NCBI RefSeq assembly: GCF_006385135.1
Contig: NZ_CP041025.1
Span: 1,147,501-1,211,500, forward strand
Direction of reading: 5' to 3'
Length of the DNA: 64,000 nt
From: Paremcibacter congregatus
GTDB taxonomy: Bacteria; Pseudomonadota; Alphaproteobacteria; Sphingomonadales; Emcibacteraceae
Both the position numbers and the translations under genes were made by a program. Of the stretch, positions 1 to 64,000 are shown one piece after another; position 1 is the first letter of the stretch, and every line of letters begins with the position of its first letter. Under the pieces are notes generated by a model. It worked only from the letters and a program-made list of their open reading frames with translations, had not been told where the DNA came from and did not search any database.

Positions 1-1
1 G

Positions 2-955
2 TCGCCGCGCTGGATCGAACAAATTCCTTTAGGCGGCGCATCCGGCGTAATCGCGCTGCGCCGCGCGGCCCGGGCCGTGCAAATGGGCGATGCAGACGTC
101 ATTGCCTGTATCGGCGCCGATACCAACAGTCCCGATGGTTTTCGGGATCTTGTGGAAAATTTCAGTACGTTTTCGGCCAGTTCGGCCTATCCTTACGGTG
201 CGGCGGGACCCAACGGCGCTTTCGCCCTGATCACCCAACATTATATGGATCAATTTGGTGCCACCCGCGAAGATTTCGGCGAGATTTGTCTGGCGCAACG
301 CTATAACGCGCAAGCCTACCAGCATGCCCTGATTAAAAAGGATCTGGATCAGGCGGGCTACCTTGCGGCGCGCCCCATTGCCGGACCAGTCCATATGTTT
401 GATTGTGTCATGCCCTGCGCCGGAGCGGAAGGATTTCTGGTGATGTCGGTGGACCGCGCCAGATCGCTCGGCCAGCCCTATGTGGTGATCGCTGGGGCCG
501 GGGAACTGCATAACGCCTACGGCGATGATCCGTTGCAGACCCGGGGCGGCTGGGTTGAATTCGCGGCAGACATGTATGCCCAGGCCGGACTTGGTCCGGA
601 AGAGGTCGATCTGCTCTATACCTATGATGACTATCCGGTGATTTCCATACTGCAGATGGAAGGTCTGGGCTTTTGCGACCAAGGTGATGCGCCCCGTTTC
701 GTCCGCGAGACCAATATGCGCTATGACGCCGGTATGCTGGCGCACAACAGTTCCGGCGGGCAACTGTCCGGCGGGCAGGCAGGCTCGGCGGCGGGCTATA
801 TGGGCGTGGTCGAGGCGATGCGGCAATTGACCGGCAGGGCGCTCGGCAATCAGGTGAATGATCCCTGTATCGCGCTGGTCAGTGGTTATGGCATGGTCAA
901 TTATGATCGCGGGCTATGCAGCACGGCGGCATTGCTGAAAAAGGGAGACGTCTGA
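2..955 (+). CDS. thiolase-family protein (SCP2-thiolase/lipid-transfer type), 5' end cut
   Basis: Partial gene: the frame is open from the first bases of the window, so the N-terminus lies upstream; 317 residues are visible. The visible part has the thiolase-like stretches IPLGGASG near its start and HNSSGGQLSGGQAG near residue 240, the glycine-rich C-terminal loop of this superfamily. Enzymes of this type cleave or form C-C bonds on acyl-CoA esters, and many bacterial SCP2-type members work only with a DUF35 partner. Such a partner follows immediately: the TGA overlaps the next ATG by one base. The context of SDR and Rieske oxygenase genes suggests a catabolic thiolase acting on a ring or side-chain acyl-CoA. 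The substrate cannot be read from sequence. Confidence 0.85.
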   Translation, partial: SPRWIEQIPLGGASGVIALRRAARAVQMGDADVIACIGADTNSPDGFRDLVENFSTFSASSAYPYGAAGPNGAFALITQHYMDQFGATREDFGEICLAQRYNAQAYQHALIKKDLDQAGYLAARPIAGPVHMFDCVMPCAGAEGFLVMSVDRARSLGQPYVVIAGAGELHNAYGDDPLQTRGGWVEFAADMYAQAGLGPEEVDLLYTYDDYPVISILQMEGLGFCDQGDAPRFVRETNMRYDAGMLAHNSSGGQLSGGQAGSAAGYMGVVEAMRQLTGRALGNQVNDPCIALVSGYGMVNYDRGLCSTAALLKKGDV

Positions 956-1332
956 TGACCGATCTTATTCTTCCCCAATGCGGGGCCTGTGGGACTGTGA
1001 TTTATCCCCGGCGGGAAATCTGCCCCGACTGCCTGTCGGATGATATCGCCGATCAGACCATGACGGCTGAGGGCGTCTTGCTGGCCCGGGTGGATCTGCA
1101 GCATAGTCTGGAGCCGTATTTTCAGGATCATATGCCCTGGCCGACCGGTACAGTGCAGCTTAAACGTGGCCCGGTGATGATTGCGCATTTGGTGAACGGC
1201 GCCCTCACGACAGGGGCTGCGGTGGATATTCAACAAATGATGGACATTAAAGGCCGTCCGGTGATGGTGGCCGTGCCCTTAGGCAGTCCGACCTTCACCT
1301 GGGCGGATGTGGAAAAAGGAAGACAGATATGA
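955..1332 (+). CDS. zinc-ribbon OB-fold protein (DUF35 family)
   Basis: 125 residues. The N-terminus carries a rubredoxin-like zinc ribbon with two CxxC pairs (CGAC near residue 9 and CPDC near residue 23), followed by a beta-rich OB-fold segment with GTVQLKRGP. DUF35 proteins are obligate partners of SCP2-type thiolases and related acyl-CoA enzymes in steroid and aromatic degradation. The start ATG at 955 overlaps the upstream stop (TGATG) and the stop overlaps the next ATG by four bases (ATGA), so it is translationally coupled on both sides. It probably forms a complex with the thiolase encoded just before it. Confidence 0.85.
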   Translation: MTDLILPQCGACGTVIYPRREICPDCLSDDIADQTMTAEGVLLARVDLQHSLEPYFQDHMPWPTGTVQLKRGPVMIAHLVNGALTTGAAVDIQQMMDIKGRPVMVAVPLGSPTFTWADVEKGRQI

Positions 1333-2057
1333 CGGAACAATTATGCGCCGTGGTCACAGGCGGAAGCGCCGGTATTGGCGCCGCGATTACCCAACAGCTG
1401 CTGGAAGATGGTCACAAGGTGATCAGTCTGGCGCGGCGGGCGGCGGATTTTACTCACGATAACCTGATTTCTTATGAAGTCGATCTGGCGGACCGGGCCC
1501 AGACGGCGGCGGTGGCGGCCGAGATTGCCGCAAAATATGATGTGACCCTGCTGGTCAATAATGCCGGGGTGATCCGTCCTGATCTTATCGAGGATGTCAA
1601 ATTGGAAGATCTTGATTATCTCACCCAGTTGCACCTCGGAGCGATGATTACCCTAATCCAGGCCTTTTTGCCCGCGATGAAGGCGAAGAAGTTTGGCCGT
1701 ATCGTCAATATGTCCTCCCGCGCCATTGTCGGGCTGGCGACCCGGACCAATTACGCCGGAACCAAGGCGGCGATCATCAGCATGTCGCGCACCTGGGCCT
1801 TAGAACTGGGGCAACATGGCATCACCGTCAATGTGATCGCCCCGGGCCCGATCGTCACCGACATGTTTACCGAAGTTATTCCGGAAGACAGCGACAAGGC
1901 GCGGGCCCTCGCCAACAGTATTCCGGTGAAACGTCTGGGGCAGTCCGATGATATCGCACGCGCCACAGCTTTTTTTCTTGATAAGAAAAACAGTTTTGTC
2001 ACAGGCCAGACCCTGTTTGTCTGTGGCGGCACCAGTTTGGGATCAATTTCCTTGTAA
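1329..2057 (+). CDS. SDR-family NAD(P)-dependent oxidoreductase
   Basis: 242 residues, the usual length of a classical short-chain dehydrogenase. The N-terminal dinucleotide-binding motif TGGSAGIG is at residues 10-17, NNAG is near 77, the catalytic Ser lies in NMSSR near 126, and the YAGTK (YxxxK) catalytic pair is near 139-143. PGPIVTDM follows as in the family. It probably oxidises a hydroxyacyl-CoA or cis-dihydrodiol in the pathway served by the neighbouring Rieske oxygenase and thiolase. It is coupled to the preceding gene by a four-base overlap. The specific substrate is not inferable. Confidence 0.88.
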   Translation: MTEQLCAVVTGGSAGIGAAITQQLLEDGHKVISLARRAADFTHDNLISYEVDLADRAQTAAVAAEIAAKYDVTLLVNNAGVIRPDLIEDVKLEDLDYLTQLHLGAMITLIQAFLPAMKAKKFGRIVNMSSRAIVGLATRTNYAGTKAAIISMSRTWALELGQHGITVNVIAPGPIVTDMFTEVIPEDSDKARALANSIPVKRLGQSDDIARATAFFLDKKNSFVTGQTLFVCGGTSLGSISL

Positions 2058-2083
2058 AGCATAGAATGGAGAATGGAAAAACG

Positions 2084-3394
2084 ATGAGTAAAACCATAGA
2101 AGACATCAAGGCGCTGGTGGAGCCCACCCGCATTCACCGCAGCCTCTATACCGATCCTGACCTGTTTAATCTGGAAATGGAGCGGATTTTTGAACGCACC
2201 TGGGTTTATCTCGGGCATGAGAGTCAGGTCAGGGAGCCGGGAGATTATCTCACCGTCAATGTGGGCAGACGACCGGTGATCATGGTGCGCGACAAGGACG
2301 GCAACATCAACGTGCTGCATAACCAATGTACCCATCGCGGGGCCAAGGTGGCGGGCAAGACCTGTGGCAATGCCCGGGCATTTCGCTGCTGCTATCACGG
2401 CTGGACCTTTAAAACCGATGGTACTCTGATCGGTGTGCCCCATAAAGACGGTTATGAACAAACCAATTTTGACATCAAGGACCCGGCCTTTAGTTTGAAA
2501 GTTGTGCGTTCGGAAAATTATCGCGGTTTTGTTTTCGCCAACCTGTCCGAAGAGGGACCTGACCTTAAAACCTTCCTTGGCGATGCGGCAAGTTCGATCG
2601 ATAATATGATCGAGCGGTCGCCAGAAGGCGCGATTGAAATCACCGGCGGCGTGCTGCGGTTCCGGCATAATTGTAACTGGAAACTGTTTGTTGATAACCT
2701 CAATGACACCATGCATCCGATGGTCACCCATCAGTCGGTGGGCGATGCCTGTCAGGCCTATGTGGATGAACTGCCGGAAGGCGCGCCTAAAACCAACGAG
2801 GCCGATATCATCTCCCCCTTCGGCAGCAGCTATCAGATGTTCGACGAGATGGGGGTTTCGGTTGGGCCGCATGGACATGCCTTCACCGGCGGCGAGGAAA
2901 GCATCCACAGCAATTATATGGACATTCCCGGCTATATGGAGTCTATGGAGGCGACTTACGGCCCCGAAAAAGCCCGTCAGATCCTGTCGATTAACCGCCA
3001 TAACACCATCTATTATCCGTCCCTGACCATTAAGGGCGCCATCCAGTCGATCCGCATCGTGCGGCCGATTTCGGTCAACGAGACGGAGATCGAAACCTGG
3101 ACGTTCCGCCTGAAGGGTGCCCCGGACGAAATGCTGCACCGGACCATGCTTTATTCCCGTCTGATCAATTCGCCGTCCTCCATGGTGGGCAGCGATGATC
3201 TCGAAGCCTATGTCAGGCTGCAGGAAGGCTTGATGTCCGGCGGTACGGAATGGGTGGATATGTCACGCTTTATAGGCCGGGAAGAACATCCCGAGGGCAA
3301 TATGACCCGCGCCATCGGCACCAGCGACATCAGCCTGCGTAATCAGTATGCCGCCTGGCTTGACTATATGACACATGAGAAGGAGGTCGCGTAA
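2084..3394 (+). CDS. Rieske aromatic-ring-hydroxylating oxygenase, alpha subunit
   Basis: 436 residues from ATG 2084; an ATG at 2066 in the same frame would add six residues but has no ribosome-binding site. The N-terminal Rieske domain has CTH (near residue 80) and CCYH (near 100), the C-x-H/C-x2-H ligands of a [2Fe-2S] cluster. The catalytic domain has NWKLFVDNLNDTMH with VTH five residues on, matching the 2-His-1-carboxylate mononuclear iron site (D, H, H) of ring-hydroxylating oxygenases. The beta subunit follows two bases after the stop. No ferredoxin or reductase is encoded nearby, so electrons must come from elsewhere. Confidence 0.92.
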   Translation: MSKTIEDIKALVEPTRIHRSLYTDPDLFNLEMERIFERTWVYLGHESQVREPGDYLTVNVGRRPVIMVRDKDGNINVLHNQCTHRGAKVAGKTCGNARAFRCCYHGWTFKTDGTLIGVPHKDGYEQTNFDIKDPAFSLKVVRSENYRGFVFANLSEEGPDLKTFLGDAASSIDNMIERSPEGAIEITGGVLRFRHNCNWKLFVDNLNDTMHPMVTHQSVGDACQAYVDELPEGAPKTNEADIISPFGSSYQMFDEMGVSVGPHGHAFTGGEESIHSNYMDIPGYMESMEATYGPEKARQILSINRHNTIYYPSLTIKGAIQSIRIVRPISVNETEIETWTFRLKGAPDEMLHRTMLYSRLINSPSSMVGSDDLEAYVRLQEGLMSGGTEWVDMSRFIGREEHPEGNMTRAIGTSDISLRNQYAAWLDYMTHEKEVA

Positions 3395-3395
3395 C

Positions 3396-3884
3396 ATGAC
3401 CATCAGAAATTGCCCGGATGTCAGTGAACTGACCAGTTTTTTATACCATGAGGCGGATTTGCTCGACCAGACAAACTTGCGGGAGTGGATTGATCTTTAT
3501 AGCGAAGAGGGCACCTACTGGATGCCGGTGACGGTAGATCAGGCGGACCCGTTGAACCATATTTCAATCTTTTATGACGACAAGGCGATGATGAAAATCC
3601 GCATGCATAATCTGGGACATGCCCGGGCGCCGTCAAAGGAAAATCCTGTGCGCTCGTCCCATATCATCGGCAATGTGCGATTAGTGGATTTTGACAAGAA
3701 AACCGGGAACTGTGTTGTGAAGTCCAATTTCCAGGCGGTGGTTTATCAGACGAGCCAGACTTTGTTTGCCGGCAGCTGTACCCATGATCTGGTGTGGGCG
3801 GGGGATAAATACCTGATCCGGCAAAAACGGGTCGACCTGATCAATTGCGACGCCTCCCACAGCACGATCATCAATTATATCTGA
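3396..3884 (+). CDS. aromatic-ring-hydroxylating dioxygenase, beta subunit
   Basis: 162 residues from ATG 3396, chosen because AGGAGG at 3381-3386 sits nine bases upstream; the open frame begins at 3375 inside the alpha gene. The fold is the SnoaL/NTF2-like small subunit of alpha3beta3 ring-hydroxylating oxygenases, with the typical N-terminal helix (SFLYHEADLLD) followed by WIDLYSEEGTYWMP and the C-terminal DLINCD strand. It has a structural role and carries no metal. It is the last gene of the operon; a strong hairpin follows at 3895-3919. Confidence 0.88.
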   Translation: MTIRNCPDVSELTSFLYHEADLLDQTNLREWIDLYSEEGTYWMPVTVDQADPLNHISIFYDDKAMMKIRMHNLGHARAPSKENPVRSSHIIGNVRLVDFDKKTGNCVVKSNFQAVVYQTSQTLFAGSCTHDLVWAGDKYLIRQKRVDLINCDASHSTIINYI

Positions 3885-3894
3885 GGTGGGGTCG

Positions 3895-3919
3895 GTGGCG
3901 AAACACACAGTTTCGCCAC
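3895..3919. terminator. bidirectional hairpin terminator
   Basis: Perfect 9-bp stem GTGGCGAAA / TTTCGCCAC with a 7-nt loop, between the 3' end of the oxygenase operon and the 3' end of the convergent XRE gene. There is no long T run on either side, but position and symmetry fit a shared terminator. Confidence 0.7.
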
Positions 3920-3928
3920 TGAATTTCA

Positions 3929-4242
3929 TTAAGCTGTTAGCCAGTTTGCCAGATAGGCCCCTAACATCGCGCCGACCATTAAGGCACCCAACACCAGGAT
4001 AAAAATTCCTTTGGGGCTTTTGGGTATGAAAAAAGGAATAGCGTCCTGAGCTTTTGGCAAAAGCGACGCCTGCTCGATATCAAGAGCAGCTGCCAGGGCC
4101 ATAACGGTTTCTGAAGAAGCGACCCCTAGATTTTCTACCCTCTGGATTGTACGCAAGCTTATATCGCATGCATCTGCCAAATGTTGTTGACTCCAACTGC
4201 GGGTCGCACGGTGGTCCTTTATGATGTCTCTATTGATTTCCA
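3929..4242 (-). CDS. XRE-family HTH regulator with C-terminal membrane segment
   Basis: About 104 residues from a TTG codon at 4242, preferred because it lies 22 bases after the stop of the upstream gene; an ATG at 4324 would overlap that gene by 61 bases. The N-terminal half is a Cro/C1-type helix-turn-helix (SWSQQHLADACDISLRTIQR). A short linker is followed by one hydrophobic segment (GIFILVLGALMVGAMLGAYLA) at the C-terminus, so this looks like a membrane-tethered DNA-binding protein. It forms a two-gene unit with the membrane protein upstream. Its regulatory target is unknown, but dyads at 4767-4811 upstream of the unit are a natural candidate operator. Confidence 0.7.
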
Positions 4243-4263
4243 ACGTATCACTTTCAAAATAAT

Positions 4264-4695
4264 CTACAGATTGAAATATTCGATCATCCAACCAACGCCA
4301 TAGCCTGCAACCAAGCCAATGCAAAGTGACGTTAGAAGGATGATAAGAAAGTTTGTTACGCCTCCGCTATAAAGCCCTTTTTCTTCCCGACCGATGACAT
4401 GATCGTCTTTTAAAACCAGACATTCAACCCGCCCGGCGAAAGGGGAGGTCACATTGATATTAACTTCGTAATTATGATCGTTCCTTGCAAACTTATAGCG
4501 GGAAGAAAAGCCGTATTTCTTTTTCTTCGATATCAGTTCATCATTGAAGAAAATAGATTCTGTTCCTGTCCAGGCGCTCGCCTTCATGGTGATGATATCG
4601 TTACCGTCTGTGAAATTATAGAGATACCCATTCACTATGCCCGCACTGCTCATGTTTTTTCCTTCGGCGCTCTGTGTTATTGTTTCTGTTGTCAT
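4264..4695 (-). CDS. small hypothetical membrane-anchored protein
   Basis: 143 residues, not recognised as a named family. Residues 1-105 are soluble and beta-rich with many charged and aromatic residues (a KKKKYGFSSRYKF stretch). They are followed by one or two hydrophobic segments (NFLIILLTSLCIGLVAGYGVGWMI) near the C-terminus. It has no signal peptide, so the soluble part should face the cytoplasm if the anchor is C-terminal. It is cotranscribed with the downstream XRE protein, which also ends in a membrane segment. The two could interact in the membrane, but no function can be assigned. Confidence 0.65.
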   Translation of the reverse strand: MTTETITQSAEGKNMSSAGIVNGYLYNFTDGNDIITMKASAWTGTESIFFNDELISKKKKYGFSSRYKFARNDHNYEVNINVTSPFAGRVECLVLKDDHVIGREEKGLYSGGVTNFLIILLTSLCIGLVAGYGVGWMIEYFNL

Positions 4696-4766
4696 TGTTT
4701 ATACTTTCTGTTGTTGTCGAATGACTAGACGTAAACCACAGAAAATTTAGGTTGAGGTCGACAGAG

Positions 4767-4811
4767 TTACGACAGCGCCGTTTTTTTTAAGACGACAGTT
4801 GAGTGTCGTAA
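4767..4811. promoter_or_regulatory. ACGACA/TGTCGT dyads upstream of the XRE operon
   Basis: ACGACA occurs at 4769-4774 and 4792-4797 and inverted (TGTCGT) at 4804-4809. The last two form an 18-bp dyad with a 6-nt centre, and the outer pair extends to an 8-bp inverted repeat TTACGACA/TGTCGTAA. It lies upstream of the minus-strand pair at 3929-4695, so it may be an operator for its XRE regulator. A role as the LysR gene's transcription end is an alternative. Confidence 0.45.
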
Positions 4812-4822
4812 GACCGAACCCC

Positions 4823-5731
4823 TTACCACGCCTCATCCCAATAGGGTTCGCCGCCGAAATGACTTTTCAGGAAATCAATCAGGCTGCGGACCTTTTGCGG
4901 CAGGTGGCGGGTCTGGGGATAGACGGCAAAGACGCTCAGGCCCGGAAAATGATGATCATTGAGGAGGGGGACGAGCCTGCCCTCGCGCAGATCCCGCCAG
5001 ATGATAAAGGTCGGGGAGAGGATAATACCCTGACCGGCCAGCGCGGCATCTTTCAGGAAATCACCATTATTAGCCGTCATTTTGGCGGGCAAGTTGACGG
5101 ACTGCATCTGGCCTTCCGGGGAGATAAAGCGCCAGGTTATATCGTCTGTATTGGAATATTGCAGAATATCATGCTGCTTGAGATCATTTGGTTCTTTTGG
5201 GGTGCCTTTGCGGGCGAGGTAGGCGGGACTGGCGCAGAGCAGAAGGCGCACCGGGGCGATCTTGCGTGCCATCAGGCTGGAATCTTTCAGATTAGCGATG
5301 CGAATGGCAATATCGAATCCCTCCGCCACCAGATCGACCTGCCGGTCATTAAAATCCATATGAATGCCGAGGTCGGGATGCTGTGTGGCAAAGGCCGTGA
5401 TTGCCGGGCTGAGATGTTGCAGGCCGAAACTGAGCGGAGCCGATATCTTCAGGCTGCCGCTGAGCGAAAGTTTGCTGCAGGTCGTGGCAGCGTTAATCTC
5501 TTCCACTTCCGCCAGGATCTGCACGGCGCGATCATAATAGAGCCGCCCGGCTTCTGTTAGGCTGGAGGTGCGGGTGGTGCGATTGAGCAACTGTACCCCG
5601 AGCCGGGTTTCCAGATCCATCAACCGTCGGCTCATGGCCGATTTAACCACGCCTTGCCGTTGCGCCGCCTGGCTGATGCTGCCGGCGTCGACAATGCGGA
5701 CAAAACTGTCCATATCTTCGAATTGACCCAT
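4823..5731 (-). CDS. LysR-family transcriptional regulator
   Basis: 302 residues, standard length. The N-terminal winged HTH (residues about 5-62) has the motif SISQAAQRQGVVKSAMSRR followed by LETRLGVQLLNRTTR, typical of LysR. The C-terminal PBP-like effector domain covers about 90-295 (GSLKISAPLSFG at the start). Subtype features resemble the large group of AaeR/DmlR-like regulators. It is divergent from the doxX-pirin-quinone reductase operon with 138 bases between, which contain an AAGAAC-N5-GTTCTT dyad. It therefore probably controls that operon and itself. The inducer is unknown; a quinone or phenolic compound would fit the targets. Confidence 0.88.
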   Translation of the reverse strand: MGQFEDMDSFVRIVDAGSISQAAQRQGVVKSAMSRRLMDLETRLGVQLLNRTTRTSSLTEAGRLYYDRAVQILAEVEEINAATTCSKLSLSGSLKISAPLSFGLQHLSPAITAFATQHPDLGIHMDFNDRQVDLVAEGFDIAIRIANLKDSSLMARKIAPVRLLLCASPAYLARKGTPKEPNDLKQHDILQYSNTDDITWRFISPEGQMQSVNLPAKMTANNGDFLKDAALAGQGIILSPTFIIWRDLREGRLVPLLNDHHFPGLSVFAVYPQTRHLPQKVRSLIDFLKSHFGGEPYWDEAW

Positions 5732-5750
5732 GTTTTATTGTACTCCAAAT

Positions 5751-5767
5751 AAGAACAAATAGTTCTT
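5751..5767. promoter_or_regulatory. LysR-type operator candidate AAGAAC-N5-GTTCTT
   Basis: Perfect 6-bp inverted repeat with a 5-nt centre, 20 bases upstream of the LysR start codon and about 100 bases upstream of doxX. LysR proteins bind such dyads in divergent promoters, usually repressing their own gene. Confidence 0.55.
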
Positions 5768-5869
5768 TATCTTACTGTTTATCGAATTTTATGCAACGGT
5801 TATAGTGATTTCATTGACGTAACACAGAGCGTTTTAGGCTCACATGAATTTTTAGAAAAGGATATCACA

Positions 5870-6277
5870 ATGACCAAACTGACCTCTTATTCCGCTCCCG
5901 TCGGGCGTGTTTTTATCTCCCTGATTTTTCTGCTGTCAGGCATCAGTAAAATTTCTGCCTATGAAGGCACCCAGGGCTATATGGAGGCCATGGGCATCCC
6001 GGGGGCGCTGTTGCCGCTGACCATCCTCTTCGAAGTTGTCGTATCCCTCGCGGTGATTATTGGCTGGCAGACCCGGCTGGCGGCCTTGGCGTTGGCGGGC
6101 TTCAGCATCGTCACCGCGTTTTTGTTTCACGGGAACCTCGGGGATCAGATCCAGTTCATCATGTTTATGAAAAATATCGCCATGGCCGGCGGCTTTCTGT
6201 TTCTGGTGGCGAATGGCGCGGGCGTCTGGTCCGTGGATCAATGGATCGCCAACCGCTCAACCGCACAGGAGGCATAA
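5870..6277 (+). CDS. DoxX-family membrane protein
   Basis: 135 residues with four predicted transmembrane helices (GRVFISLIFLLSGISKI, LLPLTILFEVVVSLAVIIGW, LAALALAGFSIVTAFLF and FMKNIAMAGGFLFLVA). The N-terminal LSGISKI segment is characteristic of DoxX/YqjF-type proteins. Members are linked to thiol or redox stress and quinone handling, but no enzymatic activity is firmly established. It is the first gene of an operon with a pirin and a glutathionyl-hydroquinone reductase, an association that supports a role in quinone or electrophile stress. The pirin ATG follows the stop codon directly. Confidence 0.88.
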   Translation: MTKLTSYSAPVGRVFISLIFLLSGISKISAYEGTQGYMEAMGIPGALLPLTILFEVVVSLAVIIGWQTRLAALALAGFSIVTAFLFHGNLGDQIQFIMFMKNIAMAGGFLFLVANGAGVWSVDQWIANRSTAQEA

Positions 6278-7138
6278 ATGAGCAAGGTCAGACAAATCAT
6301 CACAATCAGTCCGGGGCAGGCGGCCTCGGACGGCGCCGGGGTCAAGTTGACCCGTTTGATGGGAACCGGAGAGGTCAAACACCTCGACCCCTTTCTGCTG
6401 ATGGATACCTTTGAATCCGATAATCCCAATGACTATATTGGTGGCTTCCCGGAACATCCCCATCGCGGCTTTGAAACCGTCACCTATCTTCTCGCCGGAC
6501 GGATGCGTCACAAGGACAATGCCGGGCACGAAGGGGTGATCAATCCCGGTGACGTGCAATGGATGACCGCCGGGCGTGGTATCCTGCATTCGGAGATGCC
6601 GGAACAGCAGGATGGCCTGTTGCGCGGCTTTCAGTTCTGGGTCAATCTGCCGGCGCGGGACAAAATGACGGCTCCCCGCTATCAGGAATATGCCGTGAAC
6701 AGCATTCCGACGGAAAGTCTGGTGCCGGGGGGCACGATAAAGGTGATTTCCGGCCGTACCGATCAGGGCACAGAAGGCCCGGTGCGGGGTGTCGCGACAG
6801 CCCCGATTTTCTTCGATGTCACGCTGCCGGAGGGGGCGTCATTCAGTCAGTCCCTGCCGGAAAGTCATAACGGCTTTCTTTATATGGTGGCGGGGCGGGC
6901 TGAAATTGGTTCTGACCTGTTAGGGGAACGTCATTTGGGTCTGCTCGGCGACGGGGATCTGGTGCATGTCACCGCAGGCGATCAGGGCGCGCGGTTCCTG
7001 TTGCTGGGTGGGCAAAGGATCGAAGAGCCCATCGCCCGCAGCGGCCCCTTTGTCATGAACACGGAAGAAGAAATTCGTCAGGCCTATCAGGATTACCGGG
7101 CCGGTCGCTTTCTGGGAGAAGATCAATGGGACTGTTAA
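6278..7138 (+). CDS. pirin-family bicupin protein (quercetinase-like)
   Basis: 286 residues, normal for pirins. The N-terminal cupin shows HPHRGFETVTYLL and VQWMTAGRGILHSE; the metal ligands expected from human pirin correspond to H60, H62, H104 and E106 and are all present. The C-terminal cupin is degenerate, as is usual. Bacterial pirins such as YhhW show quercetin 2,3-dioxygenase activity in vitro, but the physiological role is often stress-related. It lies between doxX and a glutathionyl-hydroquinone reductase gene, overlapping the latter by 13 bases. That supports a shared function in flavonoid or quinone detoxification. Confidence 0.9.
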   Translation: MSKVRQIITISPGQAASDGAGVKLTRLMGTGEVKHLDPFLLMDTFESDNPNDYIGGFPEHPHRGFETVTYLLAGRMRHKDNAGHEGVINPGDVQWMTAGRGILHSEMPEQQDGLLRGFQFWVNLPARDKMTAPRYQEYAVNSIPTESLVPGGTIKVISGRTDQGTEGPVRGVATAPIFFDVTLPEGASFSQSLPESHNGFLYMVAGRAEIGSDLLGERHLGLLGDGDLVHVTAGDQGARFLLLGGQRIEEPIARSGPFVMNTEEEIRQAYQDYRAGRFLGEDQWDC

Positions 7139-8109
7139 TTGACGGAAACTGGCATGATCAATGGTATGACACCAAGGCCAATGACGGACGGTTCGTCCGG
7201 CAAGATTCCCAGTTTCGTAATTGGGTCACGGCAGACGGGGCGGCGGGGCCGACGGGAAAGGGCGGTTACCGGGCGGAAGCCGGCCGCTACCATCTTTATG
7301 TTTCGCTGGCCTGCCCCTGGGCCCACCGCACCTTGATTTTTCGTGCACTCAAGGGACTGGAGAGTATGATATCTCTCTCCGTGGTGCATCCGTTTATGGG
7401 GAAAGAAGGCTGGACTTTCCAGGAGGACGCCGGGGTCGTAGGGGATCCTCTGCATGGGGCGAAACGTCTGCATCAGGTCTACAGGGCGGCGCAAGCCGAC
7501 TATACGGGTCGGGTGACGGTGCCGGTCTTGTGGGATAAAAAGACCCGGACCATTGTTTCCAATGAATCTGCGGAAATCATTCGCATGTTCAATTCGGCTT
7601 TTGACGAGATTGGGGCTGCGTCCGGGGATTATTACCCACAGGAATTGCGCGGTGAGATTGACGCCCTGAATGCCCGCATCTATGACACGGTCAATAACGG
7701 GGTGTATAAAGCAGGCTTTGCGACCCGTCAGGAGGCTTATGAAGAAGCGGTGGGTCCCTTGTTCGACAGTCTCGACTGGCTGGATGATATCCTCAGTCGT
7801 TCTCGCTATCTGACCGGCGCACAGCGCACGGAAGCCGATTGGCGGCTTTTCACCACTCTGGTGCGTTTTGATGCGGTCTATGTCGGGCATTTTAAATGTA
7901 ATTTGCGTCGCATCATCGACTATCCACATTTGTCCGGGTACCTGCGCGATCTTTATCAGCAGCCGGGCGTGGCGGATACGGTGAATATGGATCATATCAA
8001 ACAGCACTATTATCAAAGCCATGACATGATAAATCCGACTGGTGTGGTGCCCTTGGGGCCAATGCTTGATTTTATGACCCCTCATAATAGGCATATACTG
8101 GGACAGTAA
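7126..8109 (+). CDS. glutathionyl-hydroquinone reductase (Xi-class GST)
   Basis: 327 residues, the family's usual length. The N-terminal thioredoxin-like domain has LACPWAHRTLI with the active-site Cys at residue 63, the same position as in E. coli YqjG. The C-terminal all-helical domain includes the conserved Tyr-rich segment RFDAVYVGHFKCN. Xi-class enzymes reduce glutathionyl-hydroquinones to hydroquinones with release of GSSG, recycling quinones that were trapped by glutathione. The start overlaps pirin by 13 bases, so translation is probably coupled. A hairpin at 8139-8167 closes the operon. Confidence 0.92.
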   Translation: MGLLIDGNWHDQWYDTKANDGRFVRQDSQFRNWVTADGAAGPTGKGGYRAEAGRYHLYVSLACPWAHRTLIFRALKGLESMISLSVVHPFMGKEGWTFQEDAGVVGDPLHGAKRLHQVYRAAQADYTGRVTVPVLWDKKTRTIVSNESAEIIRMFNSAFDEIGAASGDYYPQELRGEIDALNARIYDTVNNGVYKAGFATRQEAYEEAVGPLFDSLDWLDDILSRSRYLTGAQRTEADWRLFTTLVRFDAVYVGHFKCNLRRIIDYPHLSGYLRDLYQQPGVADTVNMDHIKQHYYQSHDMINPTGVVPLGPMLDFMTPHNRHILGQ

Positions 8110-8138
8110 AAGGAACTGTATCAAGACCAAAACGGTAG

Positions 8139-8167
8139 CCCCGGAAGCGATAAGGTAACTTCCGGGG
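8139..8167. terminator. hairpin between convergent genes
   Basis: Perfect 9-bp stem CCCCGGAAG / CTTCCGGGG with an 11-nt loop in the 65-base gap between the convergent reductase and DUF1348 genes. It is GC-rich without a clear T tract and probably serves as a shared terminator. Confidence 0.65.
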
Positions 8168-8174
8168 GTGGGGA

Positions 8175-8594
8175 TCATGCTTCAGGTTTTGTCGCGATGC
8201 GCAGATCAGCCGGGTCGATGGCCAGATCATTGATGCTGGCGTAACGGCGGGCCATAAGACCGTCTTCATTAAATTCCCAGTTTTCATTACCGTAAGACCG
8301 CATCCATTGTCCGGTCTCGGTATGCTGCCATTCATATTCAAAACGTACGGCAATGCGATTATCACTGTACGCCCAGAGCTCTTTCCTGAGCTTGTAATGA
8401 AGTTCCCTCTGCCATTTGGCGGTGAGGAAAGCCTCAATGGCGGCGCGGCCTGTCAGAAAAATATCCCGGTTGCGCCATTCGGACCCGGGCGTATAGGCAA
8501 GGGAAACCTTCTCGGGGTTACGACTGTTCCAGACGTCTTCCGCCAGTTGAACTTTCTGTCGGGCGCTGTCCAGGGTGAAGGGTGGTTTGATCAT
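8175..8594 (-). CDS. DUF1348 (NTF2-like) family protein
   Basis: 139 residues. The sequence is typical of the DUF1348 family: an N-terminal helix ending in [13 protein letters not shown], then [11 protein letters not shown], a [22 protein letters not shown] strand region, and a C-terminal [12 protein letters not shown]. The fold is a single NTF2-like cone; no catalytic residues are established for this family. It is divergent from a TetR-family regulator whose presumed operators (8612-8660) lie just upstream of this start. It is therefore likely the repressor's target and may respond to an electrophile or xenobiotic. Confidence 0.85.
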
Positions 8595-8611
8595 GTGAAA
8601 CTCCTTTTATG

Positions 8612-8660
8612 TACTGATCGGTAAATATTAATTCTCATAAAAATACTGATCGGTCAATAT
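8612..8660. promoter_or_regulatory. tandem TetR-type operators upstream of the DUF1348 gene
   Basis: TACTGATCGGTAAATATTA at 8612-8630 and TACTGATCGGTCAATAT at 8644-8660 are near-identical copies spaced 32 bp, about three helical turns. The core contains the GATCGGTC-like element seen in many TetR-family operators. An inverted half-site GATCAGTA lies at 8750-8757, next to the start of the TetR gene. Confidence 0.75.
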
Positions 8661-8773
8661 AAAATAAATAATAAGGTGGTTTTCGGTTTATTAATCTCAT
8701 ATTGAGTGACTGTTGACGCTTTCCTTTAGCTGTGATAGGAACCAGAACAGATCAGTAACTATTGGAGAGTTTG

Positions 8774-9340
8774 GTGCGACCGTCTAAACGTGATGAATTG
8801 GTGCAGAAGGCATTGGAAGTTTTTTACCAAAATGGCTTTCATGCGACCGGCATGGATATGTTGGTGGCGGAAACCGGTATTTCCAAAACGTCGATGTATA
8901 AACATTTCCGCACCAAGGAGGATCTGATTTTGGCGACCCTGCGCCTGCGGGATGAACAGTTTCGCAACTGGTTGTTTCGCCGGATGGAAGAGTTGGGCGC
9001 CACCCCGCGCAGTCAGTTGATCGCCATGTTTGATGCGCTTAAGGAATGGTTTGCCCAGGACGCCTTTCGCGGGTGCATGTTTATCAAGGCATCTTCGGAG
9101 TATCAGGAAGAAAACGATCCCATCTATAAACAGTCGGCGGAACATAAGCGGCTGCTTTACAGTTATATCTGCGATCTGGCTAAAAAAGCCGGAGCACCGC
9201 GGCCGGAAGCCCTGGCCCGCAGCCTGTTGCTGTTAAAAGAGGGGGCTATTGTGACGGCTCACCTCAGGCATACGGCCAATCCGGCCATGGATGCCAAGGC
9301 GGCGGCGAAAACCCTACTTGCCGAGGCGCTGGGGCAGTAG
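8774..9340 (+). CDS. TetR/AcrR-family transcriptional regulator
   Basis: 188 residues from GTG 8774, chosen because GGAG at 8764-8767 is six bases upstream; an in-frame TTG at 8762 is less likely. The N-terminal HTH reads ALEVFYQNGFHATGMDMLVAETGISKTSMYKHFRTKEDL, with a standard recognition helix. The C-terminal ligand domain has the FRGCMFIKASSEY segment common in YcdC/AefR-like members. It is divergent from the DUF1348 gene. Repeated TACTGATC elements occur on both sides of the intergenic region, consistent with autorepression plus control of the neighbour. Confidence 0.88.
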   Translation: MRPSKRDELVQKALEVFYQNGFHATGMDMLVAETGISKTSMYKHFRTKEDLILATLRLRDEQFRNWLFRRMEELGATPRSQLIAMFDALKEWFAQDAFRGCMFIKASSEYQEENDPIYKQSAEHKRLLYSYICDLAKKAGAPRPEALARSLLLLKEGAIVTAHLRHTANPAMDAKAAAKTLLAEALGQ

Positions 9341-9375
9341 AAATCGTTCCTTAGTTCACACTTTATATTGCGGGG

Positions 9376-10458
9376 TTAAGCCTTTTTCGCCTTGAATACA
9401 GGGTCGGGAATTTCCGTCTTGATCTGGCAGATATCATCAAAAGACTTTTCAAACTGGTTCCTGATTTCCGGATCAAAATGCGACCCGCAATTTTCTTTGA
9501 TGTAAGCGAGTGAATCTTCAAAGTTCCAGGCTTTCTTGTAAGGTCGTTCCGAGGACAGGGCGTCAAATACATCGCAGATGGTTGTAATGCGGCCTTCAAT
9601 CGGAATGGCCTGGCCCGCGAGCCCATTGGGGTAGCCGCTGCCATCCCATTTTTCATGATGGGTGAGGGCGATATCATGCGCCATCTTCAGAAGGGGAGAT
9701 TTGTCGCCTTTGAGAATGTCCGCGCCGATCTGGGCGTGGGTTTTCATAACCACCAACTCTTCTGGATCAAGCTGACCCGGTTTAAGCAGAATGTGATCGG
9801 GAATGCCGATTTTACCCACATCATGCATGGGGCTGGCGTGCAGGATCAATTTACAGAAATTGTCATCCAGGCCTAATTCCTTGGCCAGAAGATGTGATGT
9901 TTGCCCGATACGGAGAATATGCTGGCCGGTTTCGGTATCGCGCAGTTCGCTGGCCATACTCAGGCGGTTGATGATTTCCAGGCGCGTGCGTTCGATTTCC
10001 CGGGTGCGTTTGGCGACCAAATGTTCGAGATAGACATTTTCATCCGTCAGCATGGAATGATAGGTTCTCATTTCCAGCAAATTATAAACTCTTTGCAAAA
10101 CTTCGGCATTATTGAATGGTTTGGTGAGGAAATCCTTGGCGCCTTCGGACAGGGCCCGGAGACGGGTGGTGTTGTCTTGTTGTGCTGTCAGGACGACTAC
10201 AGGCAGATAGTCATTTGGCGCATATTCCCGCAACGATTTCAATACCCCAAAACCGTCCAGTTTTGGCATCTGGATATCCAGTAACATAATGTCGAAACGC
10301 TGGGATTTGAATATCTGAATTGCTTCGAAGGGGTCGGTCGTTGTGACGATATGCTCGAAGCCGTCATCGCTGAGCAATTCCCGCAGCAGAAAAATATTCG
10401 CCGCATTGTCATCGACGATCAATATCCTGGAATTTTTGTATAGGTCAGGTAGCTCCAT
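9376..10458 (-). CDS. response regulator with HD-GYP phosphodiesterase domain
   Basis: 360 residues from ATG 10458, preceded by AGGGA; an in-frame TTG two codons earlier is also open. The N-terminal receiver domain (about 8-130) has DDNAAN and the phospho-acceptor Asp in MLLDIQMP. After a helical linker, an HD-GYP domain (about 160-345) contains HDVGKIGIPD and the full signature HHEKWDGSGYP. HD-GYP enzymes hydrolyse cyclic di-GMP to pGpG or GMP, and all visible motifs are intact, so an active enzyme is expected. Its start overlaps the 3' end of the hybrid kinase gene by 14 bases, which makes that kinase the probable phosphodonor. The target behaviours would be motility, biofilm or surface growth. 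Confidence 0.93.
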   Translation of the reverse strand: MELPDLYKNSRILIVDDNAANIFLLRELLSDDGFEHIVTTTDPFEAIQIFKSQRFDIMLLDIQMPKLDGFGVLKSLREYAPNDYLPVVVLTAQQDNTTRLRALSEGAKDFLTKPFNNAEVLQRVYNLLEMRTYHSMLTDENVYLEHLVAKRTREIERTRLEIINRLSMASELRDTETGQHILRIGQTSHLLAKELGLDDNFCKLILHASPMHDVGKIGIPDHILLKPGQLDPEELVVMKTHAQIGADILKGDKSPLLKMAHDIALTHHEKWDGSGYPNGLAGQAIPIEGRITTICDVFDALSSERPYKKAWNFEDSLAYIKENCGSHFDPEIRNQFEKSFDDICQIKTEIPDPVFKAKKA

Positions 10459-13400
10459 TATCAATCCCTATGAATTTCTTGATCTGTTGTAGAGTTTTTT
10501 CAAGGTTAATCGGTTTGGTCAGATAGGCAACAAAACCGGATTTCAGACCTTGTTTGATGTCTTTGGACATGGCGTTGGCGCTGAGAGCAATAACGGGTAT
10601 TTCTTTTGTTGCGGGATCTTTTTTCAGTTCGGTCAGGGCTTCTACGCCGTTCATGCCAGGTAGGTTGATATCCATAAGAATCAGGTCAGGTATTAGTTCT
10701 TTTGCCGTTACCAGGCCTTCTTCTGCTGTCTGAGCGCTATGGAACGTGATATTGTCTATTTCATCGATCATTTCCTGCATCAGTTCCAGATTGGCCGGGT
10801 TATCTTCTATGTACAGCAGGGTTGATTCACTTGCAAAGGACGAGGACTGGTCTTTATGGGTTTTCTTTGTGGGGATGTTTTGGGCTGTCCGCGTCTGTTC
10901 CGTGGTGCAAATCGGGAAATCAGCGAAGAAGGTGGATCCTTTGCCTTCTACACTTTGGAAGGAAAGGCGCCCCTTCATTTCCTCAATCAGACGTTTACAG
11001 ATCGTCAATCCGATGCCGGCACCCTCAACGGAGGTCTTTTCTTTACCCAACCGGTTGAAGGGCTCAAATATGTATGGTTTTACCTTATCAGGAATACCAA
11101 TACCTTCATCCTCTACGGCGATACGTATAAAGTCATTATTCAACTGAGATGTGGTGACTTTAATGGATCCGTTGGCTGAATTATACTTCACTGCATTAGA
11201 CAGAAGATTGGTGATAATTTGTTTGGCCCGGGTATAGTCAACCAAAATATTTGGAGTTTCGTCACTGTTCAGGATCAATTCTAGTCGGATATTATGTTCT
11301 GTCAGCAAAGGTTCAATCAATTCCTCACATTCCTTGAGGAGAGTCGATAAAGGAATGCTTTCCACCGAAAGAGAGATCTGACCCGCCTCAATTTTTGACA
11401 AATCAAGAATATCATTAATAAGGTCGAGAAGAAGTGTGCCGCAGGTGATGATGCGCTCGACAAATTTTGCCTGTTTTTCCTCAAGCGGATTTTTCTTGTT
11501 GCTTTCCAGCAACTGGGCGAAGCCGAGGATGCCATTCAGCGGGGTGCGCAATTCATGGCTCATGCTCGACAGGAACTCCGATTTGGCTTTATTGGCATTA
11601 TCGGCCTGTTGTTTGGCTTGGCGGAGTTCTTCTTCATATTCCTTACGTTGTGTGATGTCTGTTGCAGATCCCCGGTAGCCAGTAAAGGTTCCGTCGGCGT
11701 CAAAAACGGGAACGCCGTTGACATTCATATATAGTTTCATACCATCCGGACGCTCCAGATGAAATTCGAAATCTTTCAAGGGGCGGTGGTTTTCAATGGT
11801 TTCCTGATAAAGACGCCATTTTTCCGGGTAGTTGCTTAGATCTTCTGGGGTGGCCACTTCCTGGCGGGTTTTGCCCAACATTAATTTGTGGGAAAGTCCG
11901 GTGAATGAACCTCTCTGGTCCGAGACGTATGTAAAGCGGAAATTTTCATCCATTTCCCATAGGAATTCAAAAGTATTTTCCACAATGTCGGTCAGCCGGT
12001 CATTGATGACCTTGAGTTCTTCCTCGGCTTTTTCCCGTTCTTCGATTTCCAGATTAAGACGCCGGGTACGCCAGGCAACCCGTTTTTCCAATTCTTCATT
12101 GCTGCGTTTTAATTCCGCTTGGGTGGCGCGAAGATTTTGTTCCCGGTCGCGGATACGTTCACACATGATGTTCAGATCGGTAGATATTTCGTAAAGTTCC
12201 TTGCTGCTGGTGATGGGGATGATGCGGCCGTAATTTTGTGCAGCAATATTTCTGGCGGCGCGGGCGATTTTATTCAAAGGAAGAACCAGATTGCCGCGCA
12301 GAACGAAATACAGGCTTATCACGATAAAAGTCAGGGACAGCGCGCCAATTCCTATGATCAGGCTGCTGATCTGCAGGGCGGCTTTGTTCGACATCTCCAA
12401 CGGATAGCTGGTGACATACAACCAATCCGGCCCGGCTATGCGCCATACGGACATATATTGTTTATATTCTGGAATATAGACAACATCGCCGTTCTTTTTA
12501 TTTTGAAAGATATTGAAAATATCACTGTATTTACTTGTCTGGGTCTGGGACGCAATGGTGATGCCCTTTTTATGATTACTGCGCAGGGTTTGCCCAGGGG
12601 CCAAAATGACGCCCCCCTTATTGTTAAAGAGAAAGCTGTCCGATCCGAACAGGTTGAGTTCCTTGGTTTTTTCCTGAAACTGCTCCCAAATGATGTCATA
12701 GTTTACCGCCGCCACATGCTGATCCTCTATGTCGATCGGGCGCACAGCTGTAATCAAGTGTTGGTTAACGATTTCATCGTAATAAGGGTCGGTCCATTTG
12801 CTGGTCCGGTCGGGATTGTTTTGTGGCCAGGCCAGCGTGTTCCAGTCAAGGCTATCGAAGTCTGTGGTGGCCTCCACATCCAGACCGGCCGGTTGTCCCT
12901 TCCAATAGATCATGAAATGACCTTCGGGCATATGGTAATACATGCCCGCATAGCGGTAGGACATGGCCAGACCATTTTCGCGCAAGACCTGATGCATGGC
13001 GACAAGGGTTAATCGATAAAAAGGAGAGGCATCAGCACGTTCAATAGAGGCCAGACCGGTAATGTCCTGAATGAAATATCCATCTGGGTGGATGCGGCCC
13101 TTAAAATGGTCGAGGCGCACCCTGTAGGTCCCATCATTTTTCTTTTCGAATATATCGGAGAAAAGCAGATCAATCTGTTCGGGGGGAAGGTTTCTTAACT
13201 GTTCAATTCGGTTTTCGAGAAACCCTGCCGCGGTTTCCAGATTAAGACTTACCGTTTCAAAAAATTTTTCCTGGCGGCGACCATGGTTGGTAACATATTC
13301 AGACAGATTGGTGCGGTAAAGTTGCGCAAAAATATCCTGAACGCGCCAATAGCTCAAAAGCGCCGCTGTGGTCATTGTAAAAGATACAACAAGGGCAAGG

Positions 13401-13462
13401 TACAACAATGTCATCGTTGACATGGACCGTAATTTTGCTTTTTCAGTCATAGACATACTCAT
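10445..13462 (-). CDS. membrane hybrid sensor histidine kinase (Cache-like sensor, HAMP, PAS, HisKA, HATPase, REC)
   Basis: 1005 residues; three close ATGs (13462, 13456, 13450) compete as start. In order: transmembrane segment at about 16-38, a large periplasmic sensor of about 320 residues resembling double-Cache, a second membrane segment near 365-392, HAMP with coiled coil to about 490, a PAS domain (about 490-610), HisKA with the phospho-His in [10 protein letters not shown] near 636, HATPase with EDEGIGIP and GAGIGLTI, and a C-terminal receiver (Asp near 930 in LILMDINLPG). There is no Hpt domain. The HD-GYP regulator overlaps the 3' end. The ligand is unknown; Cache domains usually bind small extracellular molecules. 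Confidence 0.92.
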   Translation of the reverse strand: MSMSMTEKAKLRSMSTMTLLYLALVVSFTMTTAALLSYWRVQDIFAQLYRTNLSEYVTNHGRRQEKFFETVSLNLETAAGFLENRIEQLRNLPPEQIDLLFSDIFEKKNDGTYRVRLDHFKGRIHPDGYFIQDITGLASIERADASPFYRLTLVAMHQVLRENGLAMSYRYAGMYYHMPEGHFMIYWKGQPAGLDVEATTDFDSLDWNTLAWPQNNPDRTSKWTDPYYDEIVNQHLITAVRPIDIEDQHVAAVNYDIIWEQFQEKTKELNLFGSDSFLFNNKGGVILAPGQTLRSNHKKGITIASQTQTSKYSDIFNIFQNKKNGDVVYIPEYKQYMSVWRIAGPDWLYVTSYPLEMSNKAALQISSLIIGIGALSLTFIVISLYFVLRGNLVLPLNKIARAARNIAAQNYGRIIPITSSKELYEISTDLNIMCERIRDREQNLRATQAELKRSNEELEKRVAWRTRRLNLEIEEREKAEEELKVINDRLTDIVENTFEFLWEMDENFRFTYVSDQRGSFTGLSHKLMLGKTRQEVATPEDLSNYPEKWRLYQETIENHRPLKDFEFHLERPDGMKLYMNVNGVPVFDADGTFTGYRGSATDITQRKEYEEELRQAKQQADNANKAKSEFLSSMSHELRTPLNGILGFAQLLESNKKNPLEEKQAKFVERIITCGTLLLDLINDILDLSKIEAGQISLSVESIPLSTLLKECEELIEPLLTEHNIRLELILNSDETPNILVDYTRAKQIITNLLSNAVKYNSANGSIKVTTSQLNNDFIRIAVEDEGIGIPDKVKPYIFEPFNRLGKEKTSVEGAGIGLTICKRLIEEMKGRLSFQSVEGKGSTFFADFPICTTEQTRTAQNIPTKKTHKDQSSSFASESTLLYIEDNPANLELMQEMIDEIDNITFHSAQTAEEGLVTAKELIPDLILMDINLPGMNGVEALTELKKDPATKEIPVIALSANAMSKDIKQGLKSGFVAYLTKPINLEKTLQQIKKFIGIDNGAT

Positions 13463-13580
13463 ATGAGCAACGGCGGCGGTGATCAGTATCCTACCATTAT
13501 GTAAGGTAAATCTAAAGAAATTATTGATGCAGAAGTTTAGACGGTCTTCTACATAAGTTTTGATTATAGGTGATCAGGGG

Positions 13581-14045
13581 TTAAGCATTGAGAATTTTCT
13601 GAATTTCGCTTTCCAGCGCCTGAAGGAAGCGGGAGCGGTCGGCTTTGGAAAAACTGGCATTATAGCCCTTGCTTTCGCCGGTTTCCCGTTGGTGGGCCTT
13701 GATTTCCCGCAGGGCAAGGGCGTTCCCAATGTTGTTTTCGGAGAAAGGGCGTCCTGTCGGGCCAAGGACGGTAGCATCTTTATCCAGGCAGCGTTTGGCC
13801 AGTGGAATATCGGCGGTGATGGCAATGCCATGGGGGCCGATATGGTCTGCGATCCAGTCATCGGCGGCATCGGCGCCTTCCGGCACCACGATCTTTTCGA
13901 CCAGCGGGCCGACTTCCAGACGCATCCATTGATTACTCACCAGATAGACTTTGAGGTTATGGCGATAGGAAACCGTAAGCACCTCGTCCTTTACGGGGCA
14001 GGCATCGGCATCGACATAGAGGGAGATGGCAGTTTTATCGGACAT
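13581..14045 (-). CDS. UPF0178/DUF188 protein (YaiI/YqxD family)
   Basis: 154 residues, the family length. It starts with the hallmark YVDADACPVKDEV and contains GADAADDWIADH, DIPLAKRC and GRPFSENNIGNALA, all typical of the YaiI/YqxD family. The fold is PIN-like with conserved acidic residues, but no biochemical role has been established. It is a single gene, 47 bases upstream of a methyltransferase on the same strand. Confidence 0.92.
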   Translation of the reverse strand: MSDKTAISLYVDADACPVKDEVLTVSYRHNLKVYLVSNQWMRLEVGPLVEKIVVPEGADAADDWIADHIGPHGIAITADIPLAKRCLDKDATVLGPTGRPFSENNIGNALALREIKAHQRETGESKGYNASFSKADRSRFLQALESEIQKILNA

Positions 14046-14093
14046 AGGTGACCTTGTTCATTACGGGAAGGCTGTTGTATCCTATTTTAGAAT

Positions 14094-14546
14094 TTAAAAC
14101 CAGCGGCGAACTCTGGATTTATAGAGGCGAAATTCTTCCCCGAAAGCATCTTCCATGTGGGCCTCTTCAAACGGGATATACCAGCGATTGGCGATCAGGA
14201 AAAAAATCAGCGGGAAAATGATGCTGAAGGTTGTGCTATAAAGAATGGCCATGCCGAATGCCACCAGAAACATGCCCATATACATAGGGTTGCGGGTATA
14301 GCGGAACGGACCGTCTTGCACCATATGATCCGGCTTTTTGTATGGCAAAATGTTGGTCTGATGGCGGAGAAACAGATAGCGCGCCCAAGCGGCGAGGCCC
14401 AGGCCTGCGAGGATGAAAAGCCATCCGGCATAATGCAAGGGCGCGGGCAGCCATATATGGGTGGCGAGACCATAATGATTGGAGGCCCATATGCCGATCA
14501 GGCACAGAGCAAATATAATGGGCGGCAAAAATATTTTGCGCATCAT
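14094..14546 (-). CDS. isoprenylcysteine carboxyl methyltransferase (ICMT/PEMT) family protein
   Basis: 150 residues with four hydrophobic segments (IFLPPIIFALCLIGIWA, YAGWLFILAGLGLAAWARYLF, MYMGMFLVAFGMAILY, FSIIFPLIFFLIANRW). The C-terminal half holds the family motif GPFRYTRNPMYMG and the acidic EEAHMEDAFGEEF segment used for AdoMet binding. GAGGAG precedes the start. Bacterial members methylate unknown small or lipid substrates. It has no close functional neighbour. Confidence 0.88.
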   Translation of the reverse strand: MMRKIFLPPIIFALCLIGIWASNHYGLATHIWLPAPLHYAGWLFILAGLGLAAWARYLFLRHQTNILPYKKPDHMVQDGPFRYTRNPMYMGMFLVAFGMAILYSTTFSIIFPLIFFLIANRWYIPFEEAHMEDAFGEEFRLYKSRVRRWF

Positions 14547-14696
14547 CTTCGTCTCCTCAGAAGTCGATAGCCATAAGCCTAAGCCTGCCCGCTTTCCCCG
14601 TCAATGTTTAATGTTTTTCGCCAGACTGAAGCTGAGGTGAGGGGAAGCAACCGTATTTATACTGCGGTGAACTATTTAAGGATTTTAATAATATAG

Positions 14697-14744
14697 TTGA
14701 ATATTCAATCTATTTGTTGTAGGTTTTTGGCAGATTGTTATACT
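14697..14744 (+). promoter_or_regulatory. promoter with 12-bp palindrome for the dehalogenase-like fusion
   Basis: The perfect palindrome TTGAATATTCAA (14697-14708) sits eight bases before a TTGTAG -35 (14717-14722). A 16-bp spacer and TATACT -10 (14739-14744) follow. GGGAG at 14748-14752 is five bases before the ATG. The palindrome is suited to a MarR- or ArsR-type dimer. Confidence 0.5.
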
Positions 14745-14757
14745 TTCGGGAGTTTAT

Positions 14758-17700
14758 ATGCGTTTATTTTCTTATAAAGATCGTCCTTTTCATTTGGGCC
14801 CTTATCCTCTGGAAAATGTGAAGCGCAGAGATGGGGCGGCTGATCTGAGCCGGATCCCCGCTATGACACCCCTTTCTTTTCGCCGACCGCAAGATCCGCT
14901 GAGTCTGGTCAATGCGATGCAGGATTATCAGGCGATGCTCGATGCCATTCGCGATGGCTCGGTAAAAGACCAGACAGGCGAAATTCCGGACGACCTGGCG
15001 GAACGCGCCCGCCACTTGAAATCCTTCGGCTATTATTGCGACGCCAGTCAGGCGGGCGTCTGCGCACTGCCGAAAGAAGCCATTCTGGATCAGGCGATTG
15101 TAAACCCTGATATCGCCCGGCTCGCGGACATCCTGAAGCATAAACAAACCAGCACCCTGGCCTCCGGGGTTGACGTGGTGATGGCGGAACTGAAGGAAAC
15201 CATGGAGACACCGGCCAGCCGGATCGATCATCATAGTCACGTCATAGTCTATCTCTATGAATTTCCCCGTGATCCGGCGTCCGGGGAGCCGGGGACGGAC
15301 TGGATCGGGGAGGCGCAGTTGCAACGGGCGGCCTTGCGGGCGGCGGAAACCACGGTGGTGATTTCCAACTATATTCGTTTGCTGGGCTATGAGGCCCGCG
15401 GCCATAGTCACAGCAGCACGGACGTAAATCTCCACGCGCTCGCGGTGGCGGCCGGGCTCGGCGAGGTGCGGCAGGATGAGAATGGCCCTTATGTGGAGAA
15501 CCCTTATCTTGGGCGGCGGTTTGGCATTGGCGCGATCACCACCACATTGCCGTTATTGCCGGACCGGCCTTTGGCCCCTTCAGGGATCACAACGAAATGG
15601 CGCAGTCACGGCCCGGCCTGGTGGCTGGGAATATCCACGGCAAAAAGTGCGTTGAACCAACTGCTCTATAAAGACCGGCGGTTTAAGGACGGGGCCTATC
15701 CCTTTGAGCGCAGCCAACGTCAGGAGACGCCGACGACTTTTATTGACGAACCTCGCGTGGCGCGGGTGCCGAAGCGCACCGATATGTTCGCCCGGGCGTT
15801 GTTTGGCGATATGGGCAGGACGGTTCAGGAGGCGACCAAGAACGGCAATTATGTGCGCAAGAACCCGACTTCCTTCGCCGCCCGACGGGCGCTCGGGGCG
15901 TTTATCCTGATCCAGAATGGCGATGCGGCGCCAGAAGTTCATCCGGCCGCGACGGAAGCACAGCGTAACGCGGACAATGTCAAGGCGGCGCTGAATTTCC
16001 TCGGGGCCGATGCGGTGGGCATCAGCCGCTGCCCCGACTGGGCCTATTATTCCCATGACGCCGGCGGGGCGGAGATCACGCCCTATCACCAGAACGCCAT
16101 CTCGGTCATCATCGATCAGGGCCATGAAACCATGGACGGGGCCAGCGGCGACGACTGGATCGCCTGCGCCCAATCGATGCGGGCCTATTTGCGTTTCTCC
16201 CTGCTCGGCGGCATTGTCGCCGGACATATCCGCAATCTGGGCTATTCCGCCCGCGCCCATACGGTGATGGACGGGGAGGTGTTGCAGCCGCCTTTGCTGT
16301 TGCTGGCGGGCCTCGGGGAAGTGAGCCGCATTGGCGAGGTGATCCTCAACCCCTATCTCGGGCCGCGCCTGAAATCCGGGGTGATCACCACCGACATGCC
16401 GCTCGCCCATGACAAACCGATTAATTTTGGACTGCAGAATTTCTGTAATAACTGCAATAAATGCGCCCGGGAATGCCCGTCAGGGGCGATTACCGCTGGG
16501 CCGAAGCTGATGTTCAACGGCTATGAGATCTGGAAGTCCGACAGCCAGAAATGCACCACGTACCGCGTCAGCCAGACGGCGGGAGCCATGTGTGGGCGTT
16601 GCATGAAAACCTGCCCGTGGAATCTGGAAGGGTTGTTTGCCGAAGCGCCTTTCCGCTGGCTTGCGACCAAGGCCCCCTGGGCGGCGCGTTTCCTGGCCCA
16701 TCTGGATGATCGGCTGGGTCATGGTCGTCGCAATCCCCACAAGAAATGGTGGTGGGATCTGGTGATGGAAAATGAAGGGCCTTACAAAAAAGCCGCTTCA
16801 GCCAATGAACGGGAACTGCAGACCGACCTTGATCTGAAATATGAGGACCAGACCCTGGCGGTCTATCCGGCCAATCTGGCGCCGCCGCCCTATCCGGCGC
16901 CTTTCCCCATGGATCGGGAAGAGGGTATCGCGGCTTATGAAAAAATGATCACGCCCAGGGCCTATCAGGACAGGCTGGCCAAGGGCGAGACGCAGGGTCT
17001 GGCCCATGAGTTCAGGATACCTGCGGGCCCACCGCCGGTCTTTCAGGTGCAGGTGGTAAAAGCGGAGCGCATGACCGATGACGTGACAAAATATGAATTT
17101 ACCTCACTCGACGGGGCCCCGTTGCCCGCCTTTGATGCGGGGGCGCATATCGATGTGGCCGTCGCGCCGGAGTTCTTCCGCCAATATAGTTTGAGTGGTG
17201 ATCCGGCGGACCGGGCCCGCTATCAAATTGCCGTTTTGCGCGAGGACGAGGGACGGGGCGGCTCAAAACTGATGCACCGTATCTTTAGCGAGGGCCGCAA
17301 GGTCTTTATATCGCCGCCGCGCAACCATTTCCCGCTTGTGGAGGACGCTTCGAAAAGCTATCTGATGGGCGGCGGTATTGGCATTACTCCGATGATTGCG
17401 ATGGCGCATCGGCTGTATGCCTTGGGGCGGGATTTTGAAGTGCACTATTCCTGCCGATCACGGGCCTCTGCCGGGTTTCTCGCGGATTTGGCGACGGTGC
17501 CGTGGCGGGACAATGTGCATTTGCATTTCTCGGATGAGGGGAGCCGGGTCGATCTGGGCCGGCTTTTTAGACAAACTGATCTAACCCAGCATATCTATGT
17601 TTGCGGCCCTGATCGTTTCATGACGGCGGTGCTGGATGCCGGGGAGGCGGCGGGCTGGCCAGAAGAAAACCTGCATCGGGAGTATTTCGCCGTGCCGGAG

Positions 17701-17985
17701 GGGGTCGACTATGTTAATCATCCCTTCACCGTGAAGCTGGCGCAATCCGGACGGGAGATCAGGATTTCCGCGGATCAGAATGCGGCAGAAGCCTTGATTG
17801 CAGCGGGTATTCCGGTCGACGTGAAATGTTCGGACGGGCTCTGTGGTGTCTGCGCCTGTGGCCTGCTGGAAGGAGAGGTGGAGCATCGGGATTTCGTGCT
17901 CTCGAAAAAGGATCGCGACCATAAGATTATCCTCTGTTCTTCCCGCGCTGTGGAAGAGGGTGGCATTGTGGTTGTTGATTTATAA
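14758..17985 (+). CDS. reductive-dehalogenase-like protein fused to flavin/2Fe-2S reductase
   Basis: 1075 residues with no Tat signal, so cytoplasmic. Residues 1-290 and 300-555 are two diverged copies of the same module: YKDRPF..YPLE against YKDRRF..YPFE, and VENPYLGRRFGIGAITTTLPL against LNPYLGPRLKSGVITTDMPL. The second carries WAYYSH at 428-433, near where the catalytic Tyr of NpRdhA lies. Two [4Fe-4S] sites follow: FCNNCNKCARECP (about 561-573) and C598 with MCGRCMKTCPW (about 610-620). The C-terminal third is a phthalate-dioxygenase-reductase module: RQYSL flavin motif (about 803), GGGIGITP nucleotide motif (about 870) and a plant-type ferredoxin CSDGLCGVC (about 1023) with a final Cys near 1060. 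This order matches the catabolic fusion BhbA, which removes aryl halides using NAD(P)H and cobalamin. A related non-dehalogenase role cannot be excluded. Confidence 0.85.
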   Translation: MRLFSYKDRPFHLGPYPLENVKRRDGAADLSRIPAMTPLSFRRPQDPLSLVNAMQDYQAMLDAIRDGSVKDQTGEIPDDLAERARHLKSFGYYCDASQAGVCALPKEAILDQAIVNPDIARLADILKHKQTSTLASGVDVVMAELKETMETPASRIDHHSHVIVYLYEFPRDPASGEPGTDWIGEAQLQRAALRAAETTVVISNYIRLLGYEARGHSHSSTDVNLHALAVAAGLGEVRQDENGPYVENPYLGRRFGIGAITTTLPLLPDRPLAPSGITTKWRSHGPAWWLGISTAKSALNQLLYKDRRFKDGAYPFERSQRQETPTTFIDEPRVARVPKRTDMFARALFGDMGRTVQEATKNGNYVRKNPTSFAARRALGAFILIQNGDAAPEVHPAATEAQRNADNVKAALNFLGADAVGISRCPDWAYYSHDAGGAEITPYHQNAISVIIDQGHETMDGASGDDWIACAQSMRAYLRFSLLGGIVAGHIRNLGYSARAHTVMDGEVLQPPLLLLAGLGEVSRIGEVILNPYLGPRLKSGVITTDMPLAHDKPINFGLQNFCNNCNKCARECPSGAITAGPKLMFNGYEIWKSDSQKCTTYRVSQTAGAMCGRCMKTCPWNLEGLFAEAPFRWLATKAPWAARFLAHLDDRLGHGRRNPHKKWWWDLVMENEGPYKKAASANERELQTDLDLKYEDQTLAVYPANLAPPPYPAPFPMDREEGIAAYEKMITPRAYQDRLAKGETQGLAHEFRIPAGPPPVFQVQVVKAERMTDDVTKYEFTSLDGAPLPAFDAGAHIDVAVAPEFFRQYSLSGDPADRARYQIAVLREDEGRGGSKLMHRIFSEGRKVFISPPRNHFPLVEDASKSYLMGGGIGITPMIAMAHRLYALGRDFEVHYSCRSRASAGFLADLATVPWRDNVHLHFSDEGSRVDLGRLFRQTDLTQHIYVCGPDRFMTAVLDAGEAAGWPEENLHREYFAVPEGVDYVNHPFTVKLAQSGREIRISADQNAAEALIAAGIPVDVKCSDGLCGVCACGLLEGEVEHRDFVLSKKDRDHKIILCSSRAVEEGGIVVVDL

Positions 17986-17992
17986 TTCGAAT
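17985..17992. promoter_or_regulatory. ATTCGAAT palindrome upstream of the arsR promoter
   Basis: Perfect 8-bp palindrome overlapping the end of the dehalogenase-like gene, 15 bases upstream of the arsR -35. A related palindrome ATTCTAGAAT lies upstream of the permease gene (18417-18426). Together they may be sites for the ArsR-family protein. Confidence 0.4.
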
Positions 17993-18007
17993 ATACTAGA
18001 ACAGTAG

Positions 18008-18036
18008 TTGACAGCGATAATCCCTTTTGCTATAAG
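18008..18036 (+). promoter_or_regulatory. sigma-70-type promoter of the ArsR gene, probably leaderless
   Basis: Consensus TTGACA at 18008-18013, a 17-bp spacer, and TATAAG at 18031-18036. The expected transcription start, about seven bases on, falls on the ATG at 18043, so the mRNA would have essentially no 5' leader. Confidence 0.75.
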
Positions 18037-18042
18037 GCGGCT

Positions 18043-18336
18043 ATGGAACTTGAGAAAATAGCACAATGCCTGGCGGAGCTGGGCCATTCGAAGAGATTGC
18101 AGGCCTATCAGTTATTGGTCCGTGCCGGTGATGAGGGGTTGACCGTTGGCGAAATTCAACGCCATCTGGACATGCCGAAATCCACGTTCTCCCATCATAT
18201 CGACCGGCTCAGTCGCGTCGATCTGATTTCACAGGAGCGGGAGGGGCGGATTATACGCTGTCGGGCCAATTTTGGTGCGATGCGGAACATTGTCGACTTT
18301 CTTTCGAAGGAATGCTGTAGCGGTATTTTCACTTAG
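18043..18336 (+). CDS. ArsR-family HTH regulator
   Basis: 97 residues. The winged HTH is complete: LAELGHSKRLQAYQLL, then GLTVGEIQRHLDMPKSTFSHHIDRLSRVDLI with the recognition helix, then a wing containing EREGRIIRCRA. The family's classical metal-box ELCVCDL is absent, but a vicinal Cys pair (ECCSG) lies at the extreme C-terminus and could bind arsenite or another soft metal. A strong promoter sits directly upstream and an ArsP-like permease follows. Regulation of that permease is therefore the simplest reading; it might also act on the upstream fusion gene. Confidence 0.88.
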   Translation: MELEKIAQCLAELGHSKRLQAYQLLVRAGDEGLTVGEIQRHLDMPKSTFSHHIDRLSRVDLISQEREGRIIRCRANFGAMRNIVDFLSKECCSGIFT

Positions 18337-18416
18337 GCCGTTCTAAGATGAAGCAGGTGTTCCGGGCTGCGGTGTTGCGGAAGTCATCCTGTTTTTTTAC
18401 ATCTAATAGTACGATA

Positions 18417-18426
18417 ATTCTAGAAT
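18417..18426. promoter_or_regulatory. ATTCTAGAAT palindrome upstream of the permease gene
   Basis: Perfect 10-bp palindrome 12 bases before the permease start and 80 bases after the ArsR stop, suitable as a dimer operator. The 101-base gap otherwise holds no obvious terminator. Confidence 0.45.
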
Positions 18427-18437
18427 AATGGGAATTT

Positions 18438-19490
18438 ATGATGAATGAAATATATGAACAAGATATTCTGGCGCGAAAGCCTTTCAATCCGTTCAGAATT
18501 TTACGCCGATGGGATAAAGTGGTTCTGGCGATACTCCTGATTACGCTTGTCTTGGCGTTGACGTCACAGCAGCAGGCGCTGAATAGTGTCACTGGGACCG
18601 GTCTGTCGCTTTTATCCGTTGCGCCCTTTATTCTGTTGTCCGTATTGCTGGCCGCTTATATCAAGGCTACGGGCCTGGATCAGCAGATTGCCCGGGCCTT
18701 TAGTTATTCGCCGGTCAGGTCAATATTCTTTGCCGCCATTCTCGGGGCTTTGTCGCCTTTCTGCTCCTGTGGTGTGATCCCGATCATAGCCGGATTGTTG
18801 ATTTCCGGTGTGCCGCTGGCGCCGGTGATGGCTTTTTGGCTCGCGTCTCCGCTGATGGACCCCGAGATGTTTATTCTGACCTCGGCCGTCATGGGTTTTG
18901 ATTTTGCCGTGGTCAAGACAATTGCCGCCCTGGGTATCGCCTTGTTCGCTGGGTTTGTGATTCATTTTTTCCGGCATCTGCCGATGTTTCAAACTGTTTT
19001 GCGCGAGGGTTACGCCAGCGGGTGTGGCGGTCCGAAGGCTCCGGAGAGCGGCGTCATATCTCTTAAATTCTGGCAAGAAAAGGCCCGCCTGGCGGAGTTT
19101 AAGAAGCAGAGCCTCTCTACGGGCTGGTTTTTGGCGAAATGGTTGACGCTGGCGTTTTTGCTGGAAAGCATCATGCTGCGTTATTTGCCGGCGAACGGGG
19201 TTGCAGCGCATCTGAATGGGGATCAATGGTGGACCCTTCCCCTCAGTGCTTTGGTAGGTATTCCGGCTTACCTGAATGGCTATGCCGCCCTGCCGACCCT
19301 GTCTGCTTTGCTGGACAAGGGGATGGACCCGAGCGCCGGCCTGACGTTTGTCATTGCCGGGGGCGCAACAAGCATTCCTGCGGCGATGGCGGTATTTTCT
19401 CTGGTGAAAAAGAAGGTATTTGCGGCCTATATCGTTTTCGCCCTCAGCGGTGCGATCCTGTCGGGCGTGCTTCTGGGGCCTTTGTTATAA
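18438..19490 (+). CDS. ArsP/YraQ-like permease (DUF318)
   Basis: 350 residues with about eight hydrophobic helices. The family signature SPFCSCGVIPI appears near residue 110, followed by MAFWLASPLMDPEMF; a large charged loop lies near 190-215. The second half repeats the fold, with NGYAALPTLSALLDKG and VIAGGATSIPAAMA. Permeases of this group include ArsP, which exports trivalent organoarsenicals such as methylarsenite and roxarsone(III) using the conserved Cys. The adjacent ArsR-type gene supports a metalloid or thiol-reactive substrate. A second ATG at 18441 is an alternative start. Confidence 0.85.
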   Translation: MMNEIYEQDILARKPFNPFRILRRWDKVVLAILLITLVLALTSQQQALNSVTGTGLSLLSVAPFILLSVLLAAYIKATGLDQQIARAFSYSPVRSIFFAAILGALSPFCSCGVIPIIAGLLISGVPLAPVMAFWLASPLMDPEMFILTSAVMGFDFAVVKTIAALGIALFAGFVIHFFRHLPMFQTVLREGYASGCGGPKAPESGVISLKFWQEKARLAEFKKQSLSTGWFLAKWLTLAFLLESIMLRYLPANGVAAHLNGDQWWTLPLSALVGIPAYLNGYAALPTLSALLDKGMDPSAGLTFVIAGGATSIPAAMAVFSLVKKKVFAAYIVFALSGAILSGVLLGPLL

Positions 19491-19569
19491 GGTTTTTTTA
19501 TGTTGGGTGAAGATGAAAGACTGGGGGGACGGAAAGATGGCGGTTAAAGATGCGCGAACCGGCAGGCGT

Positions 19570-20862
19570 TCAAGATATGTTTTCGTAACGGGATTCTTGT
19601 GGGGCGATCCGATATGAGGGCAACCATACGCGGGCGCTGGTTCCGATATGAAGTTGACTGTCGATTTCCAACGTGCCGTCATGCATTTCAATCAGGGCTT
19701 TGACGAGGGGCAGGCCGAGGCCGGTGCCTTCATAATTCCGGTTGAGGCCGCTGTCCACTTGAGAAAAAGGCGCCAGGGCTTTGGGGACGTCTTCTTTGGC
19801 CATGCCAATCCCGTCATCTTTGACTTCCAGGGTAAAGCCGTCTTCGGGGACATAAGATGCGATGATCTCAATGGTGCCATACTGGTTGGTGAATTTCACA
19901 GAATTTGACAGAAGATTCAAAAGGATCTGTTTGAAACGCCGCTCGTCAACGAAAAGATCTATGAACTGGAAGTGATCCAGATCGGTTTTAATGACGAGGT
20001 CTTTATCAGCAATGCGCTGTCGCATGATGGATAGGGTCGGATCGATCATTTTCTGCAGAGAAATATGTTCTTCATCCAGCTTGATTTTATTGGCCTCTAC
20101 CTTTGATAGGTCGAGAATGTCATTAATGATGCTCAGGAGGTGAACCGCGGAATCATTGATGTCTGTTGAATATTCCTTAAAACATTCAATCGGTCGATTT
20201 CCAATCATGCCACTTTTCATGATATCGGAGAAGCCGATGATGGCATTCAGCGGGGTTCTGAGTTCGTGGCTCATATTGGCGAGAAAGTGACTTTTGGCCT
20301 GATTGGCAATCTCTGCTTTCTCCTTGGCTGTTTTGAGCTTTTCCTGAATGCTGGCGCTTTTGACGACTTCTTTTTCTAACTGGGCGATGGTGTCTTGCAG
20401 TTGCCGGGTTTTATCATGGATCATAGTCTCCTGGTGGCTGTTAATGACCATGATTTCTTCCTGAAGCTGTTTTTGCCGCAACAGGTTGTTGGCGCGGGAA
20501 AGGGCGGCCGCAAAGATAATTGGTTTCGTGATATAATCGTTTGCGCCTTTTTCAAAGGCTTCGAGGATACTGTTCTTGTCTGTTCTTGCTGTTGCAATAA
20601 TGATAGGGAGCTGCAAGGGGTTGTAGGTTTTTCGGATTTCTTCGAGGACTTCGTAACCGCTCATTCCCGGCATCATCAGATCAAGAAAAATCAGATCAAC
20701 TTTCCGGGTCCTGACGACCTCAAGCGCCTTAAGGCCGTTTTCTACGCTGATGGTGGCAATTTCTTCCCGTTCCAGCCAGCGGCACAGAATTTCCCGATTA
20801 TCTGCATTATCATCAACAACGAGGATAACCGGCTCCTTATCGTTTCCCTGCTGCGCTGCCAT
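19570..20862 (-). CDS. REC-first histidine kinase (response regulator/sensor kinase fusion)
   Basis: 430 residues from ATG 20862; an ATG at 20922 would add 20 poorly conserved-looking residues, and neither start has a strong ribosome-binding site. The receiver is N-terminal (DDNADN, phospho-Asp in IFLDLMMPG). A coiled coil of about 70 residues follows, then HisKA with [16 protein letters not shown] and HATPase with DDGIGMA and GTGLGLPL. It has no membrane segment or PAS domain, so it is cytosolic and takes its input from phosphorylation of the receiver. No partner kinase or regulator is adjacent. Such proteins work as intermediate nodes in multi-step phosphorelays. Confidence 0.9.
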
Positions 20863-21233
20863 AGATCTTTTTTTCCAACTCGGTATTATATGCACCTCAC
20901 CATCAGCCAAATCCGCCGCCATAACTGCTTATGTGATGGCAATGGGAGAGGGGTGTGTCATATCTATATATATTTGTATCATATTATATGGGTTAAATTA
21001 AATATTCCTTAATTGCCAGAGGGCGTCTTTTTATTGGTGTAATTGTTTGCAGGGCGCAGAATGCCTGGGTTTGTTCAAAATAATGAACGTGTATATGCAA
21101 GGGATAATACCATCATACGGACGTAATGTTGAACATATTATAAGGATACTTATAAAATGGATTCGGTGGTCTTCGGTCCTCCGGTGTCAGGGAGGCATAA
21201 TTACGCTGTTATTATAGGGAGTTAGTTCGGGAA
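20863..21233. other. 371-base intergenic region, no gene seen
   Basis: AT-rich stretch between the kinase and tRNA-Ser, including TATATATA-like runs at 20960-20990. No reading frame with coding character and no strong hairpin was found. It must hold the kinase promoter (minus strand) and the end of the tRNA transcript. Confidence 0.5.
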
Positions 21234-21321
21234 TGGAGGAGAGGAAGGGATTCGAACCCTCGAGAGCTTGCGCCCAACACGCTTTCCAGGCGTGCGCCTT
21301 AAACCACTCGGCCACCTCTCC
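21234..21321 (-). tRNA. tRNA-Ser (anticodon GGA)
   Basis: 88 nt including an encoded CCA (complement of TGG at 21234-21236). The acceptor stem GGAGAGG/CCTCTCC is perfect, the anticodon stem CACGC/GCGTG encloses CTGGAAA (anticodon GGA), the variable arm is long as in class II tRNAs, and the T arm is GAGGG-TTCGAAT-CCCTT. The base at position 73 reads U, not the G that serves as a serine identity element in E. coli. Confidence 0.93.
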
Positions 21322-21483
21322 GGTACCATTTGCAGGTGAGTGATGGCGCAATATACCGATCTGGAAACAGGATGCAAGTCATGATCGCCAATAATTCATA
21401 TTTTTGCCGTTTTTTCCTTCTATTTTCCTAAAATCGTGGTCCGTGCTAAACTGTGAGCGTGGAAAAAAAAGAGAGGTGGCGCC

Positions 21484-21783
21484 ATGATGATTTTTCGTTA
21501 TGGGGGATATGTCTTGTTTTTTGGCGCAGTCTTGGTTCTCGGGATTGAAGTTTTGCGGTATTCTGAACATAACGCATGGCATCTCGTAACCCTGGAACAG
21601 GCGTGGCGCAGTTTTGGTGCAGAAGGATTGGATCATGCGGCGGAATGGGTGGTAAATGGCCCGTTCCCTGGGGTGTGGGAGGATGTAATGCTGCGCCTTC
21701 TTGATCTGCCACTGCTGCTGGTGATGGCGATCGGGGCATTGATTTTGCTGTTTGTCAGCCGCCGGGGACCTTCGGTGCATTGA
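21484..21783 (+). CDS. small hypothetical protein with two membrane helices
   Basis: 99 residues, preceded by GAGAGG at 21471-21476. The first helix is YGGYVLFFGAVLVLGIEVL (about 6-24), an amphipathic middle part holds LEQAWRSFGAEG, and the second helix is PLLLVMAIGALILLFV (about 76-91). I do not recognise a family. It may belong to a group of conserved small alphaproteobacterial membrane proteins, but no function can be given. It is not in an obvious operon; rpmF with its own promoter follows 165 bases on. Confidence 0.7.
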   Translation: MMIFRYGGYVLFFGAVLVLGIEVLRYSEHNAWHLVTLEQAWRSFGAEGLDHAAEWVVNGPFPGVWEDVMLRLLDLPLLLVMAIGALILLFVSRRGPSVH

Positions 21784-21808
21784 TTGGCTAAAATGAATCA
21801 AGAAGTGC

Positions 21809-21837
21809 TTGACATTAGAGGCCCATTTAACGATAAG
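21809..21837 (+). promoter_or_regulatory. promoter of rpmF
   Basis: TTGACA (21809-21814), 17-bp spacer, GATAAG (21832-21837), about 110 bases upstream of the rpmF ATG. Confidence 0.65.
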
Positions 21838-21948
21838 ACACTGTTTTTGAGATTCATGGCTTCTGGACAGAATATGTCAGAGGCCCTGATGGTGTTTATA
21901 AATTAAGCATACATCATAAAAATTGATGAAGTTAGTTAGGATAAGAAA

Positions 21949-22134
21949 ATGGCTGTTCCTAAAAGGAAAGTATCACCACACCGTCGTGGTAACCGTCGTT
22001 CACACGATAGCTTGAGTGTCGATACATATGTAGAAGACAATGAAAGCGGTGAGCTGCGTCGTCGTCATCATATTGACCTGAGCACAGGGAAATACCGTGG
22101 ACGTCAGATTCTGGAACCAAACGATAACTACTAA
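21949..22134 (+). CDS. rpmF: 50S ribosomal protein L32
   Basis: 61 residues, the normal size. It begins [17 protein letters not shown], the universal L32 start, and continues with a C-terminal [11 protein letters not shown]. The Cys pair of zinc-binding L32 variants is absent, as is usual in alphaproteobacteria. It is a component of the large ribosomal subunit near the peptidyl-transferase exit region. It is monocistronic here, with a promoter at 21809-21837 and a terminator at 22176-22208. Confidence 0.97.
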
Positions 22135-22175
22135 GTAGATATCGGGGTTTCCTGAAGTTCCCCATACAGAATTTT

Positions 22176-22208
22176 AAAAGCCGGTTGGAGAAATCCCGCC
22201 GGTTTTTT
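22176..22208 (+). terminator. intrinsic terminator after rpmF
   Basis: AAAAGCCGG (22176-22184) pairs with CCGGTTTTTT (22199-22208) with one G-U, ending in six T. Confidence 0.8.
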
Positions 22209-22348
22209 CTGTTACTCTGTTGGGGCAGGCGAAAAAAAGCGGTTCATCTCGACTCGCCCTGGCGGGAGAAGTGGTGGCGTTATGGTCGCGATACCCCCCC
22301 TTTCAATGGAGGAATATGGTGTAAATCCCATTTGTGTCTTGCCGAACG

Positions 22349-22499
22349 CCTCTGTGGACCTTACATAAGGGGGGACGGGTTCTGCCCTGTGCGTAGTTTA
22401 CTTTATCCCTGGGGCGATAATCATTCCGAAGGGAGCTGTCCCTGTCCGGGCCCTGGTCCGGATATTATGGCGCCCACCTGTTTAACCAGGTTCCGGAGG
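22349..22499 (+). ncRNA. ssrS: 6S RNA
   Basis: No protein family was recognised here and the region folds strongly. A closing stem forms between CCTCTGTGGACC (22349-22360) and GGTTCCGGAGG (22489-22499) with one bulged U. A long internal helix pairs GGGCGATAAT (22412-22421) with ATTAT and CGCCC (22464-22475), and two smaller hairpins sit inside (AGGGA-GCTG-TCCCT, TCCGG-N8-CCGGA). The 3' segment GGCGCCCACCTG and the location directly upstream of the 5-formyl-THF cyclo-ligase gene are both typical of alphaproteobacterial 6S RNA. That RNA binds sigma-70 RNA polymerase as a promoter mimic. Ends are approximate; an extra ACCTG/CAGGT 3' hairpin competes with the closing stem. Confidence 0.8.
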
Positions 22500-22567
22500 A
22501 TACAACTGAATTACGGCAGCGATGGTCCCGTCACCGAATTCTATAATTTCGCTTGAAGAAAGCCGAC

Positions 22568-23173
22568 ATGAAACAAAAAAAAGCCGCCTTGCGCCAGGAA
22601 ATGAAAGCGCGTCGCGCCACGCTGCAGCAGCAGCTCGGAGCCTCGGCCCCGCGACAAATTGCTTCCCGGTTGTTGATGTTGCCTGAAATGGCGGGCACCG
22701 TGCAAAAAGGCATTAAGGCCGAGCGCAATGAATCCTCGATTGTGGCGGGGTTTTATCCCATCCAGTCAGAAATTGATTGTCTGTTTCTCCTGAAAGCGTT
22801 GAATGCCGTGCAATGGCGCTGTGCCCTGCCGGTGATGAGCGGGGTGAGCAAGCATCTGGCGTTTAAGGAATGGGATCTGGAGGAAGAGTTGAAAGAAGGT
22901 GCTTACGGCACCCGTGAGCCATTGTCGGATATGCTCTATGTGATGCCGGATGTGGTTCTGGTGCCTTTGCTGGCGTTTGATGAGACCGGCCACCGTCTCG
23001 GCTATGGGGGGGGCTACTACGACCGTACCCTTGATATCTACCGCGAGAAGGGTCATTCCTTCACCGCCATTGGCGTGGCGTTTGAAGGTCAGAAACAGGA
23101 CAGTCTGCCGGTGAGCAAGCAGGATCAGCCACTGGATATTATTGTAACTGAAGAGAAAGTATACCGACCGTGA
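22568..23173 (+). CDS. fau: 5-formyltetrahydrofolate cyclo-ligase
   Basis: 201 residues from ATG 22568, preceded by GAAGAAAG. The N-terminal basic helix KKAALRQEMKARR, the middle VPLLAFDETGHRLGYGGGYYDRTL (nucleotide/folate site) and the C-terminal VTEEKVY are diagnostic. The enzyme uses ATP to convert 5-formyl-THF to 5,10-methenyl-THF, salvaging a storage folate that inhibits other folate enzymes. The gene next to 6S RNA is the conserved ygfA/fau arrangement. Its stop overlaps the ymdB start by four bases. Confidence 0.95.
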   Translation: MKQKKAALRQEMKARRATLQQQLGASAPRQIASRLLMLPEMAGTVQKGIKAERNESSIVAGFYPIQSEIDCLFLLKALNAVQWRCALPVMSGVSKHLAFKEWDLEEELKEGAYGTREPLSDMLYVMPDVVLVPLLAFDETGHRLGYGGGYYDRTLDIYREKGHSFTAIGVAFEGQKQDSLPVSKQDQPLDIIVTEEKVYRP

Positions 23174-23985
23174 GAGTTTTATATCTGGGTGATATTGTGG
23201 GCCGGTCCGGCCGGGCGCTGGCGGTGGAGAAAATCCCCGAATTGCGCAAATCCCTGCGTCTGGATTTTGTCGTTGTTAACGGCGAGAATGCCGCGGCAGG
23301 CTTTGGCATCACGGAGAAAATATCGGACGAACTTTTTACGGCGGGTGTCGATGTGATCAGCACTGGCAACCATATCTGGGACCAAAAAGAAACCAAGAAC
23401 CATATTGCCGGTGAAAAACGTCTGATCCGGCCGTTGAATTTTCCTGTTGGCACGCCGGGACGGGGCAGCACCATTGTTCAGGACGCCCGCGGGCGCAAGA
23501 TGCTGGTGATCAATGTCATGGGCCGGATTTTCATGGACCCGCTGGATGATCCCTTTGCGGCGGTCGAGGCGGAACTGAATAAATACGCGTTGGGCAGCAC
23601 GGTGCAGTTTATCCTGGTTGATATTCACGGTGAAGCAACGTCTGAGAAAATGGCCATGGGGCAATTCTGTGATGGACGGACCTCTCTGGTTGTCGGCACC
23701 CACAGCCATATTCCGACGGCGGATGCGCAGATTTTTGATGGCGGCACCGCCTATCAGACCGATGCGGGCATGTGCGGCGACTATAACAGTGTAATCGGCA
23801 TGGATAAGGCCGAGCCCCTGCAGCGCTTCACCCGCAAGATGTCGACCGGCCGCTTCAGTCCGGCGGTGGGACCAGGCACCCTCTGCGGTGTTTTTGTAGA
23901 GACGGACGATAAAACCGGTCTCGCCAAACGGGTCGAACCCCTGCGTCTCGGGGCGCGGCTGCATGAGCATATGCCAATCGCATGA
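23170..23985 (+). CDS. YmdB-family metallophosphoesterase
   Basis: 271 residues from GTG 23170, overlapping fau by four bases. Metal ligands are visible in order: LGDIVGRSGR (D8), VVNGENAA, STGNHIWDQKE, DIHGEATSEK, GTHSHIPTAD. This is the TIGR00282 family; Bacillus YmdB is a cyclic-nucleotide phosphodiesterase that influences biofilm and sporulation decisions. The role in alphaproteobacteria is not established, and the pairing with fau is common and probably only transcriptional. Confidence 0.92.
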   Translation: MRVLYLGDIVGRSGRALAVEKIPELRKSLRLDFVVVNGENAAAGFGITEKISDELFTAGVDVISTGNHIWDQKETKNHIAGEKRLIRPLNFPVGTPGRGSTIVQDARGRKMLVINVMGRIFMDPLDDPFAAVEAELNKYALGSTVQFILVDIHGEATSEKMAMGQFCDGRTSLVVGTHSHIPTADAQIFDGGTAYQTDAGMCGDYNSVIGMDKAEPLQRFTRKMSTGRFSPAVGPGTLCGVFVETDDKTGLAKRVEPLRLGARLHEHMPIA

Positions 23986-24010
23986 ATTTTCAAATAATCT
24001 CGTCGGGGTC

Positions 24011-24039
24011 TCGACAGCCCGCAATGTCCCTGCTATAGG
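24011..24039 (+). promoter_or_regulatory. promoter of the riboswitch-ribH transcript
   Basis: TCGACA (24011-24016), 17-bp spacer, TATAGG (24034-24039), about 30 bases before the FMN aptamer. Confidence 0.6.
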
Positions 24040-24067
24040 AGTAGCGTCCCCGCATGGTGTGGGGGCT

Positions 24068-24215
24068 GTTCTCAGGGCGGGGTGAAATTCCCCACCGGCG
24101 GTGAGGGGCCGAATGTCCCACAGCCCGCGAGCGCCTTCCGGACGCACTGTTCAGAAGGGTCAGCAGATCTGGTGTAACTCCAGAGCCGACGGTATAGTCC
24201 GGATGGTAGAGAATG
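24068..24215 (+). promoter_or_regulatory. FMN riboswitch (RFN element)
   Basis: The conserved aptamer segments appear in order: GTTCTCAGGGCGGGGTGAAA, CCCACCGGCGGT, AGCCCGCGAGCG, GGTCAGCAGATCTGGTG, CTCCAGAGCCGACGGT, ATAGTCCGGATGGTAGAGAA. The P1 closing stem pairs GTTCTC with GAGAAT. A short CGCCT/AGGCG hairpin (24231-24247) followed by a T run at 24259-24263 lies between aptamer and ribH and may be the expression platform. Confidence 0.96.
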
Positions 24216-24307
24216 AAAATAGGGACGGGACGCCTAGTGATCAGGCGGTCTGTGACTGTTTTTGTACGCCTTGGTTCTGTTTTTTTGTCTTTTAGAAGGA
24301 GCAAACC

Positions 24308-24787
24308 ATGGATCAAGTATCCCAAATTAACTTACCCGCATCTCGTATCGCCTTTATCAAGGCGGGATGGCACGGCGAGATTGTCACTCAATGTTATGAC
24401 GCCTGCCGAGCGCGGTTCAACGAAAACCCGGACATAGCCGTGGAGGTTACGGCCTTTGACGTGCCAGGCGCGCTGGAGATCCCGCTGATGGCCCAGGATC
24501 TGATCGAGACGGGGCAGTATGATGCGGTCATCGCCTCGGCCCTTATTGTCGACGGCGGCATCTATCGCCATGATTTCGTCTCGACGGCGGTGATCGACGG
24601 CATGATGCGGGTGCAGCTCGACACAGGTGTGCCGATCTTTTCCGCGGTATTGACCCCGCATCATTTTCAGGAAAGCGATGCCCATAGAAACTTCTTCCAT
24701 GATCATTTCAAGATCAAGGGAAGGGAAGTCGCCGATGCCTGTGCTGCGATGTTGCAGATCCGCCGTACGGTCGTTCGCGCGGCATAA
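24308..24787 (+). CDS. ribH: 6,7-dimethyl-8-ribityllumazine synthase, RibH2 type
   Basis: 159 residues. IAFIKAGWHGEIV at the N-terminus, FDVPGALEIPL near residue 50, VDGGIYRHDFVSTAVIDGMM near 85 and VLTPHHFQESDAHRNFF near 115 follow the decameric RibH2 lumazine synthase of Brucella closely. The enzyme condenses 5-amino-6-ribitylaminouracil with dihydroxybutanone phosphate, the penultimate riboflavin step. It stands alone behind an FMN riboswitch rather than in a rib operon, as ribH2 does in Rhizobiales. A separate ribH1 in the main riboflavin operon is therefore likely elsewhere. Confidence 0.94.
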   Translation: MDQVSQINLPASRIAFIKAGWHGEIVTQCYDACRARFNENPDIAVEVTAFDVPGALEIPLMAQDLIETGQYDAVIASALIVDGGIYRHDFVSTAVIDGMMRVQLDTGVPIFSAVLTPHHFQESDAHRNFFHDHFKIKGREVADACAAMLQIRRTVVRAA

Positions 24788-24804
24788 TTGAGAAAGATGC
24801 TATG

Positions 24805-24853
24805 CACCCCGCTCTGAATGGTTGAAACCTGGCCGCAGGGCGGGGTGTTTTTT
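24805..24853 (+). terminator. intrinsic terminator after ribH
   Basis: Eight-bp stem CACCCCGC / GCGGGGTG followed directly by six T (24848-24853); the 27-nt loop may fold further. Confidence 0.85.
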
Positions 24854-24977
24854 AGAATTTTTCCGGAAAAATCCCGATTGACGGTTCACAAAAGCGGGCC
24901 AGTGTATTATCACAGTCCTAACCCTTAATTTTATTGTAAATAAGGTCCGATAACCGGATCGATCAGGAAGATGAAGT

Positions 24978-25727
24978 ATGGCAGGCCATTCCAAGTTTAA
25001 AAATATTATGCATCGTAAAGGCGCGCAGGATAAAAAGCGTTCCTCCATGTTCAGCAAATTGTCCAAGGAAATCACCGTAGCGGCGAAAATGGGCGGCCCG
25101 GATATGGACAGCAACCCGCGTCTGCGTCTGGCGGTGCAAACAGCCCGCGGCCAAAGCATGCCGAAAGACAATATCGAACGGGCGATTAACAAGTCCATGG
25201 GCGGTGATGAAGAGAATTATGATGAAATCCGCTATGAAGGCTTTGGGCCAGGCGGTACGGCAATAATTGTTGAAAGCCTGACCGACAACCGTAACCGGGC
25301 GGCCTCTGAAATTCGCACCGGTTTTGCCAAGAATGGCGGCAATCTGGGCGAAACCGGCTGTGTGTCCTATCAGTTTGAAAAAGTTGGCGAAATCATCTTT
25401 GATGCCGAGGTTAAGTCCGCAGACGAAATGTTTGAACTGGCCTTGGAAGCGGGGGCCGAGGATGTGGCTTCTGACGACGAAACCCATGAAATCTATTGCG
25501 CCATGGAAGACCTGCAGGATGTGACCGCCGCCTTGACCGACGCAACAGGGGCAGAGCCCAAATCGGCCAAGCTGATCTGGAAACCGGAAAATACCATTGA
25601 AGTCGACCTGGAAACCGCGCGTAAGTTGCTGAAAATGATTGACGTTCTGGATGATTTGGATGATGTTCAGAATATCTATGGCAATTATGAGATTTCCGAA
25701 GAAATCATGGAGCAGCTCAGCGAGTGA
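24978..25727 (+). CDS. yebC: YebC/PmpR (TACO1) family protein
   Basis: 249 residues. Starts [21 protein letters not shown], the family signature; continues with [31 protein letters not shown] and the acidic domain III ending [12 protein letters not shown]. Earlier described as a DNA-binding regulator of quorum sensing or ruvC-type genes; recent work on YebC/YeeI and TACO1 points to relief of ribosome stalling at proline stretches. It overlaps ruvC by four bases (GTGA), the widely conserved yebC-ruvCAB order. Confidence 0.95.
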
Positions 25728-26305
25728 CATCAAAAAGGCCCCTTATACGACAGAGATTGATCGGGTTTGATCCGGGGTTGCGAAAAACCGGCTGGGGCAT
25801 CATTGATGTGGAAGGATCACGCCTGATCCATGTGGCCAATGGCATCGTGCATTCTGATGATCGGACCAGTCTGGCCGAACGGCTCATGCAGCTGTTCGAT
25901 GGCTTGCAACAGGTGATCACGGATTGGGAGCCTGCCTCCGCAGCGGTGGAAGAAACTTTTGTCAATAAAAATCCGACCTCGACCCTGAAACTGGGGCAGG
26001 CGCGGGGGATATCCTTACTGGTGCCGGCGCTGGCCGGAATTCCTGTCGCTGAATATTCACCGAACCATATTAAAAAATCTGTGGTTGGGGCCGGGCATGC
26101 GGGTAAGGAACAGGTGGCCGCAATGCTGAAAATTCTTCTGCCTCAAGCCAAAATTAACGGGGAAGATGCCGGGGATGCCTTGGCGGTGGCCATTTGCCAT
26201 GCTCATAACGGCGGCGCCCACGGCAGTTTGCATGCGGCCTTGAAAAAGGACCACACGGCGACAGGACGTGGCGGCGCACAGATATTATTTAAGGGAACCC
26301 GGTGA
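25724..26305 (+). CDS. ruvC: crossover junction endodeoxyribonuclease RuvC
   Basis: 193 residues from GTG 25724. The RNase H-like active site is complete: Asp in [13 protein letters not shown], Glu in [11 protein letters not shown], and the terminal acidic pair in [24 protein letters not shown] is conserved. RuvC dimers cut Holliday junctions delivered by RuvAB. The start overlaps the yebC stop (GTGA) and the stop overlaps ruvA (TGATG). Confidence 0.96.
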
Positions 26306-26931
26306 TGATCGCCAAACTCAAGGGGCTTGTGGATACCATCGGTGAAGATTATTGCGTCATTGACGTTAATGGTGTCGGTTATCTGGTGTTTTGTTCCGGG
26401 CGGACACTTGGCAACCTGCCGAGCCTCGGTGAAGCGACAACTCTGTTGATTGAAACCCATGTTCGGGAAGATCATATTCACCTGTTTGGTTTTTCCAGTG
26501 AAATGGAGAAACAATGGTTTATTCTGCTGCAGACTGTGCAGGGGGTTGGCGCGAAAGTGGCGTTGGCGATCCTGTCGGTTATCAGTATAGATGAATTGTC
26601 GACCTCTATCGCGGCACAGGATAAGAAAGTGGTCGGGCGGGCAACCGGTGTCGGGCCCAAACTCGCGACCCGGATTATCACTGAACTTAAAGATAAAGTG
26701 GCGAAATTCTCCCTTGCTCCCACAGGTGGGGATAAAAGTGGAAAATCAGCTGGTCATGCCGCGGTTGATACGAGCAATAGTGTCCTGCAGGATGCGGCGT
26801 CGGCCTTGGTCAATCTGGGCTATGGGCAAACGGAAGCCTATACTGCCGTATCTCAGGCTGCACGGGGCAGTGATGAAATGCCGTCGGTTTCCACCTTGAT
26901 CCGCCTGGGACTTAAGGAGCTCAGTCAATGA
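26305..26931 (+). CDS. ruvA: Holliday junction DNA helicase subunit RuvA
   Basis: 208 residues from ATG 26305, with AAGGGA nine bases upstream. Domain I starts [26 protein letters not shown]; the helix-hairpin-helix region reads [17 protein letters not shown] and [20 protein letters not shown] linker (about 135-155) leads to the C-terminal domain III that contacts RuvB ([16 protein letters not shown]). The tetramer binds four-way junctions and loads RuvB. The stop overlaps the ruvB start by four bases. Confidence 0.96.
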
Positions 26932-27992
26932 GTGAACATGATCAGGACCGGTTGCTGGACAGTGGTGTCAAGAGTGAGGATGATGGAGATTCCTCAATCC
27001 GTCCCACGCGTCTTGATGATTTTATCGGCCAGCGCAAAAGCTGCGACAATCTGAAGATTTTTATCGAGGCGGCGCGGCAGCGCGGCAGTGCGCTGGATCA
27101 CGTGCTGTTCTATGGCCCGCCGGGGCTTGGCAAGACCACTCTGGCGCAGATTATGGCGCGGGAGCTGGGCGTGAATTTTCGCGCCACGGCCGGGCCGGTG
27201 ATTTCCAAGGCCGGGGACCTGGCGGCGCTCCTGACCAATCTCGAAGAAAATGATATTCTGTTCATTGATGAAATTCACCGGCTCAATCCGGCGGTGGAGG
27301 AAATTCTCTATCCGGCGATGGAAGATTATCATCTGGATCTGATCATCGGGGAGGGGCCGGCGGCCCGTTCGGTGCGGATTGATTTGCCGCCCTTTACCCT
27401 GATCGGCGCCACGACCCGGTCGGGCCTTCTGACAACGCCGTTGCGCGACCGGTTTGGCATTCCGACCCGGCTCGAGTTTTATTCGGCCGAGGATCTGGAA
27501 ACCATCGTCAGGCGGGCGGCCCGGGTGTTGAAAGTCGAGATGACCAAGGATGGGGCTATGGAAGTGGCGCGACGGGCGCGAGGCACGCCGCGTATTGCCG
27601 GACGTCTGTTGCGGCGGGTGGCGGACTATGCGCTGGTGCGCGCCAACGGGGCAATCGACAAGAGGGTCGCCGATCTGGCGCTGAATATGCTGGAAGTCGA
27701 CAGCCTCGGTCTTGACCGGATGGATCATAAATATCTCACCTGCATCGGGGTGAATTACAACGGCGGGCCGGTGGGAATTGAAACCCTGGCCGCGGCCTTG
27801 TCAGAACCACGTGACGCGATCGAAGAAATCATCGAGCCTTATCTGATCCAGACCGGTCTGGTGCAGCGCACCCCGCGGGGCCGGATGCTGGCGCCGCAGG
27901 GGTTTGATCATATCGGGATCGCCATGCCGAATGATCCGGTCAGAAATGGCAGTGCGGCACGCCCGGACCAAATGAATTTATTGGAAAAGTAA
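26928..27992 (+). CDS. ruvB: Holliday junction DNA helicase subunit RuvB
   Basis: 354 residues. AAA+ motor with Walker [13 protein letters not shown] near residue 64, Walker [12 protein letters not shown], sensor I IGATTRSG and arginine finger region RDRFG, then a C-terminal winged helix ending with [12 protein letters not shown]. Hexamers drive branch migration together with RuvA. It is the last ruv gene; ybgC begins three bases after the stop, so the repair genes and tol genes are probably read through together. Confidence 0.97.
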
Positions 27993-27994
27993 GT

Positions 27995-28456
27995 ATGGCT
28001 GAACTTTCGCCACATTCTGGCATTATCAAAGATCGCGAACATATTCTCCCGCTACGGGTGTACTACGAAGACACCGATGCTGGCGGGATAGTATATTATG
28101 CCAATTACTTGAAATATATGGAGCGTGGTCGATCAGATATGTTGCGTGGACTAAGTATTAATCAGGCGGATATGCTGAAATTCCTTGACCCCGATGACAT
28201 TAAGTTTGTCGTGATCCGGGCCGAGGTGGATTATGTCAAACCTGCGCGACTGGATGACGAAATCACCGTCCATACCAGTGTGTCTGAATTGGGCAATGCC
28301 AGTTTGGTGATGGCGCAGGACGTCCGTCGTGACGGTGAAGTCTTGGCCCGGGGCGTTGTCAAGGCGGCTGCGCTGAACCAGAATGACCGGCCAGCGCGCT
28401 TGCCGGGAGACGTCAGGGATAAATTAAAAAAGATCGTAAAAGTTGAGGACTCGTAA
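27995..28456 (+). CDS. ybgC: tol-pal system-associated acyl-CoA thioesterase
   Basis: 153 residues, hotdog fold of the 4-hydroxybenzoyl-CoA thioesterase type. The active-site Asp lies in YYEDTDAGGIVYYANYLKYMERGR, the signature of YbgC. YbgC hydrolyses acyl-CoA or acyl-ACP and is associated with phospholipid enzymes at the inner membrane; its gene precedes tolQ in most proteobacteria. The stop overlaps the tolQ start (TAATG). Confidence 0.95.
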   Translation: MAELSPHSGIIKDREHILPLRVYYEDTDAGGIVYYANYLKYMERGRSDMLRGLSINQADMLKFLDPDDIKFVVIRAEVDYVKPARLDDEITVHTSVSELGNASLVMAQDVRRDGEVLARGVVKAAALNQNDRPARLPGDVRDKLKKIVKVEDS

Positions 28457-29178
28457 TGGCAGAAAATGCAGTTGATGTAGTTGATTTGGGGAATACTGTC
28501 CCGGATTTCTCTTTGTGGGGGATGTTTGCCCAGGCGGACTGGATTGTTCAGCTGGTGATGTTATTGCTGTTTGGGGCTTCTCTAGGGTGCTGGGCGATTA
28601 TTTATGACAAGAGCCTGCGGGTACGGCGGATCACGGCCCAGGCCGATCGTTTCGATGCGGAATTCTGGTCAGGAAACTCACTCGAGGATTTTTATGACCG
28701 GATCAAGAAAAATCCGGATCATCCCATGGCGGCCCTGTTCGTTGCGGCGATGCGGGAATGGCAACGGTCCGCGACCGGCCGCAATGGTAGCCAGATCAGC
28801 ATGGGGCTTCAGGACCGGATTTACAGGGTGATGCGGGTAACCGTCAGCCGGGAAATGGAACGGCTTGAAAGCTATCTGAATTTTCTCGCGACGGTGGGGT
28901 CCACGGCGCCGTTTGTCGGATTGTTCGGCACAGTTTGGGGGATTATGAACGCCTTTGAAAATATTGCCATGACCCACAACTCGTCACTGGCCGTTGTCGC
29001 GCCCGGCATCGCGGAGGCCTTGTTCGCGACTGCTATGGGGCTTGTGGCGGCGATCCCGGCGGTGGTGGCCTACAATAAAATCAGTAACGACCTTGGCCGG
29101 TACGCCAACCGGCTGGAAGGCTTCGCCGATGAGTTCGGTACTATTCTGTCCCGTCAACTGGATGAGGAACACCATTAA
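28456..29178 (+). CDS. tolQ: Tol-Pal system protein TolQ
   Basis: 240 residues with three transmembrane helices (WIVQLVMLLLFGASLGCWAII near 30; FLATVGSTAPFVGLFGTVWGIMNAF near 145; AEALFATAMGLVAAIPAVVAYN near 190) and a cytoplasmic loop between the first two. The conserved Pro and Thr residues of MotA/TolQ/ExbB proton channels lie in TAPFVGLFGTVWG. With TolR it forms the proton-driven stator that energises TolA for outer-membrane constriction. One-base overlaps with both neighbours indicate tight coupling. Confidence 0.96.
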   Translation: MAENAVDVVDLGNTVPDFSLWGMFAQADWIVQLVMLLLFGASLGCWAIIYDKSLRVRRITAQADRFDAEFWSGNSLEDFYDRIKKNPDHPMAALFVAAMREWQRSATGRNGSQISMGLQDRIYRVMRVTVSREMERLESYLNFLATVGSTAPFVGLFGTVWGIMNAFENIAMTHNSSLAVVAPGIAEALFATAMGLVAAIPAVVAYNKISNDLGRYANRLEGFADEFGTILSRQLDEEHH

Positions 29179-29606
29179 TGCAGATACACGGTGGACAAAA
29201 ACCTTCGACGTTTAGTCGGCGACATCGACCAATGAGCGAGATCAACGTGACGCCGTTTGTCGATGTGATGCTGGTGCTGCTGGTCGTCTTTATGGTGGCG
29301 GCGCCGTTGCTGACAGTCGGGGTGCCGGTGGATCTGCCCAACAGTAAGGCGCAACCTTTACCGGAAAACACCAAGCCCTTGTCCATCACCGTCGACATGG
29401 AGGGGAAACTTTACATTCAGGATGAGGCCATTGATCTGGATGAACTCGTGCCGCGTCTCAAGGTGATTTTTACCAACCGTACCGATGACCGAATTTATCT
29501 GCATGGGGATCAGAATGTTGATTATGGTGTGATCATGAAGGTGATGGGGCGGATGAATGGCGCCGGTTTCTCGAAAGTGGCGCTGGTCACTGATGCGGAG
29601 AATTAA
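29178..29606 (+). CDS. tolR: Tol-Pal system protein TolR
   Basis: 142 residues: a short cytoplasmic N-terminus with MSEINVTPFVDVMLVLL, in which the membrane Asp essential for proton flow is present, one transmembrane helix to about residue 45, then a periplasmic TolR/ExbD domain (residues 60-140). It partners with TolQ. The first ATG at 29178 gives a 17-residue leader before MSEIN; the ATG at 29232 is a possible alternative start. Confidence 0.95.
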   Translation: MQIHGGQKPSTFSRRHRPMSEINVTPFVDVMLVLLVVFMVAAPLLTVGVPVDLPNSKAQPLPENTKPLSITVDMEGKLYIQDEAIDLDELVPRLKVIFTNRTDDRIYLHGDQNVDYGVIMKVMGRMNGAGFSKVALVTDAEN

Positions 29607-29612
29607 TCGGCT

Positions 29613-30467
29613 GTGAAACAGGCTCTTGTCATATCTTTTATCTTTCATACTGTGGTGATCTTTTCGACCATGGTCGTGATGCCGGTTTTGCGCCGGGACC
29701 CGCCGACGGAAATGAAGGTCATTCCCGTAGAGATGGTGAAGATAGGTGATGTGACCCGGTTGAAGTCGCAAGAGAAGAAGCCCGATCCCGCGCCGAAGAA
29801 AAAAACGCCACCGAAGGAAAAACAGCCTGAGCGCAAGGTGGAAATGCCGCCTGAGCCACCGAAAATGGCGTCGACCATGCCGTTGCCGGATATGAAGGCA
29901 AAACCTAAATCCAAACCGAAGAAAAAGCCCGAAAAAAAGGTGGAGCCGAAGAAGCCGACACAGACGGCCGCCAACCGGGCACCGAAAGTCACCCCGAAAA
30001 GCAAGCCACGGCGGTTCAGTTCAGATAAACTGGCGGCTCTTCTGGATAAACGGGAGGAAACCCAACCCAATATTGTTGAAAAACTGAAAGATAAAGACTT
30101 TGGGAAACAGAAAATCATCAGCGACGTCGATATTCAGCAACAAACCCTGAGTATTATTGATGCGGTTGATAAACATATTTATGACAAACAATGCTGGAAT
30201 ATTCCTGCAGGCGCCAAAGGGGCCGAAGATTTGCGGGTTGTGATCCGCTTAAGGCTCAGCCCGGAAGGCGCCCTTGTCGGCGCTCCCAAGGTGACTGACA
30301 GCGCGCGGATGAGCCGGGCCGGGCAGGAATTTTTCAGAACGGCGGCGGAAAGTGCGCTGCGGGCGGTGCGAAAATGTGCCCCGTATGACTTTCTGCCCCG
30401 GGATCAGTATAACCTGTGGCGGGAAATGGAAATTGTATTTGATCCGGCGCACATGTTAAACGGATAA
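29613..30467 (+). CDS. tolA: Tol-Pal system protein TolA
   Basis: 284 residues from GTG 29613. One N-terminal transmembrane helix (LVISFIFHTVVIFSTMVVMPV) is followed by a long Lys/Pro/Glu-rich periplasmic stalk (about 50-135, many PKKK and PEKK runs). A C-terminal TonB-like domain has the conserved Cys pair around KQCWNIPAGAKG and RKCAPYDFLP. TolA transmits stator force to TolB and Pal. The stalk is Pro-rich rather than the Ala/Lys-rich helix of E. coli, as is common in alphaproteobacteria. Confidence 0.92.
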   Translation: MKQALVISFIFHTVVIFSTMVVMPVLRRDPPTEMKVIPVEMVKIGDVTRLKSQEKKPDPAPKKKTPPKEKQPERKVEMPPEPPKMASTMPLPDMKAKPKSKPKKKPEKKVEPKKPTQTAANRAPKVTPKSKPRRFSSDKLAALLDKREETQPNIVEKLKDKDFGKQKIISDVDIQQQTLSIIDAVDKHIYDKQCWNIPAGAKGAEDLRVVIRLRLSPEGALVGAPKVTDSARMSRAGQEFFRTAAESALRAVRKCAPYDFLPRDQYNLWREMEIVFDPAHMLNG

Positions 30468-30483
30468 GGTGGACCAGTAATAA

Positions 30484-31848
30484 ATGGAGATGCAGGTGAC
30501 TTTGGTAAAAAGAGTAATGATGGTGGTGGTGGCGTTATGGGCTGTGTCCGTTACGACAGCGTCGGCAAAAATTGTCGTTGACGTTAATCGAGGTCATGTT
30601 GACCCACTGCCCATTGCGATTACAGACCTGGTCGGTAATGAAAACGATATTGTTTCCGGGGGGTCGGTACAGGATTACGGCAAGCGTATCGCCTTGGTGG
30701 TCAAGGCCGATTTGACCCGTTCCGGTTTGTTTCGTGTGGTTGATAGCGGGGCCTTTATCAAGTCAAATAATGTTCTGACGACATTGCGCAATCCAAATTT
30801 CAACAACTGGAAAGCCATCGGCGCACAGGCGATGATGAACGGCAGCATCACTTTGCAGGAAGACGGGCGGCTGAAAGTTGAATTTCGCCTGTGGGACGTG
30901 CTGGGCAGTCACCAAATGTCGGGGCTGCGTTATTTTACCGCACCGAAAAACTGGCGGCGAATTGCACATTTGATTTCTGATGCGATTTATAAACGTATGA
31001 CCGGGGAAAATGGCTATTTCGATACCCGGGTGGTTTATGTCTCGGAAAGCGGACCGGCGACAGCAAAGATCAAACGTCTGGCGATCATGGATCAGGATGG
31101 CCATAACCATGTGTTCCTTACCGATGGCAAGAGCTTGGTGTTGACACCGCGTTTCTCTCCGACGGCGCAGGAAATTACGTATCTGTCCTATCACAATGAT
31201 GATCCGCGGGTGTATCTCTATAATATTGATACGGGCAAGCAGGAAATTCTCGGAGACTTTCCGGGCATGACCTTTGCGCCGCGGTTTTCCCCGGATGGCG
31301 ACAAAGTTATTATGTCGCAGGCCTATAAGGGCAATTCCGATATTTATGTGATGGAATTGAGCACCCGCAAGGTGCGGCGTCTGACCTCTCATACAGCGAT
31401 TGATACTTCGCCCAGCTTTTCACCTGATTCGCGCTATGTGACCTTTAATTCGGACCGTGGCGGGACACAACAGATCTATGTTATGAATTCGGCTGGAAAA
31501 AACATTAAACGGATCAGTTTTGGCAAAGGCCGGTACAGCACGCCGGTATGGTCTCCGCGCGGGGACCTGATCGCCTTTACCAAACAGCATGGCGGCAAGT
31601 TTTATATCGGTGTGATGAAGCCGGACGGAACAGGTGAACGGCTGTTATCCGAGAGCTACCTTGACGAAGGGCCGACCTGGTCACCGAATGGCCGGGTGAT
31701 TATGTTCTTCCGACAGCAGCCGTACGACCGAAATGGACGGGGCGGGGAGACACAATTATGGACTGTGGATTTGACGGGATACAACGAAAGACAGATGATT
31801 ACACCTCTGGAAGCGTCAGATCCTGCATGGTCCCCCTTGATTAGATAA
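30484..31848 (+). CDS. tolB: Tol-Pal system beta-propeller protein TolB
   Basis: 454 residues. A signal peptide ends at ASA (near residue 28). The N-terminal D1 domain (about 30-165) contains [12 protein letters not shown], and a six-bladed propeller shows repeated blade motifs such as [23 protein letters not shown] and [10 protein letters not shown]. It is periplasmic, binding Pal and TolA. ATG 30484 has no good ribosome-binding site; GTG 30496 has GGAGA five bases upstream and is a plausible true start four residues in. Confidence 0.95.
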
Positions 31849-31987
31849 ATGATTCTGCTATAGTTTCCTCGGTTTGGCATGGCGCTTAATTTATTTTGGC
31901 AATATGCAGCCGCCAGTTCTTGAGGGGAATGGCATTTGTTCGGTAAAATAAATATAGATTGATTAAGTTACGTGGAAGGACCACTAA

Positions 31988-32539
31988 ATGCTGGAAAATA
32001 TGAATGGCGCTAAATACTGGGTACTTGCTGGCTCGGCTTTATTGTTGAGTGCATGTGCGAATACAGATAAAGGTGCTCTAGACGGCAGTGCACAAGATGT
32101 TTCTGCGCCGCAAGTCGAAGAAGAGGAAGTGGTTGCTCAGCCACAGACGCAAGTCGAAGAAGAAACAATGATGGAAGATACTGGAACGCAGTCCGCTTTG
32201 GATGCTGCAGCCAGTGACGCCTTGGTTTATTTCGGCTTTGATCGTTATGACCTCTCCTCAGATGCGCGGTCTGCACTCCAAGCTCAGGCAGTTTGGTTAC
32301 AACAGAACCCAACAGTTAAAGTCACTGTTGAGGGCCATTGCGATGAACGCGGTACCCGGGAATACAACCTGGCGCTCGGTGATCGTCGCGCCAACTCTGT
32401 AAAGAATTACCTTGTGGCTCTTGGTATTGATCCATCCCGGGTTAATACAGTCAGCTATGGCAAGGAACGTCCTGCTGTGACCGGAACCGGTGCAGATGTT
32501 TGGGCGAAAAACCGTCGTTCTTATACACGGGTAAATTAA
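31988..32539 (+). CDS. pal: peptidoglycan-associated lipoprotein Pal
   Basis: 183 residues. A lipoprotein signal with lipobox LLSAC (Cys near residue 22) is followed by an acidic, Gln/Glu-rich linker in which the segment QVEEE occurs twice. An OmpA-like peptidoglycan-binding domain follows (VYFGFDRYDLSSDA; VEGHCDERGTREYNLALGDRRA, with Asp and Arg for diaminopimelate binding; SYGKERP). It is anchored in the outer membrane and completes the Tol-Pal bridge. The 139-base gap from tolB may hold a separate promoter. Confidence 0.97.
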   Translation: MLENMNGAKYWVLAGSALLLSACANTDKGALDGSAQDVSAPQVEEEEVVAQPQTQVEEETMMEDTGTQSALDAAASDALVYFGFDRYDLSSDARSALQAQAVWLQQNPTVKVTVEGHCDERGTREYNLALGDRRANSVKNYLVALGIDPSRVNTVSYGKERPAVTGTGADVWAKNRRSYTRVN

Positions 32540-32578
32540 GCGGATAAATACGCGTAATTTAATATTCTGATAATACTG

Positions 32579-32617
32579 GAATACCCGCGCGTCGTTTCGG
32601 CTGCGCGGGTATTTTTA
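32579..32617 (+). terminator. intrinsic terminator after pal
   Basis: 11-bp stem AATACCCGCGC / GCGCGGGTATT with a 12-nt loop, followed by a T run. It would end the tol-pal transcript before cpoB. Confidence 0.9.
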
Positions 32618-32668
32618 TAAAATACTTTTCTTGAATGATAACTTTATTGTGATGAGGCGGGAATTTTG

Positions 32669-33541
32669 ATGTCCATTAACTTTACGATGATCCCCAGGGG
32701 TGCTCTATTGTGCGGCATGGTTGGTGTCCTGTTGGCGTTGACGCCGGTTGCGGCTCAGGCGCAATCAGTGAGCAAACGGCTAGAGATCATTGAGAAACAG
32801 TTGAAGGCTGTGCAACGGAAAGTATTTCAGCCCGGTAGCCAGTTCCCCCGTGATGCGGCCGGACCTGAGGGGGCTGCTCAAACGCCGCCGTCTGCTGGCG
32901 GTAATGTTCGCTTTGCCAATATGGAAGACCGGATTTCCCAGATCGAAACGCAGTTACGGCAACTGACCGGTCGGATCGAGGAAAGCAATTTCCAGGTTAG
33001 CCAGATGCAGCAAAAAATGGAAACCATGGCGCGGGATTATGAATTCCGCTTTGCAGAGCTGGAAAAGGGCGGTGTGGCTTCAGTAGCCCCAACACAGGCT
33101 CCGACGGCGACACAGCAGGCCCCGGTGGCCCAGGGGGCAGGAGAAATCCTGCCGGGGGGCAGCCAGCAAGACCAATATAGTTATGCACAGAATCTGGTCA
33201 GCAAAGGCCAGTATGCAGAAGCCGAGGTGGCTTTGACGGAATTTCTCAAGCGTTACCCGAAAGCGGACCTTGCCGGGAATGCACAATATTGGCTGGGACA
33301 GACCTATTATGTGCGCAAGATGTATACCAAGGCGACCCGCGCCTTTCTCGAAGGGTATAATAATTATCCCAAAAGCCGTAAGGCGCCGGCATTTTTGTTG
33401 AAGATCGGCATGTCTCTGAATGCCATGGGGGAAAAAACCGACGCCTGTGACGCTTATCGGGAACTGGCATCCCGCTTTCCTGACAGTCTGGAAAACAAAA
33501 ACCAACGCCTGGCGCAAGAACAGCGTGCGGGATGTCGTTAG
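32669..33541 (+). CDS. cpoB: cell division coordinator CpoB (YbgF)
   Basis: 290 residues from ATG 32669. A signal peptide ends at AQAQS (near 33), a trimeric coiled coil follows (SKRLEIIEKQLKAVQRKV and later MEDRISQIETQLRQLTGRIEE), then a low-complexity Ala/Gln/Pro linker and three C-terminal TPR-like repeats (YSYAQNLVSKGQYAEAEVALTEFLKRYP and two more). CpoB couples Tol-Pal to PBP1b activity during constriction in E. coli. The coiled coil is longer than in E. coli. Confidence 0.93.
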   Translation: MSINFTMIPRGALLCGMVGVLLALTPVAAQAQSVSKRLEIIEKQLKAVQRKVFQPGSQFPRDAAGPEGAAQTPPSAGGNVRFANMEDRISQIETQLRQLTGRIEESNFQVSQMQQKMETMARDYEFRFAELEKGGVASVAPTQAPTATQQAPVAQGAGEILPGGSQQDQYSYAQNLVSKGQYAEAEVALTEFLKRYPKADLAGNAQYWLGQTYYVRKMYTKATRAFLEGYNNYPKSRKAPAFLLKIGMSLNAMGEKTDACDAYRELASRFPDSLENKNQRLAQEQRAGCR

Positions 33542-33550
33542 ACGTCATGC

Positions 33551-34846
33551 ATGACAGAATTTGCCCCCCTCACGTCTGTTGAATTTTCTGAGCTTCTGAA
33601 AGGGATGACACCATCGGCGGGCGAGAGCATTGCCGTAGCGGTATCCGGTGGAGCGGACAGCCTGGCCCTGGCAATCCTGTTGGGTGAATGGGCCAAAGAC
33701 CATCAGGTTTTTCTGACGGCCCTGACCGTTGATCATGGCTTGCGTCCAGAAGCAGCGGCGGAAGCCCGTCAGGTGACCGAATGGCTCAATCGTTACGATA
33801 TTCCACATGTCACATTGACATGGGACGGGGCAAAGCCGGACAGCAATATCCAGGACGAAGCGCGGCGGGCCCGATATCGGCTGATGGGAAACTGGTGCCG
33901 GGAAGCCGACGTTCACAAGATTTTTCTTGCACATCATCAGGGCGATCAGGCGGAAACGTTTCTGATGCGCCTGTTGCGGGGCAGCGGTGTGGAAGGATTG
34001 GCGGCGATGGGTCGGGTGGCGCCTTACCCTGTGGCCGACCTGGCGGAAAACCGGGAAATCTGTCGCCCTCTATTAACGGTGGCGAAAGCGCGTCTGACGG
34101 CGACGCTGACGGCCCTGAACCAGATGTGGATTGAAGACCCCAGCAACCAGAATGAGAGCTATACCCGGGTCAGGGTTCGACGGTTGCTTGAAGAAAGTGA
34201 TCTGGAAGGCTTAACCGTGGAGCGTATGGCGCAGACCGCCGGGCGTATGGGACGGGTAAATGACCTGCTGCGGGATCTGATTGATGACCTGGCGCGCGCG
34301 GCGGTGACTTTTTATCCTGAAGGCTATGGTGAAATTGATCTGGCTCTTCTACGGGAGGCTCATGATGAAATCGCGCTGCGTCTGTTGGCGCGTGTCATCC
34401 GTCAGGTCAGCGGAGCAGCTTATGCCCCGAGGTTCAGCAAGCTGGAGGCGTTATATGAACGCCTACAGGGTGACACATTCAAAGGGCAAACTCTTGGAGG
34501 ATGTCGGGTCAGTCTTAGCCGGGGAGGTCGGCTCCTCATCCGTCGCGAGGCGGCGGCCATTACAGACGAATTCCTGATTGCCCCGGGAGAGCGCCGTTTG
34601 TGGGATGGGCGTTTCTGGGTTATGTCTGGCGCGCAGAAAGGTCGGGTTCGACGGCTTGATGAAAATTTGTGGCGTATCGCCTGCGAAAAAATCCCCGCGC
34701 TGAAGAAGGTGAAAATAAGCAAGGTTGTCAGGGATGCTTTGCCGTGTCTTTGTTATGATGAGACATCCTTTGTTTTGCCGCACTTTATCGGTACGGAGGA
34801 AGATGGTGGTTTTCAGGTTACTTTTATGATCGCGGAAACGTCATAA
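33551..34846 (+). CDS. tilS: tRNA(Ile)-lysidine synthase
   Basis: 431 residues. The PP-loop ATPase signature SGGADSLAL lies near residues 33-41, with ALTVDHGLRPEAAAEA and ARYRLMGNWC following; HHQGDQAETFLMRLLRGSG is the family's second signature. A C-terminal substrate-binding domain completes the protein. It converts C34 of tRNA-Ile(CAU) to lysidine so that it reads AUA, and is essential in bacteria. It starts nine bases after cpoB, as in many alphaproteobacteria. Confidence 0.95.
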   Translation: MTEFAPLTSVEFSELLKGMTPSAGESIAVAVSGGADSLALAILLGEWAKDHQVFLTALTVDHGLRPEAAAEARQVTEWLNRYDIPHVTLTWDGAKPDSNIQDEARRARYRLMGNWCREADVHKIFLAHHQGDQAETFLMRLLRGSGVEGLAAMGRVAPYPVADLAENREICRPLLTVAKARLTATLTALNQMWIEDPSNQNESYTRVRVRRLLEESDLEGLTVERMAQTAGRMGRVNDLLRDLIDDLARAAVTFYPEGYGEIDLALLREAHDEIALRLLARVIRQVSGAAYAPRFSKLEALYERLQGDTFKGQTLGGCRVSLSRGGRLLIRREAAAITDEFLIAPGERRLWDGRFWVMSGAQKGRVRRLDENLWRIACEKIPALKKVKISKVVRDALPCLCYDETSFVLPHFIGTEEDGGFQVTFMIAETS

Positions 34847-34974
34847 TAATATAGGTGTATTTTTAGGCGGATCAGGGATTTTCAAGATAAAAGTCATGCA
34901 TAAAATCAAAAAAAAGCAGACTTGGCTTGTTTGAAGCTGAAAAAACATTATTTATGTAAAGTGTATTAATATAG

Positions 34975-34996
34975 AGGGCGTTAAAATGAGCGCCCT
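34975..34996 (+). promoter_or_regulatory. small hairpin in the ftsH leader
   Basis: AGGGCG / CGCCCT six-bp stem with a 10-nt loop, 24 bases upstream of the ftsH ATG in an AT-rich leader. It could affect translation or mRNA stability; no known riboregulator motif is recognised. Confidence 0.35.
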
Positions 34997-35019
34997 ACAA
35001 ACGGAAAGATACGTGAAAC

Positions 35020-36948
35020 ATGGGACGTAATATTGCTTTATGGGCGATTATCATAATCCTCCTCCTGACCCTTTTCTCTGCCCTGAACGGCGGGGCGCGT
35101 CAGGACGCGCAGGTGGAAATTGACTTTTCGACTTTCCTCGACAAGGTGGAAAGCGGTCAGGTCAGTAAAGTCACCATTCAGGGCAATGATATTGTTGGCG
35201 AACTGGCTACAGGGGCCAATAATAAGTTTCATACCTTTGCCGCAGATTATCCTAACCTGGTGGCGGACCTGCGGGCAAAAGGGGTGCAAATTACCTCTTT
35301 GCCGGAAGACCGCGGATCTTTCCTCGGCTTTTTCCTGAACTGGTTGCCATTCCTGATCCTGATCGGGGTCTGGATTTTCTTCATGCGACAGATGCAGGGT
35401 GGCGGTAACAAGGCCATGGGGTTCGGTAAATCGAAAGCCAAGATGCTGACCGAACGTCACGGACGTGTGACTTTTGATGATGTCGCCGGCATTGATGAGG
35501 CGAAAGAAGAACTGGAAGAAATCGTCGAGTTCCTTCAGGACCCCCAGAAATTTGAACGTCTTGGCGGTACCATTCCCAAGGGTGCGTTGCTTGTGGGGCC
35601 TCCGGGCACAGGTAAGACATTGCTGGCGCGGGCGATTGCCGGCGAAGCCAATGTACCGTTTTTTACGATTTCGGGTTCCGACTTTGTTGAAATGTTTGTT
35701 GGCGTCGGCGCAAGCCGGGTGCGCGATATGTTTGAACAGGCCAAAAAGAATGCGCCTTGCATTATCTTTATCGACGAAATCGATGCGGTTGGACGTCACC
35801 GTGGCGCAGGCCTTGGTGGCGGCAATGATGAGCGTGAACAGACGCTGAACCAGTTGCTGGTTGAGATGGACGGTTTTGAAGCCAATGAAGGTGTGATCCT
35901 TGTTGCGGCGACCAACCGTCCCGATGTTCTGGACCCTGCCTTGCTGCGTCCGGGCCGTTTCGACCGTCAGGTCGTCGTGCCAAACCCGGATATCATTGGG
36001 CGGGAAAAAATCCTGAAAGTCCATATCAAGAAAACGCCAAAACTTGCGGCAGATGTTGATGTGCGGACCATTGCCCGGGGAACACCTGGTTTTTCCGGTG
36101 CGGATCTGGCCAATCTGGTGAACGAAGCCGCCTTGCTTGCCGCCCGTAAAAATAAACGGGTTGTCAGCATGTCTGATTTCGAGGAAGCCAAGGACAAGGT
36201 GATGATGGGCGCGGAGCGTCGTTCCATGGTCATGACCGAGGACGAAAAACGCATGACCGCCTTCCATGAAGCTGGCCATGCTCTTGTCGCGGCGAAATGT
36301 CCGGCATCCGATCCTATTCATAAAGCAACCATTATTCCGCGGGGGCGGGCGCTGGGCATGGTGATGCGCTTGCCGGAACGGGATAATTATTCCTATGCCC
36401 GGGAAAAGATGCATGCGGATCTGGCGGTGGCCATGGGCGGCCGTGTGGCTGAGGAAATATGTTTTGGTTATGACAAGGTGTCTTCCGGTGCATCCGGTGA
36501 TATCTCCATGGCGACAAAACTGGCCCGGTCAATGGTGACCAAATGGGGCATGAGCGAAAAGCTCGGCCTGCTGCAATATGGCGACAATCAGGAAGAAGTC
36601 TTCCTGGGACATTCCGTGGCGCGTAATCATGATATCTCTGATGAGACAGCCAAGCTGATTGATGAAGAAGTTCGGCGTATCGTTGACGAGAGTTATCAGA
36701 GAGCGAAGAAGATCCTGACGGAAAATCGCGACATGCTCGACAAGCTGGGCAATGCCTTGCTGGAGTTCGAGACCCTGACCGGTGATGAAATTGATGACAT
36801 CCTGAGTGGCAAGAGCCTGCATAAGGATTTGTCCAATGATGACAAACCGGAAGATACGCCGCACGCGGGTTCTGTGCCAAGTGCCGGTGTCAAACCGGGG
36901 GATGATAAGGATGGTCGTGTCGGGACTGACCCTGTACCGGAAAATTAA
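35020..36948 (+). CDS. ftsH: ATP-dependent zinc metalloprotease FtsH
   Basis: 642 residues. Two N-terminal transmembrane helices ([34 protein letters not shown] near 110) flank a periplasmic domain. The AAA+ domain has Walker [12 protein letters not shown] near 193, Walker [12 protein letters not shown] near 250 and the second region of homology RPGRFDRQV. The zinc site HEAGH lies near 415, with the third ligand Asp in the following protease helices. It degrades misfolded membrane proteins and regulators such as LpxC or sigma-32. The acidic C-terminal tail of about 35 residues is disordered. folP begins two bases after the stop. Confidence 0.97.
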
Positions 36949-36950
36949 GT

Positions 36951-38066
36951 ATGCACGGTCCTGTTGACAGTAAACTATATCTGCAGCCTCTGGGATTTCT
37001 CAGGGGCTGTCGTGCTTCCGGGGCGGTAAAGGATGGTCATGCCTGGTGGCTTGCCGGGGGACAGCAGGGCATAGGCCTGGCTTTCACACTGGTGCGCATC
37101 CTCTTTCGTCATGAGGGAATGGCTGTTGACGAGGTTACATTACCTGTCGGCCATATCGGTGATTATCAGGCCGACCTCAGTTCTTTTCATCAGGGCGAGA
37201 TGGATCGGTTGCTGGGGCAGATACAGGGCGTCAGGCCGCCATTGCCCTGTGGTGAAGGTCGAACCATAGCCTGGGACAAGCCTGTCATTCAGGGAATCGT
37301 TAATGTTACCCCGGACAGTTTTTCCGACGGCGGACGTTATGATCAGGCGGAAAAAGCGGTGGACCATGCGCTGGCTCTTATGGCCGCAGGAGCTGATATT
37401 ATTGATATCGGCGGGGAATCCACCCGTCCTGGCGCCGAGAAGGTTTCTATTGAAGAGGAGCTTTCCAGGGTAATCCCGGTGATTGACATGCTGGCGGCGC
37501 GATCCGTTCCCATATCGATTGACAGCCGCAACGCACGGGTGATGAAGGCGGCTCTCGGGGCGGGGGCGGCGATCGTGAATGATGTCAGTGCCCTTGGCCA
37601 TGATGGGGACGCCTTGAAACTGGTGGCGCAGCAAAACTGCCCGGTGATATTGATGCATGCACAGAAAACCCCTGATGTGATGCAGGACAACCCGCAATAT
37701 GATGATGTGCTTCTGGATGTTTATGATTATCTCGAACAGCGTCTGGAGGTCTGTCTGGCGGCGGGAATAGACCGTGCAAATCTGCTGGTTGACCCGGGGA
37801 TCGGATTTGGCAAGGCCTTGGAGCATAATCTGGCCCTGTTGTCTAACCTGTCTTTTTTCCATGGCTTGGGGGTGCCGGTTTTGCTCGGCGTATCCCGCAA
37901 AAGTTTTCTGGGGGCACTGTCACATGAACCGGAGGCATCTCAGCGGCTGGCGGGCTCTCTGGCGTCTGGTGTCGCAGGGTGGGAACAGGGGGTTCAAATT
38001 CTTCGGGTGCACGATGTTCGGGAAACCCGGCAGGCGCGGGATGTATGGCAACGTTTGACATTATGA
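36951..38066 (+). CDS. folP: dihydropteroate synthase with N-terminal extension
   Basis: 371 residues, about 100 more than E. coli FolP. The catalytic TIM barrel starts near 112 (KPVIQGIVNVTPDSFSDGG) with IDIGGESTRPGAE, SIDSRNARV, VNDVSALG, DPGIGFGK and GVSRKSFLG, all intact. It condenses p-aminobenzoate with dihydropterin pyrophosphate and is the sulfonamide target. The first 110 residues (YLQPLGFLRG...WWLAGGQQG) form an extension seen in many alphaproteobacterial FolPs, whose function is not known to me. The gene order ftsH-folP-glmM is conserved. Confidence 0.95.
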   Translation: MHGPVDSKLYLQPLGFLRGCRASGAVKDGHAWWLAGGQQGIGLAFTLVRILFRHEGMAVDEVTLPVGHIGDYQADLSSFHQGEMDRLLGQIQGVRPPLPCGEGRTIAWDKPVIQGIVNVTPDSFSDGGRYDQAEKAVDHALALMAAGADIIDIGGESTRPGAEKVSIEEELSRVIPVIDMLAARSVPISIDSRNARVMKAALGAGAAIVNDVSALGHDGDALKLVAQQNCPVILMHAQKTPDVMQDNPQYDDVLLDVYDYLEQRLEVCLAAGIDRANLLVDPGIGFGKALEHNLALLSNLSFFHGLGVPVLLGVSRKSFLGALSHEPEASQRLAGSLASGVAGWEQGVQILRVHDVRETRQARDVWQRLTL

Positions 38067-38213
38067 CCGTTTTGGCGAAATAAAGCTCTAAACTAGTCTG
38101 AATGTCCTATTTCCACCATATTCGCGGTGGAGTATAAACCCGTTCAGCAAGTATTAATATCTCAGTGTTAAGAGTATAAGTTAATAAATTCACTGTTAAA
38201 AAAGAAAAGATCT

Positions 38214-39575
38214 ATGGCACGGAAATATTTTGGGACGGACGGTATTCGCGGTAAAGCGAACGAAGGGAATATGACAGCAGAGGTTGCGATGCGGGTCGGT
38301 ATGGCCGCGGCAAAGCATTTTCTCCGTGGCGATCATCAGCACCGGGTGGTGATCGGTAAAGATACACGATTGTCAGGCTATATGCTGGAACCTGCGCTGA
38401 CGGCCGGGTTTATTTCATTAGGCATGGATGTGATTATGGTCGGGCCGATGCCGACACCGGCGGTCGCGATGTTGACCCGGTCTCTTCGGGCTGATCTGGG
38501 GGTCATGATTTCCGCATCTCATAACCCGTTCTTCGATAACGGTCTGAAATTATTCGGTCCGGACGGCAACAAGCTTTCTGATGAAATCGAACTGGAAATT
38601 GAACGCCGCATGGACAATGGCTATGCGGACAATCTTGTGCCGTCCGAGAAACTGGGCCGGGCGCAACGGTTGCATAATGCCGTCGGGCGTTATATTGAAT
38701 TTGCTAAAAACACTTTCCCGAAAAACCAGCGTCTTGATGGCCTGAAAATTGTTCTGGACTGCGCCAATGGGGCGGCTTATCGTTCGGCTCCCAGTGTGTT
38801 GTGGGAATTGGGCGCGGAAGTGGTTGCTCTGGGCGTGGAGCCTAATGGCAAGAATATCAATGATAAATGCGGCTCAACTCATCCGGAACTGATGTGTGAA
38901 AATGTGGTGTTGCATGGTGCGGATATCGGTATTGCCCTTGATGGTGACGCCGATCGTCTGATCGTATGCGATGAGCATGGCCAGATCATTGACGGTGATC
39001 AGTTGATGGCGACGGTTGCGACGCATTTGAAAGATATCGGGGAATTGCGCGGCAACGCCCTGGCGGCGACTGTGATGTCCAATCTCGGGCTTGAAAAATA
39101 TCTTGAATCTATCGGCATTGAACTGGTGCGCACTCAGGTTGGCGATCGTTATGTGGTGGCCGCCATGCGGGAAAAAGGGCTTAACCTTGGCGGGGAGCAG
39201 TCCGGTCATATCGTGCTGAGTGATTATGCGACGACCGGTGACGGTCTGATCGCGGCCTTGCAGATCCTGTCCGTTCTGGTATCCACGGGAAAACCCGTCA
39301 GTGACATATGTAATCTGTATACCGCCTATCCCCAGCTGTTAAAAAACACCCGTTATATGGCCGGGACAGATCCGTTAATGCAGAAGTCTGTTATCGCCGC
39401 GATTGAGGCCGGAGAAGCACGTCTAAAAGATACTGGCCGGGTGTTGATCCGCAAATCCGGAACAGAACCTGTTATCCGGGTAATGGCGGAAGGTCAGGAT
39501 GAAACATTGATCACGGCAGTTGTCGATGATATCATTGCTTCCATCGAAGAATTACAGCTTAAAAAGACCGGCTAG
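38214..39575 (+). CDS. glmM: phosphoglucosamine mutase
   Basis: 453 residues. Starts [16 protein letters not shown]; the phosphoserine loop is [14 protein letters not shown] (Ser near 102), metal-binding ALDGDADR lies near 243, GEQSGHI near 327 and the phosphate-binding [12 protein letters not shown] near 415. It interconverts glucosamine-6-phosphate and glucosamine-1-phosphate for UDP-GlcNAc, feeding peptidoglycan and LPS. It is 147 bases after folP, a gap that includes a weak TCCACC/GGTGGA hairpin (38112-38131). Confidence 0.97.
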
Positions 39576-39584
39576 CCACGTCTC

Positions 39585-40388
39585 ATGCATAAATCCATTC
39601 ATGGAAAGATACTCACCATCGCCGGGTCTGATCCCAGCGGTGGCGCAGGTATTCAGGCCGACATCAAGACCATTGCGGCGCTTGGGGGCTATGCCATGGC
39701 GGCGATCACCTGTCTTACGGTTCAGAACAGCCTGAAGGTATATGACAGTCACCCTGTTGCGGCGGAAATCGTCAGCGCCCAGGTGCGGGCGGTAATGGAG
39801 GATATGCCACCGGACGCCATAAAGCTTGGCATGTTGGGGACGGCGGAAATAGTTGAAAGTCTGGCGGCGTTATTGCGTCAGCTTCCCCCCGTTCCCCTGG
39901 TGGTTGATCCGGTCATCCTGTCGACCAGCGGGCATGAACTGCTCAGTCCGCGCGGGATTGATATCATGAAGCAGGATGTGTTCCCCCTGATCACGCTTCT
40001 TACCCCCAACCTGGGGGAGGCGGCAAAATTGCTGGACGGGCCGGAGATCACAACAGTGGCGGAAATGAAACAGGCGGGGGAGAAACTCCGCGCCCTTGGC
40101 CCGGAATCCGTACTGATCAAGGGAGGGCATTTGTCCGCCGATATCCTGACGGATGTTCTGGTGTGCAGCGAAGGGGTTTTTGAATATAGCAGCCCTGCGA
40201 TAAAAACCCGCCATACCCACGGAACCGGTTGTACGCTGGCCTCGGCAATCGCCACAGGACTGGCGCAGGGCAAAGGGGTGCTGACAGGGGTGGAACAGGC
40301 CCGTGAATACGTCCAGAAAGCAATTTCTGCCGCGCCGGGCTTTGGGGCGGGCAATGGTCCATTAAATCACAGCGTTTTTCTTGATTAA
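39585..40388 (+). CDS. thiD: hydroxymethylpyrimidine/phosphomethylpyrimidine kinase
   Basis: 267 residues, ribokinase fold. ILTIAGSDPSGGAGIQADIKT at the start binds HMP; the middle has DPVILSTSGHELL and TPNLGEAAKLL, and the anion hole HTHGTGCTLASAIATGLAQG is C-terminal with the catalytic Cys/Asp region. The enzyme phosphorylates HMP and HMP-P for thiamine synthesis or salvage. It lies nine bases after glmM, probably in the same transcript. There is no thiE or TPP riboswitch nearby. Confidence 0.95.
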   Translation: MHKSIHGKILTIAGSDPSGGAGIQADIKTIAALGGYAMAAITCLTVQNSLKVYDSHPVAAEIVSAQVRAVMEDMPPDAIKLGMLGTAEIVESLAALLRQLPPVPLVVDPVILSTSGHELLSPRGIDIMKQDVFPLITLLTPNLGEAAKLLDGPEITTVAEMKQAGEKLRALGPESVLIKGGHLSADILTDVLVCSEGVFEYSSPAIKTRHTHGTGCTLASAIATGLAQGKGVLTGVEQAREYVQKAISAAPGFGAGNGPLNHSVFLD

Positions 40389-40456
40389 TCAATTATCCCG
40401 CTATAGTATTACCCAAGTTGTATAAAATAATAATCATGATAATCGGGAAATCACAC

Positions 40457-42832
40457 ATGAAGAAGTTCTTCCTGCTTGGGATAATAGCAGTATTCAGTTG
40501 CGTTTCGGCCAATCTGGCCAGTGCACAAACCACCGAACAATTAAATGATGTCTTTCGTCAGCTTAGCGATGAAGTGTTGCCGACACCAAATGTCTATCGC
40601 ACGGCATCCGGCGCGCCGGGTCATAAATACTGGCAGCAGCAGGCGGACTACAAGATTGATGTGACGCTGGATGATGACAAGCAGCGCATTATCGGTTCGG
40701 CCGAGGTGAAATATTATAATAACAGTCCCGATACGCTGCGGTACTTATGGATACAGCTGGACCAGAACCGGTTCGCCCATAATTCAGGCCAGGACAAATC
40801 GGCTTTCTCCTCTGCCGATGCAAAAGCCGGCTATGGTGCAATCCGGGCCGAGGTATATAAAGAGACCTATGAGGGCGGGTATAAAATTTCCCGGGTGACG
40901 GACAGTGGCGGGGCGCCACTGCCACATGTGATCAATGACACGATGATGCGGATTGACCTGCCGACGCCGTTGCGTCCGGGCCAGAAGATCAGCTTCAATA
41001 TCGACTGGTCTTATAACGTGCTGGATGCGACCATTATCGGTGCTCGGGGCGGCAAGGAATTCTTCAAGGAAGATGGCAATTATATTTATGAAATTGCCCA
41101 GTGGTTCCCGCGCATGGCAGCCTATTCCGATTATGATGGCTGGACCAACAAGCAGTTCCTTGGCAATGGCGAATTCACTCTGGAATTCGGGGATTATGAA
41201 GTTGCCATTACGGTGCCGGCGGATCATGTGGTTTCCGCGACGGGTGTTCTGCAAAACCCCCGAGACGTCCTGTCCAGTGTAGAACGCGAACGCCTTGAAA
41301 AGGCCAAAACGTCTAAAACGCCGGTAATGATCGTCACAACGGAAGATGCGGCGGCGAAGCTCGAGAAACGGGCGACAACAACCAAGACATGGCGTTTCAA
41401 GGCCAATAACGTGCGTGATTTTGCTTTCGCGTCTTCGCGCAAATTCTTGTGGGACGCACAGGGTTTTTACCAGAAAGAAAACGACAAAACCGTTATGGCG
41501 ATGTCTTTCTACCCGGAAGAAGGCAATCCGATCTGGTCTGCCTATTCCACGCAGGCAATTATTCACACACTGGAAGTTTATAACCGCTATTCCCTGGTGT
41601 ATCCATATCCTGTGGCCATTTCCGTAAACGGGCCTGTCGGGGGTATGGAATATCCGATGATCTGTTTCAACGGTCCGCGTCCGACCTTGGATAAAAAGAC
41701 GGGAAAGAAAACCTATAGCCGCCGTACCAAATATGGTTTGATCTCTGTGATCATTCATGAGGTCGGGCACAATTATTTCCCGATGATCGTCAATTCCGAC
41801 GAACGCCAATGGACATGGATGGATGAAGGCCTCAACACCTTCTTGCAGAATCTGGCGGAAGAAGAATGGGAAAAGGATTATCCGACCCGTCGGGCCGAGC
41901 CTTACCAGATCGTCAATTACATGAAAAGCACCAAACAGGTGCCAATCATGACCAACAGCGAATCCATCCTGCAGTTCGGCAATAATGCATATGCGAAACC
42001 GGCCATCGCCCTGCGTATCCTGCGGGAAACTGTAATGGGCAGAGAGCTGTTTGATTTTGCGTTCCGGGAATATTCCCGGCGTTGGAAGTTCAAGCGGCCG
42101 ACCCCATCTGATTTCTTCCGTACTATGGAAGACGCCAGTGGTGTTGATCTCGACTGGTTCTGGCGTGGCTGGTTCTATACCACGCAGCATGTCGATGTCT
42201 CTTTGGACAAGGTCGAGCGTTTTAATATTGATACCAAGGATCCGGAAATCGAAGAGGCCATCAAGCGGGCGAAAGATCAGGAAAAGGGTCTGACACCGGC
42301 GCGCCGCGCGGATCAGGAACTTGAAAAACGCACGGATCGTTTCCCGGAATTGCTCGATTTCTATAACGAGCATGATGAATTCACGGTCACCAACAAGCAA
42401 CGCAATGACTATACAAGCCTGATCAAGGGGCTGGAAGACTGGCAGAAAGCGCTGTTGTCCAACAAGTCCAATATTTACAAATTGCATTTCAGCAATATCG
42501 GCGGTCTTGTAATGCCATTACCTCTGGAAGTGACTTATGAAGATGGCAGCAAGGAAGAGATTCGCATTAATGCGGAAATCTGGCGCAAAAATGCCAAGAA
42601 GGTCACGCGCGCGCTGATCACCGACAAGGTGATTGCCTCGATCAGCGTTGATCCTTACTGGGAGATTGCTGATACCAATATGGAGAATAATCATTATCCG
42701 CGGCGGATTGAGAAATCCCGCTTTGAGCTGATCAAGCGCAAAAAGAGCCGCGACATGATGAAAGAGTTCGAAACCAAGCTGAAAAGCGAGGATGACGACA
42801 AAAAAGAGAAAGAGGACTCGCCTGAAAAATGA
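40457..42832 (+). CDS. M1-family zinc metallopeptidase (secreted aminopeptidase)
   Basis: 791 residues from ATG 40457, the first codon of a clear signal peptide (MKKFFLLGIIAVFSCVSANLASAQ); GGAAA precedes it. The M1 catalytic domain contains GPVGGMEYPM (a GxMEN-like motif) and the zinc site HEVGH (H434, H438) followed by E457, exactly 18 residues on. The C-terminal region after about 590 is charged and ends in a Lys/Asp/Glu-rich tail. It is expected in the periplasm, removing N-terminal residues from peptides. The DUF6702 gene overlaps its stop by four bases, a frequent pairing. Confidence 0.92.
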   Translation: MKKFFLLGIIAVFSCVSANLASAQTTEQLNDVFRQLSDEVLPTPNVYRTASGAPGHKYWQQQADYKIDVTLDDDKQRIIGSAEVKYYNNSPDTLRYLWIQLDQNRFAHNSGQDKSAFSSADAKAGYGAIRAEVYKETYEGGYKISRVTDSGGAPLPHVINDTMMRIDLPTPLRPGQKISFNIDWSYNVLDATIIGARGGKEFFKEDGNYIYEIAQWFPRMAAYSDYDGWTNKQFLGNGEFTLEFGDYEVAITVPADHVVSATGVLQNPRDVLSSVERERLEKAKTSKTPVMIVTTEDAAAKLEKRATTTKTWRFKANNVRDFAFASSRKFLWDAQGFYQKENDKTVMAMSFYPEEGNPIWSAYSTQAIIHTLEVYNRYSLVYPYPVAISVNGPVGGMEYPMICFNGPRPTLDKKTGKKTYSRRTKYGLISVIIHEVGHNYFPMIVNSDERQWTWMDEGLNTFLQNLAEEEWEKDYPTRRAEPYQIVNYMKSTKQVPIMTNSESILQFGNNAYAKPAIALRILRETVMGRELFDFAFREYSRRWKFKRPTPSDFFRTMEDASGVDLDWFWRGWFYTTQHVDVSLDKVERFNIDTKDPEIEEAIKRAKDQEKGLTPARRADQELEKRTDRFPELLDFYNEHDEFTVTNKQRNDYTSLIKGLEDWQKALLSNKSNIYKLHFSNIGGLVMPLPLEVTYEDGSKEEIRINAEIWRKNAKKVTRALITDKVIASISVDPYWEIADTNMENNHYPRRIEKSRFELIKRKKSRDMMKEFETKLKSEDDDKKEKEDSPEK

Positions 42833-43338
42833 GGGTTCTGAAACCGGCTCTTTTGAGTTTGATGATATTGGTGTGCGTGGCTCAGGTGGGCCACGCACAC
42901 CGCTTTTATGCCGCTTTTACGCAGATTGACCTGCGGGAAAAAAAGCAAACAGTGGAAATCGTCCATCGGTTGTTCACCCATGATGTGGAAGATATGCTGC
43001 AAGTCACGGTCGGCAATCCGGCGGGACTTGGAGAAAAGGAACTCGAGGCCTTGTTGCGGGACTTTGTGGAGGGGGCCTTTGCGTTGTATGACGGGGAGGG
43101 GCAACGGTTGCCGCTCAGCTGGATCGGTATGGAGTATGCCACGGACAATGTGCTGATTTATCAGGAGGCGCCGCTGCCGGCGGACCCATCTCAGTTCACC
43201 GTTATCAATCGCTTGTTTATGAAGCAGTTTGAGGAACAGAAAAACACGGTCAATGTGGAAATGAATGGCGACATCCGCACCCGCATTTTCACCAAGGGTC
43301 GGGAACGGCAAAAGGTGAGTTTTACTGAGGGGGAGTGA
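42829..43338 (+). CDS. DUF6702 family exported protein
   Basis: 169 residues. An N-terminal signal peptide (ALLSLMILVCVAQVGHAH) is followed by a beta-rich domain with HRFYAAFTQIDLREKKQTVEIVHRLFTHDVE near the start and VINRLFMKQFEEQKNTVNVEM near 125. These features match the DUF6702 proteins that accompany M1 peptidases in marine bacteria. There are no catalytic motifs. Overlap (ATGA) with the M1 gene implies coupled expression; it may be an accessory or chaperone-like partner, which is inference. Confidence 0.8.
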   Translation: MRVLKPALLSLMILVCVAQVGHAHRFYAAFTQIDLREKKQTVEIVHRLFTHDVEDMLQVTVGNPAGLGEKELEALLRDFVEGAFALYDGEGQRLPLSWIGMEYATDNVLIYQEAPLPADPSQFTVINRLFMKQFEEQKNTVNVEMNGDIRTRIFTKGRERQKVSFTEGE

Positions 43339-43406
43339 TCTGTCTCCTTTCTTCTTTTATCACCCCGGGCCTGATCCGGGAGCATCGTAATATCGCTAAA
43401 GGTGTG

Positions 43407-44237
43407 TCAGTTCACGTTACTTTCCGTAAACACCACTAATCCGTCTTCCGTAATGCCCACTGTATGTTCGAGTTGTGCGCTCAGGCTTCTGTCGCGGGTG
43501 ACGGCGGTCCAGTTATCGCTCAGGACCTTGGTTTCCGGGCGGCCAATGTTCAGGATCGGTTCGATGGTGAAGATCATGCCGGGGCGCAACATTGGGCCTG
43601 GCTCCTCCGCCTCTGCATGGAGCACTTCCGGGTTGTCATGGAAGGTCAGCCCGATGCCATGGCCGCAGAATTCGGTGGCAATGCTGTAGCCATAGGCGCA
43701 GGCCACCTGTTCGCAGGCGATGCCAATGTCGTTGAGATAGTTTCCCGGCCGGGCGGCGGCCATGCCGGCGGCAAGCGCCTTCTCTGTGGCTTCCAGTAAT
43801 CTGCGCGCTTTGATCGGGGCGGCTCCCCCGACCACAAACATTCGGCTGGTGTCCCCGTGCCAGTGATTTTCTTCCGGCCCGTCAAAGCGCGGGCTTACAT
43901 CAATATTGACGATGTCGCCCTTTTTCAGGATCTTGCGGTCGCTGGGAATGCCATGCACCGCTACATGATTGACCGAGATGCAGCTTGCATGTTGATAGCC
44001 GTGATAGCCGACAGTGGCCGGCAGTGTGTCGCGGCTGATCATGTAAGCGTGGATCAGGCCATCCAGCGCCAGAGTAGAGATGCCGGGGACAACATGGGGC
44101 GTAATATGGTCAAGTGTTTCCGCCGCGATCCGGCCGATCTTGGCCATCTGGGCGAAATCGTCTTTCGTATGCAGGGTGATGGGGCCATGAGGGTAGCCTT
44201 CCAGGATTTCCTGACAACGCTGAGTGGGAAAATTCAT
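43407..44237 (-). CDS. map: type I methionine aminopeptidase
   Basis: 276 residues. The pita-bread fold ligands are all present: H in VNHVAVHGIPSD, D in VNIDVSPRFDG, D in GDTSRMF, H in EFCGHGIGLTFHDNPEV, E in IFTIEPILN and a terminal E in LEHTVGIT. It removes the initiator Met from nascent proteins using two metal ions. It is convergent with the DUF6702 gene and follows a TetR regulator by three bases on the same strand, so they may share a transcript. Confidence 0.95.
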   Translation of the reverse strand: MNFPTQRCQEILEGYPHGPITLHTKDDFAQMAKIGRIAAETLDHITPHVVPGISTLALDGLIHAYMISRDTLPATVGYHGYQHASCISVNHVAVHGIPSDRKILKKGDIVNIDVSPRFDGPEENHWHGDTSRMFVVGGAAPIKARRLLEATEKALAAGMAAARPGNYLNDIGIACEQVACAYGYSIATEFCGHGIGLTFHDNPEVLHAEAEEPGPMLRPGMIFTIEPILNIGRPETKVLSDNWTAVTRDRSLSAQLEHTVGITEDGLVVFTESNVN

Positions 44238-44240
44238 ATC

Positions 44241-44828
44241 TTACTCCAAAAGGTCAAGGGTCGTGCGGGCGCATGCTAGAGCCGCAGCGCGACAGGTATT
44301 AAGGGGCATGGCCGCCTTCTTCGCCCTGAGTAACGGTTTCATGGCGGCGATAGGGCCATCGAAAATGGCGAAATTGGCCAGCGCCAGATTGGCGGCAGAC
44401 AGGGTCTTCTTCTTATGGGCGAGCAGGGCAGTCAATCCTGTGCCAAGATCCCGGTGCCGGGCGGCAATGGCCTTGTGAATTTCTTCCGGTAGCGGGCCGT
44501 CGATCAGGTCGCTTTCTTCATAAAGCAGAATGAGGCGAGCCTCCTTGGGATGGCTTTCGGCCCAGTCGAGCAAGGCGGTGACCGCGCCCTGACTGTCGCC
44601 CTGCAGGAGGGCAGGGGTTGTCGCCATTGTCAGGCTGTCGAGGGCCTGGTGCCACACGGTGCCGAGCAAGGCGTTGCGTGAGGGGAAGCGGTGGTAAATG
44701 GACCCTGTGGGCGCGCCGGCGCATTTGGCGATAGCGGCCATGGTTGTCGCCCCCGGTCCCCCGAGGGAAATCAACTCCAGGCTGGCCTGAATAAAAGTGT
44801 GGTCTTCAAATTCTGCTGTTCTAACCAT
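44241..44828 (-). CDS. TetR-family transcriptional regulator
   Basis: 195 residues. The HTH (about 8-55) reads ASLELISLGGPGATTMAAIAKCAGAPTGSIYHRFPSRNALL, with a normal recognition helix GSIYHRF. The C-terminal ligand domain is helical with HPKEARLILLYEESDL. A promoter at 44834-44862 contains a TTCTAGAA palindrome in its spacer, indicating autorepression. The map gene follows on the same strand and the isoaspartyl peptidase gene is divergent; either could be a target. Confidence 0.88.
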   Translation of the reverse strand: MVRTAEFEDHTFIQASLELISLGGPGATTMAAIAKCAGAPTGSIYHRFPSRNALLGTVWHQALDSLTMATTPALLQGDSQGAVTALLDWAESHPKEARLILLYEESDLIDGPLPEEIHKAIAARHRDLGTGLTALLAHKKKTLSAANLALANFAIFDGPIAAMKPLLRAKKAAMPLNTCRAAALACARTTLDLLE

Positions 44829-44833
44829 GAATT

Positions 44834-44862
44834 AAAATAACTATTCTAGAACAAAGAGTCAA
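44834..44862 (-). promoter_or_regulatory. TetR-gene promoter with operator palindrome in the spacer
   Basis: On the minus strand TTGACT (44862-44857) and TATTTT (44839-44834) are separated by 17 bases. The spacer holds the perfect palindrome TTCTAGAA (44844-44851), so a bound dimer would block polymerase. Confidence 0.6.
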
Positions 44863-44991
44863 ACATATTTAATTCTGTTTCGGGCAAGTAATAACTGCCG
44901 GCCTGGGGGGCCATTTTGCCGCTTCCAATCGTCATAAGATGGTGTAAACTGGCCGCGATATTAAATTGGGGCAATAAATAGGGAGAAAACT

Positions 44992-46065
44992 ATGACATGT
45001 CGAGTGATCAAATCTTTACTGGCGGGGGCTTGTGCTGCCTTGCCGATGATGATGACATCCTTCAGTGTGGAGGCGCATGAAGTGGAGAAGAAAAATTATG
45101 TTCTGGTGATACACGGCGGGGCCGGCACCATTTTGAAAAAGAATATGACGGATGAGCGCGAAGCCGCGATCCGGGCCAAACTGGAAGAAGCCCTGCGCAC
45201 CGGACAGGCGATTCTGGATCGGGGCGGAGAGGCCGTGGATGCGGTGGCGGCAACCATCAACGTGATGGAAGATTCGCCGCTGTTCAACGCCGGCAAGGGC
45301 GCTGTCTTCACTCATGAGGGCCGCAATGAAATGGATGCCTCGATTATGGATGGCCGTGACCTGAACGCCGGCGCGGTCGCCGGGGTGACCCATGTGCGCA
45401 ATCCGATCAATCTGGCGCGGGAAGTGATGACCCATTCCAAACATGTCATGCTGGCGGGGGCCGGGGCGGAGGAATTCGCCAAGGCGCAGGATATCAAACT
45501 GGTGGATGCGTCTTACTTTTATACCGAGAACCGCTGGAAGCAGCTGGAACGGGCGCGGAAAAAAGACAAAACCATGCTTGATCACGACGGTGACCAGAAG
45601 TCGGATAAAATCGCGGAACTGGGCTACGATCCGGAAGACCCGGATCAGAAATTCGGTACTGTCGGCGCGGCGGCGCTGGATATGCATGGCAACCTGGCGG
45701 CGGGCACATCCACCGGCGGGATGACCAACAAGCGCTGGAACCGAATCGGGGATTCGCCAGTCATCGGCGCCGGGACTTACGCGGACAACAACAGCTGCGC
45801 CCTGTCCGCCACGGGGCACGGCGAATATTTCATCCGCGCAGCGGTTGCCCACAGCGTATGCGCCATGATGGAATACAAGGGCGTCAGCCTGCAGGAAGCC
45901 GCCGACGCGATTGTGATGAACAAGCTGGTCAAGATGGGCGGCGATGGCGGCATCATCGCAGTTGACAAGGACGGCAATATTTCGATGACCTTCAATACCG
46001 AGGGCATGTATCGCGGTTATATCAAGGGGCACGATGCGCCGGTGATCGGAATTTACAAAGACTAG
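44992..46065 (+). CDS. iaaA: exported isoaspartyl peptidase/L-asparaginase (Ntn hydrolase)
   Basis: 357 residues. The signal peptide ends near VEAHE (residue 29). The alpha chain has VLVIHGGAGTI and NAGKGAVFTHEGRNEMDASIMDG. The autocatalytic site is GTVGAAALD with the nucleophile Thr at residue 223, and the beta chain has GTSTGGMTNKRWNRIGDSPVIGAGTYA. Known members remove beta-aspartyl residues from damaged peptides after self-cleavage before the Thr. A linker of about 25 residues before the Thr carries a DHDGDQKSD segment that resembles a calcium-binding loop. A terminator follows. Confidence 0.93.
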   Translation: MTCRVIKSLLAGACAALPMMMTSFSVEAHEVEKKNYVLVIHGGAGTILKKNMTDEREAAIRAKLEEALRTGQAILDRGGEAVDAVAATINVMEDSPLFNAGKGAVFTHEGRNEMDASIMDGRDLNAGAVAGVTHVRNPINLAREVMTHSKHVMLAGAGAEEFAKAQDIKLVDASYFYTENRWKQLERARKKDKTMLDHDGDQKSDKIAELGYDPEDPDQKFGTVGAAALDMHGNLAAGTSTGGMTNKRWNRIGDSPVIGAGTYADNNSCALSATGHGEYFIRAAVAHSVCAMMEYKGVSLQEAADAIVMNKLVKMGGDGGIIAVDKDGNISMTFNTEGMYRGYIKGHDAPVIGIYKD

Positions 46066-46092
46066 CCGAAGAAAGTTAAAACCAGACCATTC

Positions 46093-46126
46093 AACAGACG
46101 GCAGGAGGGTTCTTCTGCCGTCCTGT
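46093..46126 (+). terminator. intrinsic terminator after iaaA
   Basis: Stem ACAG-ACGGCAG / CTGCCGT-C-CTGT with one bulged C and a GAGGGTTCTT loop, followed by a short T run. Confidence 0.8.
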
Positions 46127-46184
46127 TTATATGAACAGGCGAGCCGTATCCGAAGTCTGAGGGATATGGTAAAAGAGAGAAGTT

Positions 46185-46261
46185 TGGTAGCGGGAGAGGG
46201 ACTTGAACCCCCGACACGCGGATTATGATTCCGCTGCTCTAACCAGCTGAGCTACCCCGCC
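46185..46261 (-). tRNA. tRNA-Met (anticodon CAU, elongator type)
   Basis: 77 nt with encoded CCA. The 5' end is GGCGGGGTAGCTCAGC, the anticodon stem GCGGA/TCCGC encloses ATCATAA (anticodon CAT), and the T arm is GGGGG-TTCAAGT-CCCTC with A73. It pairs at position 1, so it is not the initiator. A tRNA-Ile with lysidine also has CAT, but the sequence better resembles elongator Met. Confidence 0.85.
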
Positions 46262-46316
46262 ACAGGGGGAAGTGGGTAACCGGAACAAGACTTTGTCATT
46301 TCTCTTTGAAAGAGAG

Positions 46317-46391
46317 TGGTGACCCCTACGGGAATCGAACCCGTGTTTCAGCCGTGAAAGGGCCGCGTCCTAACCGCTAGACGAAGGGGCC
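46317..46391 (-). tRNA. tRNA-Glu (anticodon UUC)
   Basis: 75 nt with encoded CCA. The 5' end GGCCCCTTCGTCTAGC is typical of tRNA-Glu, the anticodon loop is CTTTCAC (anticodon TTC), and the T arm is ACGGG-TTCGATT-CCCGT. It lies 55 bases from tRNA-Met on the same strand and is probably cotranscribed. Confidence 0.95.
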
Positions 46392-46477
46392 GTCTTGTTC
46401 GGTGAGGTGGTTTCTAAAGGTTCATTCCTCATCGGTCAACAGGTTTTTTCGCAAAAGTCTGTTTTTTTTCCAGGCCC

Positions 46478-48280
46478 CTAAACCTTTGCCGCATCATCAA
46501 TGAAAATTTCCGCAGAAACCCTGTCGTTCCAGCTGTTTTTACGCAAGGTGCCGGCCACATGAATTTTCTGCCCGCGGGAGGATAAAATCAGCTGACCCAG
46601 GGGTTGGTCGGCTGCGCGAAACGCCATGGCCTTGATTTGGGCGCCATCATCGCCCTTGAGGGTGCATTTGACATGATCCTTGCCGACGACACCGGCATAC
46701 TGGACAGTCACCCGGGGCAGGGCGAAGCGCGGCTGGGCATTGCCCTGACCATAGGGTCCCACCTGCGCTAATTGATCAATCAGGCGGGTGGTGACCCCGG
46801 AAACACTTAAAGACCCGTCCAGCTTCAGGGACAGGGTTTGCAGGGCGGTATCTACATCCCCCATCATACGCGTCAGCAGGAAGGCCTCCAGGTCGCCAAT
46901 GCGGGCTTCTGGTACGCTAAGACCGGCGGCCATGGCATGTCCCCCTCCGGCGGTCAGGATTTCGGCCTGACGGGCGGCTGTGATCGCTGCGCCCAGATCG
47001 ACCCCGTAAATAGACCGGCCGGAGCCTTTGCCCATGCCCTGGTCATCAATGCCGATCACGATGGTTGGACGTTGATAGAATTCTTTCAGGCGCCCGGCGA
47101 CAATGCCGATGACACCGGAATGCCATCCCTGTCCCGTGGCGACAATCACGGGTGGAGCTTCGCCGCCGGCGCCGATACGGCCGGCCACCTGGGCCATGGC
47201 CTGTTCCAGAACCATTTGTTCAATGGCCTGACGTTCGGCGTTGTAGGTATGGAGTTCCTGAGCCAGCTGCTGAGCTTCATGATCGTCGTCGGTACTGAGG
47301 ATCAGGGCGCCAACCGGGGCGCGTCCTACCCGTCCACCGGCATTGACCCGGGGGCCGATCAGAAAGCCGGCGTGATAGGTGCCCGGGGTTTCCTTGATAC
47401 CGGCGACATCACCCAGCGCGCGAATCCCGGCATTGCTGCGCCCGGCCATCACTTTCAGGCCTTGGGTCACCAGAGCCCGATTGACCCCCGTCAGGGGTAC
47501 GACATCGCAAATGGTGCCGAGCGCCACGAGGTCCAGCAGGCGCATCAGGTCGGGTTGAGGGACGTTCTGCGCATCATACCAGCCTTTTTGGCGCAGCAGC
47601 CGGTTGATGCCGATGGCAAAGATAAAACTGACGCCGACAGCCGCCATCTGACCGTAACCTTCCGGTTCATCCAGGCGGTTGGGGTTGACCACGGCCACCG
47701 CATCGGGCAAACGGGGTTCCGCCTGATGGTGATCCATGACGATCACATCAAGTCCGGCTTTACGGGCGGCGGCCAAAGGATCAAAAGATACAATGCCGCA
47801 ATCAACCGTAATCACCAGGTCCACGCCCTGATCACGCAGGTCCAGAAGGGCCTTGGCGTTGGGGCCATATCCTTCTGTGATTCGGTCGGGAATATAAACG
47901 ATCAGGTCTTGGCCTATGGCGGTGAAAAAACGCTTCAAAACCGCTGATGATGTAGCCCCGTCCACATCATAATCGCCAAAGACAGCGATCTTCTGACCGG
48001 CTTCGATGGCCGTTACCACGCGGGCGCAGGCCTTGTCCATGTCTTTGAAATGTGAGGGGTCAGGCAATGCCTGACGCAGGGTGGGGGTGAGGAATTCGGC
48101 GGCCTGATCCAGGTCGATGCCCCGCCCGGCCACCACACGGGCGACGATTTCCGGCAAGTCATACTGTTGGGCGATGGCTTGTGTAATGCGGTATTCGGCG
48201 GGCCTTTGTTTCCAGGCCCGCCCGGTTACCGATGTTTCAACATCAAGAAGATAATCTTCCTGTGGTGTTGTTTCAGTCAT
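46478..48280 (-). CDS. recJ: single-stranded-DNA-specific exonuclease RecJ
   Basis: 600 residues from ATG 48280, which overlaps the glpX stop by eight bases; a longer frame exists but would run far into glpX. The DHH-family motifs appear in order: FGDYDVDGATSSAVL near 100, VDCGIV, DHHQAEP near 180, then DHHA1 with TAGGGHAMAAGLSV and a C-terminal OB fold. RecJ degrades 5' single strands in recombination and mismatch repair. It is the last gene of a minus-strand group with glpX, hom and the aminotransferase. Confidence 0.95.
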   Translation of the reverse strand: MTETTPQEDYLLDVETSVTGRAWKQRPAEYRITQAIAQQYDLPEIVARVVAGRGIDLDQAAEFLTPTLRQALPDPSHFKDMDKACARVVTAIEAGQKIAVFGDYDVDGATSSAVLKRFFTAIGQDLIVYIPDRITEGYGPNAKALLDLRDQGVDLVITVDCGIVSFDPLAAARKAGLDVIVMDHHQAEPRLPDAVAVVNPNRLDEPEGYGQMAAVGVSFIFAIGINRLLRQKGWYDAQNVPQPDLMRLLDLVALGTICDVVPLTGVNRALVTQGLKVMAGRSNAGIRALGDVAGIKETPGTYHAGFLIGPRVNAGGRVGRAPVGALILSTDDDHEAQQLAQELHTYNAERQAIEQMVLEQAMAQVAGRIGAGGEAPPVIVATGQGWHSGVIGIVAGRLKEFYQRPTIVIGIDDQGMGKGSGRSIYGVDLGAAITAARQAEILTAGGGHAMAAGLSVPEARIGDLEAFLLTRMMGDVDTALQTLSLKLDGSLSVSGVTTRLIDQLAQVGPYGQGNAQPRFALPRVTVQYAGVVGKDHVKCTLKGDDGAQIKAMAFRAADQPLGQLILSSRGQKIHVAGTLRKNSWNDRVSAEIFIDDAAKV

Positions 48281-49247
48281 TGCTGTTGCGTTTGTGCTGG
48301 CCTTTGACCCAGCGAATGGTGCCAGTTTTGGACCGCATGACAACAGATTCTGTTTCATAGCCACTGCCGTCCGGCGTCAGGTGAACACCGCGCAACAGAT
48401 AGCCATCCGTGACCCCGGAAGCCGCGAAGATGACATCGCCGCTTGCCATGTCTTCTGTAGAATACTTCCGGTCGAGATCCTCAATGCCCCATTTGGCTGC
48501 ACGGGCGCGTTCATCATCATTGCGGAACGTCAGGCGGCCCTGGATCTGGCCTCCGAGACAGCGCAAGGCAGCGGCGGCAAGAACGCCTTCCGGCGCGCCC
48601 CCGGAACCGATGTAAAGGTCGACGCTGGTGGCGGGGTTGGTGGTGTCGATGACACCGGCAACGTCCCCGTCACCGATGAGTTTTACCCGGGCGCCGGCGG
48701 CGCGGATTTCGGTAATCAGGGCTGCATGGCGCGGGCGGTCCAGGACACACACGAGAATGTCGCTGACGGAACGGCCTTTGGCTTCGGCCACGGCGCGGAT
48801 ATTCTCTGTCGGTGTTCTGTCGAGATCGACAACACCCAATGGCAGGCCAGGGCCAACCGCAATCTTGTCCATATAAACGTCAGGGGCGTTCAGCATTTCG
48901 CCTTCTTCGGACAAGGCGATTACCGCCAGGGAGTTTTGCATGGATTTGGCGGCGATGGTGGTGCCTTCCAAAGGATCAAGCGCAATATCAACTTTTGGTC
49001 CTTTGCCGGAACCGACTTCTTCACCGATAAACAACATCGGGGCTTCATCCCGTTCGCCTTCACCGATTACAACCCGTCCCTGAATATCCATTTTATTCAG
49101 GGCAGTACGCATGGCATCAACCGCTGCGGCGTCGGCGGCTTTCTCATCGCCCATGCCGACCAGCTTGGCGGCGGAAACCGCTGCGGCCTCTGTTACACGC
49201 ACGAGATCCATTACCAGCAAACGATCCATATTTGAGTCAAAGGACAT
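48273..49247 (-). CDS. glpX: class II fructose-1,6-bisphosphatase
   Basis: 324 residues. IGEGERDEAPMLFIGEEVG near 62 and ALDPLEGTTIAAK near 88 form the lithium-sensitive phosphatase metal site; GDGDVAG and IGSGGAPEGVLAAAAL follow as in GlpX. It catalyses the gluconeogenic dephosphorylation of fructose 1,6-bisphosphate in the cytoplasm. It sits 49 bases after hom and overlaps recJ. The hom-glpX-recJ order is conserved in alphaproteobacteria. Confidence 0.96.
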   Translation of the reverse strand: MSFDSNMDRLLVMDLVRVTEAAAVSAAKLVGMGDEKAADAAAVDAMRTALNKMDIQGRVVIGEGERDEAPMLFIGEEVGSGKGPKVDIALDPLEGTTIAAKSMQNSLAVIALSEEGEMLNAPDVYMDKIAVGPGLPLGVVDLDRTPTENIRAVAEAKGRSVSDILVCVLDRPRHAALITEIRAAGARVKLIGDGDVAGVIDTTNPATSVDLYIGSGGAPEGVLAAAALRCLGGQIQGRLTFRNDDERARAAKWGIEDLDRKYSTEDMASGDVIFAASGVTDGYLLRGVHLTPDGSGYETESVVMRSKTGTIRWVKGQHKRNSND

Positions 49248-49296
49248 TCATTTTTTCCTTGTGTATTTTTGTAAAAATAAAATCTGTTGGTTCTTT

Positions 49297-50589
49297 CTAC
49301 AAATTCTCGATGCGGATTGCCAGTGCTTTATCAATAACTGTAGATAATCCGTCAATTTGCTTTAACGCTGCTGTAACCTTCTTTTCCTGAGTTTCGTGGG
49401 TTACCATGACGATATAGACGCTGCCGTCCTGCTCACTGCCTTTTTGCAGCATAACCTGCAGGGACACATCCTGGTCACGCAATGTTGCGGTGACATCGGC
49501 AATCACGCCGGGCTGTTCCTGGACATGCAGACGGATGTAGTAAGAACCGATGCGATCCGAAATGTCGATCGGAGGGACATCCTGCATCAGATGTTGCGGA
49601 ACGAAGAAGGCAGACCCGTTATGACCACGGGCGACATCAATAATATCGGCAACGACAGCAGAGGCGGTCGGCCCTTCACCGGCGCCGCGGCCTTCATAAA
49701 ATGTCCGGTCAATGTAATCGCCCTGAACCACGACGGCGTTAAAGCCATTGTCTACATGGGCGATCGGGGCGGAGCGGGGCACCATACAGGGGTGAACCCG
49801 CTGTTCCAGGCCCTGTTCAGACAGGCGGGAAATCCCCAGAAGCTTAATCCGGTAGCCGAGTTCCTTGGCATATTCAATGTCGAGCAGCTTGATCCGGCGA
49901 ATGCCTTCCATATAAACATTTTCAAAGTTGGTTTTGACGCCAAATGCCACGCTGCTGAGAATGGCCAGTTTATGGCCGGCGTCGATACCGTCGAGATCAA
50001 GGGATGGATCGGCTTCGAGATACCCAAGCAGTTTGGTTTCTTCCAGGATCTCTCCATAATCCTTGCCGGTGGCTTCCATTTGGGTCAGCATATAATTGGT
50101 TGTGCCGTTAAGAATGCCATGTACTTCGGTCAGCTTGTTGGCGGCGAGGCCTTCGCCGATGGATTTAATGATCGGAATACCCCCGGCGACGGCGGCTTCA
50201 AAACGCAGGGCCACGCCATTATTCTGGGCGATCTCGGCGAGTTCTGCACCGTGGTGGGCGATGAGAGCCTTGTTGGCGGTGACGAATGATTTGCCTTGCT
50301 CCAGAGACTGTTGCGCCAGTTCCTTGGCGACACCGTCAGACCCACCGATCACCTCGACGACGAGATCCACATCATCCCGTTCGGCAAAATCAAGGGCGTT
50401 GTCGGCCCAGTCATAAGCGGTTATATCAATGCCCCGGTCCCGGCTGCGATTGCTGGCGGAAACGGCGACCACCTCAATGGCACGTCCGGCGCGGGCAGCA
50501 ATCATATCGTTATGTTGCTCGATAATCTTGATCACACCGACACCGACAGTTCCTAATCCGGCGATGGCTATTTTCAGGGGCTTACTCAC
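49297..50589 (-). CDS. hom: homoserine dehydrogenase
   Basis: 430 residues. The NAD(P)-binding N-terminus is IAGLGTVGVGVIKII. The middle has VTANKALIAHHG, AAVAGGIPIIKSIGEGLAANK, GILNGTTNYML and YLEADPSLDLDGIDAGHKLAIL, containing the catalytic Lys/Asp region. A C-terminal ACT domain (about 350-430, LHVQEQPGVIADVTATL) gives feedback control by threonine. The enzyme reduces aspartate semialdehyde to homoserine for threonine and methionine. Its start overlaps the aminotransferase stop by four bases. Confidence 0.96.
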   Translation of the reverse strand: MSKPLKIAIAGLGTVGVGVIKIIEQHNDMIAARAGRAIEVVAVSASNRSRDRGIDITAYDWADNALDFAERDDVDLVVEVIGGSDGVAKELAQQSLEQGKSFVTANKALIAHHGAELAEIAQNNGVALRFEAAVAGGIPIIKSIGEGLAANKLTEVHGILNGTTNYMLTQMEATGKDYGEILEETKLLGYLEADPSLDLDGIDAGHKLAILSSVAFGVKTNFENVYMEGIRRIKLLDIEYAKELGYRIKLLGISRLSEQGLEQRVHPCMVPRSAPIAHVDNGFNAVVVQGDYIDRTFYEGRGAGEGPTASAVVADIIDVARGHNGSAFFVPQHLMQDVPPIDISDRIGSYYIRLHVQEQPGVIADVTATLRDQDVSLQVMLQKGSEQDGSVYIVMVTHETQEKKVTAALKQIDGLSTVIDKALAIRIENL

Positions 50590-51803
50590 TTGTCTACTCC
50601 ATTCTTGAGGTCTTCGATGATCTTCGGACTATCGATCATAAATTTCTTGATGTTGCGTACGGCTTGCCGGATGCGCTGTTCATTCTCCACCAGGGCGATG
50701 CGGACATATCCTTCGCCATATTCGCCGAATCCCTCGCCGGGCGAGACCGCCACATGGGCATGTTTCAGCAATTGTTTGGTAAATTCCATTGAGCCCAGGT
50801 CGCGCCAGAGTTCCGGCACCCGTGTCCAGGCGAACATGGTGGCCTCTGGTGAGGGAACATTCCAACCGGCCTCGGCCAGTCCCTTGATCAGCACATCGCG
50901 GCGGGATTTATAGACCCCGCGGGCATAATCAATATAGTCCTGAGGGCCATTGAGCGCCGCGGTCGCAGCCACCTGGATCGGGGTGAAGGCGCCGTAGTCC
51001 ACATAAGACTTCATCCGGGTCAGTGCTGCAATGAGATCCTTGTTGCCGACGGCAAAGCCCATGCGCCAGCCAGCCATGGAATAGGTTTTGCTGAGTGATG
51101 TGAACTCAATCGCCACGTCCTTGGCCCCTGGCACCTCCAGAATGGAAGGTGGTGGGGTGTCGTTAAAATATATCTCGGCATAGGCAAGATCCGACAGAAT
51201 GTATATTTCATGTTTGCGGGCAAAATTTACAATGTCTTTGTAAAATTCCAGGTCCACGACCTCCGCGGTCGGGTTGGAGGGAAAGTTAATCACAATCGCC
51301 AACGGTTTCGGGATCGAGTGTTTGACGGCATTCTCCAGTCCGCTCATAAATTCGCTGGCGGTGGCCACGGGAATATGACGGATTGTGGCGCCAGCGATGA
51401 TAAACCCGAAATGATGGATGGGGTAGCTGGGGTTCGGCACCAGAATGACATCGCCGGGCGCGGTGATGGCCTGGGCGAGATTGGCCAGGCCTTCCTTGGA
51501 CCCTAGGGTGACAATACTTTCGGTTTCCGGATCGATATCGACATTGAAACGCCGGTCGTAATAGGCGCTGAGCGCCTTGCGCAGGCCGGGAATCCCGCGG
51601 GAGGCGGAATAGCGATGTACTTTCGGATTTTTCAGGGTCTCGGTCAGTTTGTCCATTACATGCTGTGGCGGGGAGAGGTCCGGATTTCCCATACCGAAAT
51701 CAATGATATCCGCCCCGGCCGCGCGCTCCCGCGCTTTCATCGCATTGACTTCTGCGAATACGTAAGGGGGTAATCTCTTGATGCGGTAAAAATCCTTTTC
51801 CAT
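50586..51803 (-). CDS. class I/II PLP aminotransferase (AlaC/LL-DAP aminotransferase-like)
   Basis: 405 residues from ATG 51803, with GAGGA five bases upstream. PLP-enzyme features are NPDLSPPQHVMDKL, YSASRGIPGLRKALSAYYDRR, NPSYPIH, NFPSNPTAEVVD, SDLAYAEIYF and the Schiff-base Lys in SLSKTYSMAGWRMG. The sequence is of the AlaC/DapL-like group often called glutamate-pyruvate aminotransferase; which amino donor is used cannot be told. Its coupling to hom suggests a role in the aspartate-family pathway or pyruvate/alanine balance. Confidence 0.9.
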   Translation of the reverse strand: MEKDFYRIKRLPPYVFAEVNAMKARERAAGADIIDFGMGNPDLSPPQHVMDKLTETLKNPKVHRYSASRGIPGLRKALSAYYDRRFNVDIDPETESIVTLGSKEGLANLAQAITAPGDVILVPNPSYPIHHFGFIIAGATIRHIPVATASEFMSGLENAVKHSIPKPLAIVINFPSNPTAEVVDLEFYKDIVNFARKHEIYILSDLAYAEIYFNDTPPPSILEVPGAKDVAIEFTSLSKTYSMAGWRMGFAVGNKDLIAALTRMKSYVDYGAFTPIQVAATAALNGPQDYIDYARGVYKSRRDVLIKGLAEAGWNVPSPEATMFAWTRVPELWRDLGSMEFTKQLLKHAHVAVSPGEGFGEYGEGYVRIALVENEQRIRQAVRNIKKFMIDSPKIIEDLKNGVDK

Positions 51804-52039
51804 GTCTTCCTCGTGATGCAATTATGGCTCTATATACTGATGATGCGCGTGTCATTTGTGGCGAAATGACGCAAGACGATAAGCCTTGAAACGCATGGGG
51901 ATCATTATGTAGCAGCAAACCATGACAAAAGAAATTGCCTTTTACGTGAATCTCGTAAAAAAACTATCATATTTACAAGCCGCTCTGGTCGTACTAGTGT
52001 TTTACAAATAAGCAGAAATGTTGGCCATGGAGAACAGGT

Positions 52040-53821
52040 ATGAGTGAAGATAAATCGGATCTGGATCAGTTTTCGGAAAATTTACGGGAAATGACCGCCG
52101 AATTTCACAAAATGGCCCACGATTTTTTCGAAGCTCAAAACGACCAGAAATCTGACCTGGAGTCAGATCCGATGCATATTGGCGAAACCCTGATTGAGCT
52201 TTCAAAATATTATACGGCGCACCCGGAAAAGCTGATCGAAAAGCAGATGACTTTGTGGCAGGACTATATGACCTTGTGGCAGAACGCATCCCGAAAAATG
52301 CTGGGCGATACCGATGTGGAACCGGCCATCACACCCGCCGCCGATGACCGGCGCTTTACGGATCAGGAATGGCAGGAAAACCAGACTTTCGATTTCATCA
52401 AACAATCTTACCTGCTGACGGCGCGTTGGCTCAATGATGCGGTCGATGAAATCCACCCGGTTAGCGGTCATGAAAAAGACAAGTTGAAATTCTTCACCCG
52501 TCAGTTTATCGAGGCGATGTCGCCGACCAATTTTGCTCTGACCAATCCGGAAGTCTTGCGGGAAACGGTGGAGAGCAAAGGGCAGAACCTGATCAAGGGG
52601 TTTGAGAATGTTCTGCGGGATTATGATGCGGAGACAGGAAAATTCACTGTCAGCATGACGGATAATATGAAATTCGAACCCGGCCGCAATGTCGCCGCCA
52701 CGCCGGGTAAGGTGTTATACCGCAATGAATTGATCGAATTGATCCAATATACCCCGACGACCGAGAAACAGTATAAAAAGCCGCTGCTGATCGTGCCGCC
52801 GTGGATTAATAAGTTTTATATTCTTGACCTGCGGCCCCAGAACTCACTGGTCAAATGGCTGACCGACAAGGGCTATAGTGTTTTTATCATTTCCTGGCGT
52901 AATCCGGATGCTTCGATGGCGGATCTGGATATGAGTGATTATATGCGTCTTGGCACACTGAGCGCCATTGATCAGGTGAAGCAGGCCACGGGCGAGAAGC
53001 AGATCAATACTGTGGGCTATTGCATTGGCGGGACGATGTTAAGCTGCACTTTGGCGCATCTGGCGGCGAAAGATGACCTCGGTCAGATTGGCTGCTCGAC
53101 CTTTCTTGTGACCCAGACCGATTTTAGTGAGGCCGGGGAACTGACCATCTTTGTCGATGAAAAACAGCTTGCCGATATGGAACAGATGATGGCCCGGGAC
53201 GGATTCCTGGACGGCCGGACCATGTCGAATACGTTTAATATGCTGCGGGCCAATGATCTGATCTGGTCTTTTGTGATAAATAATTACATGAAGGGCAAGG
53301 ACCCGTTCCCCTTTGACCTGCTTTATTGGAATGGAGACAATACCCGTCTGACACGGGCCTGCCACAGCCAGTATCTGCAGGAAATGTATCTCAACAACAA
53401 TCTGGTCAAACCCAATACGGTGGTCATGAACGGCACGCCTCTGGACCTGACCAAGGTGGATATTCCGACCTATATCCAGGCGGCGGAAACCGATCATATT
53501 TGTCCGTGGAAGTCGGTCTATAAAAATACCTGGAGCTTTTCCGGACCTAAAAAATTTATGCTGGCCGGGTCGGGGCATATTGCCGGCGTGGTCAATCCGC
53601 CAAGCGCCAAGAAGTATAATCACTGGCAGAATGAGGACGTCCCCCATGACCCGGAAGACTGGCTGGCGGGCGCCACAAGCCATGTGGGCTCCTGGTGGGA
53701 AGACTGGCACAAATGGCTGCGGTCTAAGTCCGGCGCCAAGGTGGCTGCGCGTATTCCCGGGGACGGTCCTCTTGATGTGATAGAGGATGCCCCCGGAAGT
53801 TATGTCAAGGTGCGGTACTAG
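52040..53821 (+). CDS. phaC: class I poly(3-hydroxyalkanoate) synthase
   Basis: 593 residues, the class I size. The N-terminal helical region (1-200) precedes an alpha/beta-hydrolase core with the lipase-like box GYCIGGTM, nucleophile Cys at 328. The catalytic Asp is in AAETDHICPW and the His in GSGHIAGVVNPP. VPPWINKFYILDLRPQNSLVKWL is the family signature. It polymerises (R)-3-hydroxyacyl-CoA into storage granules in the cytoplasm. No phaA, phaB, phaR or phasin gene is adjacent. Its TAG stop shares the CTAG at 53818-53821 with the stop of the convergent efflux operon. Confidence 0.96.
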   Translation: MSEDKSDLDQFSENLREMTAEFHKMAHDFFEAQNDQKSDLESDPMHIGETLIELSKYYTAHPEKLIEKQMTLWQDYMTLWQNASRKMLGDTDVEPAITPAADDRRFTDQEWQENQTFDFIKQSYLLTARWLNDAVDEIHPVSGHEKDKLKFFTRQFIEAMSPTNFALTNPEVLRETVESKGQNLIKGFENVLRDYDAETGKFTVSMTDNMKFEPGRNVAATPGKVLYRNELIELIQYTPTTEKQYKKPLLIVPPWINKFYILDLRPQNSLVKWLTDKGYSVFIISWRNPDASMADLDMSDYMRLGTLSAIDQVKQATGEKQINTVGYCIGGTMLSCTLAHLAAKDDLGQIGCSTFLVTQTDFSEAGELTIFVDEKQLADMEQMMARDGFLDGRTMSNTFNMLRANDLIWSFVINNYMKGKDPFPFDLLYWNGDNTRLTRACHSQYLQEMYLNNNLVKPNTVVMNGTPLDLTKVDIPTYIQAAETDHICPWKSVYKNTWSFSGPKKFMLAGSGHIAGVVNPPSAKKYNHWQNEDVPHDPEDWLAGATSHVGSWWEDWHKWLRSKSGAKVAARIPGDGPLDVIEDAPGSYVKVRY

Positions 53822-56800
53822 CCCTTATCTTTCAGGTCGGATTTCCGCCAGAGGTAGTAAACGGCGGGCACCACCAGCAAGGTCAGCAAAACGGCGCTGA
53901 CCATGCCGCCGACCATAGGCGCGGCGATACGACTCATCACTTCTGACCCGGTGCCCGTACCATAAAGAATGGGCAGCAAGCCGACAATAATCGCGGCCGC
54001 TGTCATCATCACCGGCCTGACCCGCATGCCGGCTCCCTGAAGGACGGCCTCGGCAAGTGTTTCCGCCCGGGGCGGGATACCCTGTTCGTCACAGTCCTGC
54101 CGCATCTTCCGATAGGCCTGGTTGAGATATACCAGCATTATGACGCCGATTTCCACCGCCACCCCGGCGAGGGCGATAAAACCAACCCCGACCGCGACAG
54201 AGAAATTATATCCCTGCAGATACATTAACCAGATGCTGCCGACCATTGCCAGGGGCAGGGTGCCCATGATAATCGCAACCTCTACAAAATTGCGGAAGTT
54301 GACATAGAGCAGGATTATGATGATCGCCAGGGTCAAGGGAACGACATAGGTGAGTTTTTCCTTGGCGCGGAGCATATATTCATACTGTCCTGACCAGGTG
54401 ATTGAATAGCCAGCCGGCAGGTCGAGTTGTTGCTGGACAATTACCTGGGCGTCTTCTACGTAACTGCCAAGGTCCATGTCTTCAATATCAATGAACGTCC
54501 AGCCATTGAGACGGGCATTCTCGCTCTTGATGCCTGGGGGACCATCTTCAATCTTGATCTCGGCGACATCGGCAAGTGAAATCCGCAAACCCCCGGGCGT
54601 GACAATGGGCAGCCGCGCCAGTTGTTCCGGCGAATTGCGGTAATCCTGCGGATAGCGGATATTCACAGGATAACGTTCCAGTCCTTCGACAGTCTGGGTG
54701 ACGTTCATGCCGCCGATAGCGGAGGCGACGACCTGTTGGACACCGGCAATGTTCAGGCCATAACGCGCGGCCTTTTCCCGATTGATATCAACTTTGATAT
54801 AACGCCCGCCGGCGACCCGCTCGGAATAGACAGAAGCCGTGCCGGGAACATCTTTCAGGATGGTTTCCAGCTGTTGACCGATTTTCTGGATTTCTCCCAG
54901 GTCGGGGCCGGCAATCTTGATTCCGACCGGTGTTTTGATGCCGGTGGCCAGCATGTCAATCCGCGTTTTGATCGGCATGACCCAGGCATTGGTGACCCCC
55001 GGCAGCTTGACCAGACTATCCAGTTCCTTTTTCAAGGTTTCCGTCGTTACGCCGGGGCGCCATTCTGACCGGGGTTTCAGGTGAATGAAACTTTCGATCA
55101 TGGTCAGGGGGGCGGGGTCGGTCGCCGTTTCCGCCCGGCCAACCTTGCCAAGCACGGTTTTGACTTCCGGAACGGTGCGGATCAGCTTGTCGGTTTGTTG
55201 TAGCAATTCCCGGGCCTTGCCGATGGAAATGCCGGGGTAGGTTGTTGGCATATACATCAGATCCCCTTCATCCAGAGGCGGAATAAATTCGCTGCCAATC
55301 CTGTCCAGCGGCCAGAGACCGATAATGAAAATCACAAGAGCGCCGAGAAGCGTCGCCTTGGGAAATTGCAGTACTTTACGCAATATCGGCATATAGCTGG
55401 CGGTCAGAACCCGGTTGATGGGGTTTTTATGCTCTGGCATGACGTGTCCGCGGATGAAATAGCCCATCAATACCGGCACCAATGTAATGGCCAGGGCCGC
55501 CGAGGCCGCCATGGCGTAGGTTTTGGTAAAGGCAAGGGGGGAGAACATACGCCCTTCCTGGGCCTCCAGGGTAAATACAGGAACAAAACTGACGGTAATG
55601 ATCAACAGGCTGAAAAATAGCGCCGGGCCGACTTCGCTGGCAGAATCGGCGACGACTTTCCAGCGGTTTTCCTTGGTCAGAGGCGTGCGTTCCATATGTT
55701 TGTGCATGTTTTCAATCATGACAATCGCCCCGTCGATCATGGCGCCAATGGCGATCGCGATGCCACCAAGCGACATGATATTGGCGTTCAGGCCTTGCAT
55801 GTGCATGATGATGAACGCGGTCAGAATGCCGACAGGCAAGCTGAAGATTGCGACCAGAGACGAGCGAATATGGAACAGGAAGATCATGCAGACCAGCGCG
55901 ACCACGCCGAATTCTTCCAGCAGTTTGATCCACAGGTTTTTCACCGCCCGTTCGATAAGACCGCTGCGGTCATACACGGTGACGACTTCGACACCTTCCG
56001 GCAAGCCTTGCTTCAGTTTTTCAAGTTTGGCTTTGACGCCTTCAATGGTTTTCTGGGCATTTTCGCCAAACCGCATCACAATAATGCCGCCAACGGTTTC
56101 CCCTTTGCCGTTCAGCTCGGCGATGCCGCGGCGCATTTGTGGCCCGATGTTAATGTCGGCAATATCTTTCAGGAGAAGCGGCGTACCTTTTGGATTAACC
56201 CCCAGAGGAATATTTCCGATATCGGTCTTGTTTTGCAAATAGCCGGTGGCGCGCACCATATATTCTGCTTCCGCCATTTCAATGACGGAGGCGCCAATTT
56301 CCTGATTTCCTTGCTGTATCGCGGTCTGGATCAGGGACAAGGGAATGCCGAAGGCCCGCAGTTTGTCGGGATGGACCTTGACCTGATATTGCTTGACCAT
56401 CCCGCCGAGCGCGGCGACTTCGGATACGCCAGGCACAGTTTGAAGTTCATATTTGAGGAACCAGTCCTGTAAACTGCGCAACTGGCTGATGTCGTGTTTG
56501 CCGCTTTTATCGATCAGGGCGTAAAGATAAACCCACCCGACACCGGTGGCATCAGGGCCCAGTTGAGGCCGGGCGTCTACCGGCAGGGACGGGGCGACCT
56601 GGCTGAGATATTCCAGCACCCGGCTGCGCGCCCAGTAGAGATCTGTTTTTTCATCGAAAATGACATAGACATAGGAATCACCGAAGAAGGAGTATCCACG
56701 TACGGTAACTGCGCCGGGAACTGACAACATGGCGGTGGTCAGGGGATAGGTCACCTGGTCTTCGACCACCTGGGGGGCCTGCCCGGCATATGAGGTTTTA

Positions 56801-56946
56801 ATAATCACCTGAACATCCGACAGGTCGGGGAGAGCATCAACAGGTGTATTCTTCAGGGAGAATAGTCCCGTGCCGACTAAAATCAGGGTCGCGAGCAGCA
56901 CAAAAAAACGGTTGCCGACGGACCAGCGTATAATAGATTCAATCAT
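53818..56946 (-). CDS. cusA: copper/silver efflux RND pump CusA
   Basis: 1042 residues, a typical HME-RND transporter with 12 transmembrane helices and two large periplasmic loops. The proton-relay segment reads AIAIGAMIDGAIVMIEN. Three Met correspond to the CusA metal-site triad (573/623/672 in E. coli): M566 in YMPTT, M616 in PLTMIES and M665 in RIDMLATG, with identical spacing. This points to Cu(I)/Ag(I) rather than divalent Co/Zn/Cd. It is the last gene of a CBA operon, 12 bases after cusB. Confidence 0.95.
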   Translation of the reverse strand: MIESIIRWSVGNRFFVLLATLILVGTGLFSLKNTPVDALPDLSDVQVIIKTSYAGQAPQVVEDQVTYPLTTAMLSVPGAVTVRGYSFFGDSYVYVIFDEKTDLYWARSRVLEYLSQVAPSLPVDARPQLGPDATGVGWVYLYALIDKSGKHDISQLRSLQDWFLKYELQTVPGVSEVAALGGMVKQYQVKVHPDKLRAFGIPLSLIQTAIQQGNQEIGASVIEMAEAEYMVRATGYLQNKTDIGNIPLGVNPKGTPLLLKDIADINIGPQMRRGIAELNGKGETVGGIIVMRFGENAQKTIEGVKAKLEKLKQGLPEGVEVVTVYDRSGLIERAVKNLWIKLLEEFGVVALVCMIFLFHIRSSLVAIFSLPVGILTAFIIMHMQGLNANIMSLGGIAIAIGAMIDGAIVMIENMHKHMERTPLTKENRWKVVADSASEVGPALFFSLLIITVSFVPVFTLEAQEGRMFSPLAFTKTYAMAASAALAITLVPVLMGYFIRGHVMPEHKNPINRVLTASYMPILRKVLQFPKATLLGALVIFIIGLWPLDRIGSEFIPPLDEGDLMYMPTTYPGISIGKARELLQQTDKLIRTVPEVKTVLGKVGRAETATDPAPLTMIESFIHLKPRSEWRPGVTTETLKKELDSLVKLPGVTNAWVMPIKTRIDMLATGIKTPVGIKIAGPDLGEIQKIGQQLETILKDVPGTASVYSERVAGGRYIKVDINREKAARYGLNIAGVQQVVASAIGGMNVTQTVEGLERYPVNIRYPQDYRNSPEQLARLPIVTPGGLRISLADVAEIKIEDGPPGIKSENARLNGWTFIDIEDMDLGSYVEDAQVIVQQQLDLPAGYSITWSGQYEYMLRAKEKLTYVVPLTLAIIIILLYVNFRNFVEVAIIMGTLPLAMVGSIWLMYLQGYNFSVAVGVGFIALAGVAVEIGVIMLVYLNQAYRKMRQDCDEQGIPPRAETLAEAVLQGAGMRVRPVMMTAAAIIVGLLPILYGTGTGSEVMSRIAAPMVGGMVSAVLLTLLVVPAVYYLWRKSDLKDKG

Positions 56947-56958
56947 CTGATCTGTCCC

Positions 56959-58254
56959 TTACATGGTGTGATTGCTGTGATCCATGGTGTCATGGTTCAT
57001 CGGGGTTGAAGGGGCTGTATCATTCATATCCGCCGGGGGGGCCATACGTTTGAAATCGGATGTCTTGCTGCTTTCGGAATCAAGCAGGAACTGGGCCGAG
57101 GTAACAACTTTATCCCCCATGTTCAGGCCGGACAAAATTTCGACATTTTGCGGATCAAATCGTCCTGTCCTGACCTCGATGGATTTAAAGCGCCCCTCAC
57201 CAAGCGCGAGAACAACACGGTCGGAATTTCCGGTACGGATCAGGGCTTCTTTCGGCACGACTAGTGTATGCTGTTCGCTTTCCGCATGAATCACCACCTG
57301 GGCAAACATGTTGGGTTTGAGGTGATGGTCTTTATTGTCAAAACGCAGCCGCACTTTCACGGTCCGAGTTGTTTCATCCAGAGTAGGATAGATATAATCC
57401 ACCTGACCCTGCCAGTCCTGCCCGGGCAGAAAGTCCAGGGTCATGGTCACCGGCAGACCTTTGGTGATCAGGAACGCTTCCCGTTCAAAGACTTCCGCTT
57501 CGACCCAGACCTGGTCGAGAATGCCGATTGACATTATCGTGGTGCCGGGGCTGACAAAGAAGCCTTCCCGAATGTTCAGATTATCGATCACGCCATCTTG
57601 CGGGGCAAAAATGGTTATGGTTTGGCTCACCTTCCTTGTTTTTTTAAGGGTATGGATGGTGGCATCCGGCACCCGCAGGGATTTCAGTCTGTCTGCCGCG
57701 GCTGTCACAAGTCGTGTGTTGTTGCGGCTCAGCGCCATGATCAATTCTTCCTGGGCATTGACCAGTTCCGGGGCGTAGATGTCATAAAGCGGCTCTCCCG
57801 CCTTGACCGGATCACCGGCCGCCTTGATATAAAGCTTCTCAATCCATCCTTCGACGCGTGGGTGAACATGCACCAGTTGGTCCTCGTCATATTGCACGTA
57901 GCCCACGGTTTTGATCTCGCTGTGCAGGGCCGCATGTGTGGCGACCACGGTACGCACCCCGAGATTATTCACCACGGCGGGAGAAATTTCTACGGTCCCG
58001 GCGCCGCCATCGGCAGCAGAAACACCATCAGGATAAACAGGGATGAGATCCATACCCATGGGAGATTTCCCCGGTTTGTCTCTTTTGTAATTTGGGTCCA
58101 TTGGCGCGACCCAGTAAAGGGGTTTGTTTTCATGTTTCTGCGCGCCTTGGTCGGGCGTCGCTGGCCCCGTCAGGTTTGAAATTCCGGCGGTCAAGACGGC
58201 GCCGGTAAAAATGCCGACGGCGAGGAAAGTGAGGTTGCGTTTTTTTTGTGTCAT
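56959..58254 (-). CDS. cusB: efflux RND periplasmic adaptor CusB
   Basis: 431 residues. An N-terminal anchor or signal (LAVGIFTGAVLTAGISNL) is followed by a heavy-metal-binding segment YWVAPMDPNYKRDKPGKSPM in which M52, M66 and M68 match the metal-binding Met positions of CusB (49/64/66). Barrel-sandwich, hairpin and membrane-proximal domains follow (VHPRVEGWIEKLYIKAAGDPV; APQDGVIDNLNIREGFFV). The C-terminus is a His/Met-rich tail (TPMNHDTMDHSNHTM), which could trap copper and hand it to CusA. It overlaps cusC by four bases. Confidence 0.95.
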   Translation of the reverse strand: MTQKKRNLTFLAVGIFTGAVLTAGISNLTGPATPDQGAQKHENKPLYWVAPMDPNYKRDKPGKSPMGMDLIPVYPDGVSAADGGAGTVEISPAVVNNLGVRTVVATHAALHSEIKTVGYVQYDEDQLVHVHPRVEGWIEKLYIKAAGDPVKAGEPLYDIYAPELVNAQEELIMALSRNNTRLVTAAADRLKSLRVPDATIHTLKKTRKVSQTITIFAPQDGVIDNLNIREGFFVSPGTTIMSIGILDQVWVEAEVFEREAFLITKGLPVTMTLDFLPGQDWQGQVDYIYPTLDETTRTVKVRLRFDNKDHHLKPNMFAQVVIHAESEQHTLVVPKEALIRTGNSDRVVLALGEGRFKSIEVRTGRFDPQNVEILSGLNMGDKVVTSAQFLLDSESSKTSDFKRMAPPADMNDTAPSTPMNHDTMDHSNHTM

Positions 58255-59708
58255 TGGAATTCTCCTGAGCGGGAGGTGCCGGTGACGATGTCACGGGCTT
58301 GGCTCATAAAAAAATAATTCAGCTGCAAAATGGTTTTCTGGCGTTCGACATCGATGCTCATGGCGTCAATTTCTGCATCCATTTCTGCAATCCGGGCGCG
58401 GACGGCTTCGGCAAAATCGCCGTCGTCATTGGTATAGGCTGTCAGGGCGGCCTCCGCCTGTTCATGAATTTGCGGCAACAGTTGAGCGTTGTAGAGCTTC
58501 TGGCGTTGATTTAACCTCATAAGCTGGGTTTTTGCTGTTGCGAAAGAGGCGGTCAGTTTGCGCAGCATTTGCCATTTTTCTGTTTTAACAGCGGATGTTT
58601 TCGAAATTTCGGACTGGACCTGTTTGTCCTGACGGTTGGCGGTGAACAGAGGAATACTCATGGTCACCCCAAGAGAAAAAAGATCGGATCTCTTGATCCC
58701 CATGGCATCATTGGCGCGATATCCGTATCCGGCGCGCAGCGCCCATTCAGGCTTGTATTTTTGTCGCGCGAGTTCAACACCCGTCTGGCTTTCCTTAAGT
58801 TTTTGGTCAATCGCCTGCAAGGTCGGGTGACGTGCAAGCAGCTGATGCAGGGTCTGGGTATTTATATATCTGTCATCCTGATAAAATTCAGGGTGCAACA
58901 GCATCAGGTCGGGGATTTGAGTCGTCAGCATCAGAGGGGCTTGCCGGGTCACGTCCGGATAATTATTCTCATTTCCGGTCAACCATTCCGAAAGCTGGTG
59001 TTGGAACAGTTCCTGACGCTGATGCAGGACAGTCAGCCGGTCTTCCAGTCGGGTCAGTTCCAGCTGGGCCCGGATGACGTCCTGTTGCCGGCTTTTTCCC
59101 AATGCCGCGGCATAACTGGTTTCGGTTACGGTGATTAATTGTTCAAACAGGGCGCGGTTCTTCTCAATGATGGCAATGCTTTCCTGTGCCTGATAGGCAT
59201 TTAGCCATAATTGCCCAACCGTCACGGCAACCTTGGCCTTGCGGTCTTCCCGCAGAAAGGGGTGCTGGCTGCTCTGCAGTTCCAGCTGGCGTTTGCGCAG
59301 GGCCCGGCTGTCACCAGGGGGGAAGGCCTGTGTCAGGCCGAGCTTGACCTGTGTCATGGCTTCCTGACCAAAATTAAAGCTGTTGGTCGGAAGGTTGGCG
59401 ACATCAAAGGATAATTTGGGGTCGGGAAGCGCGCCCGCGGCGATACTCATGGACTCAATGGCCTCCTGGGTGTGGCGGTTGCCTGTTAGCCAGGGATCAT
59501 TCTGATGGGCGGACTCAATGGCGGTTTCAATACTGACGCGTCCGGAAGGCGGGCGCTGTTCGCCGATGGTGGGGGCGGTTCCTGCGGACAGGGTCAGCAG
59601 GGTCAGGATAAGAGTGCATGTCAGGTGATGTCCTGATTTCTTTGTGACCCCATGTGGATACAGGGAAAGCACGGCTTTCCTGAAAGTGGGGCGGTCGGAT
59701 AAAATCAT
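58251..59708 (-). CDS. cusC: outer-membrane efflux protein CusC/TolC family
   Basis: 485 residues. An N-terminal export signal lies near residues 25-50 (LTCTLILTLLTLSAGTAPTIG) after an unusually long charged leader; the true start may be internal. The body has the two repeated outer-membrane efflux domains with long helices (QAFPPGDSRALRKRQLELQ; VELARQKYKPEWALRAGYGY; SLGVTMSIPLFTANRQDKQV). It forms the outer channel of the tripartite pump. It is the first gene of the cusCBA operon and lies 142 bases downstream of the Cys-rich protein. Confidence 0.88.
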   Translation of the reverse strand: MILSDRPTFRKAVLSLYPHGVTKKSGHHLTCTLILTLLTLSAGTAPTIGEQRPPSGRVSIETAIESAHQNDPWLTGNRHTQEAIESMSIAAGALPDPKLSFDVANLPTNSFNFGQEAMTQVKLGLTQAFPPGDSRALRKRQLELQSSQHPFLREDRKAKVAVTVGQLWLNAYQAQESIAIIEKNRALFEQLITVTETSYAAALGKSRQQDVIRAQLELTRLEDRLTVLHQRQELFQHQLSEWLTGNENNYPDVTRQAPLMLTTQIPDLMLLHPEFYQDDRYINTQTLHQLLARHPTLQAIDQKLKESQTGVELARQKYKPEWALRAGYGYRANDAMGIKRSDLFSLGVTMSIPLFTANRQDKQVQSEISKTSAVKTEKWQMLRKLTASFATAKTQLMRLNQRQKLYNAQLLPQIHEQAEAALTAYTNDDGDFAEAVRARIAEMDAEIDAMSIDVERQKTILQLNYFFMSQARDIVTGTSRSGEFQ

Positions 59709-59760
59709 GTGTTGCTCCTTTTTTGAGCAGGTAGAATAGAATAACTTATTGATCTTAGAG

Positions 59761-59799
59761 ACAGAAGTTTTGCTGAATTATCACTCAACAAAGTTCTGT
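59761..59799. promoter_or_regulatory. long imperfect inverted repeat upstream of cusC
   Basis: ACAGAAGTTTTGCTGA pairs with TCAACAAAGTTCTGT across an 8-nt centre with a few mismatches. It lies between the Cys-rich gene and cusC on the minus strand, so it could be a terminator or attenuator for the first or an operator for the second. Confidence 0.4.
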
Positions 59800-59850
59800 A
59801 AAATCTGAATGAGGTGTGCTGCTCCGGGTGATAGGCGCACCTGTCCTGTC

Positions 59851-60252
59851 TTATCCAAAAATTGGAGGGCGGTATAAGGTTTTGGGGAAATTTCTGACGA
59901 TAGAAAAAGATCGGACCCGATATTGTTGCAAGGGGGGCGCATCAAGGTCGTTTTCAGGGGTGGTGGTCAGTAAGGCAGACGAAAGATCGCCGACCGGGCA
60001 GACACAATCCTGATCACAGCAAGAGGATAGATCGGAATGTTCCGCGGGGATGGCCACTGGAACAGGACAGGAGGCGTCCTGGTTCATATTGTCCATGCAT
60101 GGCGCATCAGTGTTAAGGTTTGATTTTGCAGCACTGATATTATGATGTGTGCTGTTCATTGGGCAGGAAAGGGCGGATGCTGAGACTGTCTGGCCCGTAA
60201 AAACCAGAAGCATCATCAAAAGCGCCAGAATATTAGCTTTGCTGCGTAACAC
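59851..60252 (-). CDS. Cys-rich exported protein, CopL/DUF2946-like
   Basis: 133 residues. The signal peptide ends near SASA (residue 27). The mature part has seven Cys (C30, C52, C62, C78, C79, C83, C85) and several Met and His, including SCCDQDCVCPVGD, and ends in the TLYRPPIFG tail typical of small proteins found beside copper efflux operons. It is probably a periplasmic copper-binding or -sensing protein. It sits directly upstream of cusC on the same strand, so co-regulation by copper is likely although no CueR or CusR gene is near. Confidence 0.7.
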   Translation of the reverse strand: MLRSKANILALLMMLLVFTGQTVSASALSCPMNSTHHNISAAKSNLNTDAPCMDNMNQDASCPVPVAIPAEHSDLSSCCDQDCVCPVGDLSSALLTTTPENDLDAPPLQQYRVRSFSIVRNFPKTLYRPPIFG

Positions 60253-60362
60253 TTATAATATCCAATTCCATATTTCATATCTGTATTACAGATAACTGTT
60301 AAAAATTCAATAGGATTTCCAAACAGCTTTATTATTGTGGCAAAATTTATCATAATAGAGAT

Positions 60363-61391
60363 ATGCGGGCGATGATCCTGAAATCTGTTACGTCGTTTGA
60401 TAATAACCAGACGCCGCTTGACCTGGTGGACTGGCCTGACCCTGTGCCTGCTGCGGGAGAAATCCTGATCCGCGTTGCCGTCTGTGGGGTCTGTCATACG
60501 GAACTGGACGAGATCGAGGGGCGCAGCCCGCCCCCGCGCCTGCCGGTGATCCCCGGTCATCAGGTGGTCGGGCATGTTGAGGCTCTGGGGCCGGGCGTGA
60601 CAATGTACAAGGTTGGCGATCGGGTCGGGGTGGCTTGGATTTTCTCCGCCTGCGGCGTGTGCCGGTTCTGCCGGCGGGGGCAGGAAAATCTCTGTCCCGG
60701 GTTTCAGGCTACCGGCCGAGATGCGCATGGCGGTTACGCTGAACGTATGGTGGCGCCCGCCGAATATGTATACGCTATCCCAAAAGTTTTCACAGACGCC
60801 GAGGCGGCTCCCCTGTTATGTGCCGGGGCCATTGGATATCGGTCTCTGTGTCTGGCGGGGCTTGAAAAGGGGGATAACGTCGGACTCACCGGCTTTGGTG
60901 CATCGGCGCATCTTGTGTTGCAGATGCTTCATCATCAATTTCCCGAGATGAAAATATTCGTTTTCGCCCGCAAGGCCGAGGAACGCGCTTTCGCCCGGAG
61001 CCTGGGCGCATATTGGGTCGGGACCACCATTGATGTCGCCCCCGACCCCTTACAGGCCATTATTGACACAACGCCGGCCTGGACGCCAATTCTGGGCGCG
61101 TTGCAGAATCTGGATTCTGGCGGGCGGCTGGTGATCAACGCCATCCGGAAGGAAGAGCGGGACAAGTCGGTTCTGTTGAGCCTGAATTACCCTGCGCATC
61201 TGTGGATGGAAAAGGAAATCAGGAGCGTGGCCAATATCACCCGCCAGGATGTGAGCGCGTTTTTAGATCTTGCTGCGGCCATTCCTTTGCACCCTGAAAT
61301 TCAGGAATATGATCTGGAAAAGGCCAATGAGGCTCTCTTCGATATGAAAACCAAGCATATCAAAGGGGCAAAGGTATTACGTGTGAGCTAA
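60363..61391 (+). CDS. zinc-dependent alcohol dehydrogenase (MDR family)
   Basis: 342 residues. Catalytic zinc ligands lie in CGVCHTELDEIEG and GHQVVGHVE, and the structural zinc has four Cys in CGVCRFCRRGQENLCPGF. The nucleotide-binding segment is VGLTGFGASAHLVLQM, where the usual GxGxxG reads GFGASA. It is of the AdhA/AdhP-like group that oxidises short or aromatic alcohols; the substrate is undetermined. It is divergent from the Cys-rich protein gene with 110 bases between. Confidence 0.9.
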   Translation: MRAMILKSVTSFDNNQTPLDLVDWPDPVPAAGEILIRVAVCGVCHTELDEIEGRSPPPRLPVIPGHQVVGHVEALGPGVTMYKVGDRVGVAWIFSACGVCRFCRRGQENLCPGFQATGRDAHGGYAERMVAPAEYVYAIPKVFTDAEAAPLLCAGAIGYRSLCLAGLEKGDNVGLTGFGASAHLVLQMLHHQFPEMKIFVFARKAEERAFARSLGAYWVGTTIDVAPDPLQAIIDTTPAWTPILGALQNLDSGGRLVINAIRKEERDKSVLLSLNYPAHLWMEKEIRSVANITRQDVSAFLDLAAAIPLHPEIQEYDLEKANEALFDMKTKHIKGAKVLRVS

Positions 61392-61538
61392 CGGGTGGGG
61401 GATCACCTGCGGCACATGGTCAAACATGCGGATTGTTTTTTTGCACGTAGTCCTTGTAATATGGTATTTGTTAAATATTATAGCATCTTAGGCCCATTCC
61501 TTCCGTCGGGGTGGTCAAAAGAAGGACAATGTCGCGCT

Positions 61539-64000
61539 ATGGCAAGCACATCGAAACCCACGCAAGGGTCAAAAGTCGTGAAACCTCGTAAAAAAAGCAG
61601 GGCAAAAAAAGCCTCGGATATAACGACAGATCCCGTGATTTCAGATGACAGGTCTGAATTGATATTCAAGAATAACACATTCCCCATTGTTGGGCTGGGG
61701 GCTTCTGCGGGCGGATTACAGGCCTTTACAGATTTTTTTAAAGCGATGCCAGCCGATAGCGGGATGGCCTTTGTCGCCATTCATCACGTCGACCCGGATC
61801 ATGAAAGTCTAATGGCGGATCTGTTGGCCAAGCATACGTCAATGAGTGTTGTTCTGGCCAAGGATCATACGAAGGTCGAACCGAACCATGTTTATATCAT
61901 TCCCCCGAGTTATTTTCTGAAAATAGACAATGGTGTTCTTTATCTGACAGAACCGGATGCGCGGCGGGGGATGCGGTTGCCGATCGACTATTTTTTAACA
62001 TCGCTGGCAGAGGAAAGAAAACAGAACACGGTCGCGGTGATCTTGTCCGGTACGGGCAGCGATGGAACGGCAGGGGTCAGAAGCATCAAGGCGAATGGCG
62101 GTATGGTCATCGCGCAAAACCCGAGAGAGGCGTCTCATGACGGGATGCCCCGGAGCGCCGTTGCGTCAGGATCGGTCGATCATGTTCTCCGGGTTAATCA
62201 GATGCCAAAGGTGATTATGGATTTCTGTAATCACCCGTACATCAGCAAGGGTAAGGCCGCTAAGGTTCTGGGCGAAAACGCCCGCGGATCGCTGGGGGAT
62301 ATCATCGATGTGTTGAAGGCATATTCCCCGATCAATTTCGAATTCTATAAAGAAGGTACATTGTTGCGGCGTATAGAACGGCGTATGGTATTGAAACATA
62401 TGGATAATTCTGTTGATTACCTGGCGTTTTTGAAAGATTCACCGGATGAAGTGGAAAAATTGTTCGGGGACTTTTTAATCAGCGTGACGTCCTTCTTCCG
62501 GGATCCGGAGTCTTTTAAATACCTGGAAAAGAAAGTCTTGCACGACCTGGAAGCGCATCAGAGAAGCGATAAACCGATCCGCGTCTGGGTCCCGGGCTGC
62601 GCCAGCGGTGAAGAGGCTTATTCCCTGGCCATGCTGCTGATTGAAAATATTACGGCGAACAGAAAACATATAAAGCTGCAGATTTTTGCCTCTGATGTGG
62701 ATGATCGCGCCCTGGAAGTTGCCCGCGCCGGCATTTATCCGGGGTCTATCGAGGCGGATGTATCGCCGGCTCGGTTGAAACGTTTTTTCATCAAGGAAGA
62801 CCATACATACCGGGTTTCACCGGAGTTGCGCGACAGTGTCGTCTTCGCCAATCAGAATGTTTTGGCGGATGCGCCTTTCTCAAAACTGGATATTATTTCC
62901 TGCCGGAACTTGCTGATTTATCTGAATAGTGAAGCACAGGAACGCATCATTCGCATGTTCCATTTCGCCTTGAACGATGGCGGATTGTTGTTTTTGGGGT
63001 CATCTGAAACAGTGAGCAGTTTTGAAGAGTTATTCCAGCCGCTGTCCAAGAAATTCAAACTGTACAAAAGAGTAGGAAAAGCCCACTCCCGGCCCTATTA
63101 TTTTCCTATCAAACCAAGGGTTTATGGAGATGTGCAAACGTCCAGTTCAACGCTGCCTGAAATGAATCGCCAGACGCGTCTTGCGGACGTCAGTCAGAAA
63201 TTCCTGGTTGAACATTATGCCCCCGTTGCGGTGTTGATTAACCAGAAGATGGAATTATTGTTCGTTCAGGGGCCGGCGGACATGTATCTCAGGGTGCCTG
63301 CGGGGGAGAGTAGCCAGGATCTGTTGGCAATGGCGCGGGATGGTCTGCGGGCCAAGTTGGGCAGTACAATCCGCAAATCCGTGCTCGAAGGGGCGGAGAT
63401 ATCAAGTGGGGGCACCGTTACCCGGAATGGCACAACCGTGCCTGTGGCGATCACGGTGCATCCTCTGGATATTGAAGGAAACCGCTTGTTGCTGGTGACA
63501 TTTATCGACAAGCCTTTGATGGAAAATATACCGGTACCTGATGAAGGGGAGCGCGACAATTCTGAAGCCTATCGGCATCTGGAACAGGAACTGGAGGCGA
63601 CACGGATCGACCTGCAAACCACGGTTCAGGATTATGAGCGTTCAACGGAAGAATTGAAAGCGATTAATGAAGAAGCGATGTCGATGAACGAAGAGTTCCA
63701 ATCGACCAATGAAGAGCTGGAAACCTCGAAAGAGGAACTGCAATCGTTGAATGAAGAACTGACAACCTTGAATACGCAGCTTCAGCAAAAAGTCGATGAT
63801 GAACGCCGGATGTCGGACGATCTGAATAATCTGTTGTCCAGTTCAGGGATCGCGACCTTGTTTCTTGACCGGCAGCTCAGCATTATGCGGTTTACCCCGG
63901 CGACCCGGGAATTGTTTAATGTGCTGGTAAATGATATCGGGCGCCCGTTTGGCGATATTACCGGCAAGCTGGATGACCCTAAACTTCTGAAGGATGCGGC
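61539..64000 (+). CDS. CheB-CheR fusion with coiled coil and PAS region, 3' end cut
   Basis: Partial: 820 residues from ATG 61539 (GAAGGA 12 bases upstream), open to the window's end. A basic leader precedes a CheB methylesterase domain with Ser in GLGASAGG (near 55), His in HHVDPDHES (near 83) and Asp in LSGTGSDGTAG (near 173). A CheR methyltransferase follows, with the SAM motif VPGCASGEEAYSLAML near 350 and SCRNLLIYL near 453. After about residue 680 there is a long coiled coil (ELKAINEEAMSMNEEFQSTNEELE) and the start of a PAS domain. Such hybrids usually continue into PAS and kinase modules and act in multi-signal receptor methylation or phosphorelay control. Confidence 0.92.
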   Translation, partial: MASTSKPTQGSKVVKPRKKSRAKKASDITTDPVISDDRSELIFKNNTFPIVGLGASAGGLQAFTDFFKAMPADSGMAFVAIHHVDPDHESLMADLLAKHTSMSVVLAKDHTKVEPNHVYIIPPSYFLKIDNGVLYLTEPDARRGMRLPIDYFLTSLAEERKQNTVAVILSGTGSDGTAGVRSIKANGGMVIAQNPREASHDGMPRSAVASGSVDHVLRVNQMPKVIMDFCNHPYISKGKAAKVLGENARGSLGDIIDVLKAYSPINFEFYKEGTLLRRIERRMVLKHMDNSVDYLAFLKDSPDEVEKLFGDFLISVTSFFRDPESFKYLEKKVLHDLEAHQRSDKPIRVWVPGCASGEEAYSLAMLLIENITANRKHIKLQIFASDVDDRALEVARAGIYPGSIEADVSPARLKRFFIKEDHTYRVSPELRDSVVFANQNVLADAPFSKLDIISCRNLLIYLNSEAQERIIRMFHFALNDGGLLFLGSSETVSSFEELFQPLSKKFKLYKRVGKAHSRPYYFPIKPRVYGDVQTSSSTLPEMNRQTRLADVSQKFLVEHYAPVAVLINQKMELLFVQGPADMYLRVPAGESSQDLLAMARDGLRAKLGSTIRKSVLEGAEISSGGTVTRNGTTVPVAITVHPLDIEGNRLLLVTFIDKPLMENIPVPDEGERDNSEAYRHLEQELEATRIDLQTTVQDYERSTEELKAINEEAMSMNEEFQSTNEELETSKEELQSLNEELTTLNTQLQQKVDDERRMSDDLNNLLSSSGIATLFLDRQLSIMRFTPATRELFNVLVNDIGRPFGDITGKLDDPKLLKDA

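Follow-up and report, generated by a model that had tools for sequence, protein, structure and literature searches.

A predicted NADPH-dependent, self-sufficient catabolic reductive dehalogenase with a vestigial first module in an Emcibacter-type alphaproteobacterium

The 'full-length' or self-sufficient architecture of catabolic reductive dehalogenases (RdhAs), including its vestigial duplication, has been published for BhbA and JtRdhA. The excerpted text of that paper (PMC10463259) describes JtRdhA, from Jhaorihella thermophila, as an NADPH-driven enzyme that works in air and acts on brominated and iodinated phenols, reports no activity on any chlorinated compound tested, and states that the catabolic RdhAs characterised by 2023 were all specific for ortho-halogenated phenols. 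In NpRdhA from Nitratireductor pacificus, according to the excerpted text of PMC7565698, Tyr426 and Lys488 together donate the proton, and the phenol hydroxyl is bound by Ser422, Lys488 and Arg552. All three aspects, architecture, vestigial duplication and chemistry, are therefore in print already; the kind of enzyme is known, and the class itself has been described and expressed.

Here, we analysed a stretch of 64,000 nucleotides (the window) from an Emcibacter-type alphaproteobacterium, in which an intact frame on the plus strand (14758-17985, ATG to TAA) encodes a single chain of 1075 residues. We conclude that this protein is very probably a catabolic, self-sufficient RdhA, most likely acting as an NADPH-dependent debrominase or deiodinase of ortho-halophenols. 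Its parts are as follows.

14758-17985, + strand: predicted self-sufficient catabolic reductive dehalogenase, 1075 aa (family model, structure-sequence search, relatives and fold match)
14758-15603, + strand: N-terminal vestigial RdhA module, residues 1-282, with no catalytic Tyr/Lys and no Fe-S motif; boundaries approximate
15073-15228, + strand: residues 106-157, unaligned to NpRdhA (10 residues there) in the structure-sequence search
15655-16443, + strand: second RdhA module, predicted to be functional and cobalamin-binding, residues 300-562; boundaries approximate
16444-16623, + strand: two [4Fe-4S] cluster motifs, residues 563-622 (Cys563/566/569/573 and Cys599/612/615/619)
17029-17697, + strand: flavin- and NAD(P)H-binding domains, phthalate dioxygenase reductase-like, residues 758-980
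17725-17982, + strand: plant-type [2Fe-2S] ferredoxin domain, residues 990-1075 (ligands Cys1024/1029/1032/1060)

The first-pass annotation had read the frame as one chain joining two RdhA modules, two [4Fe-4S] clusters, a flavin/NAD(P)H domain and a [2Fe-2S] ferredoxin, and the frame, the profile matches, the cysteines and the structure matches all bear this out. The second module matched the NCBIfam reductive dehalogenase model TIGR02486 at 220.2 bits (cut-off 160.35). Among solved structures, a sequence search matched NpRdhA (4ras; residues 1-105 and 158-742, E 3e-161) and, towards the C-terminus, 2pia, a phthalate dioxygenase reductase (residues 763-1066, E 4.3e-61); the C-terminal third also matches the reductase portion of the self-sufficient P450s 6kbh and 6laa. 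This flavin/NAD(P)H/[2Fe-2S] unit is free-standing in 2pia and attached to a P450 in 6kbh and 6laa, and in none of them is it joined to a dehalogenase. The [4Fe-4S] ligand cysteines are present in 76 or 77 of 78 aligned rows, the remainder being gaps, and are invariant in a separate 30-row alignment. The Pfam dehalogenase family PF13486 was not among the matches of the 1075-aa protein, a miss that carries no meaning because BhbA misses it too.

The predicted fold, which the first-pass annotation had proposed as a check, agrees with these assignments. An AlphaFold2 model built with 29 aligned sequences (pLDDT 88.9, pTM 0.88) has the NpRdhA fold over residues 1-742 and that of the phthalate dioxygenase reductase (PDR) over residues 758-1075. 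The best VIA-align 2 match was NpRdhA (6zxx; Z 49.8, 2.1 A, 676 aligned), while 2pia aligned over 307 residues with Z 30.1 and an rmsd of 12.5 A, so that its domains are placed differently; Foldseek agrees with both fold matches.

Among the described enzymes, JtRdhA, accession WP_104007082, can be compared by the excerpted description (PMC10463259) only: it shares the lack of a Tat signal, the duplicated cobalamin-binding domain, the two [4Fe-4S] motifs, the fused PDOR domain and the Tyr/Lys/Arg of NpRdhA, and differs in its source organism. BhbA (Comamonas sp. 7D-2, NC_021077.1, our locus L019) gives a co-linear full-length match at 51% identity, with similar NCBIfam and Pfam matches and the same catalytic residues, but it is plasmid-borne, with genes of the protocatechuate 4,5-dioxygenase type next to it, a placement that the present gene does not have. 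NpRdhA (4ras, 6zxu, 6zxx) shares the fold over residues 1-742, the vestigial first module and the catalytic residues; it has no PDR unit, however, and leaves residues 106-157 unaligned. These residues are perhaps the insert described for RdhA-PDOR fusions in the excerpted text of PMC10463259.

The duplication proposed in the first-pass annotation is real, though not as a doubling of the catalytic module, since only the second copy keeps the catalytic residues. A direct comparison of residues 158-272 with 443-555 gave 38% identity (E 1e-20), and in the genome search the first module matched TIGR02486 only weakly (49.6 bits). It has Ala192 at the place of the catalytic Tyr and Gly256 at that of the Lys, and among the 73 rows (of 78) with a letter there, none has Tyr or Lys. 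Its only cysteines are at 94 and 102, so it holds no Fe-S motif. The first modules of all sampled two-module proteins formed one clade (23 rows, support 100/98; 16 rows and 100/100 in a second tree), on branches that by eye are longer than those of the second modules. We therefore read the duplication as one old, family-wide event, not particular to this gene, in keeping with the vestigial duplication described for catabolic RdhAs (excerpted text of PMC10463259).

In a 79-row tree, a relative with a single module nested alongside NpRdhA, a position flagged as a possible long-branch artefact. In the tree with 16 first-module rows it fell outside all 20 second modules (97/87), but the root was placed on the first modules, and this placement therefore does not tell an ancestral single-module form from loss. 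Locus L018 (251-4248) has such an RdhA of 450-453 aa, which lacks both the vestigial module and the reductase; the other genes of this row encode an MFS transporter and ring-cleavage dioxygenase subunits resembling LigA and LigB. The frames of L017 are similar to this row (families were scanned for L018), the two loci being from two genomes of the same family, and further frames of about 450-453 aa occur among the relatives in the genome search.

The active site of the second module was placed by alignment with NpRdhA.

16174-16176, + strand: Ser473, equivalent to NpRdhA Ser422, phenol hydroxyl binding
16186-16188, + strand: Tyr477, equivalent to NpRdhA Tyr426, proton donor
16372-16374, + strand: Lys539, equivalent to NpRdhA Lys488
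16564-16566, + strand: Arg603, equivalent to NpRdhA Arg552, phenol hydroxyl binding

The WAYYSH segment, which the first-pass annotation had singled out for alignment with NpRdhA, is not the catalytic site: it spans residues 428-433 and aligns with NpRdhA WMYYAS, while the catalytic residues are Tyr477, Lys539 and Arg603. Across the 78 aligned rows, Tyr is kept in all 78, Lys and Ser in 77 each and Arg in 76. The exceptions are one gap at Arg and a second RdhA of the same genome (L031), which has Arg, Thr and Trp for Lys, Ser and Arg.

By analogy with the described homologues, NADPH would reduce the flavin of the C-terminal PDR unit, and electrons would travel by way of the [2Fe-2S] cluster and then both [4Fe-4S] clusters until they reach the cobalamin in the second RdhA module. 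The cobalt may then take off the halogen, as bromide or iodide, at the position ortho to a phenol hydroxyl that Ser473, Lys539 and Arg603 hold in place, with Tyr477 as the likely proton donor, and the first module would be a catalytically dead copy, presumably taking the place of the second subunit that the respiratory dimer has. A marine halophenol is a plausible substrate, as judged from the biochemistry of JtRdhA.

The pocket speaks less clearly for these substrates. Six positions were compared, and NpRdhA Phe290, Lys307, Phe310, Pro311, Ala419 and Asn452 correspond to Met343, Asn362, Tyr365, Val366, Cys470 and Val503 here, although the alignment at Lys307 is not firm (Thr360 in one alignment, Asn362 in another). 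The pocket thus differs from NpRdhA at all six positions and from BhbA, with the set FDSVSA, at five, so the substrates of NpRdhA and BhbA are not transferable to this protein. The exact set MNYVCV occurs in 29 of the 78 rows. These differences leave some room for an RdhA by descent that acts on another halogenated natural product, such as a carboxylate-free halophenol, a halotyrosine or a halopyrrole, or on a non-halogenated substrate. We hold this to be rather unlikely, because the Ser, Lys and Arg that bind the phenol hydroxyl are kept, which points to ortho-halophenols, the substrates of all catabolic RdhAs characterised by 2023 in the excerpted account cited above. Tentatively, the large RdhA-PDOR clade with the MNYVCV pocket might have a native substrate other than the bromo-hydroxybenzoates given to BhbA and NpRdhA, for example bromophenols from algae or sponges, or derivatives of bromotyrosine, and serve in detoxification or scavenging without a ring-cleavage operon.

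Several observations count against the debrominase or deiodinase assignment: the lack of a recognised catabolic gene nearby and of a PobA above the cut-off, the pocket unlike those of NpRdhA and BhbA, and the saturated outgroup branches described below. Upstream, on the opposite strand, lie genes for a PEMT-type methyltransferase and a DUF188 protein, and downstream (18043-19490) an ArsR-type regulator and an ArsP-type permease (Pfam assignments); no halophenol-catabolic gene was recognised among these adjacent genes. PobA was not found in the genome above the cut-off, which makes the fate of a 4-hydroxybenzoate product hard to place, and the one LigB-type dioxygenase of the genome is far from the gene. 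Three of ten window neighbours (a response-regulator/HD-type protein and two histidine kinases) gave BLASTP hits in 70 related loci, which says little because these domains are common. The most frequent neighbours of the relatives recur in at most 31 loci and seem to reflect synteny within Rhodobacterales.

The ArsR/SmtB-type gene begins only 57 bases past the stop codon on the same strand, and the permease has the SO_0444 family as its best NCBIfam match, below the cut-off; the dehalogenase gene could accordingly act with this pair in metal or organometal handling. We consider this very improbable, since the 57-base gap holds a promoter-like TTGACA-17-TATAAG sequence (read in the letters; a scan requiring a final T does not list it), and no homologue of either gene stands beside the 70 related loci, at BLASTP E <= 1e-8 among frames of at least 90 aa, where the 97-aa regulator could be missed, and within flanks of up to about 8 kb, some much shorter.

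The trees and profile scores place the protein with the catabolic RdhAs. In a second-module tree of 79 rows, with QueG and a pair of PceA-type sequences among them, a clade of 75 rows (SH-aLRT 99) unites this protein with BhbA and NpRdhA and leaves out QueG, the PceA-type pair and the second RdhA of the genome, although QueG and PceA sit on saturated outer branches (5-10 changes per column). The tree with 23 first-module rows also sets PceA apart. The view of a self-sufficient, non-respiratory dehalogenase of the BhbA/NpRdhA type is thus supported by family model, fold, active-site residues and trees. The reading as a non-respiratory enzyme without an adjacent membrane anchor gene also held up: the N-terminus lines up with NpRdhA residue 1, inspection by eye shows no twin-arginine signal there, and no RdhB-type anchor gene occurs among the four adjacent genes named above. 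We therefore rejected a respiratory RdhA. An identity as QueG or another non-dehalogenase cobalamin enzyme, suggested by a weak TIGR00276 match of 30.9 bits, was likewise rejected and has next to no probability, because the cut-off is 200 bits, the genome encodes a separate QueG scoring 439.4 bits, and the tree separates the two. Clustering with QueG, an outcome that the first-pass annotation had set against its own reading, accordingly did not occur by either profile score or tree, as far as the saturated outer branches allow.

Such enzymes are commoner than the 'a few' assumed at first, since even a scan that finds close relatives only, with one genome per species, returned 62 loci. The titles of 55 of these name Alphaproteobacteria or genera thereof (Emcibacter, Ruegeria, Yoonia, Litoreibacter, Loktanella and others); the other seven are from two Cellvibrionales, Pseudomaricurvus, three Burkholderiales and one Nocardioides. 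Judging from the names in the record titles, the clade is apparently marine. Eight plasmid records match at least 80% of the query; one of them is pBHB, where BhbA matches at 51%. Among 60 genomes searched, the source genome included, 23 gave a match at E <= 1e-60, and three of these are partial (G023 and G044 with the reductase part only, G001 with the first 146 residues). The best full-length relatives are 76% identical and from the same genus, and the nearest rows of the tree are same-genus genomes as well (L005, L006, L008, L009). The Nocardioides marinus record (L075) carries a full-length copy, 66% identical, that groups with a Leisingera copy and reflects either transfer or contamination.

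The gene has a G+C content of 59.0% as compared to 52.9% for the window, and a third-position G+C of 0.68 as compared to 0.52-0.64 in five other genes, and the same-genus loci L024, L026 and L027 have different surroundings; together these are suggestive, but only suggestive, of horizontal acquisition. We found no literature that pairs Emcibacter with a reductive dehalogenase among open-access papers. Our results would extend the oxygen-tolerant, NADPH-driven dehalogenases by an Emcibacter-type lineage and reveal a clade of considerable size that shares a single pocket type, unlike NpRdhA and BhbA. The enzyme's substrate, if found, would tell to what use these bacteria put aerobic B12 dehalogenation.

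Cobalamin synthesis or salvage is represented in the genome by CobN/Mg-chelatase-family and CobA/CobO/BtuR-family genes. One cobalamin riboswitch was found (C1:1079316-1079496), about 83 kb from the gene, with 150 of 251 candidates scored; none lies in the window at the gathering threshold. The second RdhA-like protein (L031:9161-10351, - strand; match C1:2131127-2131996) has 397 aa and a TIGR02486 score of 163.6 bits, just above the cut-off of 160.35. Besides its Ser to Thr, Lys to Arg and Arg to Trp changes at the active-site places, it has no Tat signal by eye and adjoins a MarR-type regulator and an MFS transporter. By description, it can be likened to a marine debrominase that has one module, a similar Fe-S motif and no Tat signal (excerpted text of PMC13101508).

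The RNA family match closest to the gene is a tRNA at 21237, and there is none in its vicinity. Further along the window, there is a 6S RNA at 22376-22532 and an FMN riboswitch at 24064-24218 (114.7 bits), the latter upstream of a frame (24308) whose product looks by eye like lumazine synthase.
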